Positions 1 to 64,000 of a DNA stretch of 64,000 bases are shown one piece after another. The notes below the pieces were generated by a model. The model was not told the origin of the DNA. It worked only from the letters and a program-made list of their open reading frames with translations, and searched no databases. The stretch lies in IMG/VR virus record IMGVR_UViG_3300031952_000001, positions 62,001 through 126,000 of that record, one strand, 5' to 3'. A program made the position numbers and the translations under genes. The stretch comes from a virus. Position 1 is the stretch's first letter. Each line of letters opens with the position of its first letter.

Positions 1-1
1 G

Positions 2-1462
2 TTCAACCGGCCGGACGGCAGCACGGGTTTCGCTTCGGTACTCTGCCCCCTCGGCACCAACAAGTACCTTCAGGAGTCCTTGGGACGCGGTCCGTTGTTC
101 GAGCAGCCCGTGCGTTGCGCCCACTGCGAGGAGTCGCAGCGTCAGTGGGATCTCTTCAACGCCCGGTGGGAGGCTCTCGGGATCGACAAGAAGGCTCTCT
201 CGTCGGACGGCTACCGGGACATGTGCACGCGGGATCCTGTCTTGGCGGTGACGAAGAGGGCTGCGAAAGACATCGGAGCTTGGGACAAGTATTTCTTGGC
301 GATTTTCGACCACGACAAGTTCGTGGGGGCGCGTCCCTTGGGTGAGGGCGACGATCCGGCCACGCTGCACCAGGCGTGGTTCGCTCCGAAGTCGGTGCAC
401 TCGAAGCTGCTCCGGCTGTTCGATGGCGGGGCTCAGTCTGGTGGGGCTCCGCAAGGACTTCGGTTCTTCGAGAACACTCAGGGCGGATTCCCGATCATCT
501 CCATCGTGAAGGACACGAGCAAGTGCAAGAAGAACAACCTGCGGGACACGGAGTACGATGCCGTGTTCAACAATCGGTTCTTCCAGTACCCGCCCGAGTG
601 GCTCGCGTACATCCAGAACTACGCCGCGTTGGTCGATCCGACGGAGACCCTGGTTCACCTTGTCACCTACGAGGAAGGGCTCCACTACGTCAGCCAGACG
701 AAGTCCTCGGGGAACGACTACCAGCAGGCGCAGCAGCAGATGACCGGCGGGGCAGCCCCTGGTGGGATGCCTCCGGGGATGGTCGGGGCCCCACAGGGAC
801 AGCCCCCGTATGGCGCTCCTCCGGGCAGCCCTCCGGCAGCCGGTTGGGCGGGCGCGACGGGGTACCCTCCGGTCGGGAACGCCGGCCAGATGCCCATGAT
901 GCCTCCTCCGGGAATGCCCGCTGGTCTGCCCCCCGGTGCGAACCCTCTGGGGGCTCCTCCGGGACAGCCTCCGATGGGACAGCCTCAGTACGGCCAGGCC
1001 CAGCCCCCGGCGCAGCAGATGCCCTACCAGGCCCCTCCGGGCCAGGCTCCTGGGCCGGCTCCGTACCCGGGCATGGCTCCGGTTCAGCAGGCTCCGGCTC
1101 CGCAGTATCCGGCGCAGCAGCAGTACAACCCAGCTCCTGGGCAGATGCCCCAGGGAATGCCTCCAGGAGCGCCCCCAGCGGCTCAGCAGCCTCCGCAGCA
1201 GTACGGGCAGCCCCAAGGTCAGATGCCCCCGGGGACGCCCCCCATGGTCGGTGGAGCCCCTCCGCAGGGGATGCCTCCGATGGCTCCGCCGCCCCAGCAG
1301 TCGTACGGTGGGGCTCCGGTGCCGAATCAGCCGCCGGCCGTTCCCCCTCCGGGCACGGTTCCGCCGATTGGGGTGGTGCCCGGCTTCGCTCCGCCGCCGC
1401 CCGACAGGGCTCCGACGCCACCCGCTGAGGGTGCTGGTGGTCCGCCGATGCGGCAATGGTAG
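2..1462 (+). CDS. ssDNA-binding protein, T4 gp32-like (5' partial)
   Basis: The frame is open at the left edge, so the N-terminus lies outside; 486 residues are visible. Near the start a zinc-type pattern is seen: V-L-C-P, then about 25 residues later R-C-A-H-C, the layout of the zinc-binding region of gp32-type ssDNA-binding proteins. An aromatic-rich region follows ([19 protein letters not shown]), plausible for base stacking. From about nt 745 to the end the protein is a long low-complexity Pro/Gly/Gln/Met tail, far longer than the acidic tail of gp32 and without its acidity. It sits directly upstream of recA and overlaps its start, the expected partner in strand exchange. The family call rests on the zinc pattern and the neighbours; the tail function is unknown. 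Confidence 0.62.
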
Positions 1463-3795
1463 GAAGGGGGCCTCTCGTGGTGAAGGACAAAGAGAAGAAG
1501 GCCGCGGAATCTGTGGTCGAGCCGGCAGTGGACATTCTCCGCAAGATCCAGGCGGAGAAGGAAAGCCAGGTGTACGGGATCCAGATGCTGGAGGGCACGA
1601 AGATCGAAAACGTGCCACGGTCTTCTTCCGGCATCTTGAGCGTCGACATCGCTCTGGGGGGTGGGTATCCCTTGGGTCGTGTCGTTGAGATCTACGGATC
1701 TGAGGCCTCCGGGAAAACGACCCTCACCCTTCATGCCATCGCAGAGGTGAATCGCAAGGGTGGGACCGCGGCGATCATCGATCTGGAGAACGCCTTGGTC
1801 CCTGCGTACGGGAAGGTGCTGGGTGTCGACTGGTCGAAGACCTTGATCTCGCAACCCGATAACGCAGAGGTCGCGCTGAACCTGGTCGAGCACCTTTGCG
1901 GCCACATGAAGTCGGGCGACATGATCGTCGTGGATTCGGTGGCTGCGCTCACCCCCGAGGCTGAGATGAGCGGGGAGATGGGGGACTCGCACATGGGTCT
2001 CCAGGCGCGGCTCATGAGCCAGGCGCTGCGGAAGCTGACGCACATCGTTTCCACCTCTGGAATCATCCTGATCTTCATCAACCAGATTCGTTGTCTCCCC
2101 TTGGATTCGTTGATATTGCGCAATGGCGCTCTTTCCCGTTTGAAGGATCTTCGGATGGGTGACGTAGTACCCTACTGTTGTGAGTCCAGCACTACCGTTC
2201 AAGGTCTTCACATCGCCGGAGTTGTTCCCGGCAAGAAGTTACAGCCAAAGAATTGCCCACCTTTTAGTCTCAGTAACTTGCATTGGCAGCCTGTCGTGGA
2301 TTGTAGGGGGCAGGTTATTAACAAGCAAGGTTCCGACATTGCAGTGGGTGATTGGCTTATTCAGCCCCTCTTGAAGAAGAGCCAGCAACTTTCTGATGCT
2401 GCCGGCTATATCGACCTTTCCGATGTGATTCAGTCGGTGGGAGAGGCGTTGCCGTCTAACGCTGCCAAAGTGCAGCTTCCAAGAATTCTTGATGAAGACC
2501 TGGCATTCTTCCTTGGGTGTTGTTACTCAGACGGAAACTTATATCAGGATGTCGATAACAGCGACTATCGTATGCAATTTACAGAGAACAGTGTTGATCG
2601 TCACACTCTGATAAAAGACTCCTGTGAGAAAGTATTTCCAGGGCTGTCTTTTGTCTCTGAGAACAAGGTGGCTCTTTACGGGAAGGCTATTTTTCTATTT
2701 CTTAAAGGTCTTGGTTGCAAAGAGCACGGGTCTGAGAAAATCATTCCAGAAAGGATACTACAATCTCGGCGCAGCGTCGTTAGGGAGTTCTTGCGTGGTT
2801 CTTTGTTTGATTCTCATGGGTTCGATAGCCATGGTTTTATTTTTACGCATGAGAATCTTGAAGCGGCTTATGAGTTTTCTAAGGTTCTGTATTACTTTGG
2901 AGTTTCTGCGGATGTTCGTGATGGGTATCTCTACATCACCGGAGCCGATGCTTTGACTTTTTCTGAAATTATAGGGTTTTCTGAACAATATAAACTAAAG
3001 AAGTCTAAGTTGTTTATTGAGACCCCCAATGCTCGCGGTAAGTATGATGTCGTGCCTTTTGAACTTTCAGAGGCCATCTTCAAGTTGATAAAGACCCTGG
3101 GGGTAAAGGGTATCTCTGGTATCCCCTATTACAATTCTTTCAAGATGTGCTTATTCAAGAGGCTTAACACTTCCAGGTTAGGGTTGATCTCGTTTTTGCG
3201 GGAGATTCAAGAGAGTCCGACGCCGTACTCTGAAATCCAGAACTTTTTGGATTTACTTAGTGATAACAGATTCTACCAGATTGAGAGCTTGGAGGATACT
3301 GAGTTCGATGCTCTGGATGTAGAGACTGGTTCAGGTCTTTTTATATCGGATAGATTCTTGACGCATAATAGCAAGATTGGTGTAGTGTTCGGCAACCCAG
3401 AGGTAACTACCGGAGGGAACGCGCTCAAGTTCTACGCCTCTCAGCGCATCGAAGTGCGTGGCGGCACCAAGCTCAAAGGCGTCGGGGAGGGCTCTCCTCC
3501 GGTGGGCCAGATCACACACATCAAGGTGGTGAAGAACAAGGTCTCTATGCCGTTCAGGAACACCGATGTGGATTTGTACTACGGCTGGGGTTTCCTCCCG
3601 GCAGCGGACATCTTCGTGACCGGGAAGCGCTACGGTGTCATCGAGGCATCCGGATCCTGGTACTCGTTCAACGGTGAGCGCCTGGGGAACGGAGAGGTCG
3701 CTGCGAAGACATTCCTCGGTCAGAACAAGGAGATGCAGGAAGCCATCAAGAAAGCGGTCCTGGAGAAGGAAAATGCACCCGCAACCGCAGGTTGA
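1456..3795 (+). CDS. recA: RecA recombinase interrupted by an intein
   Basis: Strand-exchange ATPase for recombination-dependent replication and repair. Exteins (1456-2091 and 3370-3795) give about 353 residues after splicing, the normal RecA size. Walker A is GSEASGKTT, Walker B is around [10 protein letters not shown], and the L2 region reads FINQIR then, after the intein, [21 protein letters not shown]. The intein separates R from S (usual RecA has M at this +1 position), giving a Ser nucleophile for the second splicing step. The ATG at 1456 overlaps the preceding stop and has no ribosome site; GTG at 1477 has AGGAAGGGG just upstream and may be the true start. The intein is visibly AT-richer than the exteins. 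Confidence 0.93.
2092..3369 (+). other. RecA intein with LAGLIDADG-type homing endonuclease
   Basis: The 426-residue insertion begins with Cys (CLPLDSLI) and ends with T-H-N before Ser, the canonical splice residues. In the middle, [10 protein letters not shown] and [11 protein letters not shown] match the two LAGLIDADG helices with both acidic residues kept, so homing activity may be intact. Codon use (many A/T third positions) differs sharply from the exteins, which supports recent horizontal arrival. The insertion site lies in the conserved DNA-binding L2 segment, the type of invariant site favoured by homing elements. Confidence 0.92.
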
Positions 3796-4054
3796 GAATA
3801 GGTACCGCGAGGTCGTGCGGGCGGCCCTGGAATGCCTCGGAGACGAGCTTCTGCTGGAGGACGCGGACGTGTTGTGTGAGTACCTCGTGCTGCGCTTCTT
3901 GAAGACGTCCCCGAGGGTCACCTCGGGGTCCTCTCTGGAGGACTCGCTCGTGGAGCTTCAGGAGTTCGTCCGGAAGCTCTACCCGGTGCTCCTCACGTTC
4001 GTGTCCATGGTCAACACGTCCGCGATGCCGCGGTCGGAAAGTGCCAGAGCATGA
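3773..4054 (+). CDS. Hypothetical protein between RecA and SbcD
   Basis: 93 residues, starting at an ATG inside the end of recA with GAGAAGGAAA just upstream. Its stop overlaps the next start (ATGA). Leucine-rich, probably helical ([10 protein letters not shown], then [13 protein letters not shown]). No recognised family. Tight coupling suggests co-translation with the recombination genes. Confidence 0.7.
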
Positions 4055-5178
4055 AGACCATCCGGTTCATAGCGTACGGAGACATCCACCACGACCGGAA
4101 GGCCGCCCGGTGCCTCACGATGCAGGATACTCTGGGGATCGAGCAGCAGGTGCACCAGCGTGTCGCCGAGGGCAAGTTCGACTTCTCGGTGTTCGTCGGG
4201 GACCGCTACCTGAAGCGTGAGCCTGAAGATGAGATCAAGGTTACCGCGGATCGTGCGCTCGCGTACTTCCTCTCGCAGCGTCCGAACGCTCCGCACTACC
4301 ACCTCGTGGGGAACCACGACTGGACGCGGAACAACCGGTCGTGGCACACGTCGGAGTCCTTGAGGTCGGTCCCGAACCTCTTCGTTCTGGACAAGCCTGG
4401 AACGCCGTTGTTTCCCGGGCGTGAGAACGATGACTACATCATTCATGCGCTCCCTGCGGATGCTCCGTTCGACGAGAAGATCTACCAGCCTACTCACGGG
4501 AAGCCCTTCTTCAACTTGTTCCTGTTCCACGGCATCGTGAAGGGCTCGTTGATGTCGGACACCTCGTCTCGGGTGTTCGACAACGGGATCGACATCGCGC
4601 AGCTCGACCGGGACTGGTGGGACTTCGTGATCGGAGGGGACATCCACGTTCCTCAAAAGATCCCATTCACGAACACCTCAGGGGGCTACACAGGCTCCGT
4701 CTTGCAGAGGACGCGCGCAGACGCTGACAAGCCCCGCGGGTGGATCGAGGTGACGGCCGTCTGGGACGATACGAAGTGGACGGTCACTACGGAGTTCCGA
4801 GCGACACGGAACTTCTTCCACCGGGAGATCTGGCAGGTCGGTCCAGAGACCCAGTACCCGGAGATCAAGATCAACGAGACCTACATCACCGACCAGGCTG
4901 TCGAGGTGAAGCTCGTAGGGAACCGGAAGGATGTCGACCGCGTGGCGGACGATCCTCGCTGGAAGAACTACAAGGACATCATGCTCGCGAGGAGCGTCGA
5001 CATCATCCGCGAGTACAAGGTCGAGAACGAGACCGCCATCGTGGACTTCAGTACCTCCCGCGGGGTGCTCGACGACCTGACGCTCTACATGCAGAGTGGG
5101 TTCGCAAACGTTGGAGGGCTGTCGCCTGACAGGATCAGCGCGATGGTGACGAAATTGAGGGAGGTTCAGAATGGTTGA
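4051..5178 (+). CDS. SbcD/Mre11-like nuclease subunit (gp47-type metallophosphoesterase)
   Basis: 375 residues. Metallophosphoesterase motifs occur in order: A-Y-G-D-I-H-H near residue 8, V-G-D-R near 48, V-G-N-H-D near 87, F-H-G near 160 and G-G-D-I-H-V near 195 (the last replaces the usual GHxH). Together with the SbcC/Rad50-like gene 1.1 kb downstream this should form the double-strand-break-processing nuclease that feeds RecA, as gp46/gp47 do in T4. The second motif lacks the Asn seen in many relatives (GD-N versus GDR). Start overlaps the upstream gene by ATGA. Confidence 0.85.
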   Translation: MKTIRFIAYGDIHHDRKAARCLTMQDTLGIEQQVHQRVAEGKFDFSVFVGDRYLKREPEDEIKVTADRALAYFLSQRPNAPHYHLVGNHDWTRNNRSWHTSESLRSVPNLFVLDKPGTPLFPGRENDDYIIHALPADAPFDEKIYQPTHGKPFFNLFLFHGIVKGSLMSDTSSRVFDNGIDIAQLDRDWWDFVIGGDIHVPQKIPFTNTSGGYTGSVLQRTRADADKPRGWIEVTAVWDDTKWTVTTEFRATRNFFHREIWQVGPETQYPEIKINETYITDQAVEVKLVGNRKDVDRVADDPRWKNYKDIMLARSVDIIREYKVENETAIVDFSTSRGVLDDLTLYMQSGFANVGGLSPDRISAMVTKLREVQNG

Positions 5179-5476
5179 GCCCATGAAGAAGTGGAAGATC
5201 GTTTCGGACGGAACGAGCCACGGAACCAAGATCATCAGCCCCTCGGGTGAGATGGTGGGCCTGGTTCAGAAGCTCTCCATCTTCATCGAGTGCGGGGAGC
5301 CTTTCGTGAAGGCGGACATGTCGGTCATCCTTCCGCAGCTCGACGTGGAGGTTCTGGAATCCTCGTTCTCGAACAACCTGGCGGACTGCAAGAACTGTGA
5401 TCCCGTCTGTGACAACGGAGCTGAGGCCTTGAAGCGCTTCGCGGAGTGCCATGCCGAAGGCAAGAAGGAGGGCTGA
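5171..5476 (+). CDS. Hypothetical protein with C-terminal CxxC
   Basis: 101 residues. The start overlaps the end of the nuclease gene; GGGAGG lies 7 nt upstream of ATG 5171. The N-terminal half looks like a beta-rich fold (KKWKIVSDG...KIISPSG). Near the end is C-K-N-C-D-P-V-C, a possible metal site. No family recognised. It lies between sbcD-like and thyX in the same transcription unit. Confidence 0.65.
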   Translation: MVEPMKKWKIVSDGTSHGTKIISPSGEMVGLVQKLSIFIECGEPFVKADMSVILPQLDVEVLESSFSNNLADCKNCDPVCDNGAEALKRFAECHAEGKKEG

Positions 5477-5477
5477 G

Positions 5478-6119
5478 ATGGTAGACGTCATCAAGCCGTG
5501 GGCGCGCATCGAGGACGAGTTCGACGGGAACGAGATGCTGAAACGCATCGAGCGCGCGGGGCGCACCTGCTACAAGAGCGAAGACCGAATCACCGAGGAG
5601 AGTGCTCCGGCGTTCGTGAAGAAGATCAAAGCCATGGGGCACGAGTCCGTGCTCGAACACGAGAAGGTCACCGTTCGCATCGTCTGCGACCGCGGTGTCA
5701 CTCACGAGATCGTGCGTCATCGCCTCTGCGCTTTCAGCCAAGAGTCGACGCGGTACTGCGACTACCACAAGGCCGGTGAGATCCAGGTCATCGTTCCATG
5801 TTTCTGGAGAGATCCGAGCGACCCGGCGAAGAAGATCCCGAAAGCACAGGTCTGGTACGATTCCATGCTCGCGGCCGAGAAGGCGTACAACAAGCTACGT
5901 GAGTTAGGAGCATCTCCACAAGAAGCTCGCTCGGTGCTTCCTAACAGCCTCAAGACGGAGATTGTGGTGACGGCCGACCTGCGTGAGTGGCACCACATCT
6001 TCACGCTCCGCACGTCGAAGAAGGCGCACCCGCAGATGCGGGAGATCATGATCCCCCTGCTTGCAGAGTTCAAGAGTCGTATTCCCGTCGTCTTCGACGA
6101 CATCGTGGTGGAGGACTGA
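5478..6119 (+). CDS. thyX: FAD-dependent thymidylate synthase ThyX
   Basis: Makes dTMP from dUMP using FAD, NADPH and methylene-tetrahydrofolate. 213 residues, usual family length. The ThyX signature is present: RHRLCAFSQESTRY (RHR, then Ser and Arg), preceded by SVLEHEKVTVRI. A downstream segment LREWHHIFTLR contains the conserved Arg/His stretch. Start chosen at ATG 5478, which has AAGGAGGG 8 nt upstream; an upstream in-frame ATG would overlap the previous gene. It supplies thymidine for phage DNA synthesis. Confidence 0.94.
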   Translation: MVDVIKPWARIEDEFDGNEMLKRIERAGRTCYKSEDRITEESAPAFVKKIKAMGHESVLEHEKVTVRIVCDRGVTHEIVRHRLCAFSQESTRYCDYHKAGEIQVIVPCFWRDPSDPAKKIPKAQVWYDSMLAAEKAYNKLRELGASPQEARSVLPNSLKTEIVVTADLREWHHIFTLRTSKKAHPQMREIMIPLLAEFKSRIPVVFDDIVVED

Positions 6120-6120
6120 C

Positions 6121-6306
6121 ATGGCGAAGATCGTCGAGTACGTGTGCCCGAACGAGGCCTGCTGTGGATCCACGGTTGAAGAGATCTTCAACGACACGGA
6201 GAAGCAGCCCCAGGTTCACCCCGAGGCGGAGTGCGAGCACTGCAAAGGGCCGATGACGCGCGGGGACAATATCAAGAGCAACTGCCAGGTGTGGAAGAAC
6301 GTCTGA
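6121..6306 (+). CDS. Small zinc-ribbon protein
   Basis: 61 residues, directly after thyX and overlapping the SbcC-like start (TGATG). C-P-N-E-A-C-C near residue 9 and C-E-H-C near residue 40 form a probable zinc knuckle. The layout resembles regulatory-protein zinc ribbons, but no specific family is recognised. Confidence 0.72.
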   Translation: MAKIVEYVCPNEACCGSTVEEIFNDTEKQPQVHPEAECEHCKGPMTRGDNIKSNCQVWKNV

Positions 6307-8366
6307 TGCTCGTCATCAAGTCAGCGAACCCTACTGGGTTGTTTTCGTACGGCCGGTCTCCGGACATCGACGTGCAGCGTCGTGGTCTCGTCAACCTCAT
6401 CGGGGTGAACGAGGACAAGGGTGGCGACTCGAACGGCGCGGGGAAGACCTCCCTCTTCAACGCTCTCTGCGAGGTGCTCTTCGGAGACAATCCAACTGGC
6501 GTAAATGGCAACGAAGTCGTGAACCAGGTCCTCAACGAGGGCTACGCCGGCAGGGTCATTTTCTCTTCTTGGGAAGGTGTCGACTACCGGGTGACCTACT
6601 GCCGCGGGTGGAAGGAAGACTACTACCCGGTCGACAACAACACGAAGACCTCCTACAAAGGCACCGCGCTGTTCTTCGACAAGCTCGAAGGCGCTCAATG
6701 GGTCGACTGCCGCGGCGCAACGATGGCGGAGACCCGTACACTTGTTCAGGTTGCTGTGGGAGTCACCTACAGCCGGTTCCTCTCCATCTCGTATCTGAGC
6801 CACCGGGTCGGTTCGACCTTCTTGAGGGGGACGAACAAGGACCGGATGGACATCATGGCCGGCATCACGGGCGTCGAGGATTGGGACGAGATCCTGGTCT
6901 CCGCTCGGGCGAAGAAGCTCGCCGTCGGCCAGGACATCTCGTCGGTGCAGCAGCGCATCGCCTACGACGAGGGTGCTCTGGAGCAGATGCGGAGCGCTCT
7001 CTCGCAGCTGAAGAACGCCGACTGGGGGCAGGTCCTCATCAAGTGCGATCTGGACACTGCATCGGCGCAGGACCAGCTCAAGCTCGCGGAGGACCACCGG
7101 CTGAAGCTCCAGAACGAGTGGGCAGCCCGGAAGATCACCCAGACGGAGGCGTACAACCGTTCGGGCTCGGGAGTCCTTTCCCAGGAGATCTCGGATCTGT
7201 CCGTCCAGCTGAGCGACCTCAAGAACCCCATGTTCGCGGATCCCTCGCTGCCGGAGTTCGACTTGTCGTTCGCTCAGCGGGTGGAGAACAAGCGCGGCGA
7301 GCGCGACATGGCTCTCGGGGAGCTGCGCGCCCTCGTCTCCGGCAAGGACCTCCGCAGCGTGGACAAGTGCCCGACCTGCGGGGCGACCATCTCGGCCAAG
7401 GCCAAGGCCTCTATCACGGAGAAGATCACTGTACTAGAGTCCAGGGCCTCCACCCTCGAAGTGGAGCTGAAGGCGCTCACGAAGGCCAAGAATGAAGAGG
7501 AGGAGCGCATCCGACAGGCTCGGGCTCTGCGTCATCGGGAGCGGTTGCAGCAGGCCATCTCGGTAGAGGCCCAGATCGCGGAGAAGAAGGCTCTCCTGCG
7601 GCAGAGCGCGCTGGAGTACGAGCGCATCACCGGGGAGATGCAGGCCCTGGAGGTCGAGGGTCGGAAGGCCCATGAGCTGTGCACGCAGTACACTCAGAGG
7701 ATCACTCAGATCGCGGCCTACAAGGATGACGTCGAGAAGCGCCTCGGGGAGATCCAGCGTGTGGAGCACAACGTCGCAGAGCGGGAGGAGGCCATCGTGA
7801 AGTCGAAGGCCTCCATCTCCGAGGCTCTGGAAGACGTCAAGGTGCTGGAGTGGATCATCTCCAACATCCCCTACATCAAGCTGCACCGCATGTCCGTGGC
7901 GATGACTCAGCTGTCGGAGAAGGTGAACCACTACCTGTCCGAGATGGGCGACACGATCCGGGTGAACATCACCTCCTTCGAGGAGAAGAAGGCGAAGAAG
8001 GGTGCCGGCGACATCAAGGACGCGCTCAAGTCCGAGGTCAAGGTCGAGGTGGTCGACGGGGAGAAGAACATCGATCCGAGGCTCTACTCGGATGGGGAGA
8101 CCTCGAAGATCTCCAACGCGGTGATCCGCTCTCTGCACGACATCGCCGTCCAGGCGGGGCACGGGTGCAACCTCGTGCTCCTCGACGAGATCTTCTCGTT
8201 CGTGGACGCGAACAACTCGCAGAAGCTCGCGGACAGCTTCAACGACGTGAGCACCGGGACCACGTTCATCACGGACAACTCGGGTCACGTTGAGGACTTG
8301 ATGGATTTCGATGAGGTCTGGATCGCCAGGAAGACTGGCGGCGTCACAACAATCGAGGTGCGATAA
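6306..8366 (+). CDS. SbcC/Rad50-like ATPase (gp46-type)
   Basis: 686 residues. N-terminal P-loop DSNGAGKTSLFNAL near residue 40, long coiled coils, a zinc hook C-P-T-C near residue 355, a second coiled coil, and Walker B NLVLLDEIFSFVD near residue 622. This is the SMC-type partner of the SbcD-like nuclease at 4051. It is shorter than bacterial SbcC (about 1,000 residues) and close to phage gp46. Start ATG 6306 overlaps the preceding stop. Expected role: ATP-controlled DNA end binding and resection. Confidence 0.9.
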   Translation: MLVIKSANPTGLFSYGRSPDIDVQRRGLVNLIGVNEDKGGDSNGAGKTSLFNALCEVLFGDNPTGVNGNEVVNQVLNEGYAGRVIFSSWEGVDYRVTYCRGWKEDYYPVDNNTKTSYKGTALFFDKLEGAQWVDCRGATMAETRTLVQVAVGVTYSRFLSISYLSHRVGSTFLRGTNKDRMDIMAGITGVEDWDEILVSARAKKLAVGQDISSVQQRIAYDEGALEQMRSALSQLKNADWGQVLIKCDLDTASAQDQLKLAEDHRLKLQNEWAARKITQTEAYNRSGSGVLSQEISDLSVQLSDLKNPMFADPSLPEFDLSFAQRVENKRGERDMALGELRALVSGKDLRSVDKCPTCGATISAKAKASITEKITVLESRASTLEVELKALTKAKNEEEERIRQARALRHRERLQQAISVEAQIAEKKALLRQSALEYERITGEMQALEVEGRKAHELCTQYTQRITQIAAYKDDVEKRLGEIQRVEHNVAEREEAIVKSKASISEALEDVKVLEWIISNIPYIKLHRMSVAMTQLSEKVNHYLSEMGDTIRVNITSFEEKKAKKGAGDIKDALKSEVKVEVVDGEKNIDPRLYSDGETSKISNAVIRSLHDIAVQAGHGCNLVLLDEIFSFVDANNSQKLADSFNDVSTGTTFITDNSGHVEDLMDFDEVWIARKTGGVTTIEVR

Positions 8367-8854
8367 TGTCCGATCAGGAAAACGACCAGCAGATCCCTCC
8401 TCCCGCGCCCACACTGTTCGAGGTGTTCCAGCAGCTCATGGGTGAGATCCCGCTCCCGAGCCCCCTCAGGGGCATGGAGCAGACAGTGATGATCATCGGG
8501 ACCTGCGGCGGGGGTCGTGGTGTCATCGGGAGTGTGCACGACTTCCCGGAGTTCCTGAATGACGTCTGGGTTCACTACCCACTCGCCTTCGGTGAGGTCA
8601 TCCAGAGAGACCCACGAGGTCAGCCTCTGGGGGTAGCCTTCTCTGCCGGCAGGATCTTCAACACACTCTCGTTGCCGAGGATGTCTCGGTTCAATTTCGA
8701 CTACCTCACCATCTTGAAGGCCGATTCCAACAAGGACAAGGAGGCCCGTCAGATCTACGAAGACGCCATGAAGGCGTACACGGTGGACGACGCTGGTCTC
8801 ATCATGGCTCCGCCGGGAGCGCTGTCGAACCTGAAGGACCTCGGCAGGCCATGA
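8366..8854 (+). CDS. Hypothetical protein
   Basis: 162 residues, start right after the SbcC-like stop. Contains GTCGGGRGVIGSV, a Gly-rich turn, then a compact region rich in aromatic residues (FNDVWVHYPLAFGEVI is approximate to the middle). No recognised domain. Co-directional and overlapping the next gene (ATGA). Confidence 0.6.
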   Translation: MSDQENDQQIPPPAPTLFEVFQQLMGEIPLPSPLRGMEQTVMIIGTCGGGRGVIGSVHDFPEFLNDVWVHYPLAFGEVIQRDPRGQPLGVAFSAGRIFNTLSLPRMSRFNFDYLTILKADSNKDKEARQIYEDAMKAYTVDDAGLIMAPPGALSNLKDLGRP

Positions 8855-9099
8855 GCGGTCCGGCGAGCATGGCCCGCCGGGACAAGGCGGAGAAGAAGGC
8901 GAAGCGCGTCAGGGCGAACTCGATCAAGTACCAGGTCGACAACGGCGACATCGTCTTCCTGGAGGGGCCCTACGGTGGTAAGTACGCTTCGCAGGTCTTC
9001 CAGATGGGGGTCAAAGAACGGGACTACGTGATCAACAACTTGTGGTTCACGAACGATGAGAAGGTGATGGATATTCTTCGAAAATGGATGTGTCGGTAA
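8851..9099 (+). CDS. Hypothetical basic protein
   Basis: 82 residues. The first 25 are strongly basic (RRDKAEKKAKRVR), the remainder mixed beta/alpha (YQVDNGDIVFLEGPYGGKY). Overlaps both neighbours, so probably translationally coupled within the recombination operon. Function not recognised. Confidence 0.6.
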   Translation: MSGPASMARRDKAEKKAKRVRANSIKYQVDNGDIVFLEGPYGGKYASQVFQMGVKERDYVINNLWFTNDEKVMDILRKWMCR

Positions 9100-9599
9100 C
9101 AGAGCCTCGTCCCATCCGGATTCCCATCGAGGAGTACCGGTTCAAGATCCCCGGCAAGCCGTGGGTGCAGAAGAACAACCTTATCATCCGGTACAAGAAC
9201 CCCCGTGCGAAGTCGGGTCCGTTCATCGGCCACTCTGCCGAGATGTCTCACGCCAGGGAGCGCCTGGCGAACGAGATGTACTCGCAGTTCCAGCGCCAAG
9301 GTGGTAAGAGACCTCTCGACTTTCATGTGGAGGTCGACTTTGTTTTCTACGTGGCAAGGGGCCACGAGCCCGATCTGGACAACCTGCCGGCCATCGTCTG
9401 TGACGCAATGCAGGGCATCCAGGTGAAGGGCGCAGCAGGGGTCAAGGTCGCATCGGTCTTGCAGAACGACATCAGCATTCGCAAAGGAACGATCCTGAAG
9501 ATCGTGGAAGGAGACATTGACTATGTCGGAGAACCTCGAACAGAAATCATCGTCCGAAGATACCTCGGTGCCTGCTGCGGAATCGCTTCTCCCAGCTGA
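9084..9599 (+). CDS. RusA-type Holliday junction resolvase
   Basis: Endonuclease expected to resolve four-way junctions made by RecA. 171 residues. The RusA core reads FKIPGKPWVQKNN near residue 17 and, near residue 92, E-P-D-L-D-N-L-P-A-I-V-C-D-A-M-Q-G, with the paired acidic residues and D-A-[LM]-x-G of the family. A later acidic residue within SVLQNDISIRKG completes a plausible metal site. The last 25 codons overlap the next gene. Only the start is uncertain, because the ribosome site is weak. Confidence 0.85.
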   Translation: MDVSVTEPRPIRIPIEEYRFKIPGKPWVQKNNLIIRYKNPRAKSGPFIGHSAEMSHARERLANEMYSQFQRQGGKRPLDFHVEVDFVFYVARGHEPDLDNLPAIVCDAMQGIQVKGAAGVKVASVLQNDISIRKGTILKIVEGDIDYVGEPRTEIIVRRYLGACCGIASPS

Positions 9600-10863
9600 G
9601 GAGGCCGCGCTCGCCCCTCCCGAGGAGTCCATCATCCCCGCCGACGCGGTGAGGATCGAGACTCCGGAGGCGGACGCGATGGTCGAGGAGAAGCTCCATG
9701 AGCCCATCATTGAACCGATGGCACCGCCCTACAGGGTGGTGTTGTGGTTCAAGTACGACGAGCTTCGGGAGGCCTTCGATCAGTTCTGGAAGGAGAACTC
9801 GAAGGCCATCATCGCGAACCTCGGTCTGAAGGGGAAGAAGGGCGCGGGGGGATCCATGCCCGGTGCCCAGGGTATGGCGGAGAAGCGGCTCCCCTTGAAG
9901 GCCTTGTACCAGCAGGTGCTCGTGGGCAAGATCCGGGAAAAGGTGCCGAACATCTTCTTCCTGGAGGGGTTCGAGCTGTTCAACTTCGAAAAGGGGCAGC
10001 GCCCGCACATGGTCTCCATCGTCTACTTCTACCCGAAGCTCACGCTGAAGCAGGAGATCAACTGGGCCTGCAAGAAGCCGAAGGAGCCCTCGCGGCAGGT
10101 GCAGTTCGAGGCCCGGCTCCGGGAGTTGCAGATGCAGTTCCGGAAGCTCGAAGACGATCCGGAGGGCGCGATCACGGAGCTGAGCAACATCCAGCTGGAC
10201 GTGATCGCGAGCATCGACGGGAAGCCCTACATCAACGGGACCCTCCAGCGTGCGTGGGTGGACATCTCTAGCATCCCGAAGGATCTGTCGGCGCAGTTGA
10301 TCGGCCACAAGGTCGGTGATCTCTTCGAGTGCGACTACCTGGCGAGCCCCCGCGACACGGAGAATGCCGGGAAGACCGTGCACGCGGCGATCAAGATTCA
10401 CAACCTCCAGAAGATCATCATTCCTCCGGTGGATGACGATCTGGCGAAGGACGCGGAGTTCGATGATCTGAAGGCCTTCGAGGCGCGCTTCCATCAGGAT
10501 TTCGATGGCTATGTTCGGAACATGCACAAGTCGGTGGTCGCCGATCATGTGATCGGCCACATCGTGCAGAATTCCGTGATCCCGCCGGTTCCCCAGGGCT
10601 GGCTCGACTCCGCGATCAAGGGGATGTCCGACTACCACCTTCGGAACTTCGGTGGGAACAAGAAGGCCGCGATGAAGGCCATCGGCGCTCAAACCGAAGC
10701 GGACTTCGTGCACCGTTTCACTGGTCAGGCGTACCGTGAGATGATGCAGGATCTGGCGACTCGGAAGTACGGGGAGCTGTTCAACGTGGCCCCCGGCTCC
10801 GATGAAATGTTCGAGAGCATGCTCGACAATGTTCGGTGGGTCAACGAGGAGGAAAAACCATGA
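9523..10863 (+). CDS. Trigger-factor-like chaperone
   Basis: 446 residues. After an acidic N-terminal segment (to about 65), the region from about residue 225 follows trigger factor. A peptidyl-prolyl-isomerase-like part (SIDGKPYINGT ... LIGHKVGDLFECDY) matches the G-H-K-x-G-[ED]-x-F stretch. The C-terminal chaperone arms start PPVDDDLAKDAEFDDLKAFEA and include VPQGWLDSAIKGMS...NFGGNKKAA, like VPxxLIDxEI...FGGNxxxA in bacteria. Start at ATG 9523 has AAGGAG about 8 nt upstream. The region between about 80 and 200 (FYPKLTLKQEINWA) occupies the place of the ribosome-binding domain but I cannot see the FRxGxxP signature. It may help fold abundant phage proteins or displace the host chaperone. Confidence 0.82.
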   Translation: MSENLEQKSSSEDTSVPAAESLLPAEEAALAPPEESIIPADAVRIETPEADAMVEEKLHEPIIEPMAPPYRVVLWFKYDELREAFDQFWKENSKAIIANLGLKGKKGAGGSMPGAQGMAEKRLPLKALYQQVLVGKIREKVPNIFFLEGFELFNFEKGQRPHMVSIVYFYPKLTLKQEINWACKKPKEPSRQVQFEARLRELQMQFRKLEDDPEGAITELSNIQLDVIASIDGKPYINGTLQRAWVDISSIPKDLSAQLIGHKVGDLFECDYLASPRDTENAGKTVHAAIKIHNLQKIIIPPVDDDLAKDAEFDDLKAFEARFHQDFDGYVRNMHKSVVADHVIGHIVQNSVIPPVPQGWLDSAIKGMSDYHLRNFGGNKKAAMKAIGAQTEADFVHRFTGQAYREMMQDLATRKYGELFNVAPGSDEMFESMLDNVRWVNEEEKP

Positions 10864-11297
10864 CGCAGAAGCGTAGCTGGAGGGACTGGGCGATCAACTT
10901 TGTGCGGGAGACCAATGCGTGTGTCGGTGAGGTGCCGGCCACGGGCCTCCCTACGGACATGATGACCGAGGACGAGTTCAAGATGACGGTCAGTCACTCC
11001 CACAGCGCAGAGCACTGTCCGCACTTCCTGAACGAGAGGCTGGCGATCCCCGTGTCGCCCGACCTGCGGGAGATCCGCGGGATCGATGCTTCACCGATCA
11101 CGGAGGACGACGTCGCTCGCGGGAAGAAGACCTTCGTGAAGAGCGGGGAGCCCCTCAGCGCGGTGGATCGCCTCAAGCGGGCGCTTCACACCTACGTGGA
11201 CCTCATCGAGATCAAGGAGGGTGGGCGTCTCAGCGTGCCCCAGCAGCTGATGAAGTTCGAGGTGTTCCTCCACGAGTTTTTCGACGTTAAGGGGTAG
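10860..11297 (+). CDS. Hypothetical protein
   Basis: 145 residues; ATG overlaps the stop of the trigger-factor-like gene, with GAGGAGGAAAAA upstream. Contains several His residues (SHSHSAEHCPHF), a possible metal site, and an acidic C-terminal helix. No family recognised. The coupling suggests it is made together with the chaperone. Confidence 0.65.
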   Translation: MTQKRSWRDWAINFVRETNACVGEVPATGLPTDMMTEDEFKMTVSHSHSAEHCPHFLNERLAIPVSPDLREIRGIDASPITEDDVARGKKTFVKSGEPLSAVDRLKRALHTYVDLIEIKEGGRLSVPQQLMKFEVFLHEFFDVKG

Positions 11298-11307
11298 CTG
11301 ATCGGCC

Positions 11308-12270
11308 ATGAACAAGTGCGATACCCCGTACTGCCCCCGGCTGATACCTTCGGCACGCCTGAAGCGCGCGACGAAGGAGGGGTACCACTTTTGTGATCGG
11401 TGCCGGGGTGAGCACTCGTACAGGGTTCTCGTTGCGCAGACGCAACACGGCATGCCGATCAAGGAGCTGCTCCTGGAGGCCAGCTCCTTCCAGTCGGCCG
11501 GCAGCATGGCGGACTACGTCGGGGTGAGCTTCGTCACGGTCTACCACTGGATCCTGCGCTACTACGACATGTCCTTCCAGGAGTTCCGCAGGAGGTACAT
11601 CTGCAAGAAGTCGTCTCGCGGTCAGTGCTACCACCTCGACCTCGGGCGGTCGACGTACAGCCGGAACGACTACGTGGTGAAGAAGATCAAGGCCAAGAGG
11701 TTCTGCGCGTGCCTCAACGCCCTGGAGCGGAACCTGATCATGACGAACGCTCCGCTGCACGTCATGCAGTCGGTGCTCCGGGGGAAGCCCAGGATCGAGA
11801 AGATCTCGGACGATGTCTTTGCCCTCGTGCCTGATCCGATCATGTTCATCTTGGAGCGCCCGGTGTACCTCGATCTGCACCAAGGCGTTCCAGCCAAGAA
11901 GTCCAAGAAGTCCAAGAAGCGCGATCACGTACAGAAAAAGAGACTCCCTCGGGTACCCGGAACCCTGAAATTCCGTGAAAAAGTCCTCACAGCCCTGCAT
12001 GCGCTTGGGGGCTCCGCAACCGTCGATACGATACGCTTCAGCATCCTGACTTGCGAGGGTGAACACCCCCGGGCGAACAACACGAGACGCCTGCTGTACC
12101 AGCACGCCGCGCTCTTCAAGCTCTCTTCGGACGACAGCAAAGTGATCGAGCTGACGGACTTCGGGATACAGGTGGCGGAGGCGCTGATCAAGGCCTCTGA
12201 GGTGGGCGGCGGTCCCGCGGTTGTTAAGGAGGACACGAAATTTAAAAAATCGAAAGGACCTGTCGTATAG
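11308..12270 (+). CDS. Zinc-finger/HTH DNA-binding protein, putative regulator
   Basis: 320 residues. N-terminal zinc site C-D-T-P-Y-C ... C-D-R-C within the first 32 residues. A helix-turn-helix-like stretch follows (SMADYVGVSFVTVYHWILRY near residue 65), then a basic Lys/Ser linker (KKSKKSKKRD near 195). A second winged-helix-like region lies near the end (KVLTALHALGGSATVDTIRFSIL). It closes the recombination block and precedes a change in gene character, so a role in timing expression is reasonable but inferred. Confidence 0.6.
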   Translation: MNKCDTPYCPRLIPSARLKRATKEGYHFCDRCRGEHSYRVLVAQTQHGMPIKELLLEASSFQSAGSMADYVGVSFVTVYHWILRYYDMSFQEFRRRYICKKSSRGQCYHLDLGRSTYSRNDYVVKKIKAKRFCACLNALERNLIMTNAPLHVMQSVLRGKPRIEKISDDVFALVPDPIMFILERPVYLDLHQGVPAKKSKKSKKRDHVQKKRLPRVPGTLKFREKVLTALHALGGSATVDTIRFSILTCEGEHPRANNTRRLLYQHAALFKLSSDDSKVIELTDFGIQVAEALIKASEVGGGPAVVKEDTKFKKSKGPVV

Positions 12271-12280
12271 TAGACTCGTC

Positions 12281-12607
12281 ATGGGACCAGTTACGGAAAA
12301 ATTTCTACTGGACTTCATGGGGCACGCGAAGGCGCTGAGCCTCTACAGAGGCAAGCGTGCTTCGAACCCAGCGGAAAATCCGTACTGGATGAACCTCCTG
12401 GAGGGTGCGGCAAAGGCGTTGACTGTTGTTGCCATCGGGACCTTGGACTGGAAGCTCGGAGCGATTTCGAAGTTGCTTGAGTCCTGGCTCGATGATAAAC
12501 GTAGGGAGTATGCGGAAACGCAGAGAAAAACTGAGTACGGTTACAACGTGAACCTGATTCAGAACGTCCCTTCGAGTGACAGCAGCTGGAGCCACACGTA
12601 CTACTAG
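12281..12607 (+). CDS. Hypothetical protein
   Basis: 108 residues from ATG 12281. One amphipathic or weakly hydrophobic helix (LLEGAAKALTVVAIGTL) in the middle and a charged helix after it (DDKRREYAETQRK). No clear ribosome site. An AT-rich stretch with a possible -10 (GTATAG) lies 15-20 nt upstream, so it may begin a new, nearly leaderless transcript. No family recognised. Confidence 0.5.
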   Translation: MGPVTEKFLLDFMGHAKALSLYRGKRASNPAENPYWMNLLEGAAKALTVVAIGTLDWKLGAISKLLESWLDDKRREYAETQRKTEYGYNVNLIQNVPSSDSSWSHTYY

Positions 12608-12618
12608 GGTACGGAGAG

Positions 12619-13470
12619 ATGACGATGAGAACGGAACGACGCATCGCTGATCACCACGAAGATCCTCGGGTCGCTCACCACCTGTGGGCCGCTGATGAGG
12701 ACGAGGGTGGCGTTCACGTCCGTCGCAACAGACAGGAGCCTGAGATGTTCCCTGGAGAGCCGAAGACCGCGAAGACCGCGGCGACGTTGTCGCAGAAGAT
12801 TGCGGCCGAGAAGTGCGTGGCCTGCCTGGGGCTGTTCGGTGCGGATCTGGTCGACGATCCGACCCTGAACAGTGACCTCCCTGTCGGGGTCGTGGGTCGC
12901 TTCAACGCGGCAGTTCGCGATGAAGGGGCTCCGAAGGTCCGTGACTGGGACGAGCTGCGCAGGGCGTTCGGGCCCGAGAAGATCGCGCACGCCCGGAAGG
13001 CCATCGGTCGCGGGATGCAGACCCGTCTGACTTCGAAGGCGTGGAACCTCCCGTTCCTGATGACGTCGGACATCCTGGACCAGTTCCCGAGCGTCCCTCT
13101 GGAGCGGGTGGCCCAGGCGGTCGAGTTCATCCGGTCGACTCCTCCCGATAGGCGGGTAGGGTCCACGATGGACTTCATCGCGCGTCGGGTGGCGAAGATC
13201 TTCGAGGAGTACAGCGATCCGAGTTCGCGCCGGCTCGCGGTCGACGAGAAGGCTTCGGCCTACTGGCAGTCCTACTACGGCCCATTCGGCAAGGAGCTGG
13301 TCCGTGAGGTGCAGAAGCGCGTCCGCGCCGACCTCGCCGGCATCTGGCTCCGGAAGAACGGGGTCGATGAGGTGGCGGCCGAATACTGGAGGAAGTATTT
13401 CGGTGAGTACGGAGACAAGTGGGTCACCGTGGTCCCGAAGAAGCTGTCCCCCTCGAACGCCAAGCGGTAG
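12619..13470 (+). CDS. Unknown protein with paired YW..YfGeyG modules
   Basis: 283 residues, no known family seen. The C-terminal third holds two copies of one module: EKASAYWQSYYGPFGKELV near residue 213 and DEVAAEYWRKYFGEYGDKWV near 250. A third copy (EKAKDYWGGYFGEYGKDL) lies in the 1,353-residue protein at 14556. This links the two genes as parts of one structure or assembly. A Cys pair (C-V-A-C) occurs near residue 63. Two in-frame ATGs, 12619 and 12625, both fit the upstream ACGGAGAG. Confidence 0.62.
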   Translation: MTMRTERRIADHHEDPRVAHHLWAADEDEGGVHVRRNRQEPEMFPGEPKTAKTAATLSQKIAAEKCVACLGLFGADLVDDPTLNSDLPVGVVGRFNAAVRDEGAPKVRDWDELRRAFGPEKIAHARKAIGRGMQTRLTSKAWNLPFLMTSDILDQFPSVPLERVAQAVEFIRSTPPDRRVGSTMDFIARRVAKIFEEYSDPSSRRLAVDEKASAYWQSYYGPFGKELVREVQKRVRADLAGIWLRKNGVDEVAAEYWRKYFGEYGDKWVTVVPKKLSPSNAKR

Positions 13471-13472
13471 AA

Positions 13473-13817
13473 ATGCCGCTCGAAACCCCCGAAAATTTCC
13501 AGGAAATTCTGAAAGACTTCGTAGAGAAGCACGGTACCGGCAAGGCCAAGGGCCTCTCCGAGCTGCTGGCCCTCATGAAGAAGGCCAAGGCGAAGAAGCC
13601 TCCCGCAGCTCCTGAAGAGAAGAAGCCCGAGAACGACTGTCCTGAGGACGTTGAGGACTGTTCGGACGTCGTTAGTCCCTGTTGTAACGTTCCGGTATCG
13701 ACTGTCTTTGGAACTTTGCCTTTGAAGGTCAGTTGCAGGCAGTGCGGGAAGGAATACCTGCTGGGGGTGCTCATGAGGGGCCTTCTGAGGAAGTCGAAAA
13801 CGCCTGCCGTACTTTAG
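13473..13817 (+). CDS. Small protein with C-terminal zinc ribbon
   Basis: 114 residues. N-terminal helix (ENFQEILKDFVEKHG), a Lys/Ala/Pro linker, then C-C ... C-R-Q-C as probable zinc ligands (positions about 70-95). Starts 2 nt after the previous stop. Function unknown. Confidence 0.6.
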   Translation: MPLETPENFQEILKDFVEKHGTGKAKGLSELLALMKKAKAKKPPAAPEEKKPENDCPEDVEDCSDVVSPCCNVPVSTVFGTLPLKVSCRQCGKEYLLGVLMRGLLRKSKTPAVL

Positions 13818-13874
13818 AACTTGGCAAAGACCTTGTGCTAGAGTTGCCTGCGAAGCTGAGATTCTTTGTAGACA

Positions 13875-14516
13875 ATGGAGAGGAAAATGAACCCATTCGG
13901 ACGCAACGTGTGCCAGGACCTCGCGGACCTCGCTGGACAGGACGTGCACGGCATCAACATGAGCCGACTTGCGGCTCGGTACTCCCAAGCCGCTGCCGAG
14001 CGCCACGCCCGGGATGAGGCCAACCAGGAAGAGTTCAACCTGAACCTTCCGATGGTGGAGATGGTCCAGAAGAGGATCGCGGAGCAGCTCGCTGCCGAGG
14101 CGGACGAGGTCAACGGCCACCTCCCCATCGCGTCCGTCTTCGATGCCTACCAGATCGTGAAGGCGCGGAAGGACGTGGACAAGGATCCGGGTCTGCGAGC
14201 GCTGTACGGGCACCTGGAGGCGATGTGGAAGAAGAACCGCTCGGCCTCCATCTCCGCGAACAGTTACCTCCGCCTCCACGATCACTACAAGAGCCGCTAC
14301 CCCAGGTCTGCCGCGGTGGAGGTGATCGAGGAGATCGGTCACAAGGGGTACGCCACGCTGCCGCTGTCCGATCTCACTCGCATCGCGTCGACCATCGAGA
14401 GCCAGGCGGACTTCGACAAGGCGATGATCTACTACGGGCTGGGTGGGCCGGCTCCGCATCAGGTGAAGGCGCGTCGGTACATCCTCGCGCTGCTGAACGG
14501 CGAGGACGCGGAGTAG
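13875..14516 (+). CDS. Hypothetical helical protein
   Basis: 213 residues from ATG 13875. ATG 13887, preceded by GAGAGGAAA, is an equally good start (209 residues). Near residue 26 it has HGINMSRLAARYSQAAAE, which resembles the N-terminal motif shared by other proteins of this region (G-[ILV]-x...R-[LV]-A). The rest is predicted helical with no known domain. It precedes the giant Pro/Ala-rich gene and is likely co-expressed. Confidence 0.62.
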   Translation: MERKMNPFGRNVCQDLADLAGQDVHGINMSRLAARYSQAAAERHARDEANQEEFNLNLPMVEMVQKRIAEQLAAEADEVNGHLPIASVFDAYQIVKARKDVDKDPGLRALYGHLEAMWKKNRSASISANSYLRLHDHYKSRYPRSAAVEVIEEIGHKGYATLPLSDLTRIASTIESQADFDKAMIYYGLGGPAPHQVKARRYILALLNGEDAE

Positions 14517-14555
14517 TTCTTGGATTTCACGTCGTAGACGAAAAGGATAAGGAAC

Positions 14556-17500
14556 ATGCCGAACACGAGGACGCAAGGACACAAGGCCGACCGGCTTCAG
14601 CCCAAGAAGGTCGCGGAAGCTCTGTACCACGACGTGCCGGTGGAGCACCGGGGGTGGTTGATCCGCATCAACTCGAAGACGGACACCATCGAGGTGTTCC
14701 CCCCCAAGGGGGACACGCGGCATCAGGCGTTCGAGACCGACCTGTGCCACCTGGATCGGGCGGTCAGGGACTTCTGCAAGCTCGCGGACATGCCGATCCC
14801 CGGGGTGAACAAGCACCCCAAGGACCAGGTCAGTGTGGGCTCGCCTTCGAAGGTCCTCGGCCCCGACTCGTCCGTGGGTGAGGGCTGGAAGAACCCGAAG
14901 ATCAACGAGCGTCCGACCGGTCTGGATCAGAAGGGCACCTCGGCTCCGAACAAGAACCTCGGCGTCGACACCTCCAGCGAGAACGTTCCCCACTTCAATC
15001 CGCAGATCACCAAGCGCCCGAAGGATCCGGTCGGCCGCGGTGGGCTCCCGGACACGAGCCTCGGCGAGGACACCTCCAGCGCTCCGACGCACTGGAGGGA
15101 CCGGATCGTGAAGGTTCAGGAGGACGGCCGTACGGGTCGTCACGAGGCGCTCCACCCGGCCCAGAAGCCCCGCCGCGGCCCCGGCCAGCTCGGGTACGGC
15201 AAGGCCCAGATGGGTGAGGAAGCCGCTCCCATGGTGGACGGCTCCGGTCCGACGGACGGCATCATGGCGCGTCGTCGTCGCGCCGACTCCGATCCCTTCG
15301 ACGTCACCCCGGTCGAGGAGCCCGGCAAGAAGCTGAACAAGGGTGAGGATCCGTCCGATCCGGACGAGGTCATCTCCACCGAGCAGGGCGAGGGCGAGGA
15401 GCTGCGGACCGAGACGGAGGGCCAGCACGACAAGGAGGGCCGCTTCACGGACTCCTTCCAGTTCCCGAAGGTCGACGCTTCCGAAGCCTACCGCCAGATG
15501 ACGGCGAAGCGGCCGAGCGCGGAGCTTCTGAAGGACATCCTGGACCCGAAGAAGTGGGCCGCGGGGAACCTGATGGACCCCGCCGGCACCTTCGACGACT
15601 CCAACGAGCTGGAGCCCCTCCCTGACGAGGACATGCCGGGTCCGGTCGAGGACTCGGACGGTGGCTACTTCGAGCCGGACGCGGACGAGCTGGTCCTGTA
15701 CATCACGAACGACAACGACCTGTACGAGCGCAACCTCATGCCCATCGTCAAGAATCTCATGCGGAAGGTGAAGAACGGCACCTTCGACGAGACCCTTTCG
15801 GTCAAGCTCTGGGGGTACCTGGCGGAGGCCGGTGCGCAGAAGTACGCCAAGGAGATGGAGGGTTCCGTCCGCCCCATGCCATGGCACAAGCTCTTCCCGA
15901 CGTCGGTGAGGCAGCAGGCCGCGCAACAGCTGGCCGAGCACTACAACCCGGCTATTCTCGCCGGGGAGTTCGGCGACGTCTGGCCGAAGGCCGGTCAGGC
16001 AGCTCTTCCCGTCGAGGCCGATGGGGACGTCGAGGGTTGCTCCGATGGCAGCGCCAAGAAGGCTGTCCCGCCTTCCGGTGTCGACCAGGGCACGTTCCAA
16101 GGTGCCGAGGATGTCCCCCCGGGTGCGATGCCTGTGAGGGGCCGCCGTCAGGCAGGTCCCCGCCTCCGCGAGAACTGGGGTGCGGCCGGCGAGTATGGCC
16201 GTGATCTCGAAGCCGAGTCCGGTGAGGAGCTGCACGCTCTGACGCTGGCGCTCGGAGGGCAGGAGGTCGACTGGACTCCGTTCCGTCCGACCATGCCAGC
16301 TGGTGGGGAGGTCGAAGAGGGCGAGGAGCAGAAGAGCACCCAGCCTGAGGGCCCGAAGGCTCAAGGTGCAGGGGTTCCGGCCCCCGCGCCGGCAGCTCCG
16401 ATGACCGCTCGGATGCGTGAGGAGGTCGCGGGGAGGGGCCTGGGTTTTTTTAGCCAACGGGCCCCCTCCAAGGATGCCAGGCTCGACCCCAACGGCTTCA
16501 TGCAGCCGGACATCCAGAAGGGGACTTGGATCATTCTCGAAGGGGACAATCATGGAGAAGTGATCCCTGCGGATCTCGTCGACATGACAGAAGTTCAGGA
16601 GATGCAGCGGGTTCTCGCTGAGGATCCGAACGAGGTCATCGATCTGAAGGGTACCGATCTCGGTCAGTACACCGAGAACAACCAGCTGTACTCCATCGAG
16701 ATCAAGGATGGCTTCGGTGCCCGCTTGAGCGCTCCGGGCTACATGGATGCGACCGAGTGGGCGGTCTTCGACACCGAAGAGGAGGCGATGGCCTACCTCG
16801 AAGAGACCTACGGTGACGACGACTTCGAGGAGGAAGAAGAGGGTGAAGAGCACCTCGCTTCTCGTACCGCAGGTCCCGCCGACTTCATCGATCCGAACGA
16901 GCCCAAGCCCCAGGGCAATCCGACGGACGAGTTCCTCCACTCCGAGGGCAACCCCCCGGTCGACGAGGGTCAGCAGATGGGTGCTGGCAGTCCGGTCAAG
17001 CAGGGTCGCCGTCGCGCTCAGATGGGGAAGGGCGTGTACGAGGTTGTCGTCGGCAATATCGGTTCAGTCTATTACGGGAGCGATGAGCAAGAAGCCCATG
17101 ATGACTTCGTGGAGTACGTGGACCAGTCCAAGAGTGGTTACGGTCGAGCAAGTGGTGAGGACGTCACACTATTCTTGGATGGAGAGATCATCGAAGAGCA
17201 TCTGGGTGAGGTGAATCCAGAAGAGCAGTCGGGGGCTGGTCTTGGAACCGGTGGTGGTCCCGAGAAGCGGGTAAACTGGACGGATGAAGGCCAGGGCCCC
17301 TACCGCAACAAGAACTCACGCCGTCAGGCCGGCGGGTTCTACGAGGACGACGAGGTACCGGCTGGCGCTGGGGGGTCTTCCCAGAGCGTTGCGGACAACT
17401 ACATCAACGGCAACTGGGAAGACGTCATCAACGCCATCCAGGGGAACGTCAAGCTGGCCTTCGATGTTCTCGAAATGCTCCCTCCGGAAGCTCACGACGA

Positions 17501-18617
17501 GTACATCGAGTTCGTGAAGAAGGTCGCCTCGAAAGAGGCGGTCGACGAGAAGGCCAAGGACTACTGGGGTGGCTACTTCGGCGAGTACGGCAAGGACCTG
17601 ACCGAGGAGAAGAAGCTCACGAAGCCGCCGTCGGGTGGGTCCAAGAAGAAGGAAGACCCGAAGGAGGCTCGTCGGCAGGCCATGCTGAGGGCTCGGAAGC
17701 TCGCCCAGGCCGCGGCCCCGATAGCCCAGCCAGCTCCTCCGGCACTGTCACCGACCAACCCTCCGGCGAGTGGCGCAGCCCCGGCCGCCCCCGGCGCTCC
17801 CGCGGCTCCCAAGCCGGCCCCAGGCGCTCCTGGAGCGGCTCCTGGAGCGGCCCCGATGACCACCAAAGCGCCTCCGAGTCCCATGCCCGCGGGCTCGGGT
17901 GACGCCGGGTTGCAGACTCTCGGCTGGACGGCCGAGGAGATCAGCCTGATGGACGAGGAGGACAAGAAGAAGATCCTCCAGATCAAGCTCTCGAAGCCGG
18001 GTTCGGGCTCCAAGCCGAAGACGCCAGGCTCTGATTCCAAGGCTCCGGCAGGTCCGGGAGGCCCTGGGGGTGGTGGCAGCGGTCCCGTAGCGCCCACCAT
18101 CCCACCGTCGCCCCTCGCGCCGACCCCGGGCAACGTTCCGGCAGGTGCGACTCCGGCCCCGGGCGCTCCGAAACCGACCGCGGCTGTTCAGCAGCGTCTC
18201 GCGGCCATGATCCTGAAGAAGGTGGAGCGCCGCCGGGCGATCCGCGCCCAGGTCACTCCGCCGGGGTCGGCCGATCCGAACATGACGCCCCCGGTGGGCA
18301 CTTCCACGGCTGCCCAGCCAGGGGCTCCGGTTGCCGGCCCTACGGCCGGTCCGGGCAAGAGCGCCCCGGGTGCTGCTGCCACTCCTCCGAAGGCTCCTCC
18401 TCCGGGCGGTGAGGGCTCCGCAGACCAGAAGGCATTCGACATCCTCCAGGCGGTGCAGCAGGCTCCCGTGTCCGCCGCGTCTCCGGAGCAGGTTCTGAGC
18501 GCGAAGGTGTCGGAATTGGCTCGACGACTGCTCACTGAAATTGGTATGACGACCAGTGATGCAAAGCAGTTGTTCGGGATCCCGTCTGACGGCGGGCTGG
18601 ACAAGCTCTTCCAGTAA
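14556..18617 (+). CDS. Giant acidic, Pro/Ala-rich multidomain protein, probable virion-associated
   Basis: 1,353 residues, no enzyme motif recognised. Segments alternate between compact, domain-like stretches and disordered linkers. Residues about 370-430 (LVLYITNDNDLYERNLMPIV, then a helical stretch ending KYAKE) look like a folded helical domain. About 640-760 is an acidic alpha/beta part, about 817-890 another small domain. About 1010 holds the YW..YFGEYG module. The end is Pro/Ala/Gly-rich with a short helical tail (SELARRLLTEIGM). Basic R-R-x-A-[QGD] motifs punctuate the linkers near residues 238, 530, 818, 922, 1038 and 1224, possible processing sites. A run of seven T at 16445-16451 lies in frame. 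Confidence 0.75.
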   Translation: MPNTRTQGHKADRLQPKKVAEALYHDVPVEHRGWLIRINSKTDTIEVFPPKGDTRHQAFETDLCHLDRAVRDFCKLADMPIPGVNKHPKDQVSVGSPSKVLGPDSSVGEGWKNPKINERPTGLDQKGTSAPNKNLGVDTSSENVPHFNPQITKRPKDPVGRGGLPDTSLGEDTSSAPTHWRDRIVKVQEDGRTGRHEALHPAQKPRRGPGQLGYGKAQMGEEAAPMVDGSGPTDGIMARRRRADSDPFDVTPVEEPGKKLNKGEDPSDPDEVISTEQGEGEELRTETEGQHDKEGRFTDSFQFPKVDASEAYRQMTAKRPSAELLKDILDPKKWAAGNLMDPAGTFDDSNELEPLPDEDMPGPVEDSDGGYFEPDADELVLYITNDNDLYERNLMPIVKNLMRKVKNGTFDETLSVKLWGYLAEAGAQKYAKEMEGSVRPMPWHKLFPTSVRQQAAQQLAEHYNPAILAGEFGDVWPKAGQAALPVEADGDVEGCSDGSAKKAVPPSGVDQGTFQGAEDVPPGAMPVRGRRQAGPRLRENWGAAGEYGRDLEAESGEELHALTLALGGQEVDWTPFRPTMPAGGEVEEGEEQKSTQPEGPKAQGAGVPAPAPAAPMTARMREEVAGRGLGFFSQRAPSKDARLDPNGFMQPDIQKGTWIILEGDNHGEVIPADLVDMTEVQEMQRVLAEDPNEVIDLKGTDLGQYTENNQLYSIEIKDGFGARLSAPGYMDATEWAVFDTEEEAMAYLEETYGDDDFEEEEEGEEHLASRTAGPADFIDPNEPKPQGNPTDEFLHSEGNPPVDEGQQMGAGSPVKQGRRRAQMGKGVYEVVVGNIGSVYYGSDEQEAHDDFVEYVDQSKSGYGRASGEDVTLFLDGEIIEEHLGEVNPEEQSGAGLGTGGGPEKRVNWTDEGQGPYRNKNSRRQAGGFYEDDEVPAGAGGSSQSVADNYINGNWEDVINAIQGNVKLAFDVLEMLPPEAHDEYIEFVKKVASKEAVDEKAKDYWGGYFGEYGKDLTEEKKLTKPPSGGSKKKEDPKEARRQAMLRARKLAQAAAPIAQPAPPALSPTNPPASGAAPAAPGAPAAPKPAPGAPGAAPGAAPMTTKAPPSPMPAGSGDAGLQTLGWTAEEISLMDEEDKKKILQIKLSKPGSGSKPKTPGSDSKAPAGPGGPGGGGSGPVAPTIPPSPLAPTPGNVPAGATPAPGAPKPTAAVQQRLAAMILKKVERRRAIRAQVTPPGSADPNMTPPVGTSTAAQPGAPVAGPTAGPGKSAPGAAATPPKAPPPGGEGSADQKAFDILQAVQQAPVSAASPEQVLSAKVSELARRLLTEIGMTTSDAKQLFGIPSDGGLDKLFQ

Positions 18618-18627
18618 AGGAGTAGTC

Positions 18628-19176
18628 ATGGAGTCATTCGTTCTTCAGAATACCGGTCGAGGGCAGATCGCCTTCATGCTCAACCCTCCAGTCCACATGG
18701 AGGAGGGGATGCCGAAACACAAGAGGCGCAAGGCTCTCCGCGAGAACGTGCAGAGCATCGTGATCCCCCAGGCCGGCTCCGTCGACCTGGTGGAGAAGAC
18801 GGGCCTCTCGGTGAAGGTCTTGCGGCAGCTGCCCGAGATCCTCACCATTCTGCGCAACCCGAACGTGCGGTGGGTCGAGGATGTGAACGCACCGACCACT
18901 CCTCCAGCCGAGCCGAAGCCTGCGCCGCTACCTCCGGTGGAAGCTCCAAAGCCAGTTCCTGTTCCGGTCGAGCCCGAGCCCGCCCGTGAGGTGGTCGTTC
19001 CGCCTCCGCCGGCTCCGGTTGTGGAAGCGCCTCCGGCTCCGGAGCCCGAGAAGGCTCCAGAGGCTCCCCCGGCAGCGATGCCGGCCGGTCTGCCTCCGGG
19101 AGCGTCCCCAGAGCCGGTTCGTACGGGCAAGACCAAGGGTGGGTACAACAAGGCAAAAGGGAACTCGAAGCCCTAG
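18628..19176 (+). CDS. Hypothetical protein with Pro-rich tail
   Basis: 182 residues; AAAGGAGTAGTC precedes ATG 18628. The N-terminal 85 residues look folded (GRGQIAFMLNPPVHMEEGMP; VKVLRQLPEILTILRNPNVRWV). The next 80 are Pro/Ala/Val/Glu repeats ending in a basic tail (KTKGGYNKAKGNSKP). Architecture suits a tether or linker in a particle. No family recognised. Confidence 0.62.
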   Translation: MESFVLQNTGRGQIAFMLNPPVHMEEGMPKHKRRKALRENVQSIVIPQAGSVDLVEKTGLSVKVLRQLPEILTILRNPNVRWVEDVNAPTTPPAEPKPAPLPPVEAPKPVPVPVEPEPAREVVVPPPPAPVVEAPPAPEPEKAPEAPPAAMPAGLPPGASPEPVRTGKTKGGYNKAKGNSKP

Positions 19177-19188
19177 TGGAGGTTCCTT

Positions 19189-19800
19189 TTGCTCGTCAAG
19201 CTCAACACCCGTGCTTTCGTGGACGACTTCGGGCTCCTCGTCGAGGGGCCCGAGCCTTTCATCCACATGTACGAGTCCGGTGTCGTGCGGGTGACCTCGG
19301 GCATGAAGATCATCCCGGTCGTGAAGGTCAAAGGCCGGTGGGTGGAGAAGGACGCCAAGCTCACTTGTGAGGTGGCCGACACCCACGAGAAGAAGATCCG
19401 CGGCTTGCAGATGCACACGGCCCTGGGGCGGAACAGAGGTCTGTTCTTCCCGTACGCAGGACCCACCGACGTCACCTTCCACCAAGGCACGGTCCCCTTC
19501 CCACTCGACATCATGTTCATCCGGGAGGGTTCCGTGATCCAGATCGAGCGCAACACGAAGGTGGGCGGTTCTGATCGGTGGTCCTGCAAGGGGTGCGACA
19601 GCGTGATCGAGGTGACCGCCGGATTCTGCGAGGACAAGAAGATCAACGTAGACGATCAGCTCATCTTCTTCGCCTACTCCGATCAGGACATCCAGGCCTA
19701 CGAGGCGGACAGGGTCGCGATCCAGAACGAGGAAGTGATCAACCCGAGCGAGTGCATCGCCAGCCTGGCGAGCGCGATAGTGGGTGGTGAAATTGACTGA
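19189..19800 (+). CDS. DUF192-domain protein
   Basis: 203 residues from TTG 19189, with TGGAGG 8 nt upstream. The middle follows the DUF192 (UPF0127) pattern: CEVADTHEKKIRGLQMHTAL, then GLFFPYAGPTDVTFHQGTVPF, then PLDIMFIREGSVIQIERN. The fold is a small beta barrel of unclear biochemical role in bacteria. Here it has extra N- and C-terminal parts and an unusual C-K-G-C pair near residue 128. Its function in a phage is unknown. Confidence 0.68.
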   Translation: MLVKLNTRAFVDDFGLLVEGPEPFIHMYESGVVRVTSGMKIIPVVKVKGRWVEKDAKLTCEVADTHEKKIRGLQMHTALGRNRGLFFPYAGPTDVTFHQGTVPFPLDIMFIREGSVIQIERNTKVGGSDRWSCKGCDSVIEVTAGFCEDKKINVDDQLIFFAYSDQDIQAYEADRVAIQNEEVINPSECIASLASAIVGGEID

Positions 19801-20167
19801 CAAGCTCCCAGATACGCTGTTCGGCTACATCCTGTACTTCGACGGTTCGGTGATGCGGGCTCTCTCTGATCGCAACACCGCAGAGAGCGTCTGGGAGGCG
19901 GTGTTCTCGGCGCGGGCGAAGCCGAGATCGATCATCAAGTTCTGGAACCCACCGAACGGTGGGAAGTACACGGACATCTGGGTGGACGCGACCAAGGTGA
20001 TCGCGGTGCGTACCGCTGACGAAGAGATCTCGATAGCGCAGCCCAATCTGGAGTTGCAGCGCAGGGCCGATCAGCAGCGGCGTGAGGCCCAGCATGCAGC
20101 CCAGCGGGGCGGTCGCGTGACCATAGGGCAGGAAGCCATCCCTCATGGGGCTGGTAGAAAAAGGTAG
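19784..20167 (+). CDS. Hypothetical protein
   Basis: 127 residues from GTG 19784, overlapping the DUF192 gene end; TTG 19793 is an alternative. The first 85 residues form a plausible small alpha/beta domain (LFGYILYFDGSVMRALSD; YTDIWVDATKVIAVRTAD). A Gln/Arg/His-rich helical tail follows. No family recognised. Confidence 0.55.
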   Translation: MVKLTDKLPDTLFGYILYFDGSVMRALSDRNTAESVWEAVFSARAKPRSIIKFWNPPNGGKYTDIWVDATKVIAVRTADEEISIAQPNLELQRRADQQRREAQHAAQRGGRVTIGQEAIPHGAGRKR

Positions 20168-20173
20168 GGGACG

Positions 20174-23100
20174 ATGTCGAAGTTCAACCAGCTGATGGAA
20201 AAAGAGCACGTTCGGAACCACCCGATGTTCCGAGGCTTCGATGATCGCCTCAAGGCGGCTCGCGAGAGGCTGAGCCGGAAGTCTGCCGCCCCCGATCTGA
20301 GGGACGTCTTCTCCTCCCAGAAGGCGGTGGGTCTCGGGACGAACGACCGCTCGGTGCGGGCGTACATCCAGGAGGCCGCCCTGTCGGCGCGCTCGGTGCT
20401 CGACATGTGCGAGTTCCCGATGCTGCCGCAGATCTCGTTCAACAACGTGAAGAGTGTCAAGATGGCCGCCCACGACGACAGCCAGGTCGTCGATGCGGAG
20501 ATCCTCTTCAACGTGCGCATCTGCACGAAGTCGGGAGCGATCCGGCAGGCGCTCATCCCCGTGGTCGTGTCCCGAGGCGTGGTCGTGCCGCCGTCGACCC
20601 TCATCTACGATCAGCAGATGAAGGTGATCGCGCAGAGCACCATCGACGAGATCGTCCAGCGGAACACCTCCTACCAGCTGCCGCCGATGCGCCGGATGTA
20701 CGATCCGCCGCTGCGCGGCGAGGAGCTGGATCGCGCCGCGTCCGAGCGGAACACGCTGGGCTGGATGCCGCGCGAGGTGGTCACGGACGGGATGGGGATC
20801 CGGCACAGCCGGCGTGAGGCCGCCTTCGAGTCCTACGCAATGAGTCTCACGGGCCAGGACCAGACCAACCCAGGCACGCCGAGCAGCCTGGCCGGTCAGC
20901 CTCCGGCCGGCGTCACGCAGAGTGACGCCACGCAGCTCTCGAACCCTGCGACGGATCCAACCATGGCTGGTGTTCCCGGTGGGGAGAAGACCCCCTACGG
21001 CCAGTACGCCGAGTCGGGGAGCGCGACGGACAGCTTGTACCGGCAGATCCTGGCGCAGCCGACGATCATGCAGCAGGTCCAGGACATCCTGACCCCCTCG
21101 CGGGAGACCCTCATTGACAACATCTCGCAGATGATCAGTCCGATGATGTCGGTGCTCGGTCTCCGGACGGAAGATGTCGAGTGGGACTTCCTGCTCGACG
21201 ACCTGAAGGCCGGGCTCGGCGGGACGACCGCCTCGAAGATCGGCAAGGCCGAGGTCCGCAAGGTCGCGCTCATGATCGCCGAGTACGCGACCGGCCGGCG
21301 CAGGTTCGGCCGGAGGCGGGCGGCAGCTGACACTGCGACCGCGCTCGCTGAGATGACGACCTACCTCCAGAGCGCGCAGGACACCTTCAAGCCGGACGAG
21401 CTGGCCTACTACCAGCAGATCGCGCAGGAGGCCCAGTCCGCGCTCCAGGGCGGCGACGAGCAGACGGCGAGGGACCTCCTGGTGGAGCTGGAGAACGCCT
21501 TCTCCTTCACCGACGTCCCGCAGGAGCAGGAGGTCCCGACCGACTACTGGCAGACCTTCACTGCGAACTGCAAGAAGCTCGCGCAGCAAACCAACCTCGT
21601 GAAGGAGCTGGAGGTCGACGAGGACGACAACCGGCCGATGAAGCGGTACATGCCGGCCGGGTACGATCTCGTGCTCGAAGACATGGTCAAGGCGGAAGAG
21701 GGCGGGCTGGACACGTTCCCGCGGCCGTACTCGCACATCGAGCGGAACTACATCCTCCGCAGGTACCCGACCTGCTCCCGGGACAAGTGGCTGCCGCACC
21801 TCATCAACGACGGCTTCGCGCTGAACCCGTACGGCAAGGGCCCGAACCGTGGTCGGCCGGTGCGGGAGGGCTCGAAGAAGGCAGGGCAAGCTCCCAACAT
21901 CATCGCCAACCTGGGGGATGTGAACTACATCGATTACGGCGGCCTCCTCATCGTGGACAACGGGGGTGGCCCGCAGGGCTGGCTTATCGAGGTGGACGAT
22001 TCCGACAGTGGTGGTGGTTGGCAGTGGGAGAAGACCGCGAAGTGGATGCTCTACAGGTTCGACATCGAGAAGTTCAAGATCGCCACCGACGAAAGCGGTT
22101 CGTATCTGGTTCCTGACTCCTACCAGCCCGAGTGGGGCCCCGCGTCGAAGTACGAGGAGTGGTTCGCGGACAAGCTGGGCGACGTAGCCGGTAGCTCGGG
22201 GTTGCCTGACCAGGACTTGATCTCAGATCTGACTTCAGATGATCCTGTGGTGCGCGGCGGGGCCTACAGAGAAATCATCGGCTACTTCGGTGCTCACGAG
22301 TTTGATTCGTACCCGGAGACGTACAACGCCAAGGAGATTCATGCGCTCTTTGGCGAGGAGTACCACGGCGGCGAAGACGAAGAGCTGGAAGAGGAGCCCG
22401 AGGAAGGCTTCGGCGAGGAGCCCGAGGCCCCCATCGAGCCCAAGCTCTCGCGGTCGGCTCAGATGGACGACGAGGGCGAGGAAGAGTCCTGGGAGCCGAA
22501 CGTCCGGGCGAAGAAGGACCTCAGGACTTCCGATGGAGACCGCATCAAGGCGGGCACCGGAGGGTTCCTGATGTGGGCTCGGGGGGACATGATCGAAGTG
22601 CTGGTCCCGCCCTCGATCCAGGACTCCTTCAAGCGGGAGGACTGGGAGGACATCGGTCCGGTGTCTCCGCGGTCCGCTCAGAACGAACCGTACCCGGGGA
22701 TGGCTGTTTCTATGGCTGTGGGCCAGGCCAAGCAATCCGGGGGCTCCGAAGAGGATGCGCTTCGGATTGCCCTGGAGAGCCCCGTGCTGAAAGGGGTACC
22801 TCGGGATCAGGTTGCCGAGATGATCCGTAAGGAGTGGTCCTGGGAGCCGAAATCTTCCACCCCTTCGACGGGGGGTCCTGGTTCCTTGGACGACGAGTTC
22901 GAGGAAGAGGATGAGATCGATCCGAACCTCAACCCCGTCATCTATCTCGACAACATGGATCACGAAGATGGGATGGTCACGGTGCACATCGCTGACCCCC
23001 GCGCAGGGGAGTTCGCGGAGAATGATCAGAGCATCCAGGGCTCCAACTGGGAGTCCGATGGTCCGGACTTCGCGTACGCGATCATCATGGACTCCCCGAC

Positions 23101-23203
23101 GCTCGTGGAAGACCTGAAGAAGGACGGGTACAACGTCAACGACGACGAATACTACCCGATGACAGCAGAGGAGCTTCAAGCTCTCGACCCCATGAACAGG
23201 TAG
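20174..23203 (+). CDS. Giant multidomain protein, probable virion-associated
   Basis: 1,009 residues; AGGTAGGGG upstream of ATG 20174. Residues 1-220 form a folded region (FDDRLKAARERLSRKSAAPD; ILFNVRICTKSGAIRQALIP) followed by Gly/Pro/Thr linkers. About 290-460 is helical, about 500-720 a mixed domain rich in aromatic residues, about 735-765 a Glu-rich linker. The end has two small acidic domains. Motifs GRRRFGRRRAAAD (near 375), LSRSAQMDD (near 757) and SPRSAQNEP (near 831) match the recurring R-x-A-Q type. I recognise no capsid, tail or enzyme family. Confidence 0.75.
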   Translation: MSKFNQLMEKEHVRNHPMFRGFDDRLKAARERLSRKSAAPDLRDVFSSQKAVGLGTNDRSVRAYIQEAALSARSVLDMCEFPMLPQISFNNVKSVKMAAHDDSQVVDAEILFNVRICTKSGAIRQALIPVVVSRGVVVPPSTLIYDQQMKVIAQSTIDEIVQRNTSYQLPPMRRMYDPPLRGEELDRAASERNTLGWMPREVVTDGMGIRHSRREAAFESYAMSLTGQDQTNPGTPSSLAGQPPAGVTQSDATQLSNPATDPTMAGVPGGEKTPYGQYAESGSATDSLYRQILAQPTIMQQVQDILTPSRETLIDNISQMISPMMSVLGLRTEDVEWDFLLDDLKAGLGGTTASKIGKAEVRKVALMIAEYATGRRRFGRRRAAADTATALAEMTTYLQSAQDTFKPDELAYYQQIAQEAQSALQGGDEQTARDLLVELENAFSFTDVPQEQEVPTDYWQTFTANCKKLAQQTNLVKELEVDEDDNRPMKRYMPAGYDLVLEDMVKAEEGGLDTFPRPYSHIERNYILRRYPTCSRDKWLPHLINDGFALNPYGKGPNRGRPVREGSKKAGQAPNIIANLGDVNYIDYGGLLIVDNGGGPQGWLIEVDDSDSGGGWQWEKTAKWMLYRFDIEKFKIATDESGSYLVPDSYQPEWGPASKYEEWFADKLGDVAGSSGLPDQDLISDLTSDDPVVRGGAYREIIGYFGAHEFDSYPETYNAKEIHALFGEEYHGGEDEELEEEPEEGFGEEPEAPIEPKLSRSAQMDDEGEEESWEPNVRAKKDLRTSDGDRIKAGTGGFLMWARGDMIEVLVPPSIQDSFKREDWEDIGPVSPRSAQNEPYPGMAVSMAVGQAKQSGGSEEDALRIALESPVLKGVPRDQVAEMIRKEWSWEPKSSTPSTGGPGSLDDEFEEEDEIDPNLNPVIYLDNMDHEDGMVTVHIADPRAGEFAENDQSIQGSNWESDGPDFAYAIIMDSPTLVEDLKKDGYNVNDDEYYPMTAEELQALDPMNR

Positions 23204-23206
23204 GTC

Positions 23207-23464
23207 ATGAAGCTCGGCCTCAACAGCGCTGCTCTGAGACGGGTCGCCCAGGCTCTTCGCTTGGGCCAGGCCGCCGAGCAGCAAGGCCTCGATTGGAGGG
23301 ACCTCCAGGACCTCTCCGTCGAGGTCACCGCCGCGGTCGAGCAGCAGGACCTGCGCCGGCTCATGGAGGCCGTCGAGGACATGACGAGCCTCATACTCTC
23401 CAACATCCAGATGCCGGCGGAGACGGACGTCAGCGGGGCCTTCCCTCGTACAGGGAGCAGGTAG
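23207..23464 (+). CDS. Short helical protein with the shared N-terminal motif
   Basis: 85 residues. Begins MKLGLNSAALRRVAQAL, a member of the G-[IVL]-x-x-x-[GA]-L-x-R-[VL]-A family described in the findings. The rest is helical (DLQDLSVEVTAAVEQQDLRRLMEAVEDM). AGGTAG lies just upstream. It sits between two larger proteins of the same group. Confidence 0.65.
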   Translation: MKLGLNSAALRRVAQALRLGQAAEQQGLDWRDLQDLSVEVTAAVEQQDLRRLMEAVEDMTSLILSNIQMPAETDVSGAFPRTGSR

Positions 23465-24502
23465 ATGCTCTCTATCGGCATTCAGGATCAGGGTCTTTTT
23501 CGTCTTGCGCGGAAGATGGGGATGGGGTTCCTCGCGGATCCGCCGATCCCCTACGGTGAGAAGTACAAGGGCGTCATCGAGTATCCAGGCTTCCACACGA
23601 CCAAGGACTTCGACATCGCAGCTGCCTACGCCGGCCAGAGGGTGTACTACTCGTACACGAGCCAGGACGAGGACGGCACCCACTACGTCACGGACTACCC
23701 CGTGGTCGTGGCGCTCAACATGGCCGGGCACCACGCTGTGACCGACTACGACGCCATCGAGATGGTGAAGCCGGGGCTCATGACCGCCCTGGGTGAGATC
23801 GTGAAGGGCGGGTACGGCGAAGACGGCCTGACGGAAGACTCTACCGATGATGAGATCCGGAATGCTGCCGACCACTACACGGAGATGGCAGGCGATTCCG
23901 AGAGGGATCAGCAGGACGATCCCATAGGGTACATCACGGAGGATGCGTTCTCTCACTTCGGGAATGCCCTTTGCATGATCCAGGAGGACGAGAGGTTCCC
24001 GGATGCCGTGCGCCTCTTCATGCAGACCGGGGAGTTCCCGGACGAGCTTCTGATCGAGGCGACGAATCAGTTCCGCTACGAAGAGGATGTGAATGAGAAG
24101 CGTGTCGTAGGTGTCTGGTACCTGACCCCCATGGCAGGGGAGGCCGTTACCTATGACGCTCAAGAGACCGACGAAGGGGATGAGAACAGCGAAGTTTCTA
24201 TCGATTCTCGGTGGCCTGGGTTCGATGTGCCTTTCGAAGATGACCTGATGGGAGGGATGGAGAGTTTCAACTCTCAGCAGGTCTACGAAGGTGAGGCTTC
24301 TGGGATCCAGGAGGAAGGCCCCCAGCTCCCTCTGTTCACTCCTGAGCAGCTCCCGCCACCAGAGCCTGACATCCAGTACCACGGGACCACATACCTGAGA
24401 CTCCTTCAGGCGGCCCCCTTCTTGGCTGATATACTGCCGGTACCTCCAAGCCCTCCGTTCCGAGCGGAGGAGCAGGAGATGTCCCAGGCGGTTGGAGAGT
24501 AG
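23465..24502 (+). CDS. Protein with shared N-terminal motif; possible ADP-ribosyltransferase-like fold
   Basis: 345 residues. Begins MLSIGIQDQGLFRLARKM (shared motif). Residues about 40-95 read YPGFHTTKDFDIAAAYAG ... YPVVVALNM, similar to the F-x-T-x-D-x-x-x-A-x-x-Y-A plus hydrophobic strand of ADP-ribosyltransferase-type folds. Near the C-terminus YHGTTYLRLLQAAPFL resembles the HGT motif that normally comes first, so the order looks permuted. Phage ADP-ribosyltransferases such as T4 Alt are packaged in the head, which fits the suspected role of the N-terminal motif. The fold assignment is tentative; no catalytic Glu is assigned. Confidence 0.6.
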   Translation: MLSIGIQDQGLFRLARKMGMGFLADPPIPYGEKYKGVIEYPGFHTTKDFDIAAAYAGQRVYYSYTSQDEDGTHYVTDYPVVVALNMAGHHAVTDYDAIEMVKPGLMTALGEIVKGGYGEDGLTEDSTDDEIRNAADHYTEMAGDSERDQQDDPIGYITEDAFSHFGNALCMIQEDERFPDAVRLFMQTGEFPDELLIEATNQFRYEEDVNEKRVVGVWYLTPMAGEAVTYDAQETDEGDENSEVSIDSRWPGFDVPFEDDLMGGMESFNSQQVYEGEASGIQEEGPQLPLFTPEQLPPPEPDIQYHGTTYLRLLQAAPFLADILPVPPSPPFRAEEQEMSQAVGE

Positions 24503-24503
24503 A

Positions 24504-25928
24504 ATGAGCACCGATTCCTTCACGACCATGATCCGCGGGTTCGACGTGACGGTCGAAGCCGCTGAGTCCTCGGATACCTACAAGGTCCACGTCGTCGAGG
24601 GTGGCGGTGTTCCCTGGACGGTGGAGCTTCCGATCAACCTGGAGAACTTCGAAGGTCAGGAAGATGATGACGTCGATGGTTCCAACGAGCTGCTGACCCT
24701 GGTGGCCGAGGCGGCTGTGGACTTGTTCGAATCTTCCCGCGATACCCTGGGGCAGGGTGCCGGTGCGTTGGAGGTTGCTGCAATGAAGAAGACTCAAGGT
24801 ACGATCACGGCGTGCGGCAGCGAGTGGCAGGACTACTACCTCCAGCTCAAGGGCACCACCTTCGAGGGCAAGGCCGAGGAGCTGGTCAAGCAGTGGCTCG
24901 ACCTCAACCTCAACGAGCCCGAGTGGGAGGACAAGACCAAGGACCTCCGCAAGGAGAAGCAGAAGCTCATCTACGAGCTGAACCTGCTGGAGCTGGAGCT
25001 GCTCAAGAACAGCCCCGAGCAGCAGATGCTCATCATCATGGCGGGTCGCAAGAGGGCCTACCTGAACGACATCGAGATCCCACTCTACCTGGACATCTTT
25101 GCAGGTAGCCCGCAGGAGGCCGAGGCCGTCAACATCATGAAGGGGATCCTCGACATCGACGAGCGCATCCAGAGCACCAACGACACCTGCGAGGGGTGGG
25201 ACGAGCACTGGAAGCAGGTGGAGTCCATAGAGATGCAGCTCCAGGACCTCATCCTCACCTCGGTGCAGGAGCACGCGATCCACACCCCCTCGGGCGCAGC
25301 CGGCGCTCCGAACATGGCGAACGACATCGCCGAGCTGATGGAGGGGATCGATCTGCACGCGCCGCTGTCGGCTCGCAAGAGGGCACAGCTGCTGGCTGAC
25401 GACGGGTTCGAGAGCGTAGAGCGGTTCGGTCCGGACGAGAGTGCCGATCCCTATGAGGATGGATACCAGGCGGGTCTGAAAGGATCTTCTCCTGCGGACA
25501 ACCCCTACCGTGGCGATTCTGGGGGTTTCGATCAGTGGGTGGAAGGCCTCAACGACGCGAGAAGCAAGAAGCGGTCTCGCCGCGCCTTCGAGGAGTTCGA
25601 AACTGCCGAGGACCGCGAGACCGAGGGCGGCGAGATCCGGCACGACCTCGACACCGGCTGCATCGACCCCGAGGACTACAAGTTCGAGCCGAACCAGAAG
25701 GTGACGCTCAACAAGAAGCTGGAACTCATGATCGGCGGCGGCGTGCCCAAGGACTACGCCAAGGGCACCTCGTGCGTGGTCGAGTCTCGCTACGACGGCG
25801 AGGGAGACTTCTACTACGTCCGCTTCGAGGACGGCCAGATGGCCCGAGTCCTCTTCAGCGACCTCACGGGAGGGAAGAAGAAAGAGTCCTCTTTCTTCGG
25901 CTACATGGAAGGCCTGCTGGAGGCGTAG
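24504..25928 (+). CDS. Large acidic protein of unknown function
   Basis: 474 residues from ATG 24504. N-terminal beta-type domain (TMIRGFDVTVEAAESSDTYK), central coiled coil (KDLRKEKQKLIYELNLLELE near residue 155), then a linker with ARKRAQLLADD (near 291) and KKRSRRAFEEFE (near 357), both of the R-x-A type. A C-terminal small domain (residues about 390-460) looks beta-rich and SH3-like (KGTSCVVESRYDGEGDFYYV). No family recognised; the surrounding genes suggest a virion component. Confidence 0.68.
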   Translation: MSTDSFTTMIRGFDVTVEAAESSDTYKVHVVEGGGVPWTVELPINLENFEGQEDDDVDGSNELLTLVAEAAVDLFESSRDTLGQGAGALEVAAMKKTQGTITACGSEWQDYYLQLKGTTFEGKAEELVKQWLDLNLNEPEWEDKTKDLRKEKQKLIYELNLLELELLKNSPEQQMLIIMAGRKRAYLNDIEIPLYLDIFAGSPQEAEAVNIMKGILDIDERIQSTNDTCEGWDEHWKQVESIEMQLQDLILTSVQEHAIHTPSGAAGAPNMANDIAELMEGIDLHAPLSARKRAQLLADDGFESVERFGPDESADPYEDGYQAGLKGSSPADNPYRGDSGGFDQWVEGLNDARSKKRSRRAFEEFETAEDRETEGGEIRHDLDTGCIDPEDYKFEPNQKVTLNKKLELMIGGGVPKDYAKGTSCVVESRYDGEGDFYYVRFEDGQMARVLFSDLTGGKKKESSFFGYMEGLLEA

Positions 25929-25929
25929 C

Positions 25930-26244
25930 ATGCTGGCGTTCGGCATCACCGACTCTGGGCTCCTTCGTCTGTCGCAGCTCTTGGCTCCTGCCGCGGAGCA
26001 GGAGAGTGCTCAAAACCCTCAAGTCGAGATCTACTGGTGGGAGGAGGACAACCCCCTCGAAGGCGGTTGGGTCTGGCACTTCGTAGGGGTAGACGAGCTT
26101 GTACATCCCATCGAAGGCAAGCTGGGCAAGAATCCTTCTGCGGATGACGAGGACCTGAAGTTCGAAGCCACCATGGATCCGGAGTTTCCTGGCGGCGACG
26201 TTCGGTTCGTGGTAGACCGGGACAACACTCCGATCTTCGGGTAG
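25930..26244 (+). CDS. Small acidic protein with the shared N-terminal motif
   Basis: 104 residues. Begins MLAFGITDSGLLRLSQLL (shared motif). The remaining 80 residues look like one small beta domain (PQVEIYWWEEDNPLEGGWVW; EGKLGKNPSADDEDLKFEAT). It starts 1 nt after the previous stop. Unknown function. Confidence 0.65.
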   Translation: MLAFGITDSGLLRLSQLLAPAAEQESAQNPQVEIYWWEEDNPLEGGWVWHFVGVDELVHPIEGKLGKNPSADDEDLKFEATMDPEFPGGDVRFVVDRDNTPIFG

Positions 26245-26250
26245 GACACC

Positions 26251-26466
26251 ATGACGAGACACTTCATAGGACTCCTGATCGTGACCGCCTTCTTGACCCT
26301 CCTGTTCTTCCACGGCTGCACCAACCCCATGGTGCCCCTCGTGCAGGCGAAGTACCCCGAGTGCCAGCTCATCTCCTACGACGAGCTGGGCGGGGGCTAC
26401 CTCGAAGCGAAGCTCCAGTGTGGCCCCGTGATCAAGGTCGTCAAGATGCGGGATAGTCGCCAGTAG
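26251..26466 (+). CDS. Short membrane-anchored protein, possible lipoprotein
   Basis: 71 residues. One N-terminal hydrophobic segment (FIGLLIVTAFLTLLFF) followed by HGC, close to a lipobox though the -3 position is atypical. The rest is a short polar domain with two more Cys (about 36 and 56). It could sit on the host membrane outer face, for example in exclusion or lysis. Inference only. Confidence 0.58.
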   Translation: MTRHFIGLLIVTAFLTLLFFHGCTNPMVPLVQAKYPECQLISYDELGGGYLEAKLQCGPVIKVVKMRDSRQ

Positions 26467-26469
26467 ACA

Positions 26470-26865
26470 ATGTTCGAGACCTACCAGCTGGACCAGCGGC
26501 AGTCCCTCCCTTTGGAGTCCAAGATCCGCCTGGCGATGATGCGCATCAAGGCTTGGCACGATCACTGGGACGGCGAGGGCCTGGTGGTCGTCGACAACGG
26601 CTCCTTGGCCTCAAAGGTACTTGTACACTTGTCCAGTGAGTTGGACCCGGGCATCCCGAGCATCTACCCCAACGACAGGTCTCCCGCCTACCACCCTATC
26701 GTGCCTTTCATGGTGGGTGGCGACCTGGAGAGCAAGAGGGATTGGCTGAAGAACGGATGCAACTCCCTGGGCTCTGAATGCCCTCAGTGCCGGCCGCTCA
26801 GTGTGTGGCTGGACGAAGACATCCACAAGTACGTTGTCGAAGTCATGGGGAAATCGGACGTGTGA
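26470..26865 (+). CDS. Degenerate PAPS-reductase-like protein
   Basis: 131 residues. The layout follows phage PAPS reductase/ATP-pyrophosphatase proteins: strand plus loop LVVVDNGSLASKVLVHLSSE where relatives have SGGKDS, then IPSIYPNDRSP, and C-terminal W-L-K-N-G-C-N-S-L and C-R-P-L-S-V-W-L-D-E-D-I. The PP-loop is replaced by DNGSLAS and the protein is about half the usual size. It is therefore unlikely to hydrolyse ATP in the normal way. It may keep a binding role. Homology inferred by eye. Confidence 0.55.
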   Translation: MFETYQLDQRQSLPLESKIRLAMMRIKAWHDHWDGEGLVVVDNGSLASKVLVHLSSELDPGIPSIYPNDRSPAYHPIVPFMVGGDLESKRDWLKNGCNSLGSECPQCRPLSVWLDEDIHKYVVEVMGKSDV

Positions 26866-26869
26866 CCTC

Positions 26870-26898
26870 TTGACATCCTGCTTAGGCATGTTTATATT
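26870..26898 (+). promoter_or_regulatory. Sigma-70-type promoter
   Basis: TTGACA, 17-nt spacer, TATATT; about 40 nt before ATG 26939, immediately after the preceding stop. Confidence 0.8.
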
Positions 26899-26938
26899 GC
26901 GAAGGCAGGGGCATCATGCCCGGGAAGAGAGGGACGAG

Positions 26939-27406
26939 ATGGCACGGAAGGTGAAAGTCGAGATCAGCGAGGACGGGAAGGTTCTGGAGTCGGCGGTAGC
27001 GCTCAGCTGGATGGCGTTCCTGAACGGGAAGTGGACGAAGGAGCGCCCGGAGCGTCCGGGCAAGTACGTCATTGCCAACCGGGCCGGCCGGGTCACGGGC
27101 GAGGTGTTCGTCTTCTACGACGCCGAGACCAAGGAGCTGACGGCGCGGGTGCGCGACGGCGCGCTGTGCACGATCAAGGAGCTGGACGGGGAGCACATCT
27201 GGTGGTGGTCCCGGGCCATGCCCCAGCTGATGCCGGCCGCGGTGCCGAGGAAGCTGGGAGAGCGCGTGACCGAGGAAGACGTGTTCGGCACGCCCTCGGA
27301 GATCGAGAACCACCGCAAGTGGCTCCAGCAGCGCGAGAAGAACTACCGGGAGTCCGGGAGATCGCACCTGGTGGCCGTTCCGGAGGCGGGTCCTGAACTC
27401 AATTAG
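26939..27406 (+). CDS. Hypothetical protein behind its own promoter
   Basis: 155 residues; AGAGAGGGACGAG precedes ATG 26939. N-terminal beta strands (ARKVKVEISEDGKVLE), then W-K-type aromatic residues (MAFLNGKWTKERPERPGKYV; EHIWWWSRAMPQL), which resemble the small domains that phages place in accessory proteins with PGKY/W motifs. No known family is assigned. It has an individual strong promoter. Confidence 0.62.
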   Translation: MARKVKVEISEDGKVLESAVALSWMAFLNGKWTKERPERPGKYVIANRAGRVTGEVFVFYDAETKELTARVRDGALCTIKELDGEHIWWWSRAMPQLMPAAVPRKLGERVTEEDVFGTPSEIENHRKWLQQREKNYRESGRSHLVAVPEAGPELN

Positions 27407-27432
27407 ACAGCTCGGCCCGCTCGACTTCTATG

Positions 27433-27491
27433 GGGTCCTGCGGTTGGAGACGGCTCCGACGCTGTTCTACCCGCCGTACGCCGCAGGACCC
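27433..27491 (+). repeat. 11-bp inverted repeat in a 194-bp non-coding gap
   Basis: GGGTCCTGCGG at 27433-27443 is perfectly complementary to CCGCAGGACCC at 27481-27491. The 37-nt interior can also pair partly. No T-tract follows, so this is not a standard terminator. It may be an RNA structure or a protein site. Confidence 0.6.
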
Positions 27492-27515
27492 TCACCACAG
27501 ACCTGCCACAAGTTC

Positions 27516-27530
27516 GTGTATGCTATACAC
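27516..27530. promoter_or_regulatory. Operator-like palindrome
   Basis: GTGTAT-GCT-ATACAC is a perfect 6-bp inverted repeat around 3 nt, about 70 nt before ATG 27601. It contains TATGCT/TATACA, so it could overlap a -10 element. Immediately downstream CCCAC...GTGGG (27530-27545 region) forms a further hairpin. Confidence 0.4.
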
Positions 27531-27600
27531 CCACATTACGGGTGGGCGAGTGATAGCCCTCCCGAGAAGAGCACCTTCAAACAAGAGGAGAAGAAGATCG

Positions 27601-27786
27601 ATGGGGAAGCAGATAACTCACGAAAGTCGTCCCACCGGTCCGCGGGCCGCTAAGATCGCGTGGACCTACTTTGAGAGCACCTACGGGATGCCGCCGATGC
27701 AGCTGCACTTCGACGTGATGGCTCGTCAGTGGGTGGGGACGTACGAAGACGAGGAGCACAGGATGCCGGCTGAGGAGCCGGCCTGA
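27601..27786 (+). CDS. Hypothetical small protein
   Basis: 61 residues; AAGAGGAGAAGAAG lies upstream of ATG 27601. Contains PRAAKIAWTYFESTYGMPPM. No family recognised. Confidence 0.58.
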   Translation: MGKQITHESRPTGPRAAKIAWTYFESTYGMPPMQLHFDVMARQWVGTYEDEEHRMPAEEPA

Positions 27787-27793
27787 GGGGCAC

Positions 27794-28015
27794 ATGCAAA
27801 AAGGCACTTCCCATCAGACGATCTACTTGCTGACCTTCGAGGAGGTCATCGAACTCATCAAGGCGCACATCGAGGAGCAGGAGAAGAAGCCTCTCAGCGT
27901 ACCCTTGAACGTGAACATCAACCCCGACAAGAAGATGTTCGAGGTCACCGAGGGGGTCCGCCTCATCAAGATCGATGGGCCCTCTCAGATGTCAGGTGGG
28001 GGGAATCTCAACTGA
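27794..28015 (+). CDS. Hypothetical small protein
   Basis: 73 residues; GAGGGGCAC upstream of ATG 27794. Helical N-terminal half (FEEVIELIKAHIEEQEKK) and a beta-type C-terminal half (PLNVNINPDKKMFEVTEG). The stop overlaps the next start (TGATG). Unknown function. Confidence 0.58.
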   Translation: MQKGTSHQTIYLLTFEEVIELIKAHIEEQEKKPLSVPLNVNINPDKKMFEVTEGVRLIKIDGPSQMSGGGNLN

Positions 28016-28350
28016 TGCACCCTGGTGAGGCACGGGTCGGAGGGTTCGTGTACTTCCCCGTCGAGGGCACTCGGGACGGGGAGGCCGTGGTCCGCATCGC
28101 CCGTGCTCAGGTCGAGTGCATCATCTTCCCGGGCACCACGAACGAGAGCTACAGCCTGATCGAGCTGTCGTCGGAGGGCAAGTCCAAGGCCTACGAGCTG
28201 AAGCCGGCGGACTGCTACTCGACCGCCGAGGCCGCCCGGAAGGATCAGATCCTGGGGATCTACGTCGAGCTGGAGGTTCTGCGGAGCAAGCTCCAGGCAC
28301 TCGGGGACCACTCCCTGACCGATAGTCGCTGGGGCAGGAGGGGCCAATGA
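28015..28350 (+). CDS. Hypothetical protein
   Basis: 111 residues, overlapping both neighbours by a few bases. Beta-rich first half (GGFVYFPVEGTRDGEAVVRI) and helical second half (AARKDQILGIYVELEVLRSK). No family recognised. Confidence 0.58.
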   Translation: MHPGEARVGGFVYFPVEGTRDGEAVVRIARAQVECIIFPGTTNESYSLIELSSEGKSKAYELKPADCYSTAEAARKDQILGIYVELEVLRSKLQALGDHSLTDSRWGRRGQ

Positions 28351-28643
28351 CCTACAATCTCGTTCTTCTGGGTGTGGTATTGATCATCCTGGGCCGCTGG
28401 GTGTACATTACATTCAGCCACACCCACCGCATGCGCCTGGCCTTGCTGGGCCTGGAGGAAGCACTGGAGAGGAGCGCACTTTGGGACAACTCTACAAGCC
28501 ATTCTGGAAAGTCGATCACTACGACGCTCATGACATCCCCGAGGGAGCCGCTTTCTGTATCGAAGGCTTCCGACGGCGGATCCGATTCGAGGTCGAAGGT
28601 GGTTCGTCTGGTGCGAGCATCCGGATCATCGAATCGAAGCTGA
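28347..28643 (+). CDS. Small single-span membrane protein
   Basis: 98 residues. A clear transmembrane helix at the N-terminus (NLVLLGVVLIILGRWVYITF) after a strong ribosome site (GCAGGAGGGGCCA). The last 54 codons overlap the next gene in another frame and look like low-quality Ser/Arg sequence, so the functional part is probably the first 45 residues. A holin- or spanin-like role is possible but nothing specific supports it. Confidence 0.5.
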   Translation: MTYNLVLLGVVLIILGRWVYITFSHTHRMRLALLGLEEALERSALWDNSTSHSGKSITTTLMTSPREPLSVSKASDGGSDSRSKVVRLVRASGSSNRS

Positions 28644-29023
28644 AGAAGAAGGTCCCCGATCCGGTCTTCTTCTGGCAGGTCGGCAAGGGCGTTCGTCACG
28701 AGATGCCTGAGCTGGCGGTGGTCCGTTTCAAGATCGATCCGCTCGTGGCCTGCATGCTGATGATGACGGGCCCGTTCGCCGTTCTGGAGTTCTACCGAAG
28801 GCAGAGCCCGAAGAAGGGCAAGGACGTCGTGGTCTCCACAACGGGTCCGGGAGACCAGGGGGTCCTTCTCGCGATCCCGTACCACAAGGGCTTCAAGACC
28901 ATCCGGTCTATGGCCTGGTGCCTGGACGACCCCAGGCTCGATGCCGTCGAGAAGGAAGTCAAGAAGGGGAAGACCTGGAAGCCGGTCGAGCAGCCGGATC
29001 CGTTCGTCTTCGTGGAGGACTGA
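28481..29023 (+). CDS. Hypothetical protein
   Basis: 180 residues from TTG 28481, with GGAGAGGAG upstream. Overlaps the small membrane protein by 163 nt. Composition and strong third-position GC support this frame. Contains ESKLKKKVPDPVFFWQVGKG and a hydrophobic stretch VACMLMMTGPFAVLEFY. No family recognised. Confidence 0.65.
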   Translation: MGQLYKPFWKVDHYDAHDIPEGAAFCIEGFRRRIRFEVEGGSSGASIRIIESKLKKKVPDPVFFWQVGKGVRHEMPELAVVRFKIDPLVACMLMMTGPFAVLEFYRRQSPKKGKDVVVSTTGPGDQGVLLAIPYHKGFKTIRSMAWCLDDPRLDAVEKEVKKGKTWKPVEQPDPFVFVED

Positions 29024-29024
29024 C

Positions 29025-29228
29025 ATGGCAAAGTGCGCGCAGTGTGGCAAGGAGTTTCCCTGGTACCAGCTGTTCCCCAGGAAGAAGGACGGACGGGACA
29101 TCTGTACAGTATGCAGGACACCCCCGATCCGGAGCCAGAAGGAGATCAGAGTCTCCCCACGGAGGCAGATGACTCAGGCGGACGTCGACCTTCAGGTGCT
29201 CGCCAACGAGATGGACAGGGAGGCGTAG
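29025..29228 (+). CDS. Small zinc-ribbon protein
   Basis: 67 residues. C-A-Q-C near residue 4 and C-T-V-C near residue 28 form a probable zinc ribbon, with a basic Arg/Lys region after it (RSQKEIRVSPRRQM). Starts one base after the previous stop. Unknown role. Confidence 0.6.
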   Translation: MAKCAQCGKEFPWYQLFPRKKDGRDICTVCRTPPIRSQKEIRVSPRRQMTQADVDLQVLANEMDREA

Positions 29229-29483
29229 ATGGAAGAGGCTTACGCAGAAGACAGTGCTCCGGAGCCCGAGAACTCCACCCCCATGATCCGTCAAGTCATC
29301 GACTGTCCGCGGTGTAACCGCCGCGGTCTGATGGAGGTCCCGGACATCCAGGACTGGGCGGAGTACACCTGCCTGAAGTGCGGGTACACCGTGAAGGAGC
29401 ACTCGTGGAGTGCTCGGGACGCCGTCCGCAGGCTGGTCAAGGCGGTCCACGATCAGGCCCGCAAGAACAGGATCTCCGCATGA
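29229..29483 (+). CDS. Small zinc-ribbon protein
   Basis: 84 residues directly abutting the previous gene. C-P-R-C and, 22 residues later, C-L-K-C define a classic rubredoxin-like zinc ribbon, followed by a basic helix (ARDAVRRLVKAVHDQARK). This combination suggests nucleic-acid contact. No named family. Confidence 0.62.
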   Translation: MEEAYAEDSAPEPENSTPMIRQVIDCPRCNRRGLMEVPDIQDWAEYTCLKCGYTVKEHSWSARDAVRRLVKAVHDQARKNRISA

Positions 29484-29761
29484 GCGACGAGCACAACCTT
29501 GCGGTGCCGTTCACGGTGCGCTGCGGGCACCTGGTCTGCGCGTTCAAGAGCCCCAAGGTCGGCCGTTTGGTCCTGTGCGAGCACTACAGCCACCGCAGCA
29601 AGCAGATCGGGCACTGCTCCCTTACAGGGGAGCGCCTCATCGTGAGGGCGAACCTCGATGGAATCCCTATAGCGAAGCGCGGCTGGAGGTGCCTGGAGGG
29701 TGAGCACCTCTGGGAGAAACTTCAGAGTTCCGACTTCGCCAGTGATACAGTAGCTCCCTGA
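29480..29761 (+). CDS. Small Cys/His-containing protein
   Basis: 93 residues; ATGA overlap with the previous gene. Cys/His spacing (RCGHLVCAF; LCEHYSHRSKQIGHCSLTGE) could bind zinc. Unknown function. Confidence 0.58.
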   Translation: MSDEHNLAVPFTVRCGHLVCAFKSPKVGRLVLCEHYSHRSKQIGHCSLTGERLIVRANLDGIPIAKRGWRCLEGEHLWEKLQSSDFASDTVAP

Positions 29762-29769
29762 AAGAGAGG

Positions 29770-30288
29770 ATGACGACCATGCCGAAGAAGAAGACCACCA
29801 TACCGCCGGACGGGCCCGATCTCACGCCGGTTGTAGAGACCCCAGCTCCGGTTCTGCACGAGAGGAACTACCCCAGGGGGCCCGCCTTCATGCGGGTCAA
29901 CGTGAAGGTCCTAGCGGAGGACGGTGAGACGCTCCTCCGCACCGAGGTCTGCGATGTCTATCTGGAGTGCGACTGCTCCTACAAGGAGTCCGAGCTGGAG
30001 GCTATTGGCAGTTCTGCTGAAGCCGCTCGCTTCTTCGTGTGGAGCACGGGTTTGGACAAGCTGATTGCCCCCCCTGAAGGGACCCACCCGGAGCAGACTC
30101 TCAAGGCCATTCAGCGGCAGACGATCCGAGTTCCTGTTCCCGGGGAGGCCATCTCCTTGGAGGAGGCTCGAAGGCGGGATCTCGGCAATGAGGACTTCAG
30201 CCCGCGCTTTGCGAAGCGTAAGGATGACATGGAGTCTCATAAGAGGCCCAAGCCAGCCCCCAACCCGTTCATCCCACCCGCAGAATAG
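29770..30288 (+). CDS. Hypothetical protein
   Basis: 172 residues from ATG 29770; ATG 29779 is a possible alternative. AAGAGAGG upstream. Middle part (VNVKVLAEDGETLLRTEVCD) is beta-type and contains C-D-C-S. Basic, Pro-rich tail. A weak possible promoter (TTCAGA-17-GATACA) overlaps the end of the previous gene. No family recognised. Confidence 0.6.
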   Translation: MTTMPKKKTTIPPDGPDLTPVVETPAPVLHERNYPRGPAFMRVNVKVLAEDGETLLRTEVCDVYLECDCSYKESELEAIGSSAEAARFFVWSTGLDKLIAPPEGTHPEQTLKAIQRQTIRVPVPGEAISLEEARRRDLGNEDFSPRFAKRKDDMESHKRPKPAPNPFIPPAE

Positions 30289-30291
30289 CCC

Positions 30292-30319
30292 TTGACAGCC
30301 GGAATCTCATGTATATATT
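30292..30319 (+). promoter_or_regulatory. Sigma-70-type promoter
   Basis: TTGACA, 16-nt spacer, TATATT; drives the exported Cys-rich gene at 30342. Confidence 0.8.
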
Positions 30320-30341
30320 AGAGGTGGCTAGGAGGGACACC

Positions 30342-30893
30342 ATGAGAACCATTTTTCTTGCCTGTATCGCGATTGGATCGTGCCTGTTCGTGGACTCTTT
30401 GGATGCCCAGTGCTGCCGGGTCCAGCTGGCTGTGAGCGGCCAGAACCAGAACGTGGTCGGGATCATCGTCGGCATGTCGGAGGCCAACGCCACGCCCGGC
30501 AAGGTCGTGGCTGTGGCAGAGGGTGCGGCCAAAGGGGCAACGTGCGTCGACTACACGTTCCTGAAGGACGCGCGGGGCAAGATGACCGAGTGCAAGTACG
30601 ACTGCTACCTCATCTTCGGAGGGGCCGTCTGCCGGGAGAACATCTGCGACTACGTGATCTGTAATGAGCCACTTGGTAGCTATTGCTCAAACCCAACGGG
30701 CCCGAATCCCGGGAAGTTGCTCACGATGGCGAGCGGCGGCATCTGCGATCCGACCGGAGATTTCGCCCCGATTCCCGGGGAGTGCTACTACCCGGAGATC
30801 GAGATCGACTGCGGGAGCGCTGAGGCCTGCGTGACTGTTGGTTGGGGGAGAGACTTCTGTCGGGTTCTTCCACCGAAGAAAGATCGTCGGTAG
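30342..30893 (+). CDS. Exported cysteine-rich protein
   Basis: 183 residues. A typical signal peptide is visible (MRTIFLACIAIGSCLFVDS, cleavage probably after LDA near residue 22). The mature part holds 14 Cys, many paired closely, which suggests a disulphide-stabilised extracellular protein. No family recognised. It has its own strong promoter, so substantial amounts may be made during infection. A role at the host surface (for example receptor masking) is inference. Confidence 0.68.
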   Translation: MRTIFLACIAIGSCLFVDSLDAQCCRVQLAVSGQNQNVVGIIVGMSEANATPGKVVAVAEGAAKGATCVDYTFLKDARGKMTECKYDCYLIFGGAVCRENICDYVICNEPLGSYCSNPTGPNPGKLLTMASGGICDPTGDFAPIPGECYYPEIEIDCGSAEACVTVGWGRDFCRVLPPKKDRR

Positions 30894-30984
30894 GGATGAG
30901 GGCGCTCTCGCCTGGTTCAGAGACGTCCCCCCTGAGCTTGGGAGTGCCTTCTTCCGTGCCGACGACGAAGGGTTGAGGATCTGC

Positions 30985-31683
30985 ATGGCTAAAAACATTG
31001 CGAAGGGCGGCCGAGACAACTACCCAACACCCCAGATCTACGCGGACTGGGCCATCGAGCGGGCACTCGGGCTGATGCCTGGCACTCCGAACCCCGTCCT
31101 TGGCTTGGAGCCCGGGTGTGGAGCCACGGCACCCTTCCTGTCGGCCTTGGTCGACCAAGCTCCTGCGAGGGGTGTCGGGGTCGAGTCGGAGGTCTGGGTG
31201 CCGAAGCTCTCCGCCGTGACGGGGGAGAACCTGAAGATCCGGATGGGGACCGACTTCTTGGACCCCTCGTGCGATCACCTCTGGATGCCGGAGCCCGACA
31301 CGAAGTTTTTCCTCATCGCGACGAACCCTCCCTTCTCTCTCTGCGAGGAGTTCATGGACAAGTCCCTGAGGCTCCTGCACCCGATGGGGGTCATGGTGTT
31401 CCTGCTCCGCATGGCGATCATGGGTTCAAAGAAGCGGCTGGACTTCTGGAAGAAGCACATGCCTCTGGAGATCGCCCACTTCGTCCGCAGGATCAGCTTC
31501 GACGGCACGAGCACGGACTACGCCGAGTATGCCTGCTTCTTCTGGGCCGGCGAGGAGCTGGAGGACATGTGGCACCGCCACCGCGGCAGCTGCTCGACAG
31601 CGTTCTATCTGGTGAACAATGTGATGGAGAGTGTCAACGAGAAGGGCTGCCTGGAGGAGATCGGGGCACCACCGTTTGTATGA
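30985..31683 (+). CDS. DNA adenine-N6 methyltransferase-like protein
   Basis: 232 residues from ATG 30985. Starts with R-D-N-Y-P-T-P-Q-I-Y-A-D-W, the usual opening of phage adenine methyltransferases. It then has L-G-L-E-P-G-C-G-A-T-A (SAM-binding motif I) and the catalytic T-N-P-P-F-S (motif IV) near residue 113. An upstream TTG in frame would overlap the previous gene and lacks support. Likely modifies phage DNA, for protection from restriction, or adenines in host sites. A C-terminal Cys-containing tail is present. Confidence 0.82.
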   Translation: MAKNIAKGGRDNYPTPQIYADWAIERALGLMPGTPNPVLGLEPGCGATAPFLSALVDQAPARGVGVESEVWVPKLSAVTGENLKIRMGTDFLDPSCDHLWMPEPDTKFFLIATNPPFSLCEEFMDKSLRLLHPMGVMVFLLRMAIMGSKKRLDFWKKHMPLEIAHFVRRISFDGTSTDYAEYACFFWAGEELEDMWHRHRGSCSTAFYLVNNVMESVNEKGCLEEIGAPPFV

Positions 31684-31701
31684 GAAACCATAGGAGGAAA
31701 C

Positions 31702-31989
31702 ATGTCAGTTGAAGCGTTGGGGAAGAAGAAGATCGAAGAGATCATCCAGCTGCGAAGCAAGGGCAAGACGATCTCGGAGACGGCGTGGACGCTCGGGATC
31801 GCCCCGTGGCATGTCGCGTACATCTCCAGGTTCCTGAAGCTGTGCGTGACGGCCGAGGAGTTCCAGTGGATCGAGGAGGAGGCCGAGGCCAACAACTTCG
31901 GCACGGTGGGCGAGTTCGTCATGGACGTGTTCAACCGGACCTACGAGGAGTTCTACAAGAAGGCTCCGCGCAAGAAGAAGTCCGCCTGA
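31702..31989 (+). CDS. Small helix-turn-helix protein
   Basis: 95 residues; ATAGGAGGAAAC precedes ATG 31702. Residues about 10-40 (EEIIQLRSKGKTISETAWTL) form a tetra-helical HTH, the rest is helical with a Lys-rich end. Its TGA overlaps the ATG of the recombinase gene. Because the recombinase looks inserted, this gene was probably coupled to the gene at 32708 originally. Confidence 0.68.
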   Translation: MSVEALGKKKIEEIIQLRSKGKTISETAWTLGIAPWHVAYISRFLKLCVTAEEFQWIEEEAEANNFGTVGEFVMDVFNRTYEEFYKKAPRKKKSA

Positions 31990-31992
31990 TGG
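31984..31992. repeat. Left copy of 9-bp direct repeat flanking the recombinase
   Basis: GCCTGATGG at the stop/start junction; an identical copy lies at 32703-32711. The 719-bp unit from one copy to the next contains the serine recombinase. Confidence 0.5.
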
Positions 31993-32708
31993 GAAAGAAG
32001 GCCGCCAAGAGAGACCCTTCTGTAGTTGTTGGGTATGTGCGGGTTTCGATGGACCGTCAGAAACTAGGACCTGTGGTCCAGAGAAAGATTCTGGCTGGGT
32101 GGTGCGTCTTGCGAGGTTTGCATCTTGCTGCGGTATTTACGGACAAGGGTGTTTCTGGAGGGCTCCAGGTAGACCAGAGACCAGGGTTACAAGAGGCCCT
32201 CGTTGCGGTACGGGCTTATAATGCTGGCACCCTTCTTGTTGCTAGCCGGGATCGTCTTTCCCGCGACATCGTAACTGCTACGATGATTGAGAGAGGCTTG
32301 AATCGTTCGGGCACCTCTATTGTATCAGCAGATGGCCTTGGCAACGGAGACAGCCCTGCGGAGGTGTTCATTCGTACGGTTGTGAATGGCATGGCGCAGT
32401 ATGGACGTGCTGTTATATCTGAAAGAACCCGCGCCGCTCTGAGATTGAAGGTCTCTCGTGGAGAGAAGACGGGTGGTGCCGCCCCTTATGGATACCAGTT
32501 AGCAAGAGACGAAATTCATCTCGTTCAAATGAAGGAGGAGATGAAAGTAATTGCGAGGATACAAAAACTTCATAAAGAGGGGCTTTCGATTCGAAGAATT
32601 GCAGACTTACTGACTGAAGAAGAGACTCCTAGTCGAGGACATCGGTGGCATCGTACCACGGTTGAGCGTTTGCTCAACCGAGACGATAGGAAGAGGGATG
32701 GTGCCTGA
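31989..32708 (+). CDS. Serine recombinase
   Basis: 239 residues. Catalytic domain begins VVVGYVRVSMDRQ with the nucleophilic Ser, followed by S-R-D-R-L-S-R-D and E-R-T-R-A-A-L. A recombinase-type DNA-binding part follows (PYGYQLARDE ... GLSIRRIADLLTEEETPSRG). Shorter than large serine integrases, similar in size to resolvases with an added HTH. Its A/T-rich codons contrast with both neighbours. Flanking 9-bp direct repeats suggest the gene moved in as a unit. It could act on itself, on phage DNA, or simply be a mobile gene. Confidence 0.88.
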   Translation: MGKKAAKRDPSVVVGYVRVSMDRQKLGPVVQRKILAGWCVLRGLHLAAVFTDKGVSGGLQVDQRPGLQEALVAVRAYNAGTLLVASRDRLSRDIVTATMIERGLNRSGTSIVSADGLGNGDSPAEVFIRTVVNGMAQYGRAVISERTRAALRLKVSRGEKTGGAAPYGYQLARDEIHLVQMKEEMKVIARIQKLHKEGLSIRRIADLLTEEETPSRGHRWHRTTVERLLNRDDRKRDGA

Positions 32709-32711
32709 TGG
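32703..32711. repeat. Right copy of 9-bp direct repeat flanking the recombinase
   Basis: Second GCCTGATGG. Deleting one repeat plus the recombinase would re-create a TGATG overlap between the HTH gene and the zinc-finger gene. Confidence 0.5.
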
Positions 32712-33076
32712 ACAAGCCTCCCGTCACCTACGACAAGCCTCTCTGGAGGCAGCTCGACCCCGAGCGTGCGAAGGCCTACGATGCCCTCCCGGAGGAGCAG
32801 CGGCAGAAGCTCAACGAGGCGGCTGCGAAGACCTTGGAGACCTCCGTCTTCGATGTCCTCGATCCCGACTTCTTCGGCGACGAGGAGGTCGACGACGAGA
32901 ACGACGAGAACACCTTCCAGTGCTCGGAGTGCGGAGACGATGATCCGTCCTCTCTCAAGAACTGCGAGGTGTGCGGGGGTTTGATCTGTCCCACATGTAG
33001 GTCTACGAACCGCCTTCGCGTCTTATGCACCGGATGCGATCCAGACTGCCTGGACTCATGCAGGGATAACGATTAG
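32708..33076 (+). CDS. Multi-zinc-finger protein
   Basis: 122 residues. Acidic centre (GDEEVDDENDEN), then a Cys-rich end with C-S-E-C, C-E-V-C, C-P-T-C and C-T-G-C plus two further Cys. This cross-brace-like arrangement suggests binding of two zinc ions. No family assigned. Confidence 0.65.
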   Translation: MDKPPVTYDKPLWRQLDPERAKAYDALPEEQRQKLNEAAAKTLETSVFDVLDPDFFGDEEVDDENDENTFQCSECGDDDPSSLKNCEVCGGLICPTCRSTNRLRVLCTGCDPDCLDSCRDND

Positions 33077-33143
33077 TCTTTTCGGTGGAGTCTGTCGGGT
33101 GTAGGGGCTTCTAGCTCAAAATTTCCGAGAAGCTCGAAGGGTG

Positions 33144-33152
33144 TGGTATGAT
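33144..33152 (+). promoter_or_regulatory. Extended -10 promoter
   Basis: TG-G-TATGAT about 30 nt before ATG 33183, without a convincing -35. An almost identical context (TGTGGTATAAA) is found at 52936. Confidence 0.5.
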
Positions 33153-33182
33153 CCCCGGTACCGTTATGGAGAGGAGGTTTGG

Positions 33183-34334
33183 ATGTTACCTAGAATTCTC
33201 ATAACGTTCGTTCTGTTCGGGATGGCGTCGTTGACGGTCAGCGAAGCCGCATTGAGCGAGGCCGCTCCCGACGCGCCGTCCGGGCTGACGGCCGAGGAGC
33301 AGACCACCTTTGAGTCGATGATCGAGCAGGTGAACGTCACCGAGGCCGTGGAGGAGCCAGGAAACGAGGAGGAGAGCGCTGAGGCAGTGGTATTGGAGGG
33401 CCTGGAGCCCGTCGTGGTGCCCGACAGCGTGAACGTGACCTTGGAGACTGTGTGGGAGAAGTCCCCGGACGACATGCCCCTCCTGGACCGGCTGGTGAAG
33501 GGTGTCCTGAGGGCCCGGACCCTCCCGTTCGAGAAAGACAAGGATGGGAAGAAGAAGCCTCCGAAGTTCTACTGGGAGAGTGGCGGGGTGCCGATCCCCG
33601 AGGAAGAGATGATCCCGCTGGCGACTCAGTGGGCCGCAACCTTCCTGGCTTCTGTGGAGGAGGTGAAGAAGCACACCGGTATCCAGCTCCCTCTCTGGGG
33701 AGCCTTTGCGACCCTGGCGAACGAGGGTGGCTTCTACGGGTGCAGTCTGAACTTCGAGGCCCGCAAGTGGGCATCCACGCACTCCTGCAAGAAGCTGACG
33801 ACCGAGACCTGGCACGGGAAGACCGTGCGACGGAAGATCGAGACGAAGCTCGTCGACAAGTTCCGCCAGACCTACACATGTGAGGAAGTGTGGGACATTA
33901 TCCACGACCCCCACTACAAGGACGCCAAGGTCGAGGTGAAGGGTCGGGACGGCAAGATGAAGTGGGTGAAGCTCGCGAACAAGGCCGACGGCGGTCCCTG
34001 GCAACAGAGGTTCAGTGTCAAGACGATGACCCGGGAGCGGTTCGATCTGCTCATGTCCATGCAGCCGGGGGTGTACATCGGCGCGGAGGAGATGGCCCGT
34101 AGGTCAATATCCTACATGCCTCGGTTCAAGGCCAAGGAGCCCCACCCAAGGCCTTGGATGCTCTGGCCGGGTTGGAACCCTTACACGAGCAGGGCGTTCT
34201 CGTACGATTCCAAGATCACGATGATAGCTCGTCTCCTCGGGGCCAGAAAGACCGAGATCGAGCGGGGGGCCTTGGTACCCGACCCCAGGGAGAAGCGCCG
34301 GCAAGAGTACGAGGCTCGGAAGGCCCAGCACTAA
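33183..34334 (+). CDS. Exported lytic-transglycosylase-like protein
   Basis: 383 residues; GAGAGGAGG upstream. A signal peptide (MLPRILITFVLFGMASLTV) precedes an acidic linker to about residue 110. From about 150 the layout follows SLT-type lysozyme folds: LPLWGAFATLANEGGFYGC with the presumed catalytic Glu in NEGGF, then GGPWQQRFSV at the place of the GLMQ-like motif, then MQPGVYIGAEEMARRS like the NI..G..YL motif. It should cleave peptidoglycan after export, or as part of the particle. The C-terminal part is basic. Assigned from motif order, not from strong identity. Confidence 0.62.
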   Translation: MLPRILITFVLFGMASLTVSEAALSEAAPDAPSGLTAEEQTTFESMIEQVNVTEAVEEPGNEEESAEAVVLEGLEPVVVPDSVNVTLETVWEKSPDDMPLLDRLVKGVLRARTLPFEKDKDGKKKPPKFYWESGGVPIPEEEMIPLATQWAATFLASVEEVKKHTGIQLPLWGAFATLANEGGFYGCSLNFEARKWASTHSCKKLTTETWHGKTVRRKIETKLVDKFRQTYTCEEVWDIIHDPHYKDAKVEVKGRDGKMKWVKLANKADGGPWQQRFSVKTMTRERFDLLMSMQPGVYIGAEEMARRSISYMPRFKAKEPHPRPWMLWPGWNPYTSRAFSYDSKITMIARLLGARKTEIERGALVPDPREKRRQEYEARKAQH

Positions 34335-34358
34335 CTTTAGAAATCCTCCGCCTCTCAG

Positions 34359-34367
34359 TGCTATACT
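34359..34367 (+). promoter_or_regulatory. Extended -10 promoter for tnpB
   Basis: TG-C-TATACT, 42 nt before ATG 34409; no clear -35. Confidence 0.4.
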
Positions 34368-34408
34368 CTGGCGGGTTATCAATCTAACAGAACGCAGCGG
34401 GACAGAAC

Positions 34409-35593
34409 ATGATCCGCACCTGCAAAGTGAAGCTCGGTCGTGCGCCAAAACAGGAGGCGAAGCTCACTTACGTTTTGGGTCTCTGTTGTGACCTCTACAA
34501 CGCAGCTCTCCAGCAGCGACGGGATGCCTGGGCTAAGCAGAAGGTCTCGCTTTCGTACTATGCGCAGACCAAGGAACTCACTCAGCTCCGTGCAGATGAT
34601 GAGGAGTACCGGCGGCTGCCGGCTCAGATGACTCGCATGACGTCACTATACCGCGTAGATAGGGCCTTTCAGGGGTTTTGCGGACGGTGTAGACGCGGTG
34701 AGAATCCCGGCTTCCCTCGGTTCCGCAGCCGAGATCGTTTCTCTACTTTGATGTTCTCTACGCAGGATTGGCGCATCAAGGGCAAGAGCCTGATATTGAA
34801 GAACGATGCAGATCCTATTGTCTTGCAAATGCGTAACACGATTCATCATGAGGGCCAGATCAAAGGTCTTCGTGTTGTCCGAAGTGCAACGCGATGGTGG
34901 GCGCATTTTCTTGTGGATGTAGGCCCTACCCCAGCTGTAAAGAAGTCCGATCACGGCGTCGGGATCGACGTTGGTCTTCGAACTTTCGCGACTCTGTCCG
35001 ACGGTAACGTCGTCGAACATCCGCGGTTCTTGAAGCAGAGCCTGGAGCAGCTGAAGTCGGTCCAGCAGGAGCTGAGCCGGAAGAAGAGGGGCTCCAAGAA
35101 CCGCGCGAAGGCGAAGCTCGTCGTCGCGCGGGTACACGAGAAGATCGCGAATCGTCGTCGAGACTTCGTACATCAGACCGTGTCCTCCTTGGTGAAGAAG
35201 TACGACGGGTTTGCGCTGGAGAAGCTCGACGTTTGCGCCATGACAAGCACGGAGCGCAAAGTCGAGGGTTTGGACAAGAAGCAATCTCGTGGTCTCCGAA
35301 GGGGGATCATGGACTCTGGCTGGTCTCTGTTCGGTGCACACCTGGCCTCCAAAGCGGAAGAAGCTGGGCTGCCGGTTGTGCACGTCGATCCGAAAGGCAC
35401 TTCGCAGAGATGTTCGGCTTGCGGAACCATAGTGCGAAAAACACTTCGGGACCGTGTGCACGAATGCTTTGCCTGTGGTCTCGTGCTGGATCGGGATGAG
35501 AACGCAGCCAGGAACATCTACGACCTGGGGCTCAGGTCGGCGTCCGGAAGCGCAGCAACAGCTAGTTGTGCTGAAGGCGCGGAGGTTCTGTGA
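34409..35593 (+). CDS. tnpB: TnpB, RNA-guided nuclease of IS200/IS605-type elements (solo)
   Basis: 394 residues, normal size. RuvC residues are all present: G-I-D-V-G-L (Asp), F-A-L-E-K-L-D-V (Glu) and D-R-D-E-N-A-A-R-N (Asp). The zinc finger C-S-A-C ... C-F-A-C lies between the second and third. N-terminal CKVKLGRAPKQEAKL matches the OrfB/TnpB start. No TnpA transposase is present nearby. The guide RNA of such proteins usually overlaps the 3' end of the gene and the bases after it, here about 35450-35640. The C-terminal codons include the ribosome site (GGAGG) of the next gene. Confidence 0.93.
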   Translation: MIRTCKVKLGRAPKQEAKLTYVLGLCCDLYNAALQQRRDAWAKQKVSLSYYAQTKELTQLRADDEEYRRLPAQMTRMTSLYRVDRAFQGFCGRCRRGENPGFPRFRSRDRFSTLMFSTQDWRIKGKSLILKNDADPIVLQMRNTIHHEGQIKGLRVVRSATRWWAHFLVDVGPTPAVKKSDHGVGIDVGLRTFATLSDGNVVEHPRFLKQSLEQLKSVQQELSRKKRGSKNRAKAKLVVARVHEKIANRRRDFVHQTVSSLVKKYDGFALEKLDVCAMTSTERKVEGLDKKQSRGLRRGIMDSGWSLFGAHLASKAEEAGLPVVHVDPKGTSQRCSACGTIVRKTLRDRVHECFACGLVLDRDENAARNIYDLGLRSASGSAATASCAEGAEVL

Positions 35594-35594
35594 A

Positions 35595-36119
35595 ATGGGA
35601 ACTATGTCTCGCGTGTACAAAGGGATCTCTGGTTCAGCTCTCGGTCGGGTGGCTTCTGCCATGGGGTTGTCCACACGCACTTTCCGCCGAGGTCGCGTTG
35701 CCCATCGGATCACGGCGATGGGGGACCCCGAGCTGACGGAGCTGGGAGGGAACGGGGTCAACCTGACCATCCGCTCCGCCGAGCACCCCGAGTTCCCGCC
35801 GCTCAACCCCAACCAGGTGGACATGCCGAACCCCAGGGATCACTACGTCGTCGTGGAGGACACGGCGAACGGTCCGTGGGTCACGGCCGGCGGTATCATG
35901 GTCTCCGTGTACCAGGTGGAAGACGACGGGACAATCGTTCAGGAGATCCCAGGGGACTTCGCCCCCGAGTACGACGACTACCTGGAGACCATGGAAGAGC
36001 CTGTAGGCCAGGGTGAGGACTGGGCGCGGGTTCTCGACTACTTCAACCTGGACGTGGCCGACATCGACCGCTGGAAGAACGAGGTTCTGGACAGCCTCAA
36101 GACGGGGCGGAGCTTTTAA
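35595..36119 (+). CDS. Acidic protein with the shared N-terminal motif
   Basis: 174 residues from ATG 35595 (GGAGG 10 nt upstream, inside tnpB); ATG 35604 is the alternative. The second start gives SRVYKGISGSALGRVASAM, a member of the shared N-terminal motif. A basic segment RTFRRGRVAHR follows, then a beta-type domain (REHYVVVEDTANG-like region, MVSVYQVEDDGTIVQEI) and an acidic helical end. Likely in the virion-associated set. Interrupted from its relatives by tnpB. Confidence 0.65.
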   Translation: MGTMSRVYKGISGSALGRVASAMGLSTRTFRRGRVAHRITAMGDPELTELGGNGVNLTIRSAEHPEFPPLNPNQVDMPNPRDHYVVVEDTANGPWVTAGGIMVSVYQVEDDGTIVQEIPGDFAPEYDDYLETMEEPVGQGEDWARVLDYFNLDVADIDRWKNEVLDSLKTGRSF

Positions 36120-36219
36120 GAACCCCAGGCAAGGTCGAGTAAACTGGTGGTCCATGCAGCTGACAGCGAAATCATCTCGAAAGACGGCCCGTCCGTACGG
36201 CGGTAGGCGGAAGCACATG

Positions 36220-36783
36220 AATCGATACCAGGAAACCCTTTGCAAGTACGCTCAAGATCTGTCAACGGAGACCGTCACTCCAAGCTCCCAGACCGACTCC
36301 TCGACGATGGATCCCTCCCAGCTCCAGCCGGGGCAGCCGGTCTACTCCCCCGAGGGCAAGGAGTTCGTGGTCCTGAACAACCCCGCGGGGGAGTCGCAGA
36401 AGGTGGTCATGCCTTCGGATCAGCAGGGTTCACAGCTCCCGCAAGGGGTGACGACCCTTGACGATACTGAGCTGTCGACGGAGTACACACTCTCATCCCC
36501 CTCTACCGAGACAAAGATCCAGTCCTCTCGCAAGAGGGCCGCGGAGCACATGAACCTGCCGTCCGGGTACGCGAAGAGCATCTCGACCGGCGAGGGCAAG
36601 AAGACGGAGACGGCCGGCCTGAGGATCGGACAAGAGGGCTACGTCGACATCATGACCTCGATCCAGGACATGGTCGAGGCCGGGTACGACACGGTCGACG
36701 TGGTCTTGAACATTGGCGAGCTGTACCCCCGGGACCTCGGTGAAAGGGTCCTGGAGGAAGCTCGCGAAAGAGGGATACTCTGA
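36220..36783 (+). CDS. Hypothetical protein with R-x-A motif
   Basis: 187 residues from ATG 36220 (AGGCGGAAG upstream); ATG 36154 in frame is less well supported. Begins NRYQETLCKYAQDL. Disordered Ser/Thr/Gln/Pro region (residues 15-95), then SSRKRAAEHMNLPSGYAKS and a small domain (EGYVDIMTSIQDMVEAGYDT). Same style as the other proteins in this block. Confidence 0.62.
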   Translation, partial: NRYQETLCKYAQDLSTETVTPSSQTDSSTMDPSQLQPGQPVYSPEGKEFVVLNNPAGESQKVVMPSDQQGSQLPQGVTTLDDTELSTEYTLSSPSTETKIQSSRKRAAEHMNLPSGYAKSISTGEGKKTETAGLRIGQEGYVDIMTSIQDMVEAGYDTVDVVLNIGELYPRDLGERVLEEARERGIL

Positions 36784-37256
36784 TGCGTAAAGGGATCTCG
36801 GATCAAGGGCTGAAGAGACTTTCCGCTGCCGTCAGGAAGAACGGCTGGAATCCTGCGAACCCCCACTGGGATCCTTCCAAGGAGCCTTCCAAAGAGCAGT
36901 GGAAAGAGATCGACGAGGGCCGTCGGAAGAACGCTCCGCCTGAGCCGGGGGAGGGGAAGGGGCATCTCTCTCAAGGTTCTACTATTCGTCTTGAGAGCGG
37001 AGACTTTGGGTGGGACTTCCTCATCGTCAACGAGGACACTGGAGAAGACATTCTCATCCAGACGGACTGGGACTACCCCGGGGTTGCGACTACGTTCGGG
37101 TGGCCTGGTCACGAGCACGATTCTACCGATGGAACCATCGACTGTCCCGAATGTGGCAAGAGCGCGATGGAAATGATCAACGAAGCCCGGGAGTGGCTCA
37201 GTGATCACATTGGGGACGTTGCCGAGGACCCTGGGTACTTCGGCGGGGACGAGTAG
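36783..37256 (+). CDS. Protein with the shared N-terminal motif and a CxxC
   Basis: 157 residues; the ATG overlaps the previous stop. Begins MRKGISDQGLKRLSAAV (shared motif), then a Pro/Lys/Glu linker and a small domain with FGWDFLIVNEDTGEDILIQT and C-P-E-C. Related only by its N-terminus to neighbours. Confidence 0.66.
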   Translation: MRKGISDQGLKRLSAAVRKNGWNPANPHWDPSKEPSKEQWKEIDEGRRKNAPPEPGEGKGHLSQGSTIRLESGDFGWDFLIVNEDTGEDILIQTDWDYPGVATTFGWPGHEHDSTDGTIDCPECGKSAMEMINEAREWLSDHIGDVAEDPGYFGGDE

Positions 37257-37270
37257 GAAGGAACTTCAAG

Positions 37271-38932
37271 ATGCGTAAAGGCATTGTGGACGATGGGTAC
37301 GGCAGGATCGCTGGGAGCGTTCTGAAGAAGACTGCCTTGATGGAGGACGAGTACGCCCAGGATCTCGCTGAGAAGCTCGTCGGCAACTGGCAGAAGTTCG
37401 AGTCGTTCGGGTGGGGCAGCCAGCCCGAGGAGAACCCGGAGAACTGGACCATCGTCTACACCTCGAACAGGGACTCGGGGCTCACCGATCAGGCGAACGC
37501 TGCGGCCATCGAGGAGATCATGGGCCAGTTCCCCGAGGACCAGGTCGTGGCGGAGAGCCACGGGCACTGGGCTGTCGGTCATGTGGACGGCTACTCGATC
37601 CGTGTGTACGAGCCCGACGGTACCCTCACCCCGGCGTTCAAGGCGTGGTCTGAGATCCAGACGTCCTTGGAGAACTACCCTGTTCTCGATGAGAGCAAAT
37701 ACTCTGAGATGGAGTACGAAGCCTCTCTCAAAAACTGTGCGCAGGCTGTCGCGCACTACATGAACCGCCATCCCGACGAGAGGGTGCAGGACTTCTACAC
37801 GGATGCGGATGATGAGCAGCTTGGGGCGGAGTTCTACCAGTGGGCTTCCGATTCAGGGGTCGACACTTCCAGCAGCGACGATCAAGGGTACTACCCTGAC
37901 GACAGCGACATCGAGGAGTGGGTTCAGGAGGTCATCGTCCCAAAGCTCCGTGCGTGGGAGCCCGGTGAGGAAGGCTACGAAGAACCCGATCCCCTCGCGG
38001 AGGGCTTCGCCACGGGTCCCGTGCCCGTAGACCCCCGACAGACCTCGCTCCCCTTCAAGGGTGGCCGGCGCAGGGCCCAGGCAGCCCCACAGCTCCCCTC
38101 GGACGAGGAGGAGCTGAACCCCGACGAGATGGAGGAGATGTCCCCTACGCCGGAGCAGCAGGGCCTGGAGAAGTTCGACTGGAACGACTACATCTGGGGT
38201 CCGTTCCGCAAGAAGCCCGGTCTGCGTCTCAGGGCCCAGATGAGCACTCAGGACGACGCCATCGTACGGATGGTCGAGCAGGAGGATGCCCGTCTGGTGA
38301 AGTACCGCGGCGGGTTCGCACTCGTTCCGGTCGACGGTTACGCCTATCCGGTCGATCAGGCCGGCGCGGAGCTGGCGCTCGCTCACGGGGCCGAGGACTA
38401 CACCCAGCCGAAGCAGAAGGCTGGTGCAAGGGAGGTAGGAATGTACAAAGGGGTTCCGGACGAGGGCCTGGAGAGGCTCGCAAGGATCTTCAAGGCGCAG
38501 TCGGATCCGGGCGTGAGCCCCGCCGGCCCGCTTCCCGGTGATGAGGATCTGGACGAGGCCGAGTCCGAGGGGGAGGCCGAGGAGCGCGGAGAGATGATCT
38601 CCCCCGAGCAAGCTCTGTCAAAGGCGAAGGAGCTGTGGGACGAGGACACCGCGGCGCACATCGTCTCTGCCCAGGGTCAGAAGGGGTACGATGCCTGGTT
38701 CATTGAGGCCGAAGTCTTCGTCCCGAGCGAGGAGATGGCGGACTTCCTTCAGTTCATCGAAGCTCCGGGTCTGGAGGAGTGGAAGGACGCTCTGTACGAG
38801 GCTTACGACGATCAGCCCGGTGTCGAGGGCAACCCTGGTCGGTGGGCTCATACTAGCTCCGTGAGCAACGTCATCGAGGAGAGCAACGGCATCAGGTTCA
38901 CGCTGACCTACAGCGCGTTCATGGACATCTGA
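37271..38932 (+). CDS. Acidic protein with two copies of the shared N-terminal motif
   Basis: 553 residues. Begins MRKGIVDDGYGRIAGSV (shared motif). The first domain spans about 25-150, a second about 155-240. Linkers carry GRRRAQAAPQ (near 265) and GLRLRAQMST (near 316). At residue 391 the sequence reads MYKGVPDEGLERLARIF, a full second copy of the motif. The codon for this Met (38441) is preceded by GGGAGGTAGGA, a good ribosome site. So a separate 163-residue product (38441-38932) is likely made, or two genes fused. Function unknown. Confidence 0.7.
   Translation: MRKGIVDDGYGRIAGSVLKKTALMEDEYAQDLAEKLVGNWQKFESFGWGSQPEENPENWTIVYTSNRDSGLTDQANAAAIEEIMGQFPEDQVVAESHGHWAVGHVDGYSIRVYEPDGTLTPAFKAWSEIQTSLENYPVLDESKYSEMEYEASLKNCAQAVAHYMNRHPDERVQDFYTDADDEQLGAEFYQWASDSGVDTSSSDDQGYYPDDSDIEEWVQEVIVPKLRAWEPGEEGYEEPDPLAEGFATGPVPVDPRQTSLPFKGGRRRAQAAPQLPSDEEELNPDEMEEMSPTPEQQGLEKFDWNDYIWGPFRKKPGLRLRAQMSTQDDAIVRMVEQEDARLVKYRGGFALVPVDGYAYPVDQAGAELALAHGAEDYTQPKQKAGAREVGMYKGVPDEGLERLARIFKAQSDPGVSPAGPLPGDEDLDEAESEGEAEERGEMISPEQALSKAKELWDEDTAAHIVSAQGQKGYDAWFIEAEVFVPSEEMADFLQFIEAPGLEEWKDALYEAYDDQPGVEGNPGRWAHTSSVSNVIEESNGIRFTLTYSAFMDI
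38441..38932 (+). CDS. Probable internal gene product with the shared N-terminal motif
   Basis: 163 residues in the same frame as the larger gene, from ATG 38441 with GGGAGG 5-6 nt upstream. The product would start MYKGVPDEGLERLARIF and continue through an acidic linker to a folded domain (DTAAHIVSAQGQKGYDAWFI). The internal ribosome site is the main evidence. Confidence 0.5.
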   Translation: MYKGVPDEGLERLARIFKAQSDPGVSPAGPLPGDEDLDEAESEGEAEERGEMISPEQALSKAKELWDEDTAAHIVSAQGQKGYDAWFIEAEVFVPSEEMADFLQFIEAPGLEEWKDALYEAYDDQPGVEGNPGRWAHTSSVSNVIEESNGIRFTLTYSAFMDI

Positions 38933-38942
38933 GGAGTCGATC

Positions 38943-39260
38943 ATGAAGATGCACAGAGGCGTTTCGGACGAGGGGCTGAGAAGGGTTGCCCTGAGCCTCA
39001 CGGACGAACCCGCCTACATCCCGGACATCCAGCCCGACACCCGGGAGGAGGACTTCAGCGACATCCAGGAGGGCTTGGAGCGGTACGAAGAGTACCTGCG
39101 GGCCTCCTTGGCAGCGATCCAGACCATCGATTTCGAGGCTATCGAGGGGGCTGCGAACGGTTCGAACCCCAGGACGCTGACCGAAGCCATCAGGGCTCTC
39201 AGAGAGAGTTCTGAAGGGATGCAAGGTCTCCTGCACAACATCGACGTTTTCGGAGCCTAA
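38943..39260 (+). CDS. Small protein with the shared N-terminal motif
   Basis: 105 residues; GAGGAGTCGATC precedes ATG. Begins MKMHRGVSDEGLRRVALSL (shared motif), then helical acidic sequence (EGLERYEEYLRASLAAIQT). Last of the run of motif-bearing genes before the RNA cluster. Confidence 0.66.
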   Translation: MKMHRGVSDEGLRRVALSLTDEPAYIPDIQPDTREEDFSDIQEGLERYEEYLRASLAAIQTIDFEAIEGAANGSNPRTLTEAIRALRESSEGMQGLLHNIDVFGA

Positions 39261-39275
39261 GATCTATCTAACCTC

Positions 39276-39304
39276 TTGACATCTCGCTCATCCAGCCCTA
39301 TATA
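39276..39304 (+). promoter_or_regulatory. Sigma-70-type promoter for tmRNA
   Basis: TTGACA, 17-nt spacer, TATATA; about 40 nt before the mature 5' end of the tmRNA. Confidence 0.8.
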
Positions 39305-39344
39305 GGTAGCTGCTCCGCTCATTGACAATTCGGTAGTCTATCAT

Positions 39345-39713
39345 GGGCCGGAAAGGTTTCGACAGCGGATGTGACGGTGTTCACTGCGTGTACCGCTTGT
39401 AAGTCAGCGGTTTAAAACGACTTTCAACAGACAAATGCCGATGCAGATGTCATCCCCTTCCCGAAGATGGCCGTTCCGTCGCTCCAGCGAGAGGCGGCTT
39501 AGGGAACGTCGGACGTGCGAGGTGCTCGTAACTCGCACGGCCGGCGCAATTCGAGACGAGCAACCCACGGTTTGACAGGTCGCACCGAGAAGCAGCCTGG
39601 ACCCTGGGAGTGCAGTCGTGCGGCACTCTCTGAGACCTTCAGCGCGACCACACACGTAACGAAGTGAACGCTCGACTCTACTGGACGGGGTTTCGATACC
39701 CCCCGGTCCACCA
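39345..39713 (+). ncRNA. ssrA: tmRNA (transfer-messenger RNA)
   Basis: 369 nt. The 5' end GGGCCGGAAAGGTTTCGACAG has the tRNA-like D-domain signature. The 3' end has a T-loop (TTTCGATA), an acceptor strand complementary to the 5' end (GGGCCG with CGGTCC), and an encoded CCA at 39711-39713. A tag reading frame fits 39437-39499 followed by TAG, starting GCC GAT GCA GAT and ending with codons for R-E-A-A. This gives a 21-residue degradation tag if GCC 39437 is the resume codon, by analogy to actinobacterial tmRNAs. It should rescue stalled ribosomes and tag the products. Internal pseudoknots were not modelled. Confidence 0.9.
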
Positions 39714-39733
39714 CTAATGTACAGAGGTGTGTA

Positions 39734-40105
39734 ATGTCCTATAAAAACGAAGACGAACAGAGAGCCTATCAGAAGGCATGGGTGAAGAAGCGCAGGGCCG
39801 ACTGGATCAGGTCTCATGGGTTGTGCTCGAAGTGCGGATCTTCTGAGAAGCTGAATGTCCATCATGTGGACAAGAAGCAGAAAGTGGACCACAAAGTGTG
39901 GTCGTGGAGTGAAGTTCGTCGTGAGGAGGAATTGAGCAAGTGCGTGGTTCTTTGCGTTGCATGTCATGCCCGCCTTCATGGAGACGAAGTTCCGGAACCA
40001 CCCCATGGCACGATGATTCGGTACAAGAGCAAACGGCATCCGTGCAGGTGTGTTCTCTGTAGAGAAGCCAATACAGCCTACGAGAGTGTTCGTAGACCTC
40101 GATGA
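39734..40105 (+). CDS. HNH endonuclease (free-standing, homing-type)
   Basis: 123 residues; AGAGGTG upstream, only 20 nt after the tmRNA. C-S-K-C then LNVHHVDKKQK (the HH of HNH) and C-V-V-L-C-V-A-C-H-A-R-L-H, the zinc-bound beta-beta-alpha core. A second C-R-C-V-L-C near the end. Codons are less GC-rich than the surroundings. Such genes often cut the cognate site in related genomes lacking them, spreading beside conserved RNA genes. Confidence 0.85.
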   Translation: MSYKNEDEQRAYQKAWVKKRRADWIRSHGLCSKCGSSEKLNVHHVDKKQKVDHKVWSWSEVRREEELSKCVVLCVACHARLHGDEVPEPPHGTMIRYKSKRHPCRCVLCREANTAYESVRRPR

Positions 40106-40192
40106 TTTCGTTGTTGGCAGCAGCAGGTCAAAGGCTCGGTAACGTCGTGCGCTCACAGGACGGGTCAAGAAGGGACGCACGGGACCAATCAT

Positions 40193-40264
40193 TGCGGGGT
40201 GGTCAAGTGGCAAGACACCAGGTTCATACCCTGGAGACCGTGGGTTCGAATCCCATCCCCGCTA
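40193..40264 (+). tRNA. tRNA with CAT anticodon (Met or Ile2)
   Basis: 72 nt. Acceptor TGCGGGG/CCCCGCT (position 1:72 is T-T, unpaired), D-arm GTC...GAC, anticodon stem CCAGG/CCTGG with loop TTCATAC, T-arm GTGGG TTCGAAT CCCAT. CCA is not encoded. The unpaired 1:72 is initiator-like, but only two of the three initiator G:C pairs are present. It could be an elongator Met, or an Ile tRNA if C34 is modified. Confidence 0.88.
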
Positions 40265-40293
40265 CTAGGCCGACCAGTCCGAGGGGTGAGGTT

Positions 40294-40365
40294 GTGCAGT
40301 TCCGTCTCACTGCACAGGGTGACCGGTTTCCGGGAACCCGTGGAAGAGGGGCTCTGGGTCCAGAG
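40294..40365 (+). other. Three consecutive RNA hairpins downstream of tRNA-Met
   Basis: GTGCAGT/ACTGCAC (40294-40315), GGTT/AACC around TCCGGG (40325-40338), and CTCTG/CAGAG (40352-40365), followed by a terminator at 40395. Probably part of the tRNA transcript, of unknown function. No reading frame is credible here. Confidence 0.4.
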
Positions 40366-40394
40366 TGAACGGATGTGACCTGGGTATGCCGTGT

Positions 40395-40415
40395 AGGGCT
40401 GGTTGGCCTTTTTTT
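40395..40415 (+). terminator. Rho-independent terminator
   Basis: AGGGC-TGGTTG-GCCTT stem (one G-T pair) followed by a run of T. Ends the tRNA-Met transcript, just before the endonuclease-like gene. Confidence 0.6.
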
Positions 40416-40433
40416 AATACCGAGGTGATTGTC

Positions 40434-41045
40434 ATGGTGCATTCTCTACGAGAACAGGCCGTCACCCTTCGAGAGAAGGGTCTTTCTTATTCCGAGATAA
40501 GAGATCGTCTAGGCATCGCAAGAAGTACCCTTAGCTACATGCTGAAAGATATTGTTCTTACGGAAAAACAGAAGAAACGATTAGAAAAGAAGAAGAAAGA
40601 CGGACAGAAAGTTTTGCGGGCTTGGTCCGAGACTCAACCTCCAGAGGTCCTAGCAGCTGTTAGCTCCCGTGGAGGGAAAGTGTGCCAGGAGCGTCATTCG
40701 GAGGCTCTTCGTAAGCACTTGTCCTTGGGTTGGAAGGCTGCCATGCTGACTTATCGAAAGGATGAGCTGCCTATTAAAATTTCTTTAGAAAAAATCTATA
40801 ATAGAGTTTTTTCCAAAGAACTGATAGGTAGGCGGGCCATAGACTTCGCATGTAAAGATCTTCTTATAGAACACACATCAGACCCCACCCACGGAGTGTT
40901 TGATCTCGTTAGGAGGTTTGAAGACGTTGTTTCTGATCCTCGCAAGAAGATAGCCTATCTGGATGTTTCCAAAATAGGTCCTTCTACTAGGAAACGGTTG
41001 GAGAACCTCGGCGTCCTGGTTTTAGATTTTCGGGCACTGGCCTAA
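40434..41045 (+). CDS. HTH protein, putative homing endonuclease
   Basis: 203 residues from ATG 40434 (GAGGTG upstream). The N-terminus holds an HTH typical of mobile endonucleases (EQAVTLREKGLSYSEIRDRL, then GIARSTLSYMLKDI), then a very basic region. The C-terminal half has RRAIDFACKDLLIEHTSD and a later conserved-looking KKIAYLDVSKIG, which could be a PD-(D/E)xK-like nuclease core. It is A/T-rich, unlike the surroundings. Its last codons and stop lie inside the tRNA-Pro gene, which places it as a mobile insert beside tRNAs. Nuclease class not certain. Confidence 0.65.
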   Translation: MVHSLREQAVTLREKGLSYSEIRDRLGIARSTLSYMLKDIVLTEKQKKRLEKKKKDGQKVLRAWSETQPPEVLAAVSSRGGKVCQERHSEALRKHLSLGWKAAMLTYRKDELPIKISLEKIYNRVFSKELIGRRAIDFACKDLLIEHTSDPTHGVFDLVRRFEDVVSDPRKKIAYLDVSKIGPSTRKRLENLGVLVLDFRALA

Positions 41046-41104
41046 CCTGGTAAGGCACATGCTTTGGGTGCATGGGATTCAGGGTTCAAATCCCTGGTGT
41101 CCGA
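41031..41104 (+). tRNA. tRNA-Pro (TGG)
   Basis: 74 nt. Acceptor CGGGCAC/GTGTCCG (with one G-T pair; C1:G72 is typical of bacterial proline tRNAs), D-arm GCC...GGC, anticodon stem CATGC/GCATG with loop TTTGGGT, T-arm CAGGG TTCAAAT CCCTG. CCA not encoded. Its first 15 nt are shared with the end of the preceding gene. Confidence 0.9.
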
Positions 41105-41136
41105 CCCAAATGATCTCAAACCGCTCATTTTCCCTC

Positions 41137-41164
41137 TTGACAACCTCCCTCTAGTGGATAGACT
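41137..41164 (+). promoter_or_regulatory. Sigma-70-type promoter
   Basis: TTGACA, 16-nt spacer, TAGACT; before the gene at 41186. Confidence 0.7.
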
Positions 41165-41185
41165 GTGCCCGAGTAGGAGGTCCTC

Positions 41186-41416
41186 ATGAAGAACTTCGTC
41201 GTGGTGGTGTGGGCCTTTGGGAGCGGAGCGAAGGTGAAGTTCCACTTCATCTCCGAAGAGCACCCGGTCAAGGCCATCATCAAGGGCGTCGAGACGCCTG
41301 ACGTGTGGGACGACATGCTCGCGGAGTACCCCTGCACCGATGAGGGGCTGGAGCAGCTGATCTCGTACTACAGCGACGGCGATGTCATGGTGGCTGCGTC
41401 CGAGCTGCCGCACTGA
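41186..41416 (+). CDS. Hypothetical small protein
   Basis: 76 residues; TAGGAGGTCCTC upstream. Beta-alpha type small protein (FVVVVWAFGSGAKVKFHFIS; EGLEQLISYYSDGD). First gene of the right-hand accessory block. No family recognised. Confidence 0.65.
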   Translation: MKNFVVVVWAFGSGAKVKFHFISEEHPVKAIIKGVETPDVWDDMLAEYPCTDEGLEQLISYYSDGDVMVAASELPH

Positions 41417-41422
41417 GGGCTC

Positions 41423-41896
41423 ATGAGCTACGAAGGGTACATAGTCTACTACTGCGAGAACGGCCACAAGGTCGACATCAGGGACTGCTACGAAGGGGGC
41501 GACGAGGATCTTGTCTGTGAGGTCTGTGGATCGAAGGAGATGGTTAGGGACCACGTCGATCAGACGAACGGCTGCTGCTGCTCGCAGATTCCCGAGAAGT
41601 TCCGTCCGTGTCCTTGCCACGAGAAGGACCTGAAGCAGCTCGGGTGGGACTCGTTCGAGTGCAACTACTGCAAAGGGGGTGGTATTGCAGAGCGCATCAT
41701 TCACTACTACCCTGAGGACTGCGAGTGCAAGGGTGGGGATCCTGCGTGTCGCAAGTGCCACGGCACGGGGCAGAAGCACGAGCCCTCTACTTGGGATAAC
41801 ACTACGCACTGTACGCCTTGTAGGGGCACAGGGAAGCTCTGGGAAGAGCGTTACGACATCACCCCTCTGAGGAGAGGGAAGAAGGACACGAGGTAG
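41423..41896 (+). CDS. DnaJ-type zinc-finger protein without J-domain
   Basis: 157 residues. Three CxxCxGxG-like repeats (C-N-Y-C-K-G-G-G, C-R-K-C-H-G-T-G, C-T-P-C-R-G-T-G) form a DnaJ-like zinc module in the C-terminal half. The N-terminal half carries another Cys set (C-E-N-G-H ... C-E-V-C, then CCCSQ and CPC). There is no J-domain here; a J-domain protein is encoded 3 kb away. May bind unfolded protein or nucleic acid. Confidence 0.65.
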   Translation: MSYEGYIVYYCENGHKVDIRDCYEGGDEDLVCEVCGSKEMVRDHVDQTNGCCCSQIPEKFRPCPCHEKDLKQLGWDSFECNYCKGGGIAERIIHYYPEDCECKGGDPACRKCHGTGQKHEPSTWDNTTHCTPCRGTGKLWEERYDITPLRRGKKDTR

Positions 41897-41899
41897 ACC

Positions 41900-42370
41900 A
41901 TGGAGAAGAATCAGCGTCAGTGCGACATCCTGAACACCCAGACGGGCAAGTGGGAGCCGGCGGAGTTCGAGGCCATCAAGAGGGGGTCGGTCTTCCGGCT
42001 GTTCGATCCCCCCGGTCCCGGGCGCGTCGAGTTCGGCGTTCCGAACCTCGCGCTCGCGGACGCCACGAAGACCTCCGAGGGGGTCGGCACCGTGAACTGC
42101 GAGCAGCTCAACTGGACGGGGGATGACTCCCCCACGCCTGTCGACTTCGCCACGGTCATCCGTGAGCTGAAGGCGTTCCCGGGGAAGAAGTTCCGCAGGG
42201 CCGGCTGGAACGGCAAGGGTATGTGGATCGCCCTCCAGAAGCCGGACGTGAACTCGAAGATGACCCTGCCGTACATCTTCATGAAGACCGCCCAAGGCGA
42301 TCTCGTTCCGTGGCTCGCCAGCCAGACGGACATGCTCGGAGAGGACTACGAAGAGGTCATCGAGCCCTAG
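41900..42370 (+). CDS. Tad2-like (DUF2829) protein, putative anti-Thoeris sponge
   Basis: 156 residues. The C-terminal 80 residues fit DUF2829: DFATVIRELKAFPGKKFRRA, then GWNGKGMWIAL, then YIFMKTAQGDLVPWLASQTDM and LGEDYEEV. Tad2 proteins of this family bind cyclic-ADP-ribose-type signals and block Thoeris, and some bind other cyclic nucleotides. The N-terminal 75 residues (CDILNTQTGKWEPAEFEAIK) are an extra part of unknown function. A calcineurin-like phosphoesterase follows 54 nt downstream. Family call is firm, anti-defence role is inferred. Confidence 0.78.
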   Translation: MEKNQRQCDILNTQTGKWEPAEFEAIKRGSVFRLFDPPGPGRVEFGVPNLALADATKTSEGVGTVNCEQLNWTGDDSPTPVDFATVIRELKAFPGKKFRRAGWNGKGMWIALQKPDVNSKMTLPYIFMKTAQGDLVPWLASQTDMLGEDYEEVIEP

Positions 42371-42423
42371 AGATCTTGTGATAGGATCTCCCTCACCATT
42401 CTCTGCCCAAAGGGAGGCATCCA

Positions 42424-43146
42424 ATGCGTCTCATACACGTCAGCGATCTGCACATCAAGGCCCTCCCGAGGGAGAACAAGGCGGTCCGCGAAAAGCTGCA
42501 CGGGGCTCTAAAGCTCGTCGGCTCGACCGATAAGCTCGTCATCACGGGCGACATCACCGACGATGGCTTGGAGAGCCAGTACGCACAAGCCTTGGAGATG
42601 CTCCTGCCGTTCAAGGGGCGCATCGTCATGTGCCCGGGGAACCACGACTACGGTCTCCTGGGCTCCTTCTTCGATGTCAAGTCCGCGAGGCGCTGGTACC
42701 GGCTCTGCGAGGATCTGGAGGTCCACGACCTCACCGAGCTGAAGGTCGACGGGTTCGTGGTCGGGCAGATCCTGGCTCTGGACACTTGTCTGGGTCACGG
42801 AAGCATCATCGATTTCTCCCAGGGCCGGGTTGGGTTCTGGCAGCGGCGTGAGCTGAAGAAGTTCCTCGCGCGGACGTACAAGAGCCGGATGGTCAGCATC
42901 GTCATCATGCACCACACTCCCTTCTACGCGGAGTGGTTCTGCCGTCTCCAGGACGCCAAGAAGTTCTTCGATACGGTGCTCGGCCAGGCGGACTACGTCC
43001 TGATGGGTCACGAGCACAAGGAGAAGCGATCCCACTACCCGATGAAGGAGCCCGAGGAGAGAGCCATCACGCAGTTCTACTGTGCAGGTGCCTTGTTCCA
43101 GGACAAGACCAGCCCCACCATCATCCATCTGCACGACGCTCGATGA
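42424..43146 (+). CDS. Calcineurin-like phosphoesterase (CpdA/cyclic-nucleotide type)
   Basis: 240 residues. All metallophosphoesterase motifs are present: V-S-D-L-H-I (residue 5), T-G-D-I-T-D-D-G (40), P-G-N-H-D-Y-G (71), M-H-H-T-P (about 161) and G-H-E-H (about 198). The class includes the 3',5'-cyclic-AMP phosphodiesterase CpdA. It differs from the SbcD-like protein at 4051 in size and motif set. Placed next to a Tad2-like gene, so hydrolysis of a cyclic-nucleotide defence signal is an attractive guess. AAAGGGAGGC upstream. Confidence 0.85.
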   Translation: MRLIHVSDLHIKALPRENKAVREKLHGALKLVGSTDKLVITGDITDDGLESQYAQALEMLLPFKGRIVMCPGNHDYGLLGSFFDVKSARRWYRLCEDLEVHDLTELKVDGFVVGQILALDTCLGHGSIIDFSQGRVGFWQRRELKKFLARTYKSRMVSIVIMHHTPFYAEWFCRLQDAKKFFDTVLGQADYVLMGHEHKEKRSHYPMKEPEERAITQFYCAGALFQDKTSPTIIHLHDAR

Positions 43147-43153
43147 TTGCCTC

Positions 43154-43181
43154 TTGACTTTCCCCCAGGCATACCTATAGT
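43154..43181 (+). promoter_or_regulatory. Sigma-70-type promoter
   Basis: TTGACT, 16-nt spacer, TATAGT; begins 8 nt after the phosphoesterase stop. Confidence 0.75.
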
Positions 43182-43224
43182 GTGAAACCTAGCTGCGTAT
43201 AGCTACAACATCCGGAGGGACGAG

Positions 43225-43800
43225 ATGAACGAGAAGACGGGGAAGACCGAGAAGGCCGAAGAGAAGGTGATCGCTGCCAAGTCCGAGGGCTCGCCCAAGG
43301 CTACCCTGGGGGATGTCGCGGAGGTGGTGCCGCTGAAGCATCTGGAGGCAGAGAAAGATCTGCACGCGATCACTCTCAACCTCTTGAAGAAGGCCGAGAC
43401 CGAGCTGGCGGCGGCGAAGTCCATCGTGTCCGACCGGGACGAGGTGATCAAGGCTCACGACAAGATCTTTCGCGAAGTCGAAGACATCCGCAACCTGGCG
43501 GTCAAGGAGACCTGCGAGGCGAAGAGCAAGCTCGTGGTCGCCAACAAGGTCATCGAGAGCCTGAAGACGGACATTGAGAACCTCAAGCTCGACGTGGAGA
43601 GGAGGAGGAGCAAGGTCAAGCTGGCTACGGCGATGGCGGTGGAGTACCGGAGAGAGTCCGCGAAGCTGCACGCCCGGCTCACCTCCGAGGGCATCCCGCT
43701 GGAGCCGCTGTCCGAGGAGCCCGTTCTCGACGAGGAGGAGTACCCCGTCGAGGAGGGCACGATGCCGGTGCTAGAGGCCCAGGTAGTCGTGCCCGAGTAG
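43225..43800 (+). CDS. Coiled-coil protein
   Basis: 191 residues, mostly one long coiled coil (residues about 35-150; KSIVSDRDEVIKAHDKIFRE, then a second heptad block around VIESLKTDIENLKLDVE). Acidic C-terminal tail (DEEEYPVEEG). GGAGGGACGAG upstream. No family recognised. Confidence 0.65.
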   Translation: MNEKTGKTEKAEEKVIAAKSEGSPKATLGDVAEVVPLKHLEAEKDLHAITLNLLKKAETELAAAKSIVSDRDEVIKAHDKIFREVEDIRNLAVKETCEAKSKLVVANKVIESLKTDIENLKLDVERRRSKVKLATAMAVEYRRESAKLHARLTSEGIPLEPLSEEPVLDEEEYPVEEGTMPVLEAQVVVPE

Positions 43801-43803
43801 CCG

Positions 43804-44037
43804 GTGATCCACCTCAAGGAACAGCTCTCCCCGAAGAAGGGTGGCGAGGACTCCTGGATCTGCGGCCGGTGCTTCTTCTGCGGGGCCCCAACACGCTACT
43901 GGCACGAGAAGACCTCGACCCCGGTGTGCCTGCCATGTGGCAATAAGCGCCTCGTGGTGGAGCTGCCAGAGCCCTCAGAACCGATCCAGAGGTTGAAGCC
44001 GCAGGAGCGGCTCAAGGAGCGTCGAAAGACCTCTTGA
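43804..44037 (+). CDS. Small zinc-ribbon protein
   Basis: 77 residues from GTG 43804. C-G-R-C-F-F-C and C-L-P-C are probable zinc ligands; basic C-terminus (RLKPQERLKERRK). The start is not well fixed. Confidence 0.55.
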   Translation: MIHLKEQLSPKKGGEDSWICGRCFFCGAPTRYWHEKTSTPVCLPCGNKRLVVELPEPSEPIQRLKPQERLKERRKTS

Positions 44038-44061
44038 CTTCTCAACAGGGCTGGCTATAGT
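44034..44061 (+). promoter_or_regulatory. Sigma-70-type promoter
   Basis: TTGACT, 16-nt spacer, TATAGT; drives the operon at 44084. Confidence 0.75.
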
Positions 44062-44083
44062 TCGGAGAGAGCATGGAGGAATC

Positions 44084-44362
44084 ATGACGACCAAGTACGA
44101 GGAGGCGCAGAAGCGCGTCACCGAGAAGAACCCTTGCGGGCTGACTCTGAGGCAGCGTCTGAAGGTTTGGTTCTGGGGGACGCGAGTGGGTGTTGCCCTC
44201 CATGCTCTGATGGGCAGGCCCACGGCGTACAAGCTGACCGTTCAAGGCACCTTGTGCCTCAAGTCGAACTCTTTGATAGTAGGCTGTAGGATCTACCCTC
44301 CGCTAGACCTCCCGAGGCTGATCGGCCCTACTTCGGAGTGCATGGAGCTTCGCCGTGGCTGA
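44084..44362 (+). CDS. Hypothetical small protein
   Basis: 92 residues; GGAGGAATC upstream. Basic with one amphipathic hydrophobic stretch (LRQRLKVWFWGTRVGVALHA) that may associate with membrane. No family recognised. Confidence 0.6.
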   Translation: MTTKYEEAQKRVTEKNPCGLTLRQRLKVWFWGTRVGVALHALMGRPTAYKLTVQGTLCLKSNSLIVGCRIYPPLDLPRLIGPTSECMELRRG

Positions 44363-44771
44363 GGTGTGCCCACTCTGCGGGGAGAACCTGGAGCCTGGGG
44401 GTGCAGCTCGCCGGGCTGGATGGAAGGTCTGCACCCACCACCGCATTCTGATCATGGCTTCGAAGTACGAGACCCGGTGCAACGAGTGCATGGGCCGGAT
44501 CATGCTGGGCGAGGAGATCCTGCTCTGGAAGGATGGCGAGGGTGGGAGCTGGGTGGTGCTGCACAAGAAGGAGCGCTGCAAAGGCGCAGTGAACTTCGTG
44601 GAGAACGCCCCTGCCGGTCCCTGGGCCACGCTGTACCTGGTTCCAGGAGCACCGACCGAGGTCGTGAAGGCGGCCTACCGTGCGCTGGCGCAGAAGTACC
44701 ATCCCGACCACGGAGGAGACACAGCCAAGATGCAGGCGCTCAATGCGGCGATGGGGAAGCTGGTGAAGTAG
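44355..44771 (+). CDS. Zinc-ribbon plus J-domain co-chaperone
   Basis: 138 residues from GTG 44355. The N-terminal part has two Cys pairs (C-P-L-C near 5; C-N-E-C near 43). The last 50 residues are a J-domain: WATLYLVPGAPTEVVKAAYR, then ALAQKYHPDHGGD with the essential HPD, then a final helix. The J-domain is C-terminal, opposite to classical DnaJ. It should stimulate host DnaK toward a client chosen by the zinc part, a strategy like that of other viral J-proteins (inference). Confidence 0.8.
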   Translation: MAEVCPLCGENLEPGGAARRAGWKVCTHHRILIMASKYETRCNECMGRIMLGEEILLWKDGEGGSWVVLHKKERCKGAVNFVENAPAGPWATLYLVPGAPTEVVKAAYRALAQKYHPDHGGDTAKMQALNAAMGKLVK

Positions 44772-44987
44772 ATGGACAAGCCGAAGACCCAGGTCGAGGA
44801 AGCCAAGGAGCAGATCAATGCGCTCGTGCACGAAGCACTCGGTCTCGATCCTGCTTTGAATCCCTACGCAGAGGTGGGTAAGGTTTTGGCTGACAACTAC
44901 ATCGCTCGGCGGGATGCGTATCGGAAGTTCCAGGAAGATCTGCACAAGATTTTCAATAAGATGGGGATCCCCGAGGAGAAGAAGTAG
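44772..44987 (+). CDS. Hypothetical helical protein
   Basis: 71 residues, abutting the J-domain gene. All helical (EEAKEQINALVHEALGLDPA; YRKFQEDLHKIFNKMG). May act with the J-protein. No family. Confidence 0.58.
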   Translation: MDKPKTQVEEAKEQINALVHEALGLDPALNPYAEVGKVLADNYIARRDAYRKFQEDLHKIFNKMGIPEEKK

Positions 44988-45416
44988 ATGTCGATCATCT
45001 GGGTATTCACTATCGCGTGCATCATCCTCTTCGGTGGAGGCTTCATCTGGGGCTTTGTCGTGCGTGGTTGGGAGGTGAAGAAGCTGGAGAAGAAGTACGA
45101 TGACTACTTCCAGCTCTCCATTGCGCGCATGTGTGATACCGACGATGAACTGCATTGCTACCGTGAGGACGCCGTTCGACTCTGGAACGAGGTCATCAAG
45201 TACGACAAGACCATCCCGTCGAGAGGACAGGTCTGGATCGACAAGGCGACGTCACGAAGCGGCAGGCCGCGTTCACAGGTGGAAGTCATTTGCGCGTTAC
45301 TGGATTGGATGAGAGAGGGAGTGGACGAATACGTTTGTTCCGAGCCAAGGTATATTGGCTCAATTCCTCCGAGGGTTGAGCTACCCTGTACACCTAAAAA
45401 GAAGGAGGCGAAATGA
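44988..45416 (+). CDS. Membrane-anchored hypothetical protein
   Basis: 142 residues. N-terminal transmembrane helix (IIWVFTIACIILFGGGFIWG) with a cytosolic helical domain behind it (VKKLEKKYDDYFQLSIARMC). Abuts the previous gene. Unknown function. Confidence 0.6.
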   Translation: MSIIWVFTIACIILFGGGFIWGFVVRGWEVKKLEKKYDDYFQLSIARMCDTDDELHCYREDAVRLWNEVIKYDKTIPSRGQVWIDKATSRSGRPRSQVEVICALLDWMREGVDEYVCSEPRYIGSIPPRVELPCTPKKKEAK

Positions 45417-45697
45417 AGCCGTACACCTGGAAAAAGATCGCAGAGGCGTCGAAGGCGGAGAAGAAGCTCATCGTCGAAACGTACGGGTTGCTCGGGGCGG
45501 TCGCCATCGAGCTATCTCATGCGATGACTGGCGCTTTGCTGGTGGACAGCATGACGGCTTGCGCGGTTCACAAGCATCTTCGCCTCTGCGGACTCTGTGT
45601 ATTCGAAACTCAGAGTTGCGACTATGAAGGCGCGAGGAAGAACAACTGGATCAAGTGGTACGCCGAGCTGCACAAGGCCTCCAGGAAGAAGAAGTGA
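45413..45697 (+). CDS. Hypothetical Cys-containing protein
   Basis: 94 residues; AGAAGGAGGCGA before ATG. Helical (IAEASKAEKKLIVETYGLLG) with C-G-L-C and two more Cys. Overlaps both neighbours. Unknown. Confidence 0.58.
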   Translation: MKPYTWKKIAEASKAEKKLIVETYGLLGAVAIELSHAMTGALLVDSMTACAVHKHLRLCGLCVFETQSCDYEGARKNNWIKWYAELHKASRKKK

Positions 45698-46494
45698 GCA
45701 CCGACCGGCGCAAAGCCCTGATCGAGAAGATCCGCCTCCTCTTCAACAGAGCGGAGCGCGCGGTCATCGATGCAGACGACCCAGCTTCCGTAGACCATGA
45801 AGCTCAGCTCGCGCTGGAGACGGCGCGTCGGCTGATGCTCCAACACGGCATCGAGGAGTCGGAGCTGGAGGGTACCACCGTCCGTCGAGGAACCCCTGCC
45901 GAAGGCAGCGCTTTGACGGTTACATTGTCAATGTCCAAGCCGGCGAAGTGGGTGCTGTCCCTGGCGGTCGTCATCGCGGACTACTTCTCATGCAAGGCGA
46001 TCTACATCCCAGCCACGAAGAAGCTGAAGGGTGAGATCATCTTCTGCGGTGTCAACATAGGCATCGAGGCCTCCGCGTATGCCTTCGACTCCGTCCTGAA
46101 CCAGATCCGGGTGCTCTCCAAGAAGTACAAAGTGGACAATCGGAGTTGGGAATACTCTAGGCTCCTGCAACTCCGCTTCCGCACCTGGGAGGAGTACAGG
46201 GCCAAGGCCAAGTCCGAATACTGCTTCGGCATCGTGGTGGGGCTCAACGCTCGGCTGGAGGAACTGCGAAAGCAGGAAGCCGCTACTCCCGAGGACGCGC
46301 CCACCACGGCGTTGGCGATCTCGTACTCGACGGTCGCGGATGAGATCGCGCTGATGGTTGATCCCGATCTGTCGGAGTTACTACCTCCACCTCCGATGTG
46401 GACGGGGAACAAGCACCTCCAGGCCGGGATAGAAGACTCGAAGGATGTCCATATCACCCGGGGGCTCGGGGCTCCTGAGGAGGAGACCAAGTGA
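45694..46494 (+). CDS. DUF2786-family protein
   Basis: 266 residues from GTG 45694. The first 65 residues fit DUF2786 (KALIEKIRLLFNRAERAV, then EAQLALETARRLMLQHGIEE). The following 120 residues have a central hydrophobic helix and F-C-G-V-N-I-G-I-E-A, which also resembles the C-terminal half of that family. The role of DUF2786 proteins is not known. Overlaps the preceding and following genes. Confidence 0.66.
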   Translation: MSTDRRKALIEKIRLLFNRAERAVIDADDPASVDHEAQLALETARRLMLQHGIEESELEGTTVRRGTPAEGSALTVTLSMSKPAKWVLSLAVVIADYFSCKAIYIPATKKLKGEIIFCGVNIGIEASAYAFDSVLNQIRVLSKKYKVDNRSWEYSRLLQLRFRTWEEYRAKAKSEYCFGIVVGLNARLEELRKQEAATPEDAPTTALAISYSTVADEIALMVDPDLSELLPPPPMWTGNKHLQAGIEDSKDVHITRGLGAPEEETK

Positions 46495-46871
46495 AGTTCC
46501 GAGTCCTCAAGCCGGTGGCCTCCGAGTGGGTCGAGTCCGAGGGATCCGTCGAGGACGCCATCCAAGGCCATCATGCAGACGCTCCGGAGAACTTCGCTCA
46601 CGGTGACGGCAGCACGTACCGGATTTATCTCTCCGAGGAAGAGAGCACTGAGGATGTTCGCGAGATCATGAGCTTGAGGCTCTACGAGACCGAGGACGGG
46701 CAGAAGCTCATCTCGACCATCTACCACACAGGGATCTTCCGACAGGGTGGTTTCAAGGACAAGCCTCTAAGAGACCGTACCATTCAGAAGATCTGTGAGG
46801 AGTTGGGTACGACACGAGAGAAGCTGTTCGCTCGTAACCCTGGAGAAGAAAAATACAGGTGGTCGAAATGA
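46491..46871 (+). CDS. Hypothetical protein
   Basis: 126 residues from GTG 46491. Beta-alpha fold (TYRIYLSEEESTEDVREIMS; DRTIQKICEELGTTREKLF). Overlaps both neighbours. Unknown. Confidence 0.6.
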   Translation: MKFRVLKPVASEWVESEGSVEDAIQGHHADAPENFAHGDGSTYRIYLSEEESTEDVREIMSLRLYETEDGQKLISTIYHTGIFRQGGFKDKPLRDRTIQKICEELGTTREKLFARNPGEEKYRWSK

Positions 46872-47449
46872 ATGCTCTCCTTCTCATCCTGGCCTTCGCC
46901 CTGTTCCAGCCCACCGACACGGTGGTCTTCGTGGGGGACAGCATCACGGCCGGGTACTACCCTGAGATCGCGGCCAAGGCCTTGCACACGCCGCTGTACC
47001 GGTACGCGGTGCAGGGGGCACGGATCAAGCGGATCCACAAGCTGGTCGACAAGGCGCTCGCGAGGAGGCCCACCTACGTGGTGCTGTACGCCGGTCTCAA
47101 CGACTGCGCGGATGCGAATTCGGATCCCTACATCGTCTTCAACAGGCTTGAACGTCTGGTGCGGAAGATCGAGTTCTCAGACTCGACGCCCGTCGTAGTG
47201 AAGCACCACGGATGGTTCGGGGAGCCGAAGTCGTGGCATGGTTCTGCCTGCTCGTACCTGCTCAACTCGATGATGGAGTCGCGCTGGGAGGGCTACATCC
47301 GCATGGTCGACACCCGGTATCTCGCGGACCAGGAAGACACCCTGCTCAAGGAGTACGACGCCGGGGATGGGCTACACCTCAACTACCGGGGTCACAAGGC
47401 TCTTGCCGAGATGGTGGTCGACGAGCTGAGGAAGAAGGGTGGCAGGTAG
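46868..47449 (+). CDS. SGNH (GDSL-type) hydrolase, probably exported
   Basis: 193 residues from ATG 46868. The N-terminal hydrophobic segment (MNALLLILAFALF) is a short signal sequence. SGNH blocks are in order: V-F-V-G-D-S-I-T-A-G (nucleophile Ser), then a Gly-containing strand, Y-A-G-L-N-D (Asn) and D-G-L-H-L-N (Asp/His). Such enzymes remove acyl groups from sugars, lipids or cell-wall polymers. An action on the host envelope is the likely purpose. Confidence 0.82.
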   Translation: MNALLLILAFALFQPTDTVVFVGDSITAGYYPEIAAKALHTPLYRYAVQGARIKRIHKLVDKALARRPTYVVLYAGLNDCADANSDPYIVFNRLERLVRKIEFSDSTPVVVKHHGWFGEPKSWHGSACSYLLNSMMESRWEGYIRMVDTRYLADQEDTLLKEYDAGDGLHLNYRGHKALAEMVVDELRKKGGR

Positions 47450-47699
47450 TTTGGAACTGGATTGCTTCAACCTTGATCGTCTTGTAGTCCTGGAGTACCT
47501 CTGGAGGAATAGAGGTGAATGGCGTACGGGCTTTTCTGTGGTCACCTGGTGGCAGTCCAGGTGCCTCATGAAGCACATGACCGGCTCTAACGGTGAGCGC
47601 CCCATTTTCCCTGGGTGTTGGCTCGTACGGATTCACTCTGATCCTCACATAGAGTGCTGGCCTGCTTCGGAGCGCTTCTTTCGGAAGCATGCTGCATAA
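47439..47699 (+). CDS. Hypothetical small protein
   Basis: 86 residues from GTG 47439, overlapping the hydrolase gene end. Trp-rich (VLEYLWRNRGEWRTGFSVVT; CWLVRIHSDPHIECW). Start uncertain. No family. Confidence 0.5.
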   Translation: MAGSLELDCFNLDRLVVLEYLWRNRGEWRTGFSVVTWWQSRCLMKHMTGSNGERPIFPGCWLVRIHSDPHIECWPASERFFRKHAA

Positions 47700-47713
47700 G
47701 GGGTTGAGAGGTC

Positions 47714-47741
47714 TTGACACTTCGCAAGTGATGGTTAGATT
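47714..47741 (+). promoter_or_regulatory. Sigma-70-type promoter
   Basis: TTGACA, 16-nt spacer, TAGATT, preceded by GGTT as in the downstream promoter family. Confidence 0.7.
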
Positions 47742-47758
47742 GGCCGTGGAGGGTTCAG

Positions 47759-48073
47759 ATGGTTAAAGCTGCGGGCAGGATGCACGGGTCCTTCGAGGAG
47801 CGGATGTTGAACAACCTGGAGAAGAGCACCAAGAAGAAGCGGTCGGGTGGGAAGCTCACGCGACAGCAGGTGATCCGCGCGCTGAAACGTCTCGAACGGG
47901 GCTGGCCCGAAGACCTATGGATCTTCGCAGCGGATTCGCAGTTGCATTTGATGGAGAAAAAAGACGGCTCCCACGCAATGACGGACAAGGAATCTCATTG
48001 GGGGGAGGGCGTCGATAGAGTGTTCATAGTTGATAGTTTTGATGGCATCGACGCTTCTGGAGGAGACTGGTAA
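47759..48073 (+). CDS. Hypothetical basic protein
   Basis: 104 residues; GGAGG upstream. N-terminal basic helix (NLEKSTKKKRSGGKLTRQQV) and a beta-type C-terminal part (DLWIFAADSQLHLMEKKDGS; VDRVFIVDSFDG). It begins 20 nt after the promoter and precedes the Toprim gene. Unknown. Confidence 0.6.
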   Translation: MVKAAGRMHGSFEERMLNNLEKSTKKKRSGGKLTRQQVIRALKRLERGWPEDLWIFAADSQLHLMEKKDGSHAMTDKESHWGEGVDRVFIVDSFDGIDASGGDW

Positions 48074-48075
48074 CC

Positions 48076-48990
48076 ATGCGTGAGGCCTTCATCACAGGCA
48101 AGGATTTCAAGAGGGATGCTCTTGAGATCATCGAGCGGTGCAACGAGATCCTGAACGAGTTCGCCGCTCAGGGCATAGACCTGTCCTTGCGCGGTCTCTA
48201 CTACAGGCTCGTCGCCCGGGGGTACATCCCCAACACCGACCAGAGCTACAAGCGCATCGGCAACATCGTGAGCGATGCTCGGCTCGCCGGCCTGATCGAC
48301 TGGGACCGCATCATCGACCGCGTCCGCGAGACCGTGACCCCGTCGCACTGGGAGAGCCCGGCCGAGATCGTTCGGGTAGCTGCCCGGCAGTTCGCCATCG
48401 ATAAGTGGGAGAACCAGCCGACACGGGTCGAGGTGATCGCTGAGAAGGATGCTGTTTCCAGCATCTTGGAGCCGGTGTGCCGCGAGCTGGACATCCCATA
48501 CACCGCGAACCGTGGGTACGCCTCCTCGTCCTTGATGTACCAGCGGGGCAAGGCCCTCGGGAAGATCCTGCGTGGAAGCCTGGAGAGGGGCGGTGGTCAG
48601 CACGTCCTGGTGCTCTACTTCGGCGACCACGATCCGAGTGGACTCGATATGGACAGGGACGTCGAGGATCGCCTTAGGCAGTTCGCGAAAACCAGTCAAT
48701 GCACTCACGAGCTGAAGGTGGTTCGGCTCGCGCTGACCTGGCCGCAGATCGAGGAGTACGAGCCCCCGGCGAACCCGGCCAAAGTCACAGACTCTCGCGC
48801 TGCCTCGTACATCACTCGGCATGGCGACGAGTCGTGGGAGCTGGACGCTCTGGACCCCATAGTCCTGAGTAATCTGGTGCGGAAGCACGTCCTGGAGGTC
48901 CGGGACGAGGAGCTGTGGGACGAGGCCGTAGAGCGCGAAAACGAGATGCGCAGCAAGCTGGGTGCAGCCATCGAGGCCATGGAGGACTAG
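48076..48990 (+). CDS. Toprim-domain protein, TopoVI-A/Spo11-like
   Basis: 304 residues. N-terminal helix-rich part with L-R-G-L-Y-Y-R-L-V-A-R-G and GLIDWDRIIDRVRE. Then a Toprim core: VEVIAEKDAVSSIL (catalytic Glu), GYASSSLMYQRG, and YFGDHDPSGLDMDRD (the DxD pair). This layout resembles the DNA-cleaving A subunit of topoisomerase VI, without an obvious catalytic Tyr assigned (YYR near residue 45 is a candidate). It could cut or nick DNA, or act as a nuclease. Widely seen type in phages, function not established. Confidence 0.72.
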   Translation: MREAFITGKDFKRDALEIIERCNEILNEFAAQGIDLSLRGLYYRLVARGYIPNTDQSYKRIGNIVSDARLAGLIDWDRIIDRVRETVTPSHWESPAEIVRVAARQFAIDKWENQPTRVEVIAEKDAVSSILEPVCRELDIPYTANRGYASSSLMYQRGKALGKILRGSLERGGGQHVLVLYFGDHDPSGLDMDRDVEDRLRQFAKTSQCTHELKVVRLALTWPQIEEYEPPANPAKVTDSRAASYITRHGDESWELDALDPIVLSNLVRKHVLEVRDEELWDEAVERENEMRSKLGAAIEAMED

Positions 48991-48991
48991 G

Positions 48992-49417
48992 ATGAGCCAC
49001 CCCGACGAACCGAGGTTCAACTACCCGCCGTGCCCTACTTGCGGAGGTAAGCAGGTTCGCATGAGCGCAACCGTTGCCAATCCGATCTGCCCGGTCTGCA
49101 TGCTCGACCAGGCCAAGTTCAAGGCTCTCGGAATCCCCAAGGAGGTTCTCGAAGAGGATACCCCGGCAGCGATTGCCCGAGAGTACGAGCAAAGGAAGGG
49201 TAGGATGCCCGTCTACCTGGAAGTCAAGCGCATCACCATCGTCCGCTCCGGGACGGACAAGGTGATCCTGCATGTCGGTCTCCCTGAGGGCTGCTACCCG
49301 TTCAAGGGGGATGCCTCGGTGACCATGGACGTGGCGCAGGGAAACGGAGTGGCCTACTGCCTGGATCACTTCCCTGGCGTACCCATCGAGGATCTGACTC
49401 ATCTGAAGGAGGGCTAA
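48992..49417 (+). CDS. Zinc-ribbon protein
   Basis: 141 residues from ATG 48992. C-P-T-C and C-P-V-C near residues 12 and 32 form a zinc ribbon; the C-terminal half looks like a beta domain (YLEVKRITIVRSGTDKVILH). No named family. Confidence 0.62.
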   Translation: MSHPDEPRFNYPPCPTCGGKQVRMSATVANPICPVCMLDQAKFKALGIPKEVLEEDTPAAIAREYEQRKGRMPVYLEVKRITIVRSGTDKVILHVGLPEGCYPFKGDASVTMDVAQGNGVAYCLDHFPGVPIEDLTHLKEG

Positions 49418-49418
49418 G

Positions 49419-49769
49419 ATGTCGAACGTGTTGATTCTCGAAGCGTCTGTGATCAAGGAGCACCTCAAGGACTTCAAGGGCGATCTGAAGGAGAAGCTGC
49501 GCTTCGCGATGCAGGAAGCTCACAAGGGTGTGGTCGGCATCGCGATCCTCTCTCCCGACGAGAAGTTCCGGGCTGCGGTCGCGGCTACGATCCTGGCCTC
49601 CGAGGGTGAGGAGAAGGAGCGCCTGGAGTGGGAGTCGAAGTGCCTCCAAGCCTTGTCCGCCGGGATAAGTGGCCTTCCGGTGAACATAGGGTTCGTTCTG
49701 GAGGAGGGTACATCACGGGGGTGGGAGCCTCTGGGCTTCCTGGCTCTCTGGAGAGAGGTGGTGGGGTAG
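49419..49769 (+). CDS. Hypothetical helical protein
   Basis: 116 residues; GGAGGGCTAAG upstream. Helical (ASVIKEHLKDFKGDLKEKLR; RAAVAATILASEGEEKERLE). Overlaps nothing but is tightly spaced. Unknown. Confidence 0.58.
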   Translation: MSNVLILEASVIKEHLKDFKGDLKEKLRFAMQEAHKGVVGIAILSPDEKFRAAVAATILASEGEEKERLEWESKCLQALSAGISGLPVNIGFVLEEGTSRGWEPLGFLALWREVVG

Positions 49770-49771
49770 GC

Positions 49772-49954
49772 ATGGAAAAAGACTGCACCCACTGCAAGCC
49801 CAGCGTCTGCCCTCTCTGCCAGGGCTGGGGTGAGGTACGCGATCCCAACCGAGCCGCAGGGCTCCAAGGCTCCTACCAGACGGACAAGAAGGTGGTCTGC
49901 CCGGCGTGTACCGGTACCGGAGTTGTCTGGCCTCCGTGTTCAGAAGGATGTTAG
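49772..49954 (+). CDS. Small DnaJ-like CxxC protein
   Basis: 60 residues. C-T-H-C, C-P-L-C-Q-G-W-G and C-P-A-C-T-G-T-G are two DnaJ-type zinc repeats plus one CxxC. Too small for a full DnaJ. Starts 2 nt after the preceding stop. Confidence 0.62.
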   Translation: MEKDCTHCKPSVCPLCQGWGEVRDPNRAAGLQGSYQTDKKVVCPACTGTGVVWPPCSEGC

Positions 49955-49962
49955 ATCACCTC

Positions 49963-49990
49963 TTGACTCACTGAGTAGTATGGTTACATT
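49963..49990 (+). promoter_or_regulatory. Family promoter TTGACT-N16-TACATT
   Basis: Member of the GGTTACATT promoter family, 30-60 nt before GTG 50022. Confidence 0.82.
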
Positions 49991-50021
49991 GGGGTTGTGG
50001 CCGAGTGCAAGGAGGTCTGCG

Positions 50022-50420
50022 GTGGCTGAGATGTTCGATATTGAGGATGTTGTGCCCTCCACGCCGGAGGAGCTTCGCCGTCAGGAGATCGACGAGCTGA
50101 AGGCTGGCTGGGCCTCGGACCCTTGTTTCGACATCGAGGATACCGAGGGCTTCGAGGATGTCCGAGAGGAGCTGGACAGCTTCCGTGTCGAGATGGAATA
50201 CAAGTGGGCGGAAGAGAAGGAAACCAGGCTCCGCCATTTGGCAAAGAAGTTCGGGTTCAACCTCGTAGGGGATGGGTTGTATGAGGGGGACACCCCCACC
50301 CACGTCATCCCCAGGATGTTCGCTTCGGAAATGGAGAAGCTCCTCGACCGCATCAATGGTCTGGAGGACAGGCTCGAACGGGTTGAGAACAGGATCGACG
50401 GTATAGAGGGGAACGACTAG
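50022..50420 (+). CDS. Acidic coiled-coil protein
   Basis: 132 residues from GTG 50022, with AAGGAGG 6-7 nt upstream (an ATG at 50031 is less well spaced). Acidic N-terminus and a C-terminal coiled coil (MEKLLDRINGLEDRLERVEN). Unknown. Confidence 0.62.
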   Translation: MAEMFDIEDVVPSTPEELRRQEIDELKAGWASDPCFDIEDTEGFEDVREELDSFRVEMEYKWAEEKETRLRHLAKKFGFNLVGDGLYEGDTPTHVIPRMFASEMEKLLDRINGLEDRLERVENRIDGIEGND

Positions 50421-50687
50421 ATGGGCACGAACTACTACATCGGTGACCTCACGGTAGATGATGACGAGGATGACCCCAAGTTCCACATCGGGAAGGTGTG
50501 TACCCTTCATGAAGGACGGCTGCACTTCGTCTGGGCGCAGCGGATGACCAAGGCCCTCAAGGCTCGGATCGCGGAGAAGGGGGTCCTTGATGACTGCGGT
50601 AGGCGCTACAACGAAGCGGAGTTCCGTGACGTGCTCAACGATTGCCACACTTCCGACTTCAATAGTGCCGGCAAGAAGTTCTGCTGA
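50421..50687 (+). CDS. Small phage protein of the MGTNYY type
   Basis: 88 residues abutting the previous gene. Starts M-G-T-N-Y-Y and has F-H-I-G-K-V, features of a widespread small phage protein of unknown role. Three Cys towards the end. Confidence 0.6.
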   Translation: MGTNYYIGDLTVDDDEDDPKFHIGKVCTLHEGRLHFVWAQRMTKALKARIAEKGVLDDCGRRYNEAEFRDVLNDCHTSDFNSAGKKFC

Positions 50688-50691
50688 CCTC

Positions 50692-50720
50692 TTGACTTCC
50701 TAACAAACAGTGGCTATATA
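50692..50720 (+). promoter_or_regulatory. Sigma-70-type promoter
   Basis: TTGACT, 17-nt spacer, TATATA; drives the L12-like gene at 50754. Confidence 0.8.
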
Positions 50721-50753
50721 GTTCAGCAGGGCTCGCACTATCAAGGAGAGGGC

Positions 50754-51530
50754 ATGGCAACGAAGAAAAAGACGACCAAGAAGGACAAGGGGTTGCTCTC
50801 GGAGATCCTGCGGGATGACCGGGACAAGGAGATCGAGGTCCTGAAGGAGGAGGTCGAGCGGGTGAGCCTCGCCAACTTGGATCTCGACCGACGCCTCCAG
50901 TCCATGACGGGAGCCTGGACCGTCAGCAATCAAGATCGGCGTCAGGAGTGCGAAGACCACACCGCGGCCTTGCGCCGGCTCAACACCAACCACGCCGAGG
51001 CGACCCAGAAGAACCAGGAGCTGCTGGACTCCAAGAACCGAGAGATCGCCAAGCTGAGGGAGCGCATCAAGGCGTACGAGAGCTGGGTGAGCAGCATCCG
51101 GAGGCTGGACCTTATGATGCTCCCGGCGGAGTCGGCTCTCTCCCACACGGACATGTCGTTGAGCCTGCTCATTTCGTCTCTGAAGGGTGCGACCTTGGAG
51201 CAGGCGATGCAGGATCTCGGGTACATCGAGACGGTGTTCGGCTTCGAGGCTCCCAGGACCTCCAAGTTCATCGTTCATCTCACGAAGACGGACGGGCTCT
51301 ACAAGAGCGTGGAGGGATCGCAGCGTCAGCCTTCCTCGACCCAGATCTACGCGATCAAGGAGTTGCGCCAACATCTCAATATCGGGCTGAAGGACGCCAA
51401 GGAGATCACGGACACCCTCTACGAGGGGAAGCCCAGCGAGATCGAGTTCTCCAGCCGCGAGGGCGCGGAGAAGGTGGCGGAAGCCCTGCGGATCTGCGGG
51501 TACTTCTACGTCGCCATCATCGAGAGGTAG
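50754..51530 (+). CDS. Coiled-coil protein with ribosomal L7/L12-like C-terminal domain
   Basis: 258 residues; AAGGAGAGGGC upstream. Basic start (KKKTTKKDKG), coiled coil (EVLKEEVERVSLANLDLDRR and beyond, to about 120), then a 75-residue domain that follows the L7/L12 C-terminal fold. It reads FIVHLTKTDG ... YAIKELRQHLNIGLKDAKEI ... FSSREGAEKVAEALRICGYF. The bacterial counterpart recruits elongation and release factors to the ribosome. The phage protein might present this surface on a coiled-coil arm. The domain match is by motif order (IK-x-[VL]-R; GLK-[ED]-AK; AE-x-[VIL]-x-x-x-L). Confidence 0.75.
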   Translation: MATKKKTTKKDKGLLSEILRDDRDKEIEVLKEEVERVSLANLDLDRRLQSMTGAWTVSNQDRRQECEDHTAALRRLNTNHAEATQKNQELLDSKNREIAKLRERIKAYESWVSSIRRLDLMMLPAESALSHTDMSLSLLISSLKGATLEQAMQDLGYIETVFGFEAPRTSKFIVHLTKTDGLYKSVEGSQRQPSSTQIYAIKELRQHLNIGLKDAKEITDTLYEGKPSEIEFSSREGAEKVAEALRICGYFYVAIIER

Positions 51531-51533
51531 GAC

Positions 51534-52364
51534 ATGCTCAAGAAGATAGTACCCATCGAGCGTTCGCAGAAAGGCGGACTCCCCGGGGAGACTGTCGAGC
51601 GTCACCCGTCGTTCGGGCTGGTGGGGTTGTTCAAGACCTGCGGATCTCAGCCGCTCTTCGGGAGCCCGTTGGAGGTCAACAACGGCTACGTCACCATCAA
51701 GATCAGCCACGGGGAGAAGATCCACTCGGGGCACGGGTACGACCGGTACTTCCCCCGCAACACCGTCGTCGAGGTCATGATCAGCGAGGCCCAGTTCGCT
51801 CAGCTCATCACGAGCTGGAACTCGGGCGAGGGCGTTCCCTGCACGTTCGACTTCATCGCCCCTGGTGGCGAGGGAAGCGTGCCGGGCTGGCCGGACGACG
51901 ACTACGTCTCCGACACCGAGCAGGTCCGCAACGAGTTCAAGGACCGGATCTCCGACGTGAAGAAGAAGGTCGAGACCGCGATCACCTCGATGAACGCGAT
52001 CCTGGGGAAGAAGGGCGCGCTCACGATTGCGGAGAAGGATTCGATCCGAGAGGGCATGATCGCCCTCTCCCGGCTCCTCGACGACTCCGCCCCCTTCATG
52101 GCCGAGCAGTTCGTCGAGGTGACCGAGAAGGTCGTCCAGAAGGCCATGACCGAGATCGATGCCTTCGTCACCAAGGTCGCCGTCCACACGGGCCTGGAGA
52201 GCCTGAAGAAGATGGAGGTCTCGGGGCTGAAGCTCGCGGATGGTAGCACACCGAAGAGACTCTCGACGGGGGATCTGGAACTCGATGAGAACCTCATGTA
52301 CAGGCACGTCGACAAGGTCACGTCCGCCGATCCCGAGCAGGGCTGGGAGGACGACGATGCGTGA
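51534..52364 (+). CDS. Hypothetical protein
   Basis: 276 residues. N-terminal alpha/beta domain (VTIKISHGEKIHSGHGYDRY; VVEVMISEAQFAQLITSWNS), helical bundle in the middle (EFKDRISDVKKKVETAITSM, and VVQKAMTEIDAFVTKVAVHT), acidic end. Co-transcribed with the L12-like gene. No family. Confidence 0.65.
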   Translation: MLKKIVPIERSQKGGLPGETVERHPSFGLVGLFKTCGSQPLFGSPLEVNNGYVTIKISHGEKIHSGHGYDRYFPRNTVVEVMISEAQFAQLITSWNSGEGVPCTFDFIAPGGEGSVPGWPDDDYVSDTEQVRNEFKDRISDVKKKVETAITSMNAILGKKGALTIAEKDSIREGMIALSRLLDDSAPFMAEQFVEVTEKVVQKAMTEIDAFVTKVAVHTGLESLKKMEVSGLKLADGSTPKRLSTGDLELDENLMYRHVDKVTSADPEQGWEDDDA

Positions 52365-52719
52365 CGAACGGAAGTGTAGCTGCGGCGGGATCGACATCGG
52401 GGTCGGTGTGATGCACGAGCCGATCTGCGAGCTGAATGACGCGGGGTGGATACACAAGCTGGAAGAGGACATCAGAGACCTAGAGGGTAGGGGTAGTTCC
52501 GGTCGAACCGTCTTCATCGTCTCTCGCCACAAGTGCACGACTCCGGACGGTGACCACCTCTTCGAGATCCAAGGTGTGTTCACCTCCGAGGAGAAGGCCA
52601 TCGCGGCTTGCCGTGACGAGAACTACGGCTACGGACCCGAGGTGCTCGACCAGGAGCTTCCGCACGAGAGCACTCCCTGGCCGGGCTACGTTTACCCGCA
52701 CGCGCCCAAGGTCGATTAG
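52357..52719 (+). CDS. Small Cys-containing protein
   Basis: 120 residues; start overlaps the end of the previous gene. C-S-C near residue 7, then a mixed domain (TVFIVSRHKCTTPDGDHLFE). Unknown. Confidence 0.58.
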   Translation: MRDERKCSCGGIDIGVGVMHEPICELNDAGWIHKLEEDIRDLEGRGSSGRTVFIVSRHKCTTPDGDHLFEIQGVFTSEEKAIAACRDENYGYGPEVLDQELPHESTPWPGYVYPHAPKVD

Positions 52720-52722
52720 CAC

Positions 52723-52750
52723 TTGACAGCGCCTCCCAGGTGGTTACATT
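52723..52750 (+). promoter_or_regulatory. Family promoter for a non-coding transcript
   Basis: TTGACA-N16-TACATT with GGT before TACATT. No start codon with an open frame follows within 160 nt; a terminator does. Confidence 0.85.
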
Positions 52751-52756
52751 TAACAC

Positions 52757-52916
52757 TGAACGGAGCGCAGAGACATCACGCTCCAACAGGACCAGGGCAC
52801 CTGTTCAGAATGCCCTAAGGGCTTCGGCCCTGTCACTGAGGAGGCCGGAATAGTCACCCGGCCACTACCCTCGGCCCCTGGCGGTGTTCTCCTTGTCGCC
52901 GCCGGGGGCCATTTTT
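52757..52916 (+). ncRNA. Candidate structured small RNA
   Basis: Between a strong promoter and a strong terminator, about 160 nt, with no credible reading frame. Hairpins in order: GGAGCG/CGCTCC (52762-52784), AACAGG/CCTGTT (52785-52805), AGGGC-TTCG-GCCCT (52818-52831, with a UUCG loop), GGCCGG/CCGGCC (52843-52863), then the terminator stem. The 5' end is estimated from the promoter. I recognise no known RNA family. Confidence 0.65.
52873..52916 (+). terminator. Strong rho-independent terminator
   Basis: GGCCCCTGGCGG (52873-52884) pairs with CCGCCGGGGGCC (52899-52910) over 12 bp with one G-T, followed by ATTTTT. Confidence 0.88.
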
Positions 52917-52935
52917 ATGAATCCAAAGTCCGATG

Positions 52936-52944
52936 TGGTATAAA
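52936..52944 (+). promoter_or_regulatory. Extended -10, possibly leaderless start
   Basis: TG-G-TATAAA; transcription would begin close to ATG 52951. Confidence 0.4.
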
Positions 52945-52950
52945 AAGGCC

Positions 52951-53430
52951 ATGCGCGGCATCCCCCCAGAAGGTTTCGTCCGTCTCGCCAGGTTCGTGGC
53001 GCAGCTCGACGAACAGCTCTCGATAGAGTGGACGTCGCCGGATCTCTCCGACGAGGTGGATGAGTACACAGAGAACCCTTGGAACCAGGTGTACATGAAA
53101 GGCAGGGGGATCGAGCTGGGGAGCGCCGACGAGGTGATCGAGTTCCTGAGCACCGGAGCCATGACCCCATTCTCCGCTGATCAGCTCCCCCAAGTCGAGA
53201 ACGTGACCTTGGGTGGGGAAGCCTTTGCCTCTGAGATAGAAGATCCTGGATACCGGGAGTCCTTCGACTCGATGGAGGAGGAGCTGTCGACGAAGGGGTC
53301 CATCACCCTCCCGGCTCCGATCCTGTTGAAGCTCGGGGGTGCCTACTACTGCTTTGCGGGAAACCGGCGGATCAACCTGGCCTTCAAGTATGATCTCCCC
53401 TTGGAGGTCTGGCTCGTTGAGGTTCCATGA
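52951..53430 (+). CDS. ParB-like-domain protein with the shared N-terminal motif
   Basis: 159 residues from ATG 52951; ATG 52933 (six residues longer) is possible but has no ribosome site. Begins MRGIPPEGFVRLARFVAQ (shared motif). The last 60 residues read SITLPAPILLKLGGAYYCFA, then GNRRINLAFKYDLPLEVWLV, a ParB-like nuclease/CTPase-type fold with the G-N-R-R turn. It is about 14 kb from the other motif-bearing genes. Confidence 0.62.
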   Translation: MRGIPPEGFVRLARFVAQLDEQLSIEWTSPDLSDEVDEYTENPWNQVYMKGRGIELGSADEVIEFLSTGAMTPFSADQLPQVENVTLGGEAFASEIEDPGYRESFDSMEEELSTKGSITLPAPILLKLGGAYYCFAGNRRINLAFKYDLPLEVWLVEVP

Positions 53431-53612
53431 ACCGCGAGGATGATGATCCCACTCGTCCGATTACGTTAATCCCCAGACCCCGCTGCGCCAAGCCTCCAGA
53501 GTCCCCCTGCGCCTTCAAGGACGAGGAGGGGTTCTGCTCTAAAAGATATACCACTTGCCGATGGAAAGCTCTCTCGAACCCTCCATCTAGGTCGAAACGC
53601 GATCAATCCTGA
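53427..53612 (+). CDS. Small Pro/Cys-containing protein
   Basis: 61 residues, ATGA overlap with the previous gene. Four Cys (RCAKPPESPCAF; GFCSKRYTTCRW). Unknown. Last plus-strand gene before the minus-strand block. Confidence 0.55.
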   Translation: MNREDDDPTRPITLIPRPRCAKPPESPCAFKDEEGFCSKRYTTCRWKALSNPPSRSKRDQS

Positions 53613-53697
53613 GCCCTCCAGGAGCCGTTCTAAGGCCCTGCCGGCGTTCAGGCTGTCCGAGTGCGGGTTTTTGGTCGAAAGGCTTAGAGGGGCTGCG

Positions 53698-53907
53698 TCA
53701 GGAGTTCCTGTGCCGGGTAGCGTTGTACTCCTCCCAAGCGGTCGAGAATTCTGAGTAGTTTTCCCAGACTGCGTAGAGGTGGCCGCACTTGGGGCAGAAC
53801 TTGTTCTGATCTTCGGGCTTGGTCCAGAAAGACGAGTGCGGACCCGGGTGATCTTCCCAATGGTATCCGCAACTTAGACAGCGGAGCTTGGCGAGCTTCT
53901 CCTTCAA
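53698..53907 (-). CDS. Small zinc-ribbon protein
   Basis: 69 residues from TTG 53907, with GAGGGAGGTCC upstream. C-L-S-C and C-P-K-C zinc pairs and aromatic residues (YHWEDHPGPHSSFW). Unknown. Confidence 0.62.
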   Translation of the reverse strand: MKEKLAKLRCLSCGYHWEDHPGPHSSFWTKPEDQNKFCPKCGHLYAVWENYSEFSTAWEEYNATRHRNS

Positions 53908-53916
53908 GGACCTCCC

Positions 53917-54006
53917 TCAGTGCCCGTAATTGAAGCCGTACCTGAACCTTCGAATCTTGTCACCGTCTTCGTGGTCTGTGAACGTGAACTCACGTCCAAA
54001 GCTGCC
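53917..54006 (-). other. In-frame extension after the UGA of the next gene
   Basis: 29 codons after the stop at 54009-54007, same frame, protein-like in composition (GSFGREFTFTDHEDG then KIRRFRYGFNYGH) and ended by TGA. Suggests readthrough, or a recent nonsense mutation. Confidence 0.4.
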
Positions 54007-54228
54007 TCAACAGCCCTCGGCGGCGATCTCCTTGTAGGCCTCCATCTCTTTCTCGTTCCCCACCTCCGCGAGGCGAAAGTGGCTGGTGCACGCATAGCCC
54101 TCCCGGTGGACCTTGGCGATCCGGGCGGTTAAGAAGTCCGCGAGCTTTGGGTTCTTGTACCGCTTGAAGATCCACTCCCAGGTGGGACCGAGGTAGGAGT
54201 CCCGGTCGAAGCTCTCCTTGCGGCTCAT
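54007..54228 (-). CDS. Hypothetical protein, possible readthrough product
   Basis: 73 residues from ATG 54228. Contains SFDRDSYLGPTWEWIFKRYK and YACTSHFRLAEVG. Ends EGC-stop; the sequence after the stop continues as plausible protein for 29 more residues. No family recognised. Confidence 0.6.
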   Translation of the reverse strand: MSRKESFDRDSYLGPTWEWIFKRYKNPKLADFLTARIAKVHREGYACTSHFRLAEVGNEKEMEAYKEIAAEGC

Positions 54229-54231
54229 GGT

Positions 54232-54426
54232 TTAGACCTTCTCATCGCCGGGAACCGCCACGCCCGCCTTGATGATCTCCAGGCAACGTTCGTAGGTGCA
54301 CCTCTGGAGTCCGCAACAGAACGTGCACCAAGGGTTCCTCGAAACCTCCTTGGATCTGTAGCGGCAGGTCTTGGCCTCTTTCCGCCAGTCCAGGACAGCC
54401 TTGCCGTACTTTCGTTTCGGGATCAT
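54232..54426 (-). CDS. Small Cys-rich basic protein
   Basis: 64 residues; GAGGTGAACG upstream. Cys at W-C-T-F-C-C-G-L-Q-R-C and R-C suggest a metal site; basic N-terminus. Unknown. Confidence 0.58.
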   Translation of the reverse strand: MIPKRKYGKAVLDWRKEAKTCRYRSKEVSRNPWCTFCCGLQRCTYERCLEIIKAGVAVPGDEKV

Positions 54427-54429
54427 CGT

Positions 54430-55038
54430 TCACCTCACTTGGCCCCTGCCGGTACCGTTGCAGTCGGGGCAGGTCGTGTACCCCGGAGTCACGCAGCATT
54501 CGATCCCCGGGAGAGATGCTCCTTGCGCCCCGTAGGCCTGTCCGCTTCCCTTGCATCGAGGACAGCTCCGGTAGTAGACGTCGAGGTCCTCATCGCCCAG
54601 CTCTTCCCGTAGCCGCGCGTTTTCGGTTTCCAGGGAGGCCAGTGACTTCTCACCGAGCCGAGCTGCCGCCTGGAGCGCCTCGATTCGGGATTCCCGGAGA
54701 CGCATTCCCGCTATGGCAGAATTGAGTTCTCTTTGGGCGAGTTCCAGAGAGAGGCTGATCTCTGCCGTCATCGCACGCGCAGCGGCGAGGACGTGCTCCG
54801 CAGCCTCACCGATAGTCTCGTTGTCGTCCGCCGCCAGCGCAGACCGGGCTTCCTCGATCTGCGTTTTGCAAGCCATGAGGTCATCGAAGACGAGGTCCCG
54901 CTCCTCTTGGATCTGCTTGATCTCGGCCTTGTACTGGGCCTCGATCTCGTGGATCGCGATCCACACCCGACCTTGAGGGACGGTTGTGCCGTACAGAAGA
55001 TCCGTGATCCTGTTTCTGATCTCGTTGAGGTCCATCAT
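54430..55038 (-). CDS. Coiled-coil protein with two DnaJ-like zinc repeats
   Basis: 202 residues. Long coiled coil (YKAEIKQIQEERDLVFDDLM; AGMRLRESRIEALQAAARLG) followed by C-P-R-C-K-G-S-G and C-P-D-C-N-G-T-G. This resembles a rod with a DnaJ-type zinc head. Unknown function. Confidence 0.66.
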   Translation of the reverse strand: MMDLNEIRNRITDLLYGTTVPQGRVWIAIHEIEAQYKAEIKQIQEERDLVFDDLMACKTQIEEARSALAADDNETIGEAAEHVLAAARAMTAEISLSLELAQRELNSAIAGMRLRESRIEALQAAARLGEKSLASLETENARLREELGDEDLDVYYRSCPRCKGSGQAYGAQGASLPGIECCVTPGYTTCPDCNGTGRGQVR

Positions 55039-55265
55039 CCCACCTTCTTTGCCTTGCCCCAGCAGTCGTCACACAGTTCGAAAAGCTCGTCGTCGCACCC
55101 GTAGCACCACCCGACCGTGCGCCCACAACCCGGGCACACGAACGTCCCGCCGCAGTCGTGGCCCCCGGGCCGGAACCTGCCCTTCTTGTCCCTCTCGGGC
55201 GGGACGAACGGGGTGAGCAGGTAGCGTCGATAGTAGCAGCCCGGCTGATGAATGGCTTGAGGCAC
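55035..55265 (-). CDS. Zinc-binding protein
   Basis: 76 residues from GTG 55265 (GGAGAAGGG upstream); longer forms are not supported. C-G-G-T-F-V-C-P-G-C, C-Y-G-C and C-D-D-C give two possible zinc sites. Unknown. Confidence 0.58.
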   Translation of the reverse strand: MPQAIHQPGCYYRRYLLTPFVPPERDKKGRFRPGGHDCGGTFVCPGCGRTVGWCYGCDDELFELCDDCWGKAKKVG

Positions 55266-55284
55266 TAGCCGTTTCCCTTCTCCA

Positions 55285-55572
55285 TCAATCCACCTCCTTC
55301 GGCACCGTGCGGAACGCCTCGCAGAAGTTCTCGTAATCGACCGTGTTGTCGCCCGTACCGCTCGGGAGCTGCCGCAGCCGGTTGATGGCGTCCTCGAACG
55401 TCGTGGTGTACGAGCACCACTCGTCGTAGAGGCGCACGACACCATCCTTCATGAGATCCTCGGTGCAGCAGACGCAGGTCGGCCCCATGTCACCGAACCC
55501 CATCCCCACCCTGTTGAGCTGCCGCGTTAGTTCGTCCCGGAGCTTCTCTCGCTGCGATCTGATTTCTCCCAC
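55285..55572 (-). CDS. Hypothetical small protein
   Basis: 95 residues from GTG 55572, with GGAGGGCAC upstream. Basic helix at the start (RSQREKLRDELTRQLNRVG), C-V-C-C, then a mixed region. Unknown. Confidence 0.58.
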   Translation of the reverse strand: MGEIRSQREKLRDELTRQLNRVGMGFGDMGPTCVCCTEDLMKDGVVRLYDEWCSYTTTFEDAINRLRQLPSGTGDNTVDYENFCEAFRTVPKEVD

Positions 55573-55581
55573 AGTGCCCTC

Positions 55582-55767
55582 CTACAGATCCAGCAGCTCG
55601 TCGAGGGCTGCCTTCACGTCCGGGTGCTTCGGGCACTCGGGGTTGAAACAGGCCTTGCCGGTCGGCTCGTTCGGATCGAGCCCCTTCTCGGAGCACTCCT
55701 TGGCCGTGTAGGCATCCCGGATGTAGAGCGTCGTCAGCTTCCCTCCGCAGCGGTCACAGTTCTTCAT
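55582..55767 (-). CDS. Small zinc-ribbon protein
   Basis: 61 residues. C-D-R-C near the start and C-F-N-P-E-C later. Unknown. Confidence 0.58.
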   Translation of the reverse strand: MKNCDRCGGKLTTLYIRDAYTAKECSEKGLDPNEPTGKACFNPECPKHPDVKAALDELLDL

Positions 55768-55770
55768 GGT

Positions 55771-55992
55771 CTACTCCTCGTCCTCGTGATTGTCGCCGTA
55801 GCGGTCCTCATCGTATTCATCGTCATCGGGACCCTCATCGTCATCGGGACCCTCATCGTCATCGGGACCCTCATCGTCATCGGGACCCTCATCGTCATCG
55901 GGACCCTCATCGTCATCGGGACCCTCATCGTCATCGGGGCCCTCATCGTCATCGGGGCCCTCATCGTCATCGGGACGTTTGTAGATGTCCAT
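55771..55992 (-). CDS. Extremely acidic repeat protein (PDDDEG repeats)
   Basis: 73 residues. Eight exact P-D-D-D-E-G repeats plus a ninth partial, then an acidic tail (DRYGDNHEDEE). Encoded by 18-bp tandem repeats. Charge density is close to that of known DNA-mimic proteins, but the repeat is simpler; it may instead expand and shrink by slippage. First gene behind the promoter at 56040-56067. Confidence 0.62.
   Translation of the reverse strand: MDIYKRPDDDEGPDDDEGPDDDEGPDDDEGPDDDEGPDDDEGPDDDEGPDDDEGPDDDEYDEDRYGDNHEDEE
55821..55978. repeat. 18-bp tandem repeat, about nine copies
   Basis: Unit CGTCATCGGGACCCTCAT (plus-strand reading), eight full copies and one partial. The seventh and eighth copies have GGGGCC in place of GGGACC. 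No spacers, so not a CRISPR. Confidence 0.92.
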
Positions 55993-56039
55993 GATCTTCT
56001 CCTTGTTCAGCGAGGGTCAGCTCGCTTCTCCTACTTGGG

Positions 56040-56067
56040 AATATAACTACTATAGTGAGGCTGTCAA
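56040..56067 (-). promoter_or_regulatory. Sigma-70-type promoter
   Basis: Minus strand TTGACA-N16-TATATT, upstream of the PDDDEG-repeat gene. Confidence 0.8.
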
Positions 56068-56070
56068 GAG

Positions 56071-56340
56071 CTAACCGCAGAAATCCTGCATGAACTTCGA
56101 GCGCCTCGAAGCGTAGGCTTGCGCTAGCTCGTACACGTAAGCATTTGCGTACTCGGGACCGTGCTTGTCTGTGAGGAGTTTTCTCAGTTGGTTCAGTGCC
56201 GTGGAGACGGAGTCACTCCCGGAGAACGACCGCGCCATGAGCATCATGAAGACCTTGAATTCCGGGGGCACATTGACCCCGGGAGACTTTACGACCGGCT
56301 CACTTGGTCTTGTGGAGTCGGTCAAGCAGGGCTTTTTCAT
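56071..56340 (-). CDS. Hypothetical small protein
   Basis: 89 residues. Helical second half (ALNQLRKLLTDKHGPEYANA). Start ATG 56340 overlaps the preceding gene end. Unknown. Confidence 0.58.
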   Translation of the reverse strand: MKKPCLTDSTRPSEPVVKSPGVNVPPEFKVFMMLMARSFSGSDSVSTALNQLRKLLTDKHGPEYANAYVYELAQAYASRRSKFMQDFCG

Positions 56341-56608
56341 CCTTCAGTTCCTCCGGTGTCGGGACGTGGCAAGTGCGCCTATACGTGTTCAAATTGCAGT
56401 TGCAACCCGCGCCGAATGCGAGATAGAATTTCATACGCTCTTTCACCTTCGTATCGGGCTCTTCGACGTACTTTCCGCACACCCACCGAGTGCCGTCCCA
56501 CAAGAGGTGCGGGCACCCGTGCCACGCTGCCCAATCTTCGAGCTGGTAGAAACTGCACGGACTTTTGCGGCAACAAAATCCGCAACCTATACACTCGTTC
56601 GATTTCAT
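56300..56608 (-). CDS. Cys-rich protein, YkgJ-like cluster motif
   Basis: 102 residues. Starts with C-I-G-C-G-F-C-C and C-S-F, reminiscent of CxxCxxCC-type Fe-S or zinc proteins (YkgJ type), and has further Cys (RWVCGKY; GCNCNL; TCH). Overlaps the next gene by 41 nt. Function unknown. Confidence 0.6.
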   Translation of the reverse strand: MKSNECIGCGFCCRKSPCSFYQLEDWAAWHGCPHLLWDGTRWVCGKYVEEPDTKVKERMKFYLAFGAGCNCNLNTYRRTCHVPTPEELKDEKALLDRLHKTK

Positions 56609-56844
56609 TCTTGCACTTCGACTTCATACTCTTCTATGATGTGGGCGTTGATAAGAACCCATGCCGTACTTCTGATATCCGACGAACCCCGGCGGAGGTA
56701 ATATTCTCTAACCCAACGGAATGCCGGAGCCCATTGTCCGTCTATGAGTGCGAGCTGGCAGTCGTCGGGGAGCCCGAGCTTCTCTGCTCTTTCTAAGAGG
56801 TCGTCTCCTTGGACGATACGGTGCATCTTGACTTTCAAAGTCAC
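56605..56844 (-). CDS. Hypothetical small protein
   Basis: 79 residues from GTG 56844, overlapping the upstream gene (GTGA). Contains DDCQLALIDGQWAPAFRWVR. Unknown. Confidence 0.56.
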   Translation of the reverse strand: MTLKVKMHRIVQGDDLLERAEKLGLPDDCQLALIDGQWAPAFRWVREYYLRRGSSDIRSTAWVLINAHIIEEYEVEVQE

Positions 56845-56999
56845 TTTGCTCTCGTCGGCTGGAGGTTGAGGACGTCACCCAATTTCGGCAACCAGGATCG
56901 TACCCTCTTCTCGACCGGCTCTACCGGCTCGATCTCCTCGACCAGCTCTTCGAGCGCCAGCTTGTCACTCTTCGCACGTCGTTTCTTCTCGGTGTCCAC
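56841..56999 (-). CDS. Short charged protein
   Basis: 52 residues from GTG 56999, with GGAGGACAGC upstream. Basic start (MDTEKKRRAKSDK) then Glu/Val/Pro segment (EELVEEIEPVEPVEKRV). First gene behind the promoter at 57017-57044. Confidence 0.55.
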   Translation of the reverse strand: MDTEKKRRAKSDKLALEELVEEIEPVEPVEKRVRSWLPKLGDVLNLQPTRAK

Positions 57000-57016
57000 G
57001 CTGTCCTCCTACCTGG

Positions 57017-57044
57017 AATGTAACCACTCGGGAGAGGCTGTCAA
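57017..57044 (-). promoter_or_regulatory. Family promoter (minus)
   Basis: TTGACA-N16-TACATT, GGT before TACATT. Confidence 0.85.
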
Positions 57045-57050
57045 GGGCTA

Positions 57051-57272
57051 CTACCAGGAAAGAATACCCACCTTGCGCGTGCCCTCTCCGTCACTCACGT
57101 CGTCCATTGGGAATCCGTCATTTACCCAGCCTTTATCGGACTCCCTACGAAGGCTCTGTACCTCACAGGAATGCTTCCCTGCATGACCGGCTTTCCGTGT
57201 GCAATAGAACTCCACGAGGGCATCGGGGCCTATCGATGCATTCTTTACGAATTGGTCGCGGCACAGTTTCAT
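57051..57272 (-). CDS. Hypothetical small protein
   Basis: 73 residues. Contains F-Y-C-T-R-K-A-G-H-A-G-K-H-S-C, a possible Cys/His metal site. Overlaps the next gene start. Unknown. Confidence 0.58.
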   Translation of the reverse strand: MKLCRDQFVKNASIGPDALVEFYCTRKAGHAGKHSCEVQSLRRESDKGWVNDGFPMDDVSDGEGTRKVGILSW

Positions 57273-57514
57273 TTCAGCCCCCTATCTGCCCCGACGAACA
57301 GACCCATTGCTGCCGCCATGACCAGCCGCGCGTTGGCTCGCTTCTTGTCCTTCTCGTGCCACACCTTCCGCTGGGATTCCTTCTCCTCTTCGGTCAGGCC
57401 CTCCCACCACTTGCGCGCGTCTTCTCTCTTGGCCTCCTCGGCGGCGGCCTTGCGCGCGATGCTCTGAGCTGCACGCTCCTCTCGGGTTGCCGCTCGACGT
57501 CGCGCCTCGCCCAT
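57269..57514 (-). CDS. Highly charged helical protein
   Basis: 81 residues. Starts M-G-E-A-R-R-R and is nearly all charged helix (ARKAAAEEAKREDARKWWEG; EKESQRKVWHEKDKKRANAR), with a hydrophobic end (VMAAAMGLFVG). Unknown. Confidence 0.58.
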   Translation of the reverse strand: MGEARRRAATREERAAQSIARKAAAEEAKREDARKWWEGLTEEEKESQRKVWHEKDKKRANARLVMAAAMGLFVGADRGLK

Positions 57515-57518
57515 CGGT

Positions 57519-57794
57519 CTACCTCACCGCGTTGCCGGTCTTCGTGAACCGGACCTTCTCCAGAGCCACGAGCACGTCTCCCAGCTCCCGCCGGGCCATC
57601 TCCATGACGCGGATCGCCTCGGCTACCTGCGCCTCGTCGGTCGCGCCCTCGTCGAACGTGTCCTTGACCTCCCGGGCGATGAAGAGTGCCAGCGTGTCCC
57701 CCAGGCTGCCCTCGTCGCCTTCCTCGAAGGACGCCTTCACCAGCCCGTCCGGGTATCCCTCGTCCACGATCTCGATCAGCTTGTTCAGGTCCAT
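57519..57794 (-). CDS. Hypothetical acidic protein
   Basis: 91 residues. Helical acidic (EAQVAEAIRVMEMARRELGD). Directly downstream of the promoter at 57844-57871. Unknown. Confidence 0.6.
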   Translation of the reverse strand: MDLNKLIEIVDEGYPDGLVKASFEEGDEGSLGDTLALFIAREVKDTFDEGATDEAQVAEAIRVMEMARRELGDVLVALEKVRFTKTGNAVR

Positions 57795-57843
57795 GTTCGT
57801 CTCCTTGTTCAGTGCGAGTAGTCACCCCGCATTTCCTTCTACC

Positions 57844-57871
57844 AATGTAACCATGCCTGTCGGGGAGTCAA
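57844..57871 (-). promoter_or_regulatory. Family promoter (minus)
   Basis: TTGACT-N16-TACATT. Confidence 0.85.
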
Positions 57872-57889
57872 GGGCCGGGTCGGTCGATT

Positions 57890-58642
57890 CTACTGTCCCT
57901 CGTAGGAGTACATCTCGGCCTCGGAAGCGAGGTTCGAACGGAACTCCTCGCGCTTCTCGTCGATGGCCTCGACGACCTTCTCCTCGAACTCCTCGGGAGT
58001 GAGCCCCTGCTCGACGTAGCTCTCGGTCAGCTCGGTGTACCACCAAGCCTCGTCGGCTACGGGGTCGGGGCACTGGAGATCTTTCTTGTCCCTCTCGGCG
58101 TTCTCCTTGGCCTCCGCGCGCAGTCGGGTCATGACCTCTTCGGTCAGCTCCTTCAGGTGCACGTCGTCGATGTCGAGTGTCTCCAGGGCCTCCTCCCGCC
58201 AGGTGTCCTCGTCGAAGTCCCTGTCGGTGCCGTCCAGGCTGTCCGCGCATTCCCGGCACCCGTCCGCCCGCTCCTGGAGCATCTCGCCCGTGCTGCCCTG
58301 CTGGAGCCCTTCGGGCATGTTGTTCAGCTTCTCCTCGCAGTCGTCCGCGAGCGAGTTGTACTCTTCCACGAGGTTCTCGATCTCGCTCACCAGCTCGTCC
58401 AGATCCGTGATGTTCGTCAGCTCGGACACCCGGTCGTTCAGATCGTAGACCTGCGACAGGAACTCCGAGTTCGTCTTGTCCGACGCCTTGAAGTCGCAAT
58501 CCCCATGGGTGCAACGGATCTTCCGACCACCGAACTTGATCTTGAGCCACCGGTAGGGATCGCCCTTTCTGATTTCGACCCCGCACTTCCCGCAGGTGCC
58601 CTGGTCCTTCTGAGCCTTCGCGACGTGGTTGATCTTCGGCAT
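57890..58642 (-). CDS. Zinc-finger and coiled-coil acidic protein
   Basis: 250 residues. N-terminal C-G-K-C and C-T-H-G-D-C, which should bind zinc. A long acidic helical part follows (LSQVYDLNDRVSELTNITDL; EEKVVEAIDEKREEFRSNLA). Very negative overall. The largest gene of this block. Unknown. Confidence 0.66.
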   Translation of the reverse strand: MPKINHVAKAQKDQGTCGKCGVEIRKGDPYRWLKIKFGGRKIRCTHGDCDFKASDKTNSEFLSQVYDLNDRVSELTNITDLDELVSEIENLVEEYNSLADDCEEKLNNMPEGLQQGSTGEMLQERADGCRECADSLDGTDRDFDEDTWREEALETLDIDDVHLKELTEEVMTRLRAEAKENAERDKKDLQCPDPVADEAWWYTELTESYVEQGLTPEEFEEKVVEAIDEKREEFRSNLASEAEMYSYEGQ

Positions 58643-58643
58643 C

Positions 58644-58856
58644 TCAATCCTCCTCCGGCTCTCCCGCTACCGGCAACCCGAACAAGAATCCCGGACCGTT
58701 GCCTTCCTCATCGCGCGACACCTCGATGACGAACTCCTCACCCTCCTTGGTTCGCACGGTGAACCGGGGGAACTCCGCACCCCCGTCCACATCCACAATC
58801 GTCGCCCCTTCGAGCTGGGCATAGTACCTCTTGTAGAACTCGCTCCTGCGGTGCAT
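58644..58856 (-). CDS. Hypothetical small protein
   Basis: 70 residues from ATG 58856 (GGAGGACTGAG upstream). Beta-type (GATIVDVDGGAEFPRFTVRT). First gene behind the promoter at 58891-58918. Confidence 0.6.
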   Translation of the reverse strand: MHRRSEFYKRYYAQLEGATIVDVDGGAEFPRFTVRTKEGEEFVIEVSRDEEGNGPGFLFGLPVAGEPEED

Positions 58857-58890
58857 CTCAGTCCTCCAGGTTCTCTTCTTGCCTACCCCT

Positions 58891-58918
58891 AATGTAACCA
58901 TCCCTAGCAGGGAGTCAA
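58891..58918 (-). promoter_or_regulatory. Family promoter (minus)
   Basis: TTGACT-N16-TACATT. Confidence 0.85.
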
Positions 58919-58922
58919 GGGG

Positions 58923-59159
58923 CTATTTGTACTTCGTGGTGAGGGCGCGGAGCGCCTCCTGCCCACACAGGGAGATCCGGCTCGCCCACATGCCGACCAG
59001 GCTCTCGGCGGCGCTCGCCGCGTGCTGTAGGTAGGTCGCCTCGTCGTATGCCTCTATGTACCGATCCTCTTCGGTCGTCGCCGCGAGCGCCCTGTCGTGT
59101 GCGAGACGCGCCCGCTCCCGGTACATCTCATACGTCTCCTCGTGCGTCGTGACGGGCAT
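58923..59159 (-). CDS. Hypothetical helical protein
   Basis: 78 residues from ATG 59159. Helical (ETYEMYRERARLAHDRALAA). Unknown. Confidence 0.58.
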   Translation of the reverse strand: MPVTTHEETYEMYRERARLAHDRALAATTEEDRYIEAYDEATYLQHAASAAESLVGMWASRISLCGQEALRALTTKYK

Positions 59160-59160
59160 C

Positions 59161-59373
59161 TCAGTCCTCCTCGCCGCTCTCGACGATGTCTTCGATGCGG
59201 AAGGTGGCGGTCCACTCCTTGCCGCAGTCGTGGCACTCGACGGTGACCTTCTTGACGTCGTCCTCGTCGGCACTGTCCTCGACCGTGTGCTCCCAGGTGT
59301 TGTACTTCCCGCAGTACGGGCACTTCGATCCGCCGCTCGCCAGGCACTCGTCTTTGAAGTTCATCTTCAACAT
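59161..59373 (-). CDS. Small zinc-ribbon protein
   Basis: 70 residues from ATG 59373; GCAGGAGAAACGAAC upstream. C-P-Y-C and C-H-D-C ligands within an acidic small protein. Unknown. Confidence 0.64.
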   Translation of the reverse strand: MLKMNFKDECLASGGSKCPYCGKYNTWEHTVEDSADEDDVKKVTVECHDCGKEWTATFRIEDIVESGEED

Positions 59374-59392
59374 GTTCGTTTCTCCTGCTTGG

Positions 59393-59420
59393 AATGTAAC
59401 CACTAGGGAGAGACTGTCAA
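59393..59420 (-). promoter_or_regulatory. Family promoter (minus)
   Basis: TTGACA-N16-TACATT. Confidence 0.85.
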
Positions 59421-59605
59421 GAGGTGTGGTTCTTAATCTCTTCTACCGCCCACAACCTGTCGAGGAGGTCATCCTCGTACTGTGGATCTTCATGGATCTC
59501 GGATTCGCCCTTCTCGGCTTTGTATCGGGCTTTGTTTGCGTCTTCGGCTTCGACGAGGACACGCTGCCGCCAGATCTCCTTTTTCGTCACTATGAAGAGT
59601 GGCAC
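59417..59605 (-). CDS. Hypothetical small protein
   Basis: 62 residues from GTG 59605, TAGTG overlap with the preceding gene. KKEIWRQRVLVEAEDANKAR suggests one small helical or mixed domain. Unknown. Confidence 0.55.
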   Translation of the reverse strand: MPLFIVTKKEIWRQRVLVEAEDANKARYKAEKGESEIHEDPQYEDDLLDRLWAVEEIKNHTS

Positions 59606-59823
59606 TAGACGCCCGTCTCCAGGTGCTCTTCCTGGTTCGGATCGTCCTCTTCGAGGGCGAACTGCGCATCCTTCAAGAGATCGAGGGCGGCCTTGAGTGC
59701 CTCGTCGGCGCACTGGGTAGAGTTGTCCTCGACCTTGAGCCCGTCCCGGACCTCGTCGAGCTTCTGAGACAGCCTCCAGATCTTGTCCGCGAGCATCTGC
59801 CTGTCGGTCATCGGCTTGCCCAT
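59605..59823 (-). CDS. Hypothetical helical protein
   Basis: 72 residues. Helical (MLADKIWRLSQKLDEVRDGL). Unknown. Confidence 0.58.
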   Translation of the reverse strand: MGKPMTDRQMLADKIWRLSQKLDEVRDGLKVEDNSTQCADEALKAALDLLKDAQFALEEDDPNQEEHLETGV

Positions 59824-59832
59824 GACGCCCTC

Positions 59833-60384
59833 CTACCTCTCCGTGAAGACGACCTTCGAAGTCTTCTTCTGCTTGGCCTTGTTCGGGGTCGTGAGGACGA
59901 ACTCCTTGCCTCTCCTCTTGAATGTCATCCCGTCCTCGAAGGGCATCTCGGTGCGGAGCATCCCGGTCTTGCCCGTGCCCTTGGGGTCGTCTCCCGCCGT
60001 CCACATGGACGTGAGGGTGAACTTCTGGTCGTGCAGGGTGTCGCCCATCTGCCTCGGGATGCCGTAGACGCCGCGCACGGATGAATCCCTCTTGTACGTG
60101 AACCGCACGGCGAACCCCGTTCGCAGGTGGAAGAGCACCGCGTTGATCCTGTCGGCGGTCGTCTTCGTGATCCACCCGCCGGAATTCACCACGACCGACA
60201 TGACCGCGTAACCCGCCTTGTTCAGGTACAGCTTCACGACGTCCGTCGTGTGGTACCGGACCGCGATCATGAGCCCCTCGTTCTCCAGGCCGAGAACCTC
60301 GACCTTCGTCACCTTGGGGTAGCCCCCCAGAGCCCGCCGGATCTCCTTCTTCAGCTCGTTCGCGACCTTCATTCTCGCGTCCAT
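59833..60384 (-). CDS. Hypothetical basic protein
   Basis: 183 residues from ATG 60384, GGGAGGGACATC upstream. Alpha/beta N-terminal part (KVANELKKEIRRALGGYPKV; EVLGLENEGLMIAVRYHTTD) and a basic C-terminus. Unknown. Confidence 0.62.
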   Translation of the reverse strand: MDARMKVANELKKEIRRALGGYPKVTKVEVLGLENEGLMIAVRYHTTDVVKLYLNKAGYAVMSVVVNSGGWITKTTADRINAVLFHLRTGFAVRFTYKRDSSVRGVYGIPRQMGDTLHDQKFTLTSMWTAGDDPKGTGKTGMLRTEMPFEDGMTFKRRGKEFVLTTPNKAKQKKTSKVVFTER

Positions 60385-60418
60385 GATGTCCCTCCCGTTG
60401 TTCTTCTCGCCTATCCCC

Positions 60419-60446
60419 AATGTAACCATCGGGGAGCGGCTGTCAA
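60419..60446 (-). promoter_or_regulatory. Family promoter (minus)
   Basis: TTGACA-N16-TACATT; the whole element is repeated almost exactly at 60729-60756. Confidence 0.87.
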
Positions 60447-60449
60447 GTG

Positions 60450-60695
60450 CTACTCGTCGAGATCGTTCCCCTCGTCATCGAGACTGAGGAACTCGGGGTC
60501 GGAACCCTGCGCGATAAGCTCTTTCACCATTTCCGGCCCGGTGAGGCATTCCTCTTTCTCTCGCCGAACCACCCCGGAAGCCTCACCTTCGGAGATCTCG
60601 TGCGCGATACTGCTCAGGTTGCTCCTGGTGAAAGGGCCTTCGGTCAACACCTCGACCATGTAGGTCGTTTTGTAGAACTTGCGGTCGCTCGCCAT
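60450..60695 (-). CDS. Hypothetical protein, paralogue of the gene at 62278
   Basis: 81 residues. Shares M-A-x-x-x-[R]-K-F-Y-K, E-[IM]-S-E-G-x-x-S-G-V-V and A-Q-G-S-D-P-E-F with the gene at 62278-62532. Probably an old duplication. Unknown. Confidence 0.62.
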   Translation of the reverse strand: MASDRKFYKTTYMVEVLTEGPFTRSNLSSIAHEISEGEASGVVRREKEECLTGPEMVKELIAQGSDPEFLSLDDEGNDLDE

Positions 60696-60728
60696 GTTGT
60701 CCTCCCGTTGTTCTCTTTGCCTACCCCC

Positions 60729-60756
60729 AATGTAACCATCGGGGAGCGGCTGTCAA
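60729..60756 (-). promoter_or_regulatory. Family promoter (minus)
   Basis: TTGACA-N16-TACATT. Confidence 0.87.
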
Positions 60757-60759
60757 GTG

Positions 60760-61251
60760 CTAGGCGGCGCGTTTCCTCGACAGCTCCATCCCGTACAGCT
60801 CAAGCCACGACGTGAGGCACTCCAGGCTGGTCGTGGACGCGGCGCATTCCCGCGCGATGGTCTTACAGGTGTCGTCGTCCAGGTTCTTCCCGGAGTCGTC
60901 TAGGAGCTTCCCCAAGGGGTCCGGGTCGTTCATGTCCACGATCCAGTAGTGACCGTCGAGCGTGTCTTTGCACGCCGCTAGATCGTCATGAAGGTTCGAA
61001 CCGGTGATCTGCTCGATTCCGTCCCGGAGCGTACCGCGCTCGTGGGTGCCCGGATTGGACCCTTCCCACAGGTCGTTGATCTGATCGTACAGCTCGGCCC
61101 ACCGGGCGTCGAACGCCTGTCGCTGCTCGGCCTCGGCCTGGCGCTTCTCACGCTCGGCCTTGCGGCGCTCGTCGGCGATCCGCCGCTCCTCGTCGCGGCG
61201 AAGCTCCTCGGCCCGGTCCAGCTCGATCTGGGCTTTCGTTCGGCGTGCCAT
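60760..61251 (-). CDS. Charged helical protein
   Basis: 163 residues. Starts M-A-R-R-T-K-A-Q-I-E-L-D-R-A, followed by a long charged helix (DEERRIADERRKAEREKRQA) and a C-terminal domain with several Cys. Unknown. Confidence 0.62.
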   Translation of the reverse strand: MARRTKAQIELDRAEELRRDEERRIADERRKAEREKRQAEAEQRQAFDARWAELYDQINDLWEGSNPGTHERGTLRDGIEQITGSNLHDDLAACKDTLDGHYWIVDMNDPDPLGKLLDDSGKNLDDDTCKTIARECAASTTSLECLTSWLELYGMELSRKRAA

Positions 61252-61252
61252 G

Positions 61253-61705
61253 CTAGGCCCCCTTCTCGACCGGCTTTCCGACCAGACAATCCCATGTCTC
61301 GGAGTTGCAGACGAGGTACTCGATGTGCTCCTCCATGACCTCTTCGTAAAGCCTCTGCGCCTCTTCGGGGTCGTCTGCCTTGGGGCGCGGCTCGACCGTG
61401 TAGGGGTGCCCCTTGATCCTGCCGTCGAAGTATTCGACGCGCGGCTCCTCGCGGTTCGCTTCCCGGAGGTACTCGTCCACCGCTTCCAGCTCTTCGTCGG
61501 TCAGGTCGCGCGTCGTGGTGAACGTGTGGCCGATGTAGTAGCACTCCTTGTTCGCTTGGAACGAGCAAATATGCACGTCCAGGTTCGCGTCGAAGAGGTG
61601 CGCCGAGAAGATCCGGTCCACACCGTCCGGGATGCCGTTGTAGAACTCCGTCTCATCGTCGATGAAGATCCGCAGATCCATCGGGATTTTCGTCTTCTCG
61701 TCCAT
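61253..61705 (-). CDS. Hypothetical protein
   Basis: 150 residues. Mixed alpha/beta (MDLRIFIDDETEFYNGIPDG; ECYYIGHTFTTTRDLTDEEL). Ends next to the preceding gene start. Unknown. Confidence 0.62.
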   Translation of the reverse strand: MDEKTKIPMDLRIFIDDETEFYNGIPDGVDRIFSAHLFDANLDVHICSFQANKECYYIGHTFTTTRDLTDEELEAVDEYLREANREEPRVEYFDGRIKGHPYTVEPRPKADDPEEAQRLYEEVMEEHIEYLVCNSETWDCLVGKPVEKGA

Positions 61706-61752
61706 CGGGTTCTCCTTGTCGTTGCCGGCGGGTAGTCATCCCGCCTATCCCC

Positions 61753-61780
61753 AATGTAACCACCCCTAGCGGGCTGTCAA
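61753..61780 (-). promoter_or_regulatory. Family promoter (minus)
   Basis: TTGACA-N16-TACATT. Confidence 0.85.
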
Positions 61781-61796
61781 GGGGTTGCGCGGTCTT

Positions 61797-62051
61797 TTAG
61801 TCCCCGTACAGGTGATTGAGCCGCTTGACGGCTGACTTCGACAGGCGACCGTTCCGCGCCGCGAAAGACCTCTCGTCGGGCCACAGATCGTCTGCGTAGA
61901 TGTCGAAATCGGAATCCCAACACGCGCGAATGAGCTTGATCGTCTCCTCGACCGAGAGATCGTCGAACACCTCCTCGTTCGTGGAATTCGCCACCTCGAC
62001 GAGCCGACGAAGGAACTCGATCCCGGTTTCTTCCTGTTTCTTCTCGGTCAT
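61797..62051 (-). CDS. Hypothetical small protein
   Basis: 84 residues. Helical (GIEFLRRLVEVANSTNEEVF), acidic centre and basic tail. Unknown. Confidence 0.58.
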   Translation of the reverse strand: MTEKKQEETGIEFLRRLVEVANSTNEEVFDDLSVEETIKLIRACWDSDFDIYADDLWPDERSFAARNGRLSKSAVKRLNHLYGD

Positions 62052-62060
62052 GTTGCCCTC

Positions 62061-62276
62061 CTAGTCGCCCTCGTCGGGGAGCGGAATGCCGCCGATCTCG
62101 AAGTAGGACACGGCGAGCACCTTCCCGTTCCCGTTGTCGAACTCGGTGCACATCTTGGGGTTGTAGCCCTCGGGTGCGACGATGATCAGGTTCAGCCCAC
62201 CTTCGTCGACTCCGATCACGTCGTCCCCGTCCCACCCGGACAAGTACATTCGAAGCTCTTTCACCGTGCACGCCAT
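62061..62276 (-). CDS. Hypothetical small protein
   Basis: 71 residues. TVKELRMYLSGWDGDDVIGV followed by beta strands (LNLIIVAPEGYNPKMCTEF). Resembles small phage proteins that begin VxELxxxLxxxxxDxxV. Unknown. Confidence 0.6.
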   Translation of the reverse strand: MACTVKELRMYLSGWDGDDVIGVDEGGLNLIIVAPEGYNPKMCTEFDNGNGKVLAVSYFEIGGIPLPDEGD

Positions 62277-62277
62277 C

Positions 62278-62532
62278 TCAGACCTCCTCGGTATCTTCGC
62301 CGTTCTCGGTTATCTGGAAGAACTCGGGATCGGACCCCTGCGCGACCAGCTCTTTCGCCATTTTAGAGGCGGTCAGGATCTTTTCCCCTTCGTCGATGAC
62401 GACCCCTGAACAGTGGCCCTCGCTCATCTCGTAAGCGATGGTTTCCAGGCTCAGATCGTCTCGAAGCGGCTCCTCACTCAGAAGCTCGATCTTGTAGGTC
62501 CGCTTGTAGAACTTGCGTTTGCTCTTCGCCAT
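62278..62532 (-). CDS. Hypothetical protein, paralogue of the gene at 60450
   Basis: 84 residues. Same conserved blocks as the gene at 60450-60695 (KFYKRTYKIELLS; MSEGHCSGVVIDEG; VAQGSDPEFF). Unknown. Confidence 0.62.
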   Translation of the reverse strand: MAKSKRKFYKRTYKIELLSEEPLRDDLSLETIAYEMSEGHCSGVVIDEGEKILTASKMAKELVAQGSDPEFFQITENGEDTEEV

Positions 62533-62541
62533 GTCGTCCTC

Positions 62542-62760
62542 CTAGTCGTCCTCGTCGTCGAGGGGGGAGAGCTGACCGACGATCTCTGCGATCCAACGCA
62601 GACCCCCATTATCCGCGAGATATTCGAATTGCCCCTCGGGGCCGCTGTTGTTGATCGTCGCAGCCTCTTCGTTTTTGAGATCGCGCACGTACTCGTCGAG
62701 CGCGCCCTCGGATAGTTTCAGAGCCCGCTGTCGCAGAGCTTCTTTTCTGTCGTTGTTCAT
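62542..62760 (-). CDS. Hypothetical small protein
   Basis: 72 residues; AAGGAGAAGACG upstream. Helical basic start (DRKEALRQRALKLSEGALDE), acidic end. First gene behind the minus promoter at 62806-62833. Confidence 0.6.
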   Translation of the reverse strand: MNNDRKEALRQRALKLSEGALDEYVRDLKNEEAATINNSGPEGQFEYLADNGGLRWIAEIVGQLSPLDDEDD

Positions 62761-62805
62761 CGTCTTCTCCTTGTTGTGAGTCGGGTAGTCATCCCGCCTT
62801 GCCCC

Positions 62806-62833
62806 AATGTAACACAGGCAAATCGGCGGTCAA
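62806..62833 (-). promoter_or_regulatory. Divergent family promoter (minus)
   Basis: TTGACC-N16-TACATT; its -35 lies 5 nt from the -35 of the plus-strand promoter. Confidence 0.8.
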
Positions 62834-62838
62834 GGGGC

Positions 62839-62866
62839 TTGACTCTCTTTTCCCGGTGGTTACATT
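62839..62866 (+). promoter_or_regulatory. Divergent family promoter (plus)
   Basis: TTGACT-N16-TACATT, GGT before TACATT. Confidence 0.87.
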
Positions 62867-62905
62867 TCCCGCTAGGCAGGGCAACGACCAAACGAGGAGG
62901 ACGAC

Positions 62906-63349
62906 ATGGCGGTCAACTGGACAGCGAAACCGGTTCTCACGGACGAGATGGACGAGGGTTTCCGTGTGGTAACGGTGGACGGGGTCAAGCTCAAGTGGTC
63001 GGGCACGCTAGACGTCCCGGATCTAGGAGAGCAAATCCACGTCACGTTCAACGGGTTCGGTCGTGGGTTCGTGCGCGGCTACTGCTACATGGACGGGTTC
63101 GCCGCGCTGCTCGTCGAGCCGGAGAAGTTGCCCGATTGGTACGTCAAGCAGTCAAAGACAACGCACTACAAGCCGGAAATGCCCATGAAGATCATCACCG
63201 TCTTCGGAATCGAATTCAAGACCGTAGATGATCCCTTCCGGTGCCGGTACGACGACTGCTCGAAGGGATACCCGGTCGCCACGGACGACGAACACGTAAC
63301 TTGCCCCGCGTGTCGGAAGGATATGGGCCTGCCTCCCTTGACAGCCTGA
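62906..63349 (+). CDS. Hypothetical protein with C-terminal Cys sites
   Basis: 147 residues; GAGGAGGACGAC upstream. Beta-rich N-terminal domain (FRVVTVDGVKLKWSGTLDVP), then a C-terminal zinc-ribbon-like part (C-R-Y-D-D-C and C-P-A-C). Unknown. Confidence 0.62.
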   Translation: MAVNWTAKPVLTDEMDEGFRVVTVDGVKLKWSGTLDVPDLGEQIHVTFNGFGRGFVRGYCYMDGFAALLVEPEKLPDWYVKQSKTTHYKPEMPMKIITVFGIEFKTVDDPFRCRYDDCSKGYPVATDDEHVTCPACRKDMGLPPLTA

Positions 63350-63365
63350 AACCGGTGGTTACATT
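63338..63365 (+). promoter_or_regulatory. Family promoter (plus)
   Basis: TTGACAGCCTGAAACCGGTGGTTACATT; nearly identical to the promoter at 63646. Confidence 0.9.
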
Positions 63366-63399
63366 GGGTAGCAGGGACAGCGAACAACGGGAGGGCAAC

Positions 63400-63639
63400 A
63401 TGGCAACACAGGTCATCGTGAAGAAAAAGAAGTTGTCGGACGGTTCCGAGGTGTTCAACGTTGTGCTCGTGTTCCCCCTTGGTGGTCGTGTGACGTGCCA
63501 CATGGACAGCGAGAAGTCGGCGGAAGATCTGGAATTCCAGTTCAACCGGATTTTCGATCCTGAGAAGACCGGGATACCCACCTTCGGGAAGGCGAACGGG
63601 ATCATCGAAATTTGGGTCGACGGCGACGACTTCAAGTAG
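63400..63639 (+). CDS. Hypothetical small protein
   Basis: 79 residues; GGGAGGGCAAC upstream. Beta-alpha (EVFNVVLVFPLGGRVTCHMD). Unknown. Confidence 0.62.
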   Translation: MATQVIVKKKKLSDGSEVFNVVLVFPLGGRVTCHMDSEKSAEDLEFQFNRIFDPEKTGIPTFGKANGIIEIWVDGDDFK

Positions 63640-63645
63640 AAGCCC

Positions 63646-63673
63646 TTGACAGCCTGAAACCGGTAGTTACATT
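63646..63673 (+). promoter_or_regulatory. Family promoter (plus)
   Basis: TTGACAGCCTGAAACCGGTAGTTACATT; one base different from the element at 63338 over the entire 28 nt. Confidence 0.9.
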
Positions 63674-63709
63674 CCCAGCCAGGGGAAACGAACAACCGAG
63701 GAGGACCGC

Positions 63710-64000
63710 ATGAGCATCGGGGAGAAGGGCACGCTTCCGGCCGAAGTCGTCAACGATATGAAGAAGTCGGCACTCATGGGCGGCATGGTGCCCAAGTCGT
63801 TCGTCGAGTACCACCTGGCGCTCGCCAAGCGGGCGCTTCCGGCCCTGGTGAGCCGGTTCAGGGTCGAGATCGTGACGACGTTCGTCAAGTCGGGCGGGTG
63901 GTTCGACGGCATGAACAACCTGCGCGCGATCCTTCGGAAGTCGGACAACACGCTTCTGGAGATCGTGTGGTACGCATCGGACGGATCGGGCTACTGGATG
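63710..64000 (+). CDS. Hypothetical protein (3' partial)
   Basis: 97 codons are open to the right edge. GAGGAGGACCGC precedes ATG 63710. N-terminal helix (EVVNDMKKSALMGG), then mixed sequence (RFRVEIVTTFVKSGGWFDGM). Unknown. Confidence 0.62.
   Translation, partial: MSIGEKGTLPAEVVNDMKKSALMGGMVPKSFVEYHLALAKRALPALVSRFRVEIVTTFVKSGGWFDGMNNLRAILRKSDNTLLEIVWYASDGSGYWM

Follow-up and report, generated by a model that had tools for sequence, protein, structure and literature searches.

The transcription unit at positions 52723–52916 consists of a promoter, about 155–160 nt of structured non-coding RNA and a terminator. The window, by which we mean the whole stretch of 64,000 nucleotides that was analysed, covers bases 62001–126000 of a record of 211,982 bases (a 212-kb phage), and positions are those of the window unless the genome is named. 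The parts of the unit, and the reading frame that comes after it, are the following.

52723..52750, plus strand: phage promoter TTGACA-N16-TACATT, one of 28 near-identical promoters in the genome
52755..52758, plus strand: predicted transcription start, placed from the promoter position, 5–8 nt past the −10 hexamer
52762..52784, plus strand: hairpin 1, stem GGAGCG/CGCUCC, loop CAGAGACAUCA (folding)
52785..52816, plus strand: H-type pseudoknot, S1 AACAGG/CCUGUU, S2 AGGGCA/UGCCCU, L1 3 nt, L2 0, L3 5 nt (pattern scan and energy sums)
52818..52831, plus strand: hairpin 3, AGGGC-UUCG-GCCCU, with a tetraloop (folding)
52838..52872, plus strand: hairpin 4, inner stem GGCCGG/CCGGCC, outer stem GAGG/CCUC, 9-nt loop AAUAGUCAC (folding)
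52873..52916, plus strand: intrinsic terminator, 14 pairs including two G-U, 10-nt loop, then A and TTTTT (terminator scan)
52887..52896, plus strand: terminator loop UUCUCCUUGU, the proposed targeting loop, exact complement of ACAAGGAGAA (sequence match)
52933..53430, plus strand: downstream ORF of 165 aa without a clear ribosome-binding site (RBS), the gene that an attenuator would control

The record encodes a terminase, a DNA polymerase, helicases, one tmRNA and two tRNAs, its G+C content is 60%, and it comes from a large tailed phage that has no close relative among sequenced ones. The phage-borne tmRNA lies at 39345–39713 (Rfam, 82.3 bits) and has an unusual predicted tag, ADADVIPFPKMAVPSLQREAA; the genes for tRNA-Met (40193) and tRNA-Pro (41030) are found near it. 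The record opens with 1321 bases (L008:1-1321) that recur, at 88% identity, in a stretch whose end is close to the record's final base (in the last 1.4 kb, L016), and these ends are a diverged terminal duplication, not an exact terminal repeat.

Searches with blastn and with a DNA pattern gave no homologues of the RNA in phages, plasmids, viral contigs or bacterial genomes, and the neighbouring genes led to no syntenic relatives in IMG/VR or GTDB. With the terminase as query three short fragments of kin phages came up, from which the region of the RNA is absent, and the promoter pattern led to one further viral contig, the resemblance being one of promoter length alone. No known RNA family in Rfam 15 scored above its gathering cut-off. 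We rejected sX13 (E 2.9, 13.9 bits as compared to a cut-off of 50), and also matches to T4-like rIIB, where 27 nt around the UUCG hairpin agree by chance (E 2). All tests reported here rest on one sequence.

The promoter and its class

Exact sites of the form TTGAC(15–18)TACATT occur 13 times in the window, as compared to 0.00 expected from dinucleotide shuffles, and 28 times genome-wide. The sequence common to the members exceeds the hexamers, as they also share TTGACAGCC...TGGTTACATT, and the promoters are therefore a class of the phage's own. The majority lie at 117–131 kb of the genome, here termed the early region, and we infer the early timing of the class from its sigma-70-like sequence. 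A second promoter-like class, for instance TTGACTTC...TGACTATATT and TTGACTATACCTTG, is seen at 153–183 kb of the genome (L013, L014), and these are perhaps middle or late promoters.

The distance from the −10 hexamer to the start codon is 7–49 nt in 26 of the 28 promoters of the first class, as compared to 182 nt at the unit. The 161 nt downstream of the unit's promoter are also the only structured ones (z −5.2), the values at the other promoters ranging from −1.0 to +1.8. It had been proposed in the initial annotation that the element is deliberately transcribed from an early promoter of its own, and the promoter class, the terminator and the structured transcript make a good case for this. 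The unit would be an independent non-coding transcript with its own promoter and intrinsic terminator, which is a defining property of trans-acting base-pairing sRNAs.

It was also possible to observe a second promoter of the class with a long gap, at window-relative 68932+ (genome 130932, L012:4932), 137 nt ahead of the next predicted start codon; the stretch after it is unstructured (z 0.44). At 62806–62866 two promoters of the class stand back to back on opposite strands with their −35 hexamers 5 nt apart, and the early genes diverge there.

Structure of the RNA and its terminator

No plausible plus-strand ORF lies within 52757–52916, as had been stated, and two short plus-strand ORFs (31 and 37 aa) begin upstream of the transcription start. 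The whole RNA folds with a minimum free energy of −78.7 kcal/mol (z −4.64), and none of 200 dinucleotide shuffles was as stable. Four clean hairpins, one of them with a UUCG loop, had been described in the RNA. The UUCG hairpin was found again, but the middle hairpins hold an H-type pseudoknot that had been missed, AACAGG-ACC-AGGGCA-CCUGUU-CAGAA-UGCCCU, in which the 6+6 base pairs are perfect. Pseudoknots with two 6-bp stems turn up in 0.25% of shuffles of the RNA. Summing nearest-neighbour energies under a fixed pseudoknot penalty, with the stacks of the second stem added by hand, gave −18 to −21 kcal/mol for the pseudoknot as compared to −17.5 kcal/mol for the best nested fold, and by these sums it would be as stable as that fold or more so.

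The terminator is real, and the 12 bp first ascribed to it are the best part of a stem of 14 pairs with two G-U. It is the top-scoring intrinsic terminator in the 212-kb record, 36.0 as compared to 26.1 for the runner-up, and for this reason it has to be regarded as unusual for the phage and not as background. Its loop is unpaired and costs 0.38 kcal/mol to open.

The terminator loop and the early ribosome-binding sites

The complement of the terminator loop, ACAAGGAGAA, serves as the RBS in four of the phage's early genes, and three further genes match at 9 of 10 positions. It occurs 8 times in the genome, as compared to 0.41 expected: one copy is the one opposite the terminator loop, four are ribosome-binding sites, all of them in the early region, and three are elsewhere and not at gene starts. 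The predicted targets are listed here.

55997..56006, minus strand: RBS of early ORF 55771-55992, 10/10
57800..57808, minus strand: RBS of early ORF 57519-57794, 9/10
61710..61719, minus strand: RBS of early ORF 61253-61705, 10/10, or 18/20 with flanks
62765..62774, minus strand: RBS of early ORF 62542-62760, 10/10
67574+ (window-relative, 3.6 kb past the window): RBS of the gene at this position, 10/10

The extended duplex with the RBS of ORF 61253-61705 reaches −22.6 kcal/mol in its central part, the extension falling within the terminator stem. The predicted target proteins are small and unassigned. The protein of ORF 55771-55992 is very acidic and consists mostly of nine PDDDE repeats, and one could speculate that it mimics DNA or RNA.

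The match was compared with several kinds of chance expectation. When the RNA was dinucleotide-shuffled 20,000 times, a 10-mer complementary to at least four ribosome-binding sites was present in 30 of the shuffles (0.15%). When the AAGGAG core was given, random flanks matched equally well with P = 0.0019, and 2 of 840 permutations of the loop, the real one included, equalled the match. The seven best duplexes between the loop and ribosome-binding sites have a mean of −14.3 kcal/mol, as compared to −12.5 kcal/mol for permuted loops, none of 200 reaching the real value. The sites themselves appear to be accessible, six RBSs with ACAAGGAGA costing 0.5–2.9 kcal/mol to open as compared to a median of 5.0 kcal/mol in a sample of genes. 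In favour of the match, ACAAGGAGA is also the most frequent 9-mer across all 288 predicted ribosome-binding regions. As the match was noticed after looking, these P values are post hoc. It is likewise to be kept in mind that the gene starts are those of our own simple, crude gene finder, and that the leaders of the targets resemble duplicates of each other, so that the matches would not be independent events. The anti-Shine-Dalgarno tail of 16S rRNA, which resembles the loop, pairs at −12 kcal/mol or better with 45 gene starts, as compared to 23 for the loop, and part of the match is therefore what any CU-rich loop gives. With this taken into account, the RNA would carry an accessible seed complementary to translation-initiation regions of its predicted targets beyond chance (P about 0.002, post hoc). 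Among the roles that had been suggested for the element it is thus regulation that gains support, from the fit of the terminator loop to the phage's own early ribosome-binding sites.

A small hairpin stands just upstream of an ACAAGGAGA(A) RBS in the early leaders at 56067-, 57871-, 61780- and 62833- and at L012:3500-3580; in many other early leaders the site is GAACAACCGGGAGG-like. The loop of the leader hairpin is UGACUA in three target leaders, and it is complemented by UAGUCA at 52851–52856, in the loop of hairpin 4. Two per cent of random loops match a 6-mer shared in this way. Relative to the first contact this second one runs in parallel and not in antiparallel order, which is feasible solely as two kissing contacts, and we count it as a hint because of this order.

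Possible functions and comparison with known systems

We propose, tentatively and with slightly less than even confidence, that the unit is a trans-acting antisense RNA blocking the translation of a subset of early genes. The promoter, the absence of an ORF, the structure, the terminator, the accessibility of the loop and its exact complementarity were computed, and the mechanism built on them, in which transcription during infection, pairing in vivo, repression and timing are inferred steps, is conceivable as follows. A free-standing sRNA of about 160 nt would be made from the early promoter class and ended by the intrinsic terminator. Its 5' part, with the hairpin, the pseudoknot and the UUCG hairpin, is probably a body for stability or protein binding. 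The 10-nt loop UUCUCCUUGU would pair with the ACAAGGAGA(A) RBS of ORFs 55771-, 57519-, 61253-, 62542- and 67574+, and this pairing would block binding of the 30S subunit, so that the early proteins of the target genes are damped as the RNA accumulates. The RNA would be a delayed brake, since its promoter is of the same class as those of its targets.

The chief rival is a rather unlikely but serious one, namely that ORF 52933-53430 has the RNA as its 5' leader and that a ligand, a protein or the pseudoknot sets termination against read-through. The unit had been placed at the end of a plus-strand operon, and it does not lie at the very end, as ORFs 52933-53430 and 53427-53612 come after it. Attenuation must be weighed because the ATG of the first of these is only 16 nt past the end of the T-run, and no promoter-like site of the known class lies between. 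Furthermore, the pseudoknot strand AACAGGACCAGGG pairs at 10 of 13 positions with the terminator arm CCCTGGCGGTGTT, which implies that pseudoknot and antiterminator would be mutually exclusive. However, pairing of the terminator arm with upstream sequence reaches −19.8 kcal/mol at best, which is matched by shuffles (477 of 1000) and is far weaker than the terminator at −31.5 kcal/mol. There is no leader peptide and no match to a riboswitch or leader family in Rfam, and the lack of a clear RBS in ORF 52933 would be odd in a regulated early gene.

A structured RNA acting on proteins, which would bind or sequester a factor of the host or the phage as a decoy, an anti-defence RNA or a scaffold and be recognised by its pseudoknot, we regard as unlikely. 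The compact pseudoknot and UUCG hairpin, the strong excess stability and the early promoter of its own would all suit such a role, but it gives no account of the match between loop and RBS, and no Rfam family was found at E <= 10 save the weak sX13. Two roles suggested in the initial annotation are left unsupported, namely a decoy that draws off an RNA-binding protein or a polymerase of the host, and an inhibitor of a defence system: Rfam gave no match to 6S RNA, CRISPR repeats or any other family, and tandem repeats like those of type III antitoxins are absent.

It is also conceivable, but improbable, that the loop mimics the 3' tail of 16S rRNA and that the RNA is a general anti-Shine-Dalgarno RNA, with a broad damping effect or acting mainly on host mRNAs and not on a phage regulon. 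CUCCUU is common to the loop and the 16S tail, and the 23 gene starts paired by the loop point in the same direction, but the flanking bases of the loop fit the ACAAGGAGAA class beyond the core, with the P value for random flanks given above.

A type III toxin-antitoxin locus, with a pseudoknot RNA as antitoxin, a terminator and a toxin gene of about 165 aa, is very improbable: the order of promoter, pseudoknot RNA, terminator and 165-aa ORF agrees with it, and the unit is like ToxI in that an H-type pseudoknot RNA precedes a terminator and an ORF (PMC5086642), but the tandem antitoxin repeats, a defining feature of such loci (PMC5086642), were looked for before the terminator and none was found, and ORF 52933 has no toxin match, ToxN/CptN/TenpN-like endoribonucleases included, by sequence in PADLOC, Pfam, NCBIfam or PDB sequences. 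Its predicted structure (pLDDT 38) is too poor for use.

A trans-acting antisense RNA is thus the reading that we prefer, and as its seed and target sites are predicted it is directly testable by reporters. The systems that the phage RNA would work most like are LhrC and OxyS. The LhrC sRNAs of Listeria monocytogenes have three CU-rich sites, one of them the terminator loop, which bind the RBS region of lapB and impede translation (PMC4132741), and the phage RNA would be similar in setting a CU-rich terminator loop against a ribosome-binding region. LhrC is however bacterial, present in five copies and has three redundant CU motifs, whereas the phage RNA has one copy, one main loop and a pseudoknot; a sequence relation between the two was judged by Rfam alone. 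OxyS of E. coli makes two kissing contacts on the fhlA mRNA, one of them covering the ribosome-binding site (PMC2946933), and here the likeness would be that loops of the sRNA kiss two sites, one at the ribosome-binding site. The contacts of OxyS are in the leader and the coding region, whereas the proposed second contact of the phage RNA lies within the leader, with a parallel order, and the evidence for it is weak.

As such an RNA, the unit would be an orphan addition to the phage base-pairing sRNAs, an already known kind. In one review (PMC12197685), most of the phage sRNAs with known roles belong to temperate phages, and what they act on are lysogeny decisions or host mRNAs; they include lambda PreS and OOP, and VpdS of VP882, which acts on phage and host mRNAs alike. 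The unit resembles these, as they are described there, in being a small regulatory RNA encoded by a phage. They belong to temperate phages, whereas the unit is in no Rfam family and its phage is without a close sequenced relative.

The widest interpretation, which we put forward as doubtful but worth considering, is that the pseudoknotted sRNA does as an RNA what RegA does in T4: its terminator loop, possibly together with the second loop, would silence an early regulon that shares the leader with the hairpin and ACAAGGAGAA, and would thereby provide a built-in early shut-off. RegA and the ribosome compete for about 30 mRNAs (PMC3014915), and the likeness lies in a phage factor which, at the initiation region, represses a set of early and middle mRNAs of its own phage. 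RegA is a protein, whereas the repressor proposed here is an RNA. If true, this would imply that the shut-off of early genes, for which T4 has the RegA protein, can be achieved by an RNA, and in a large phage.
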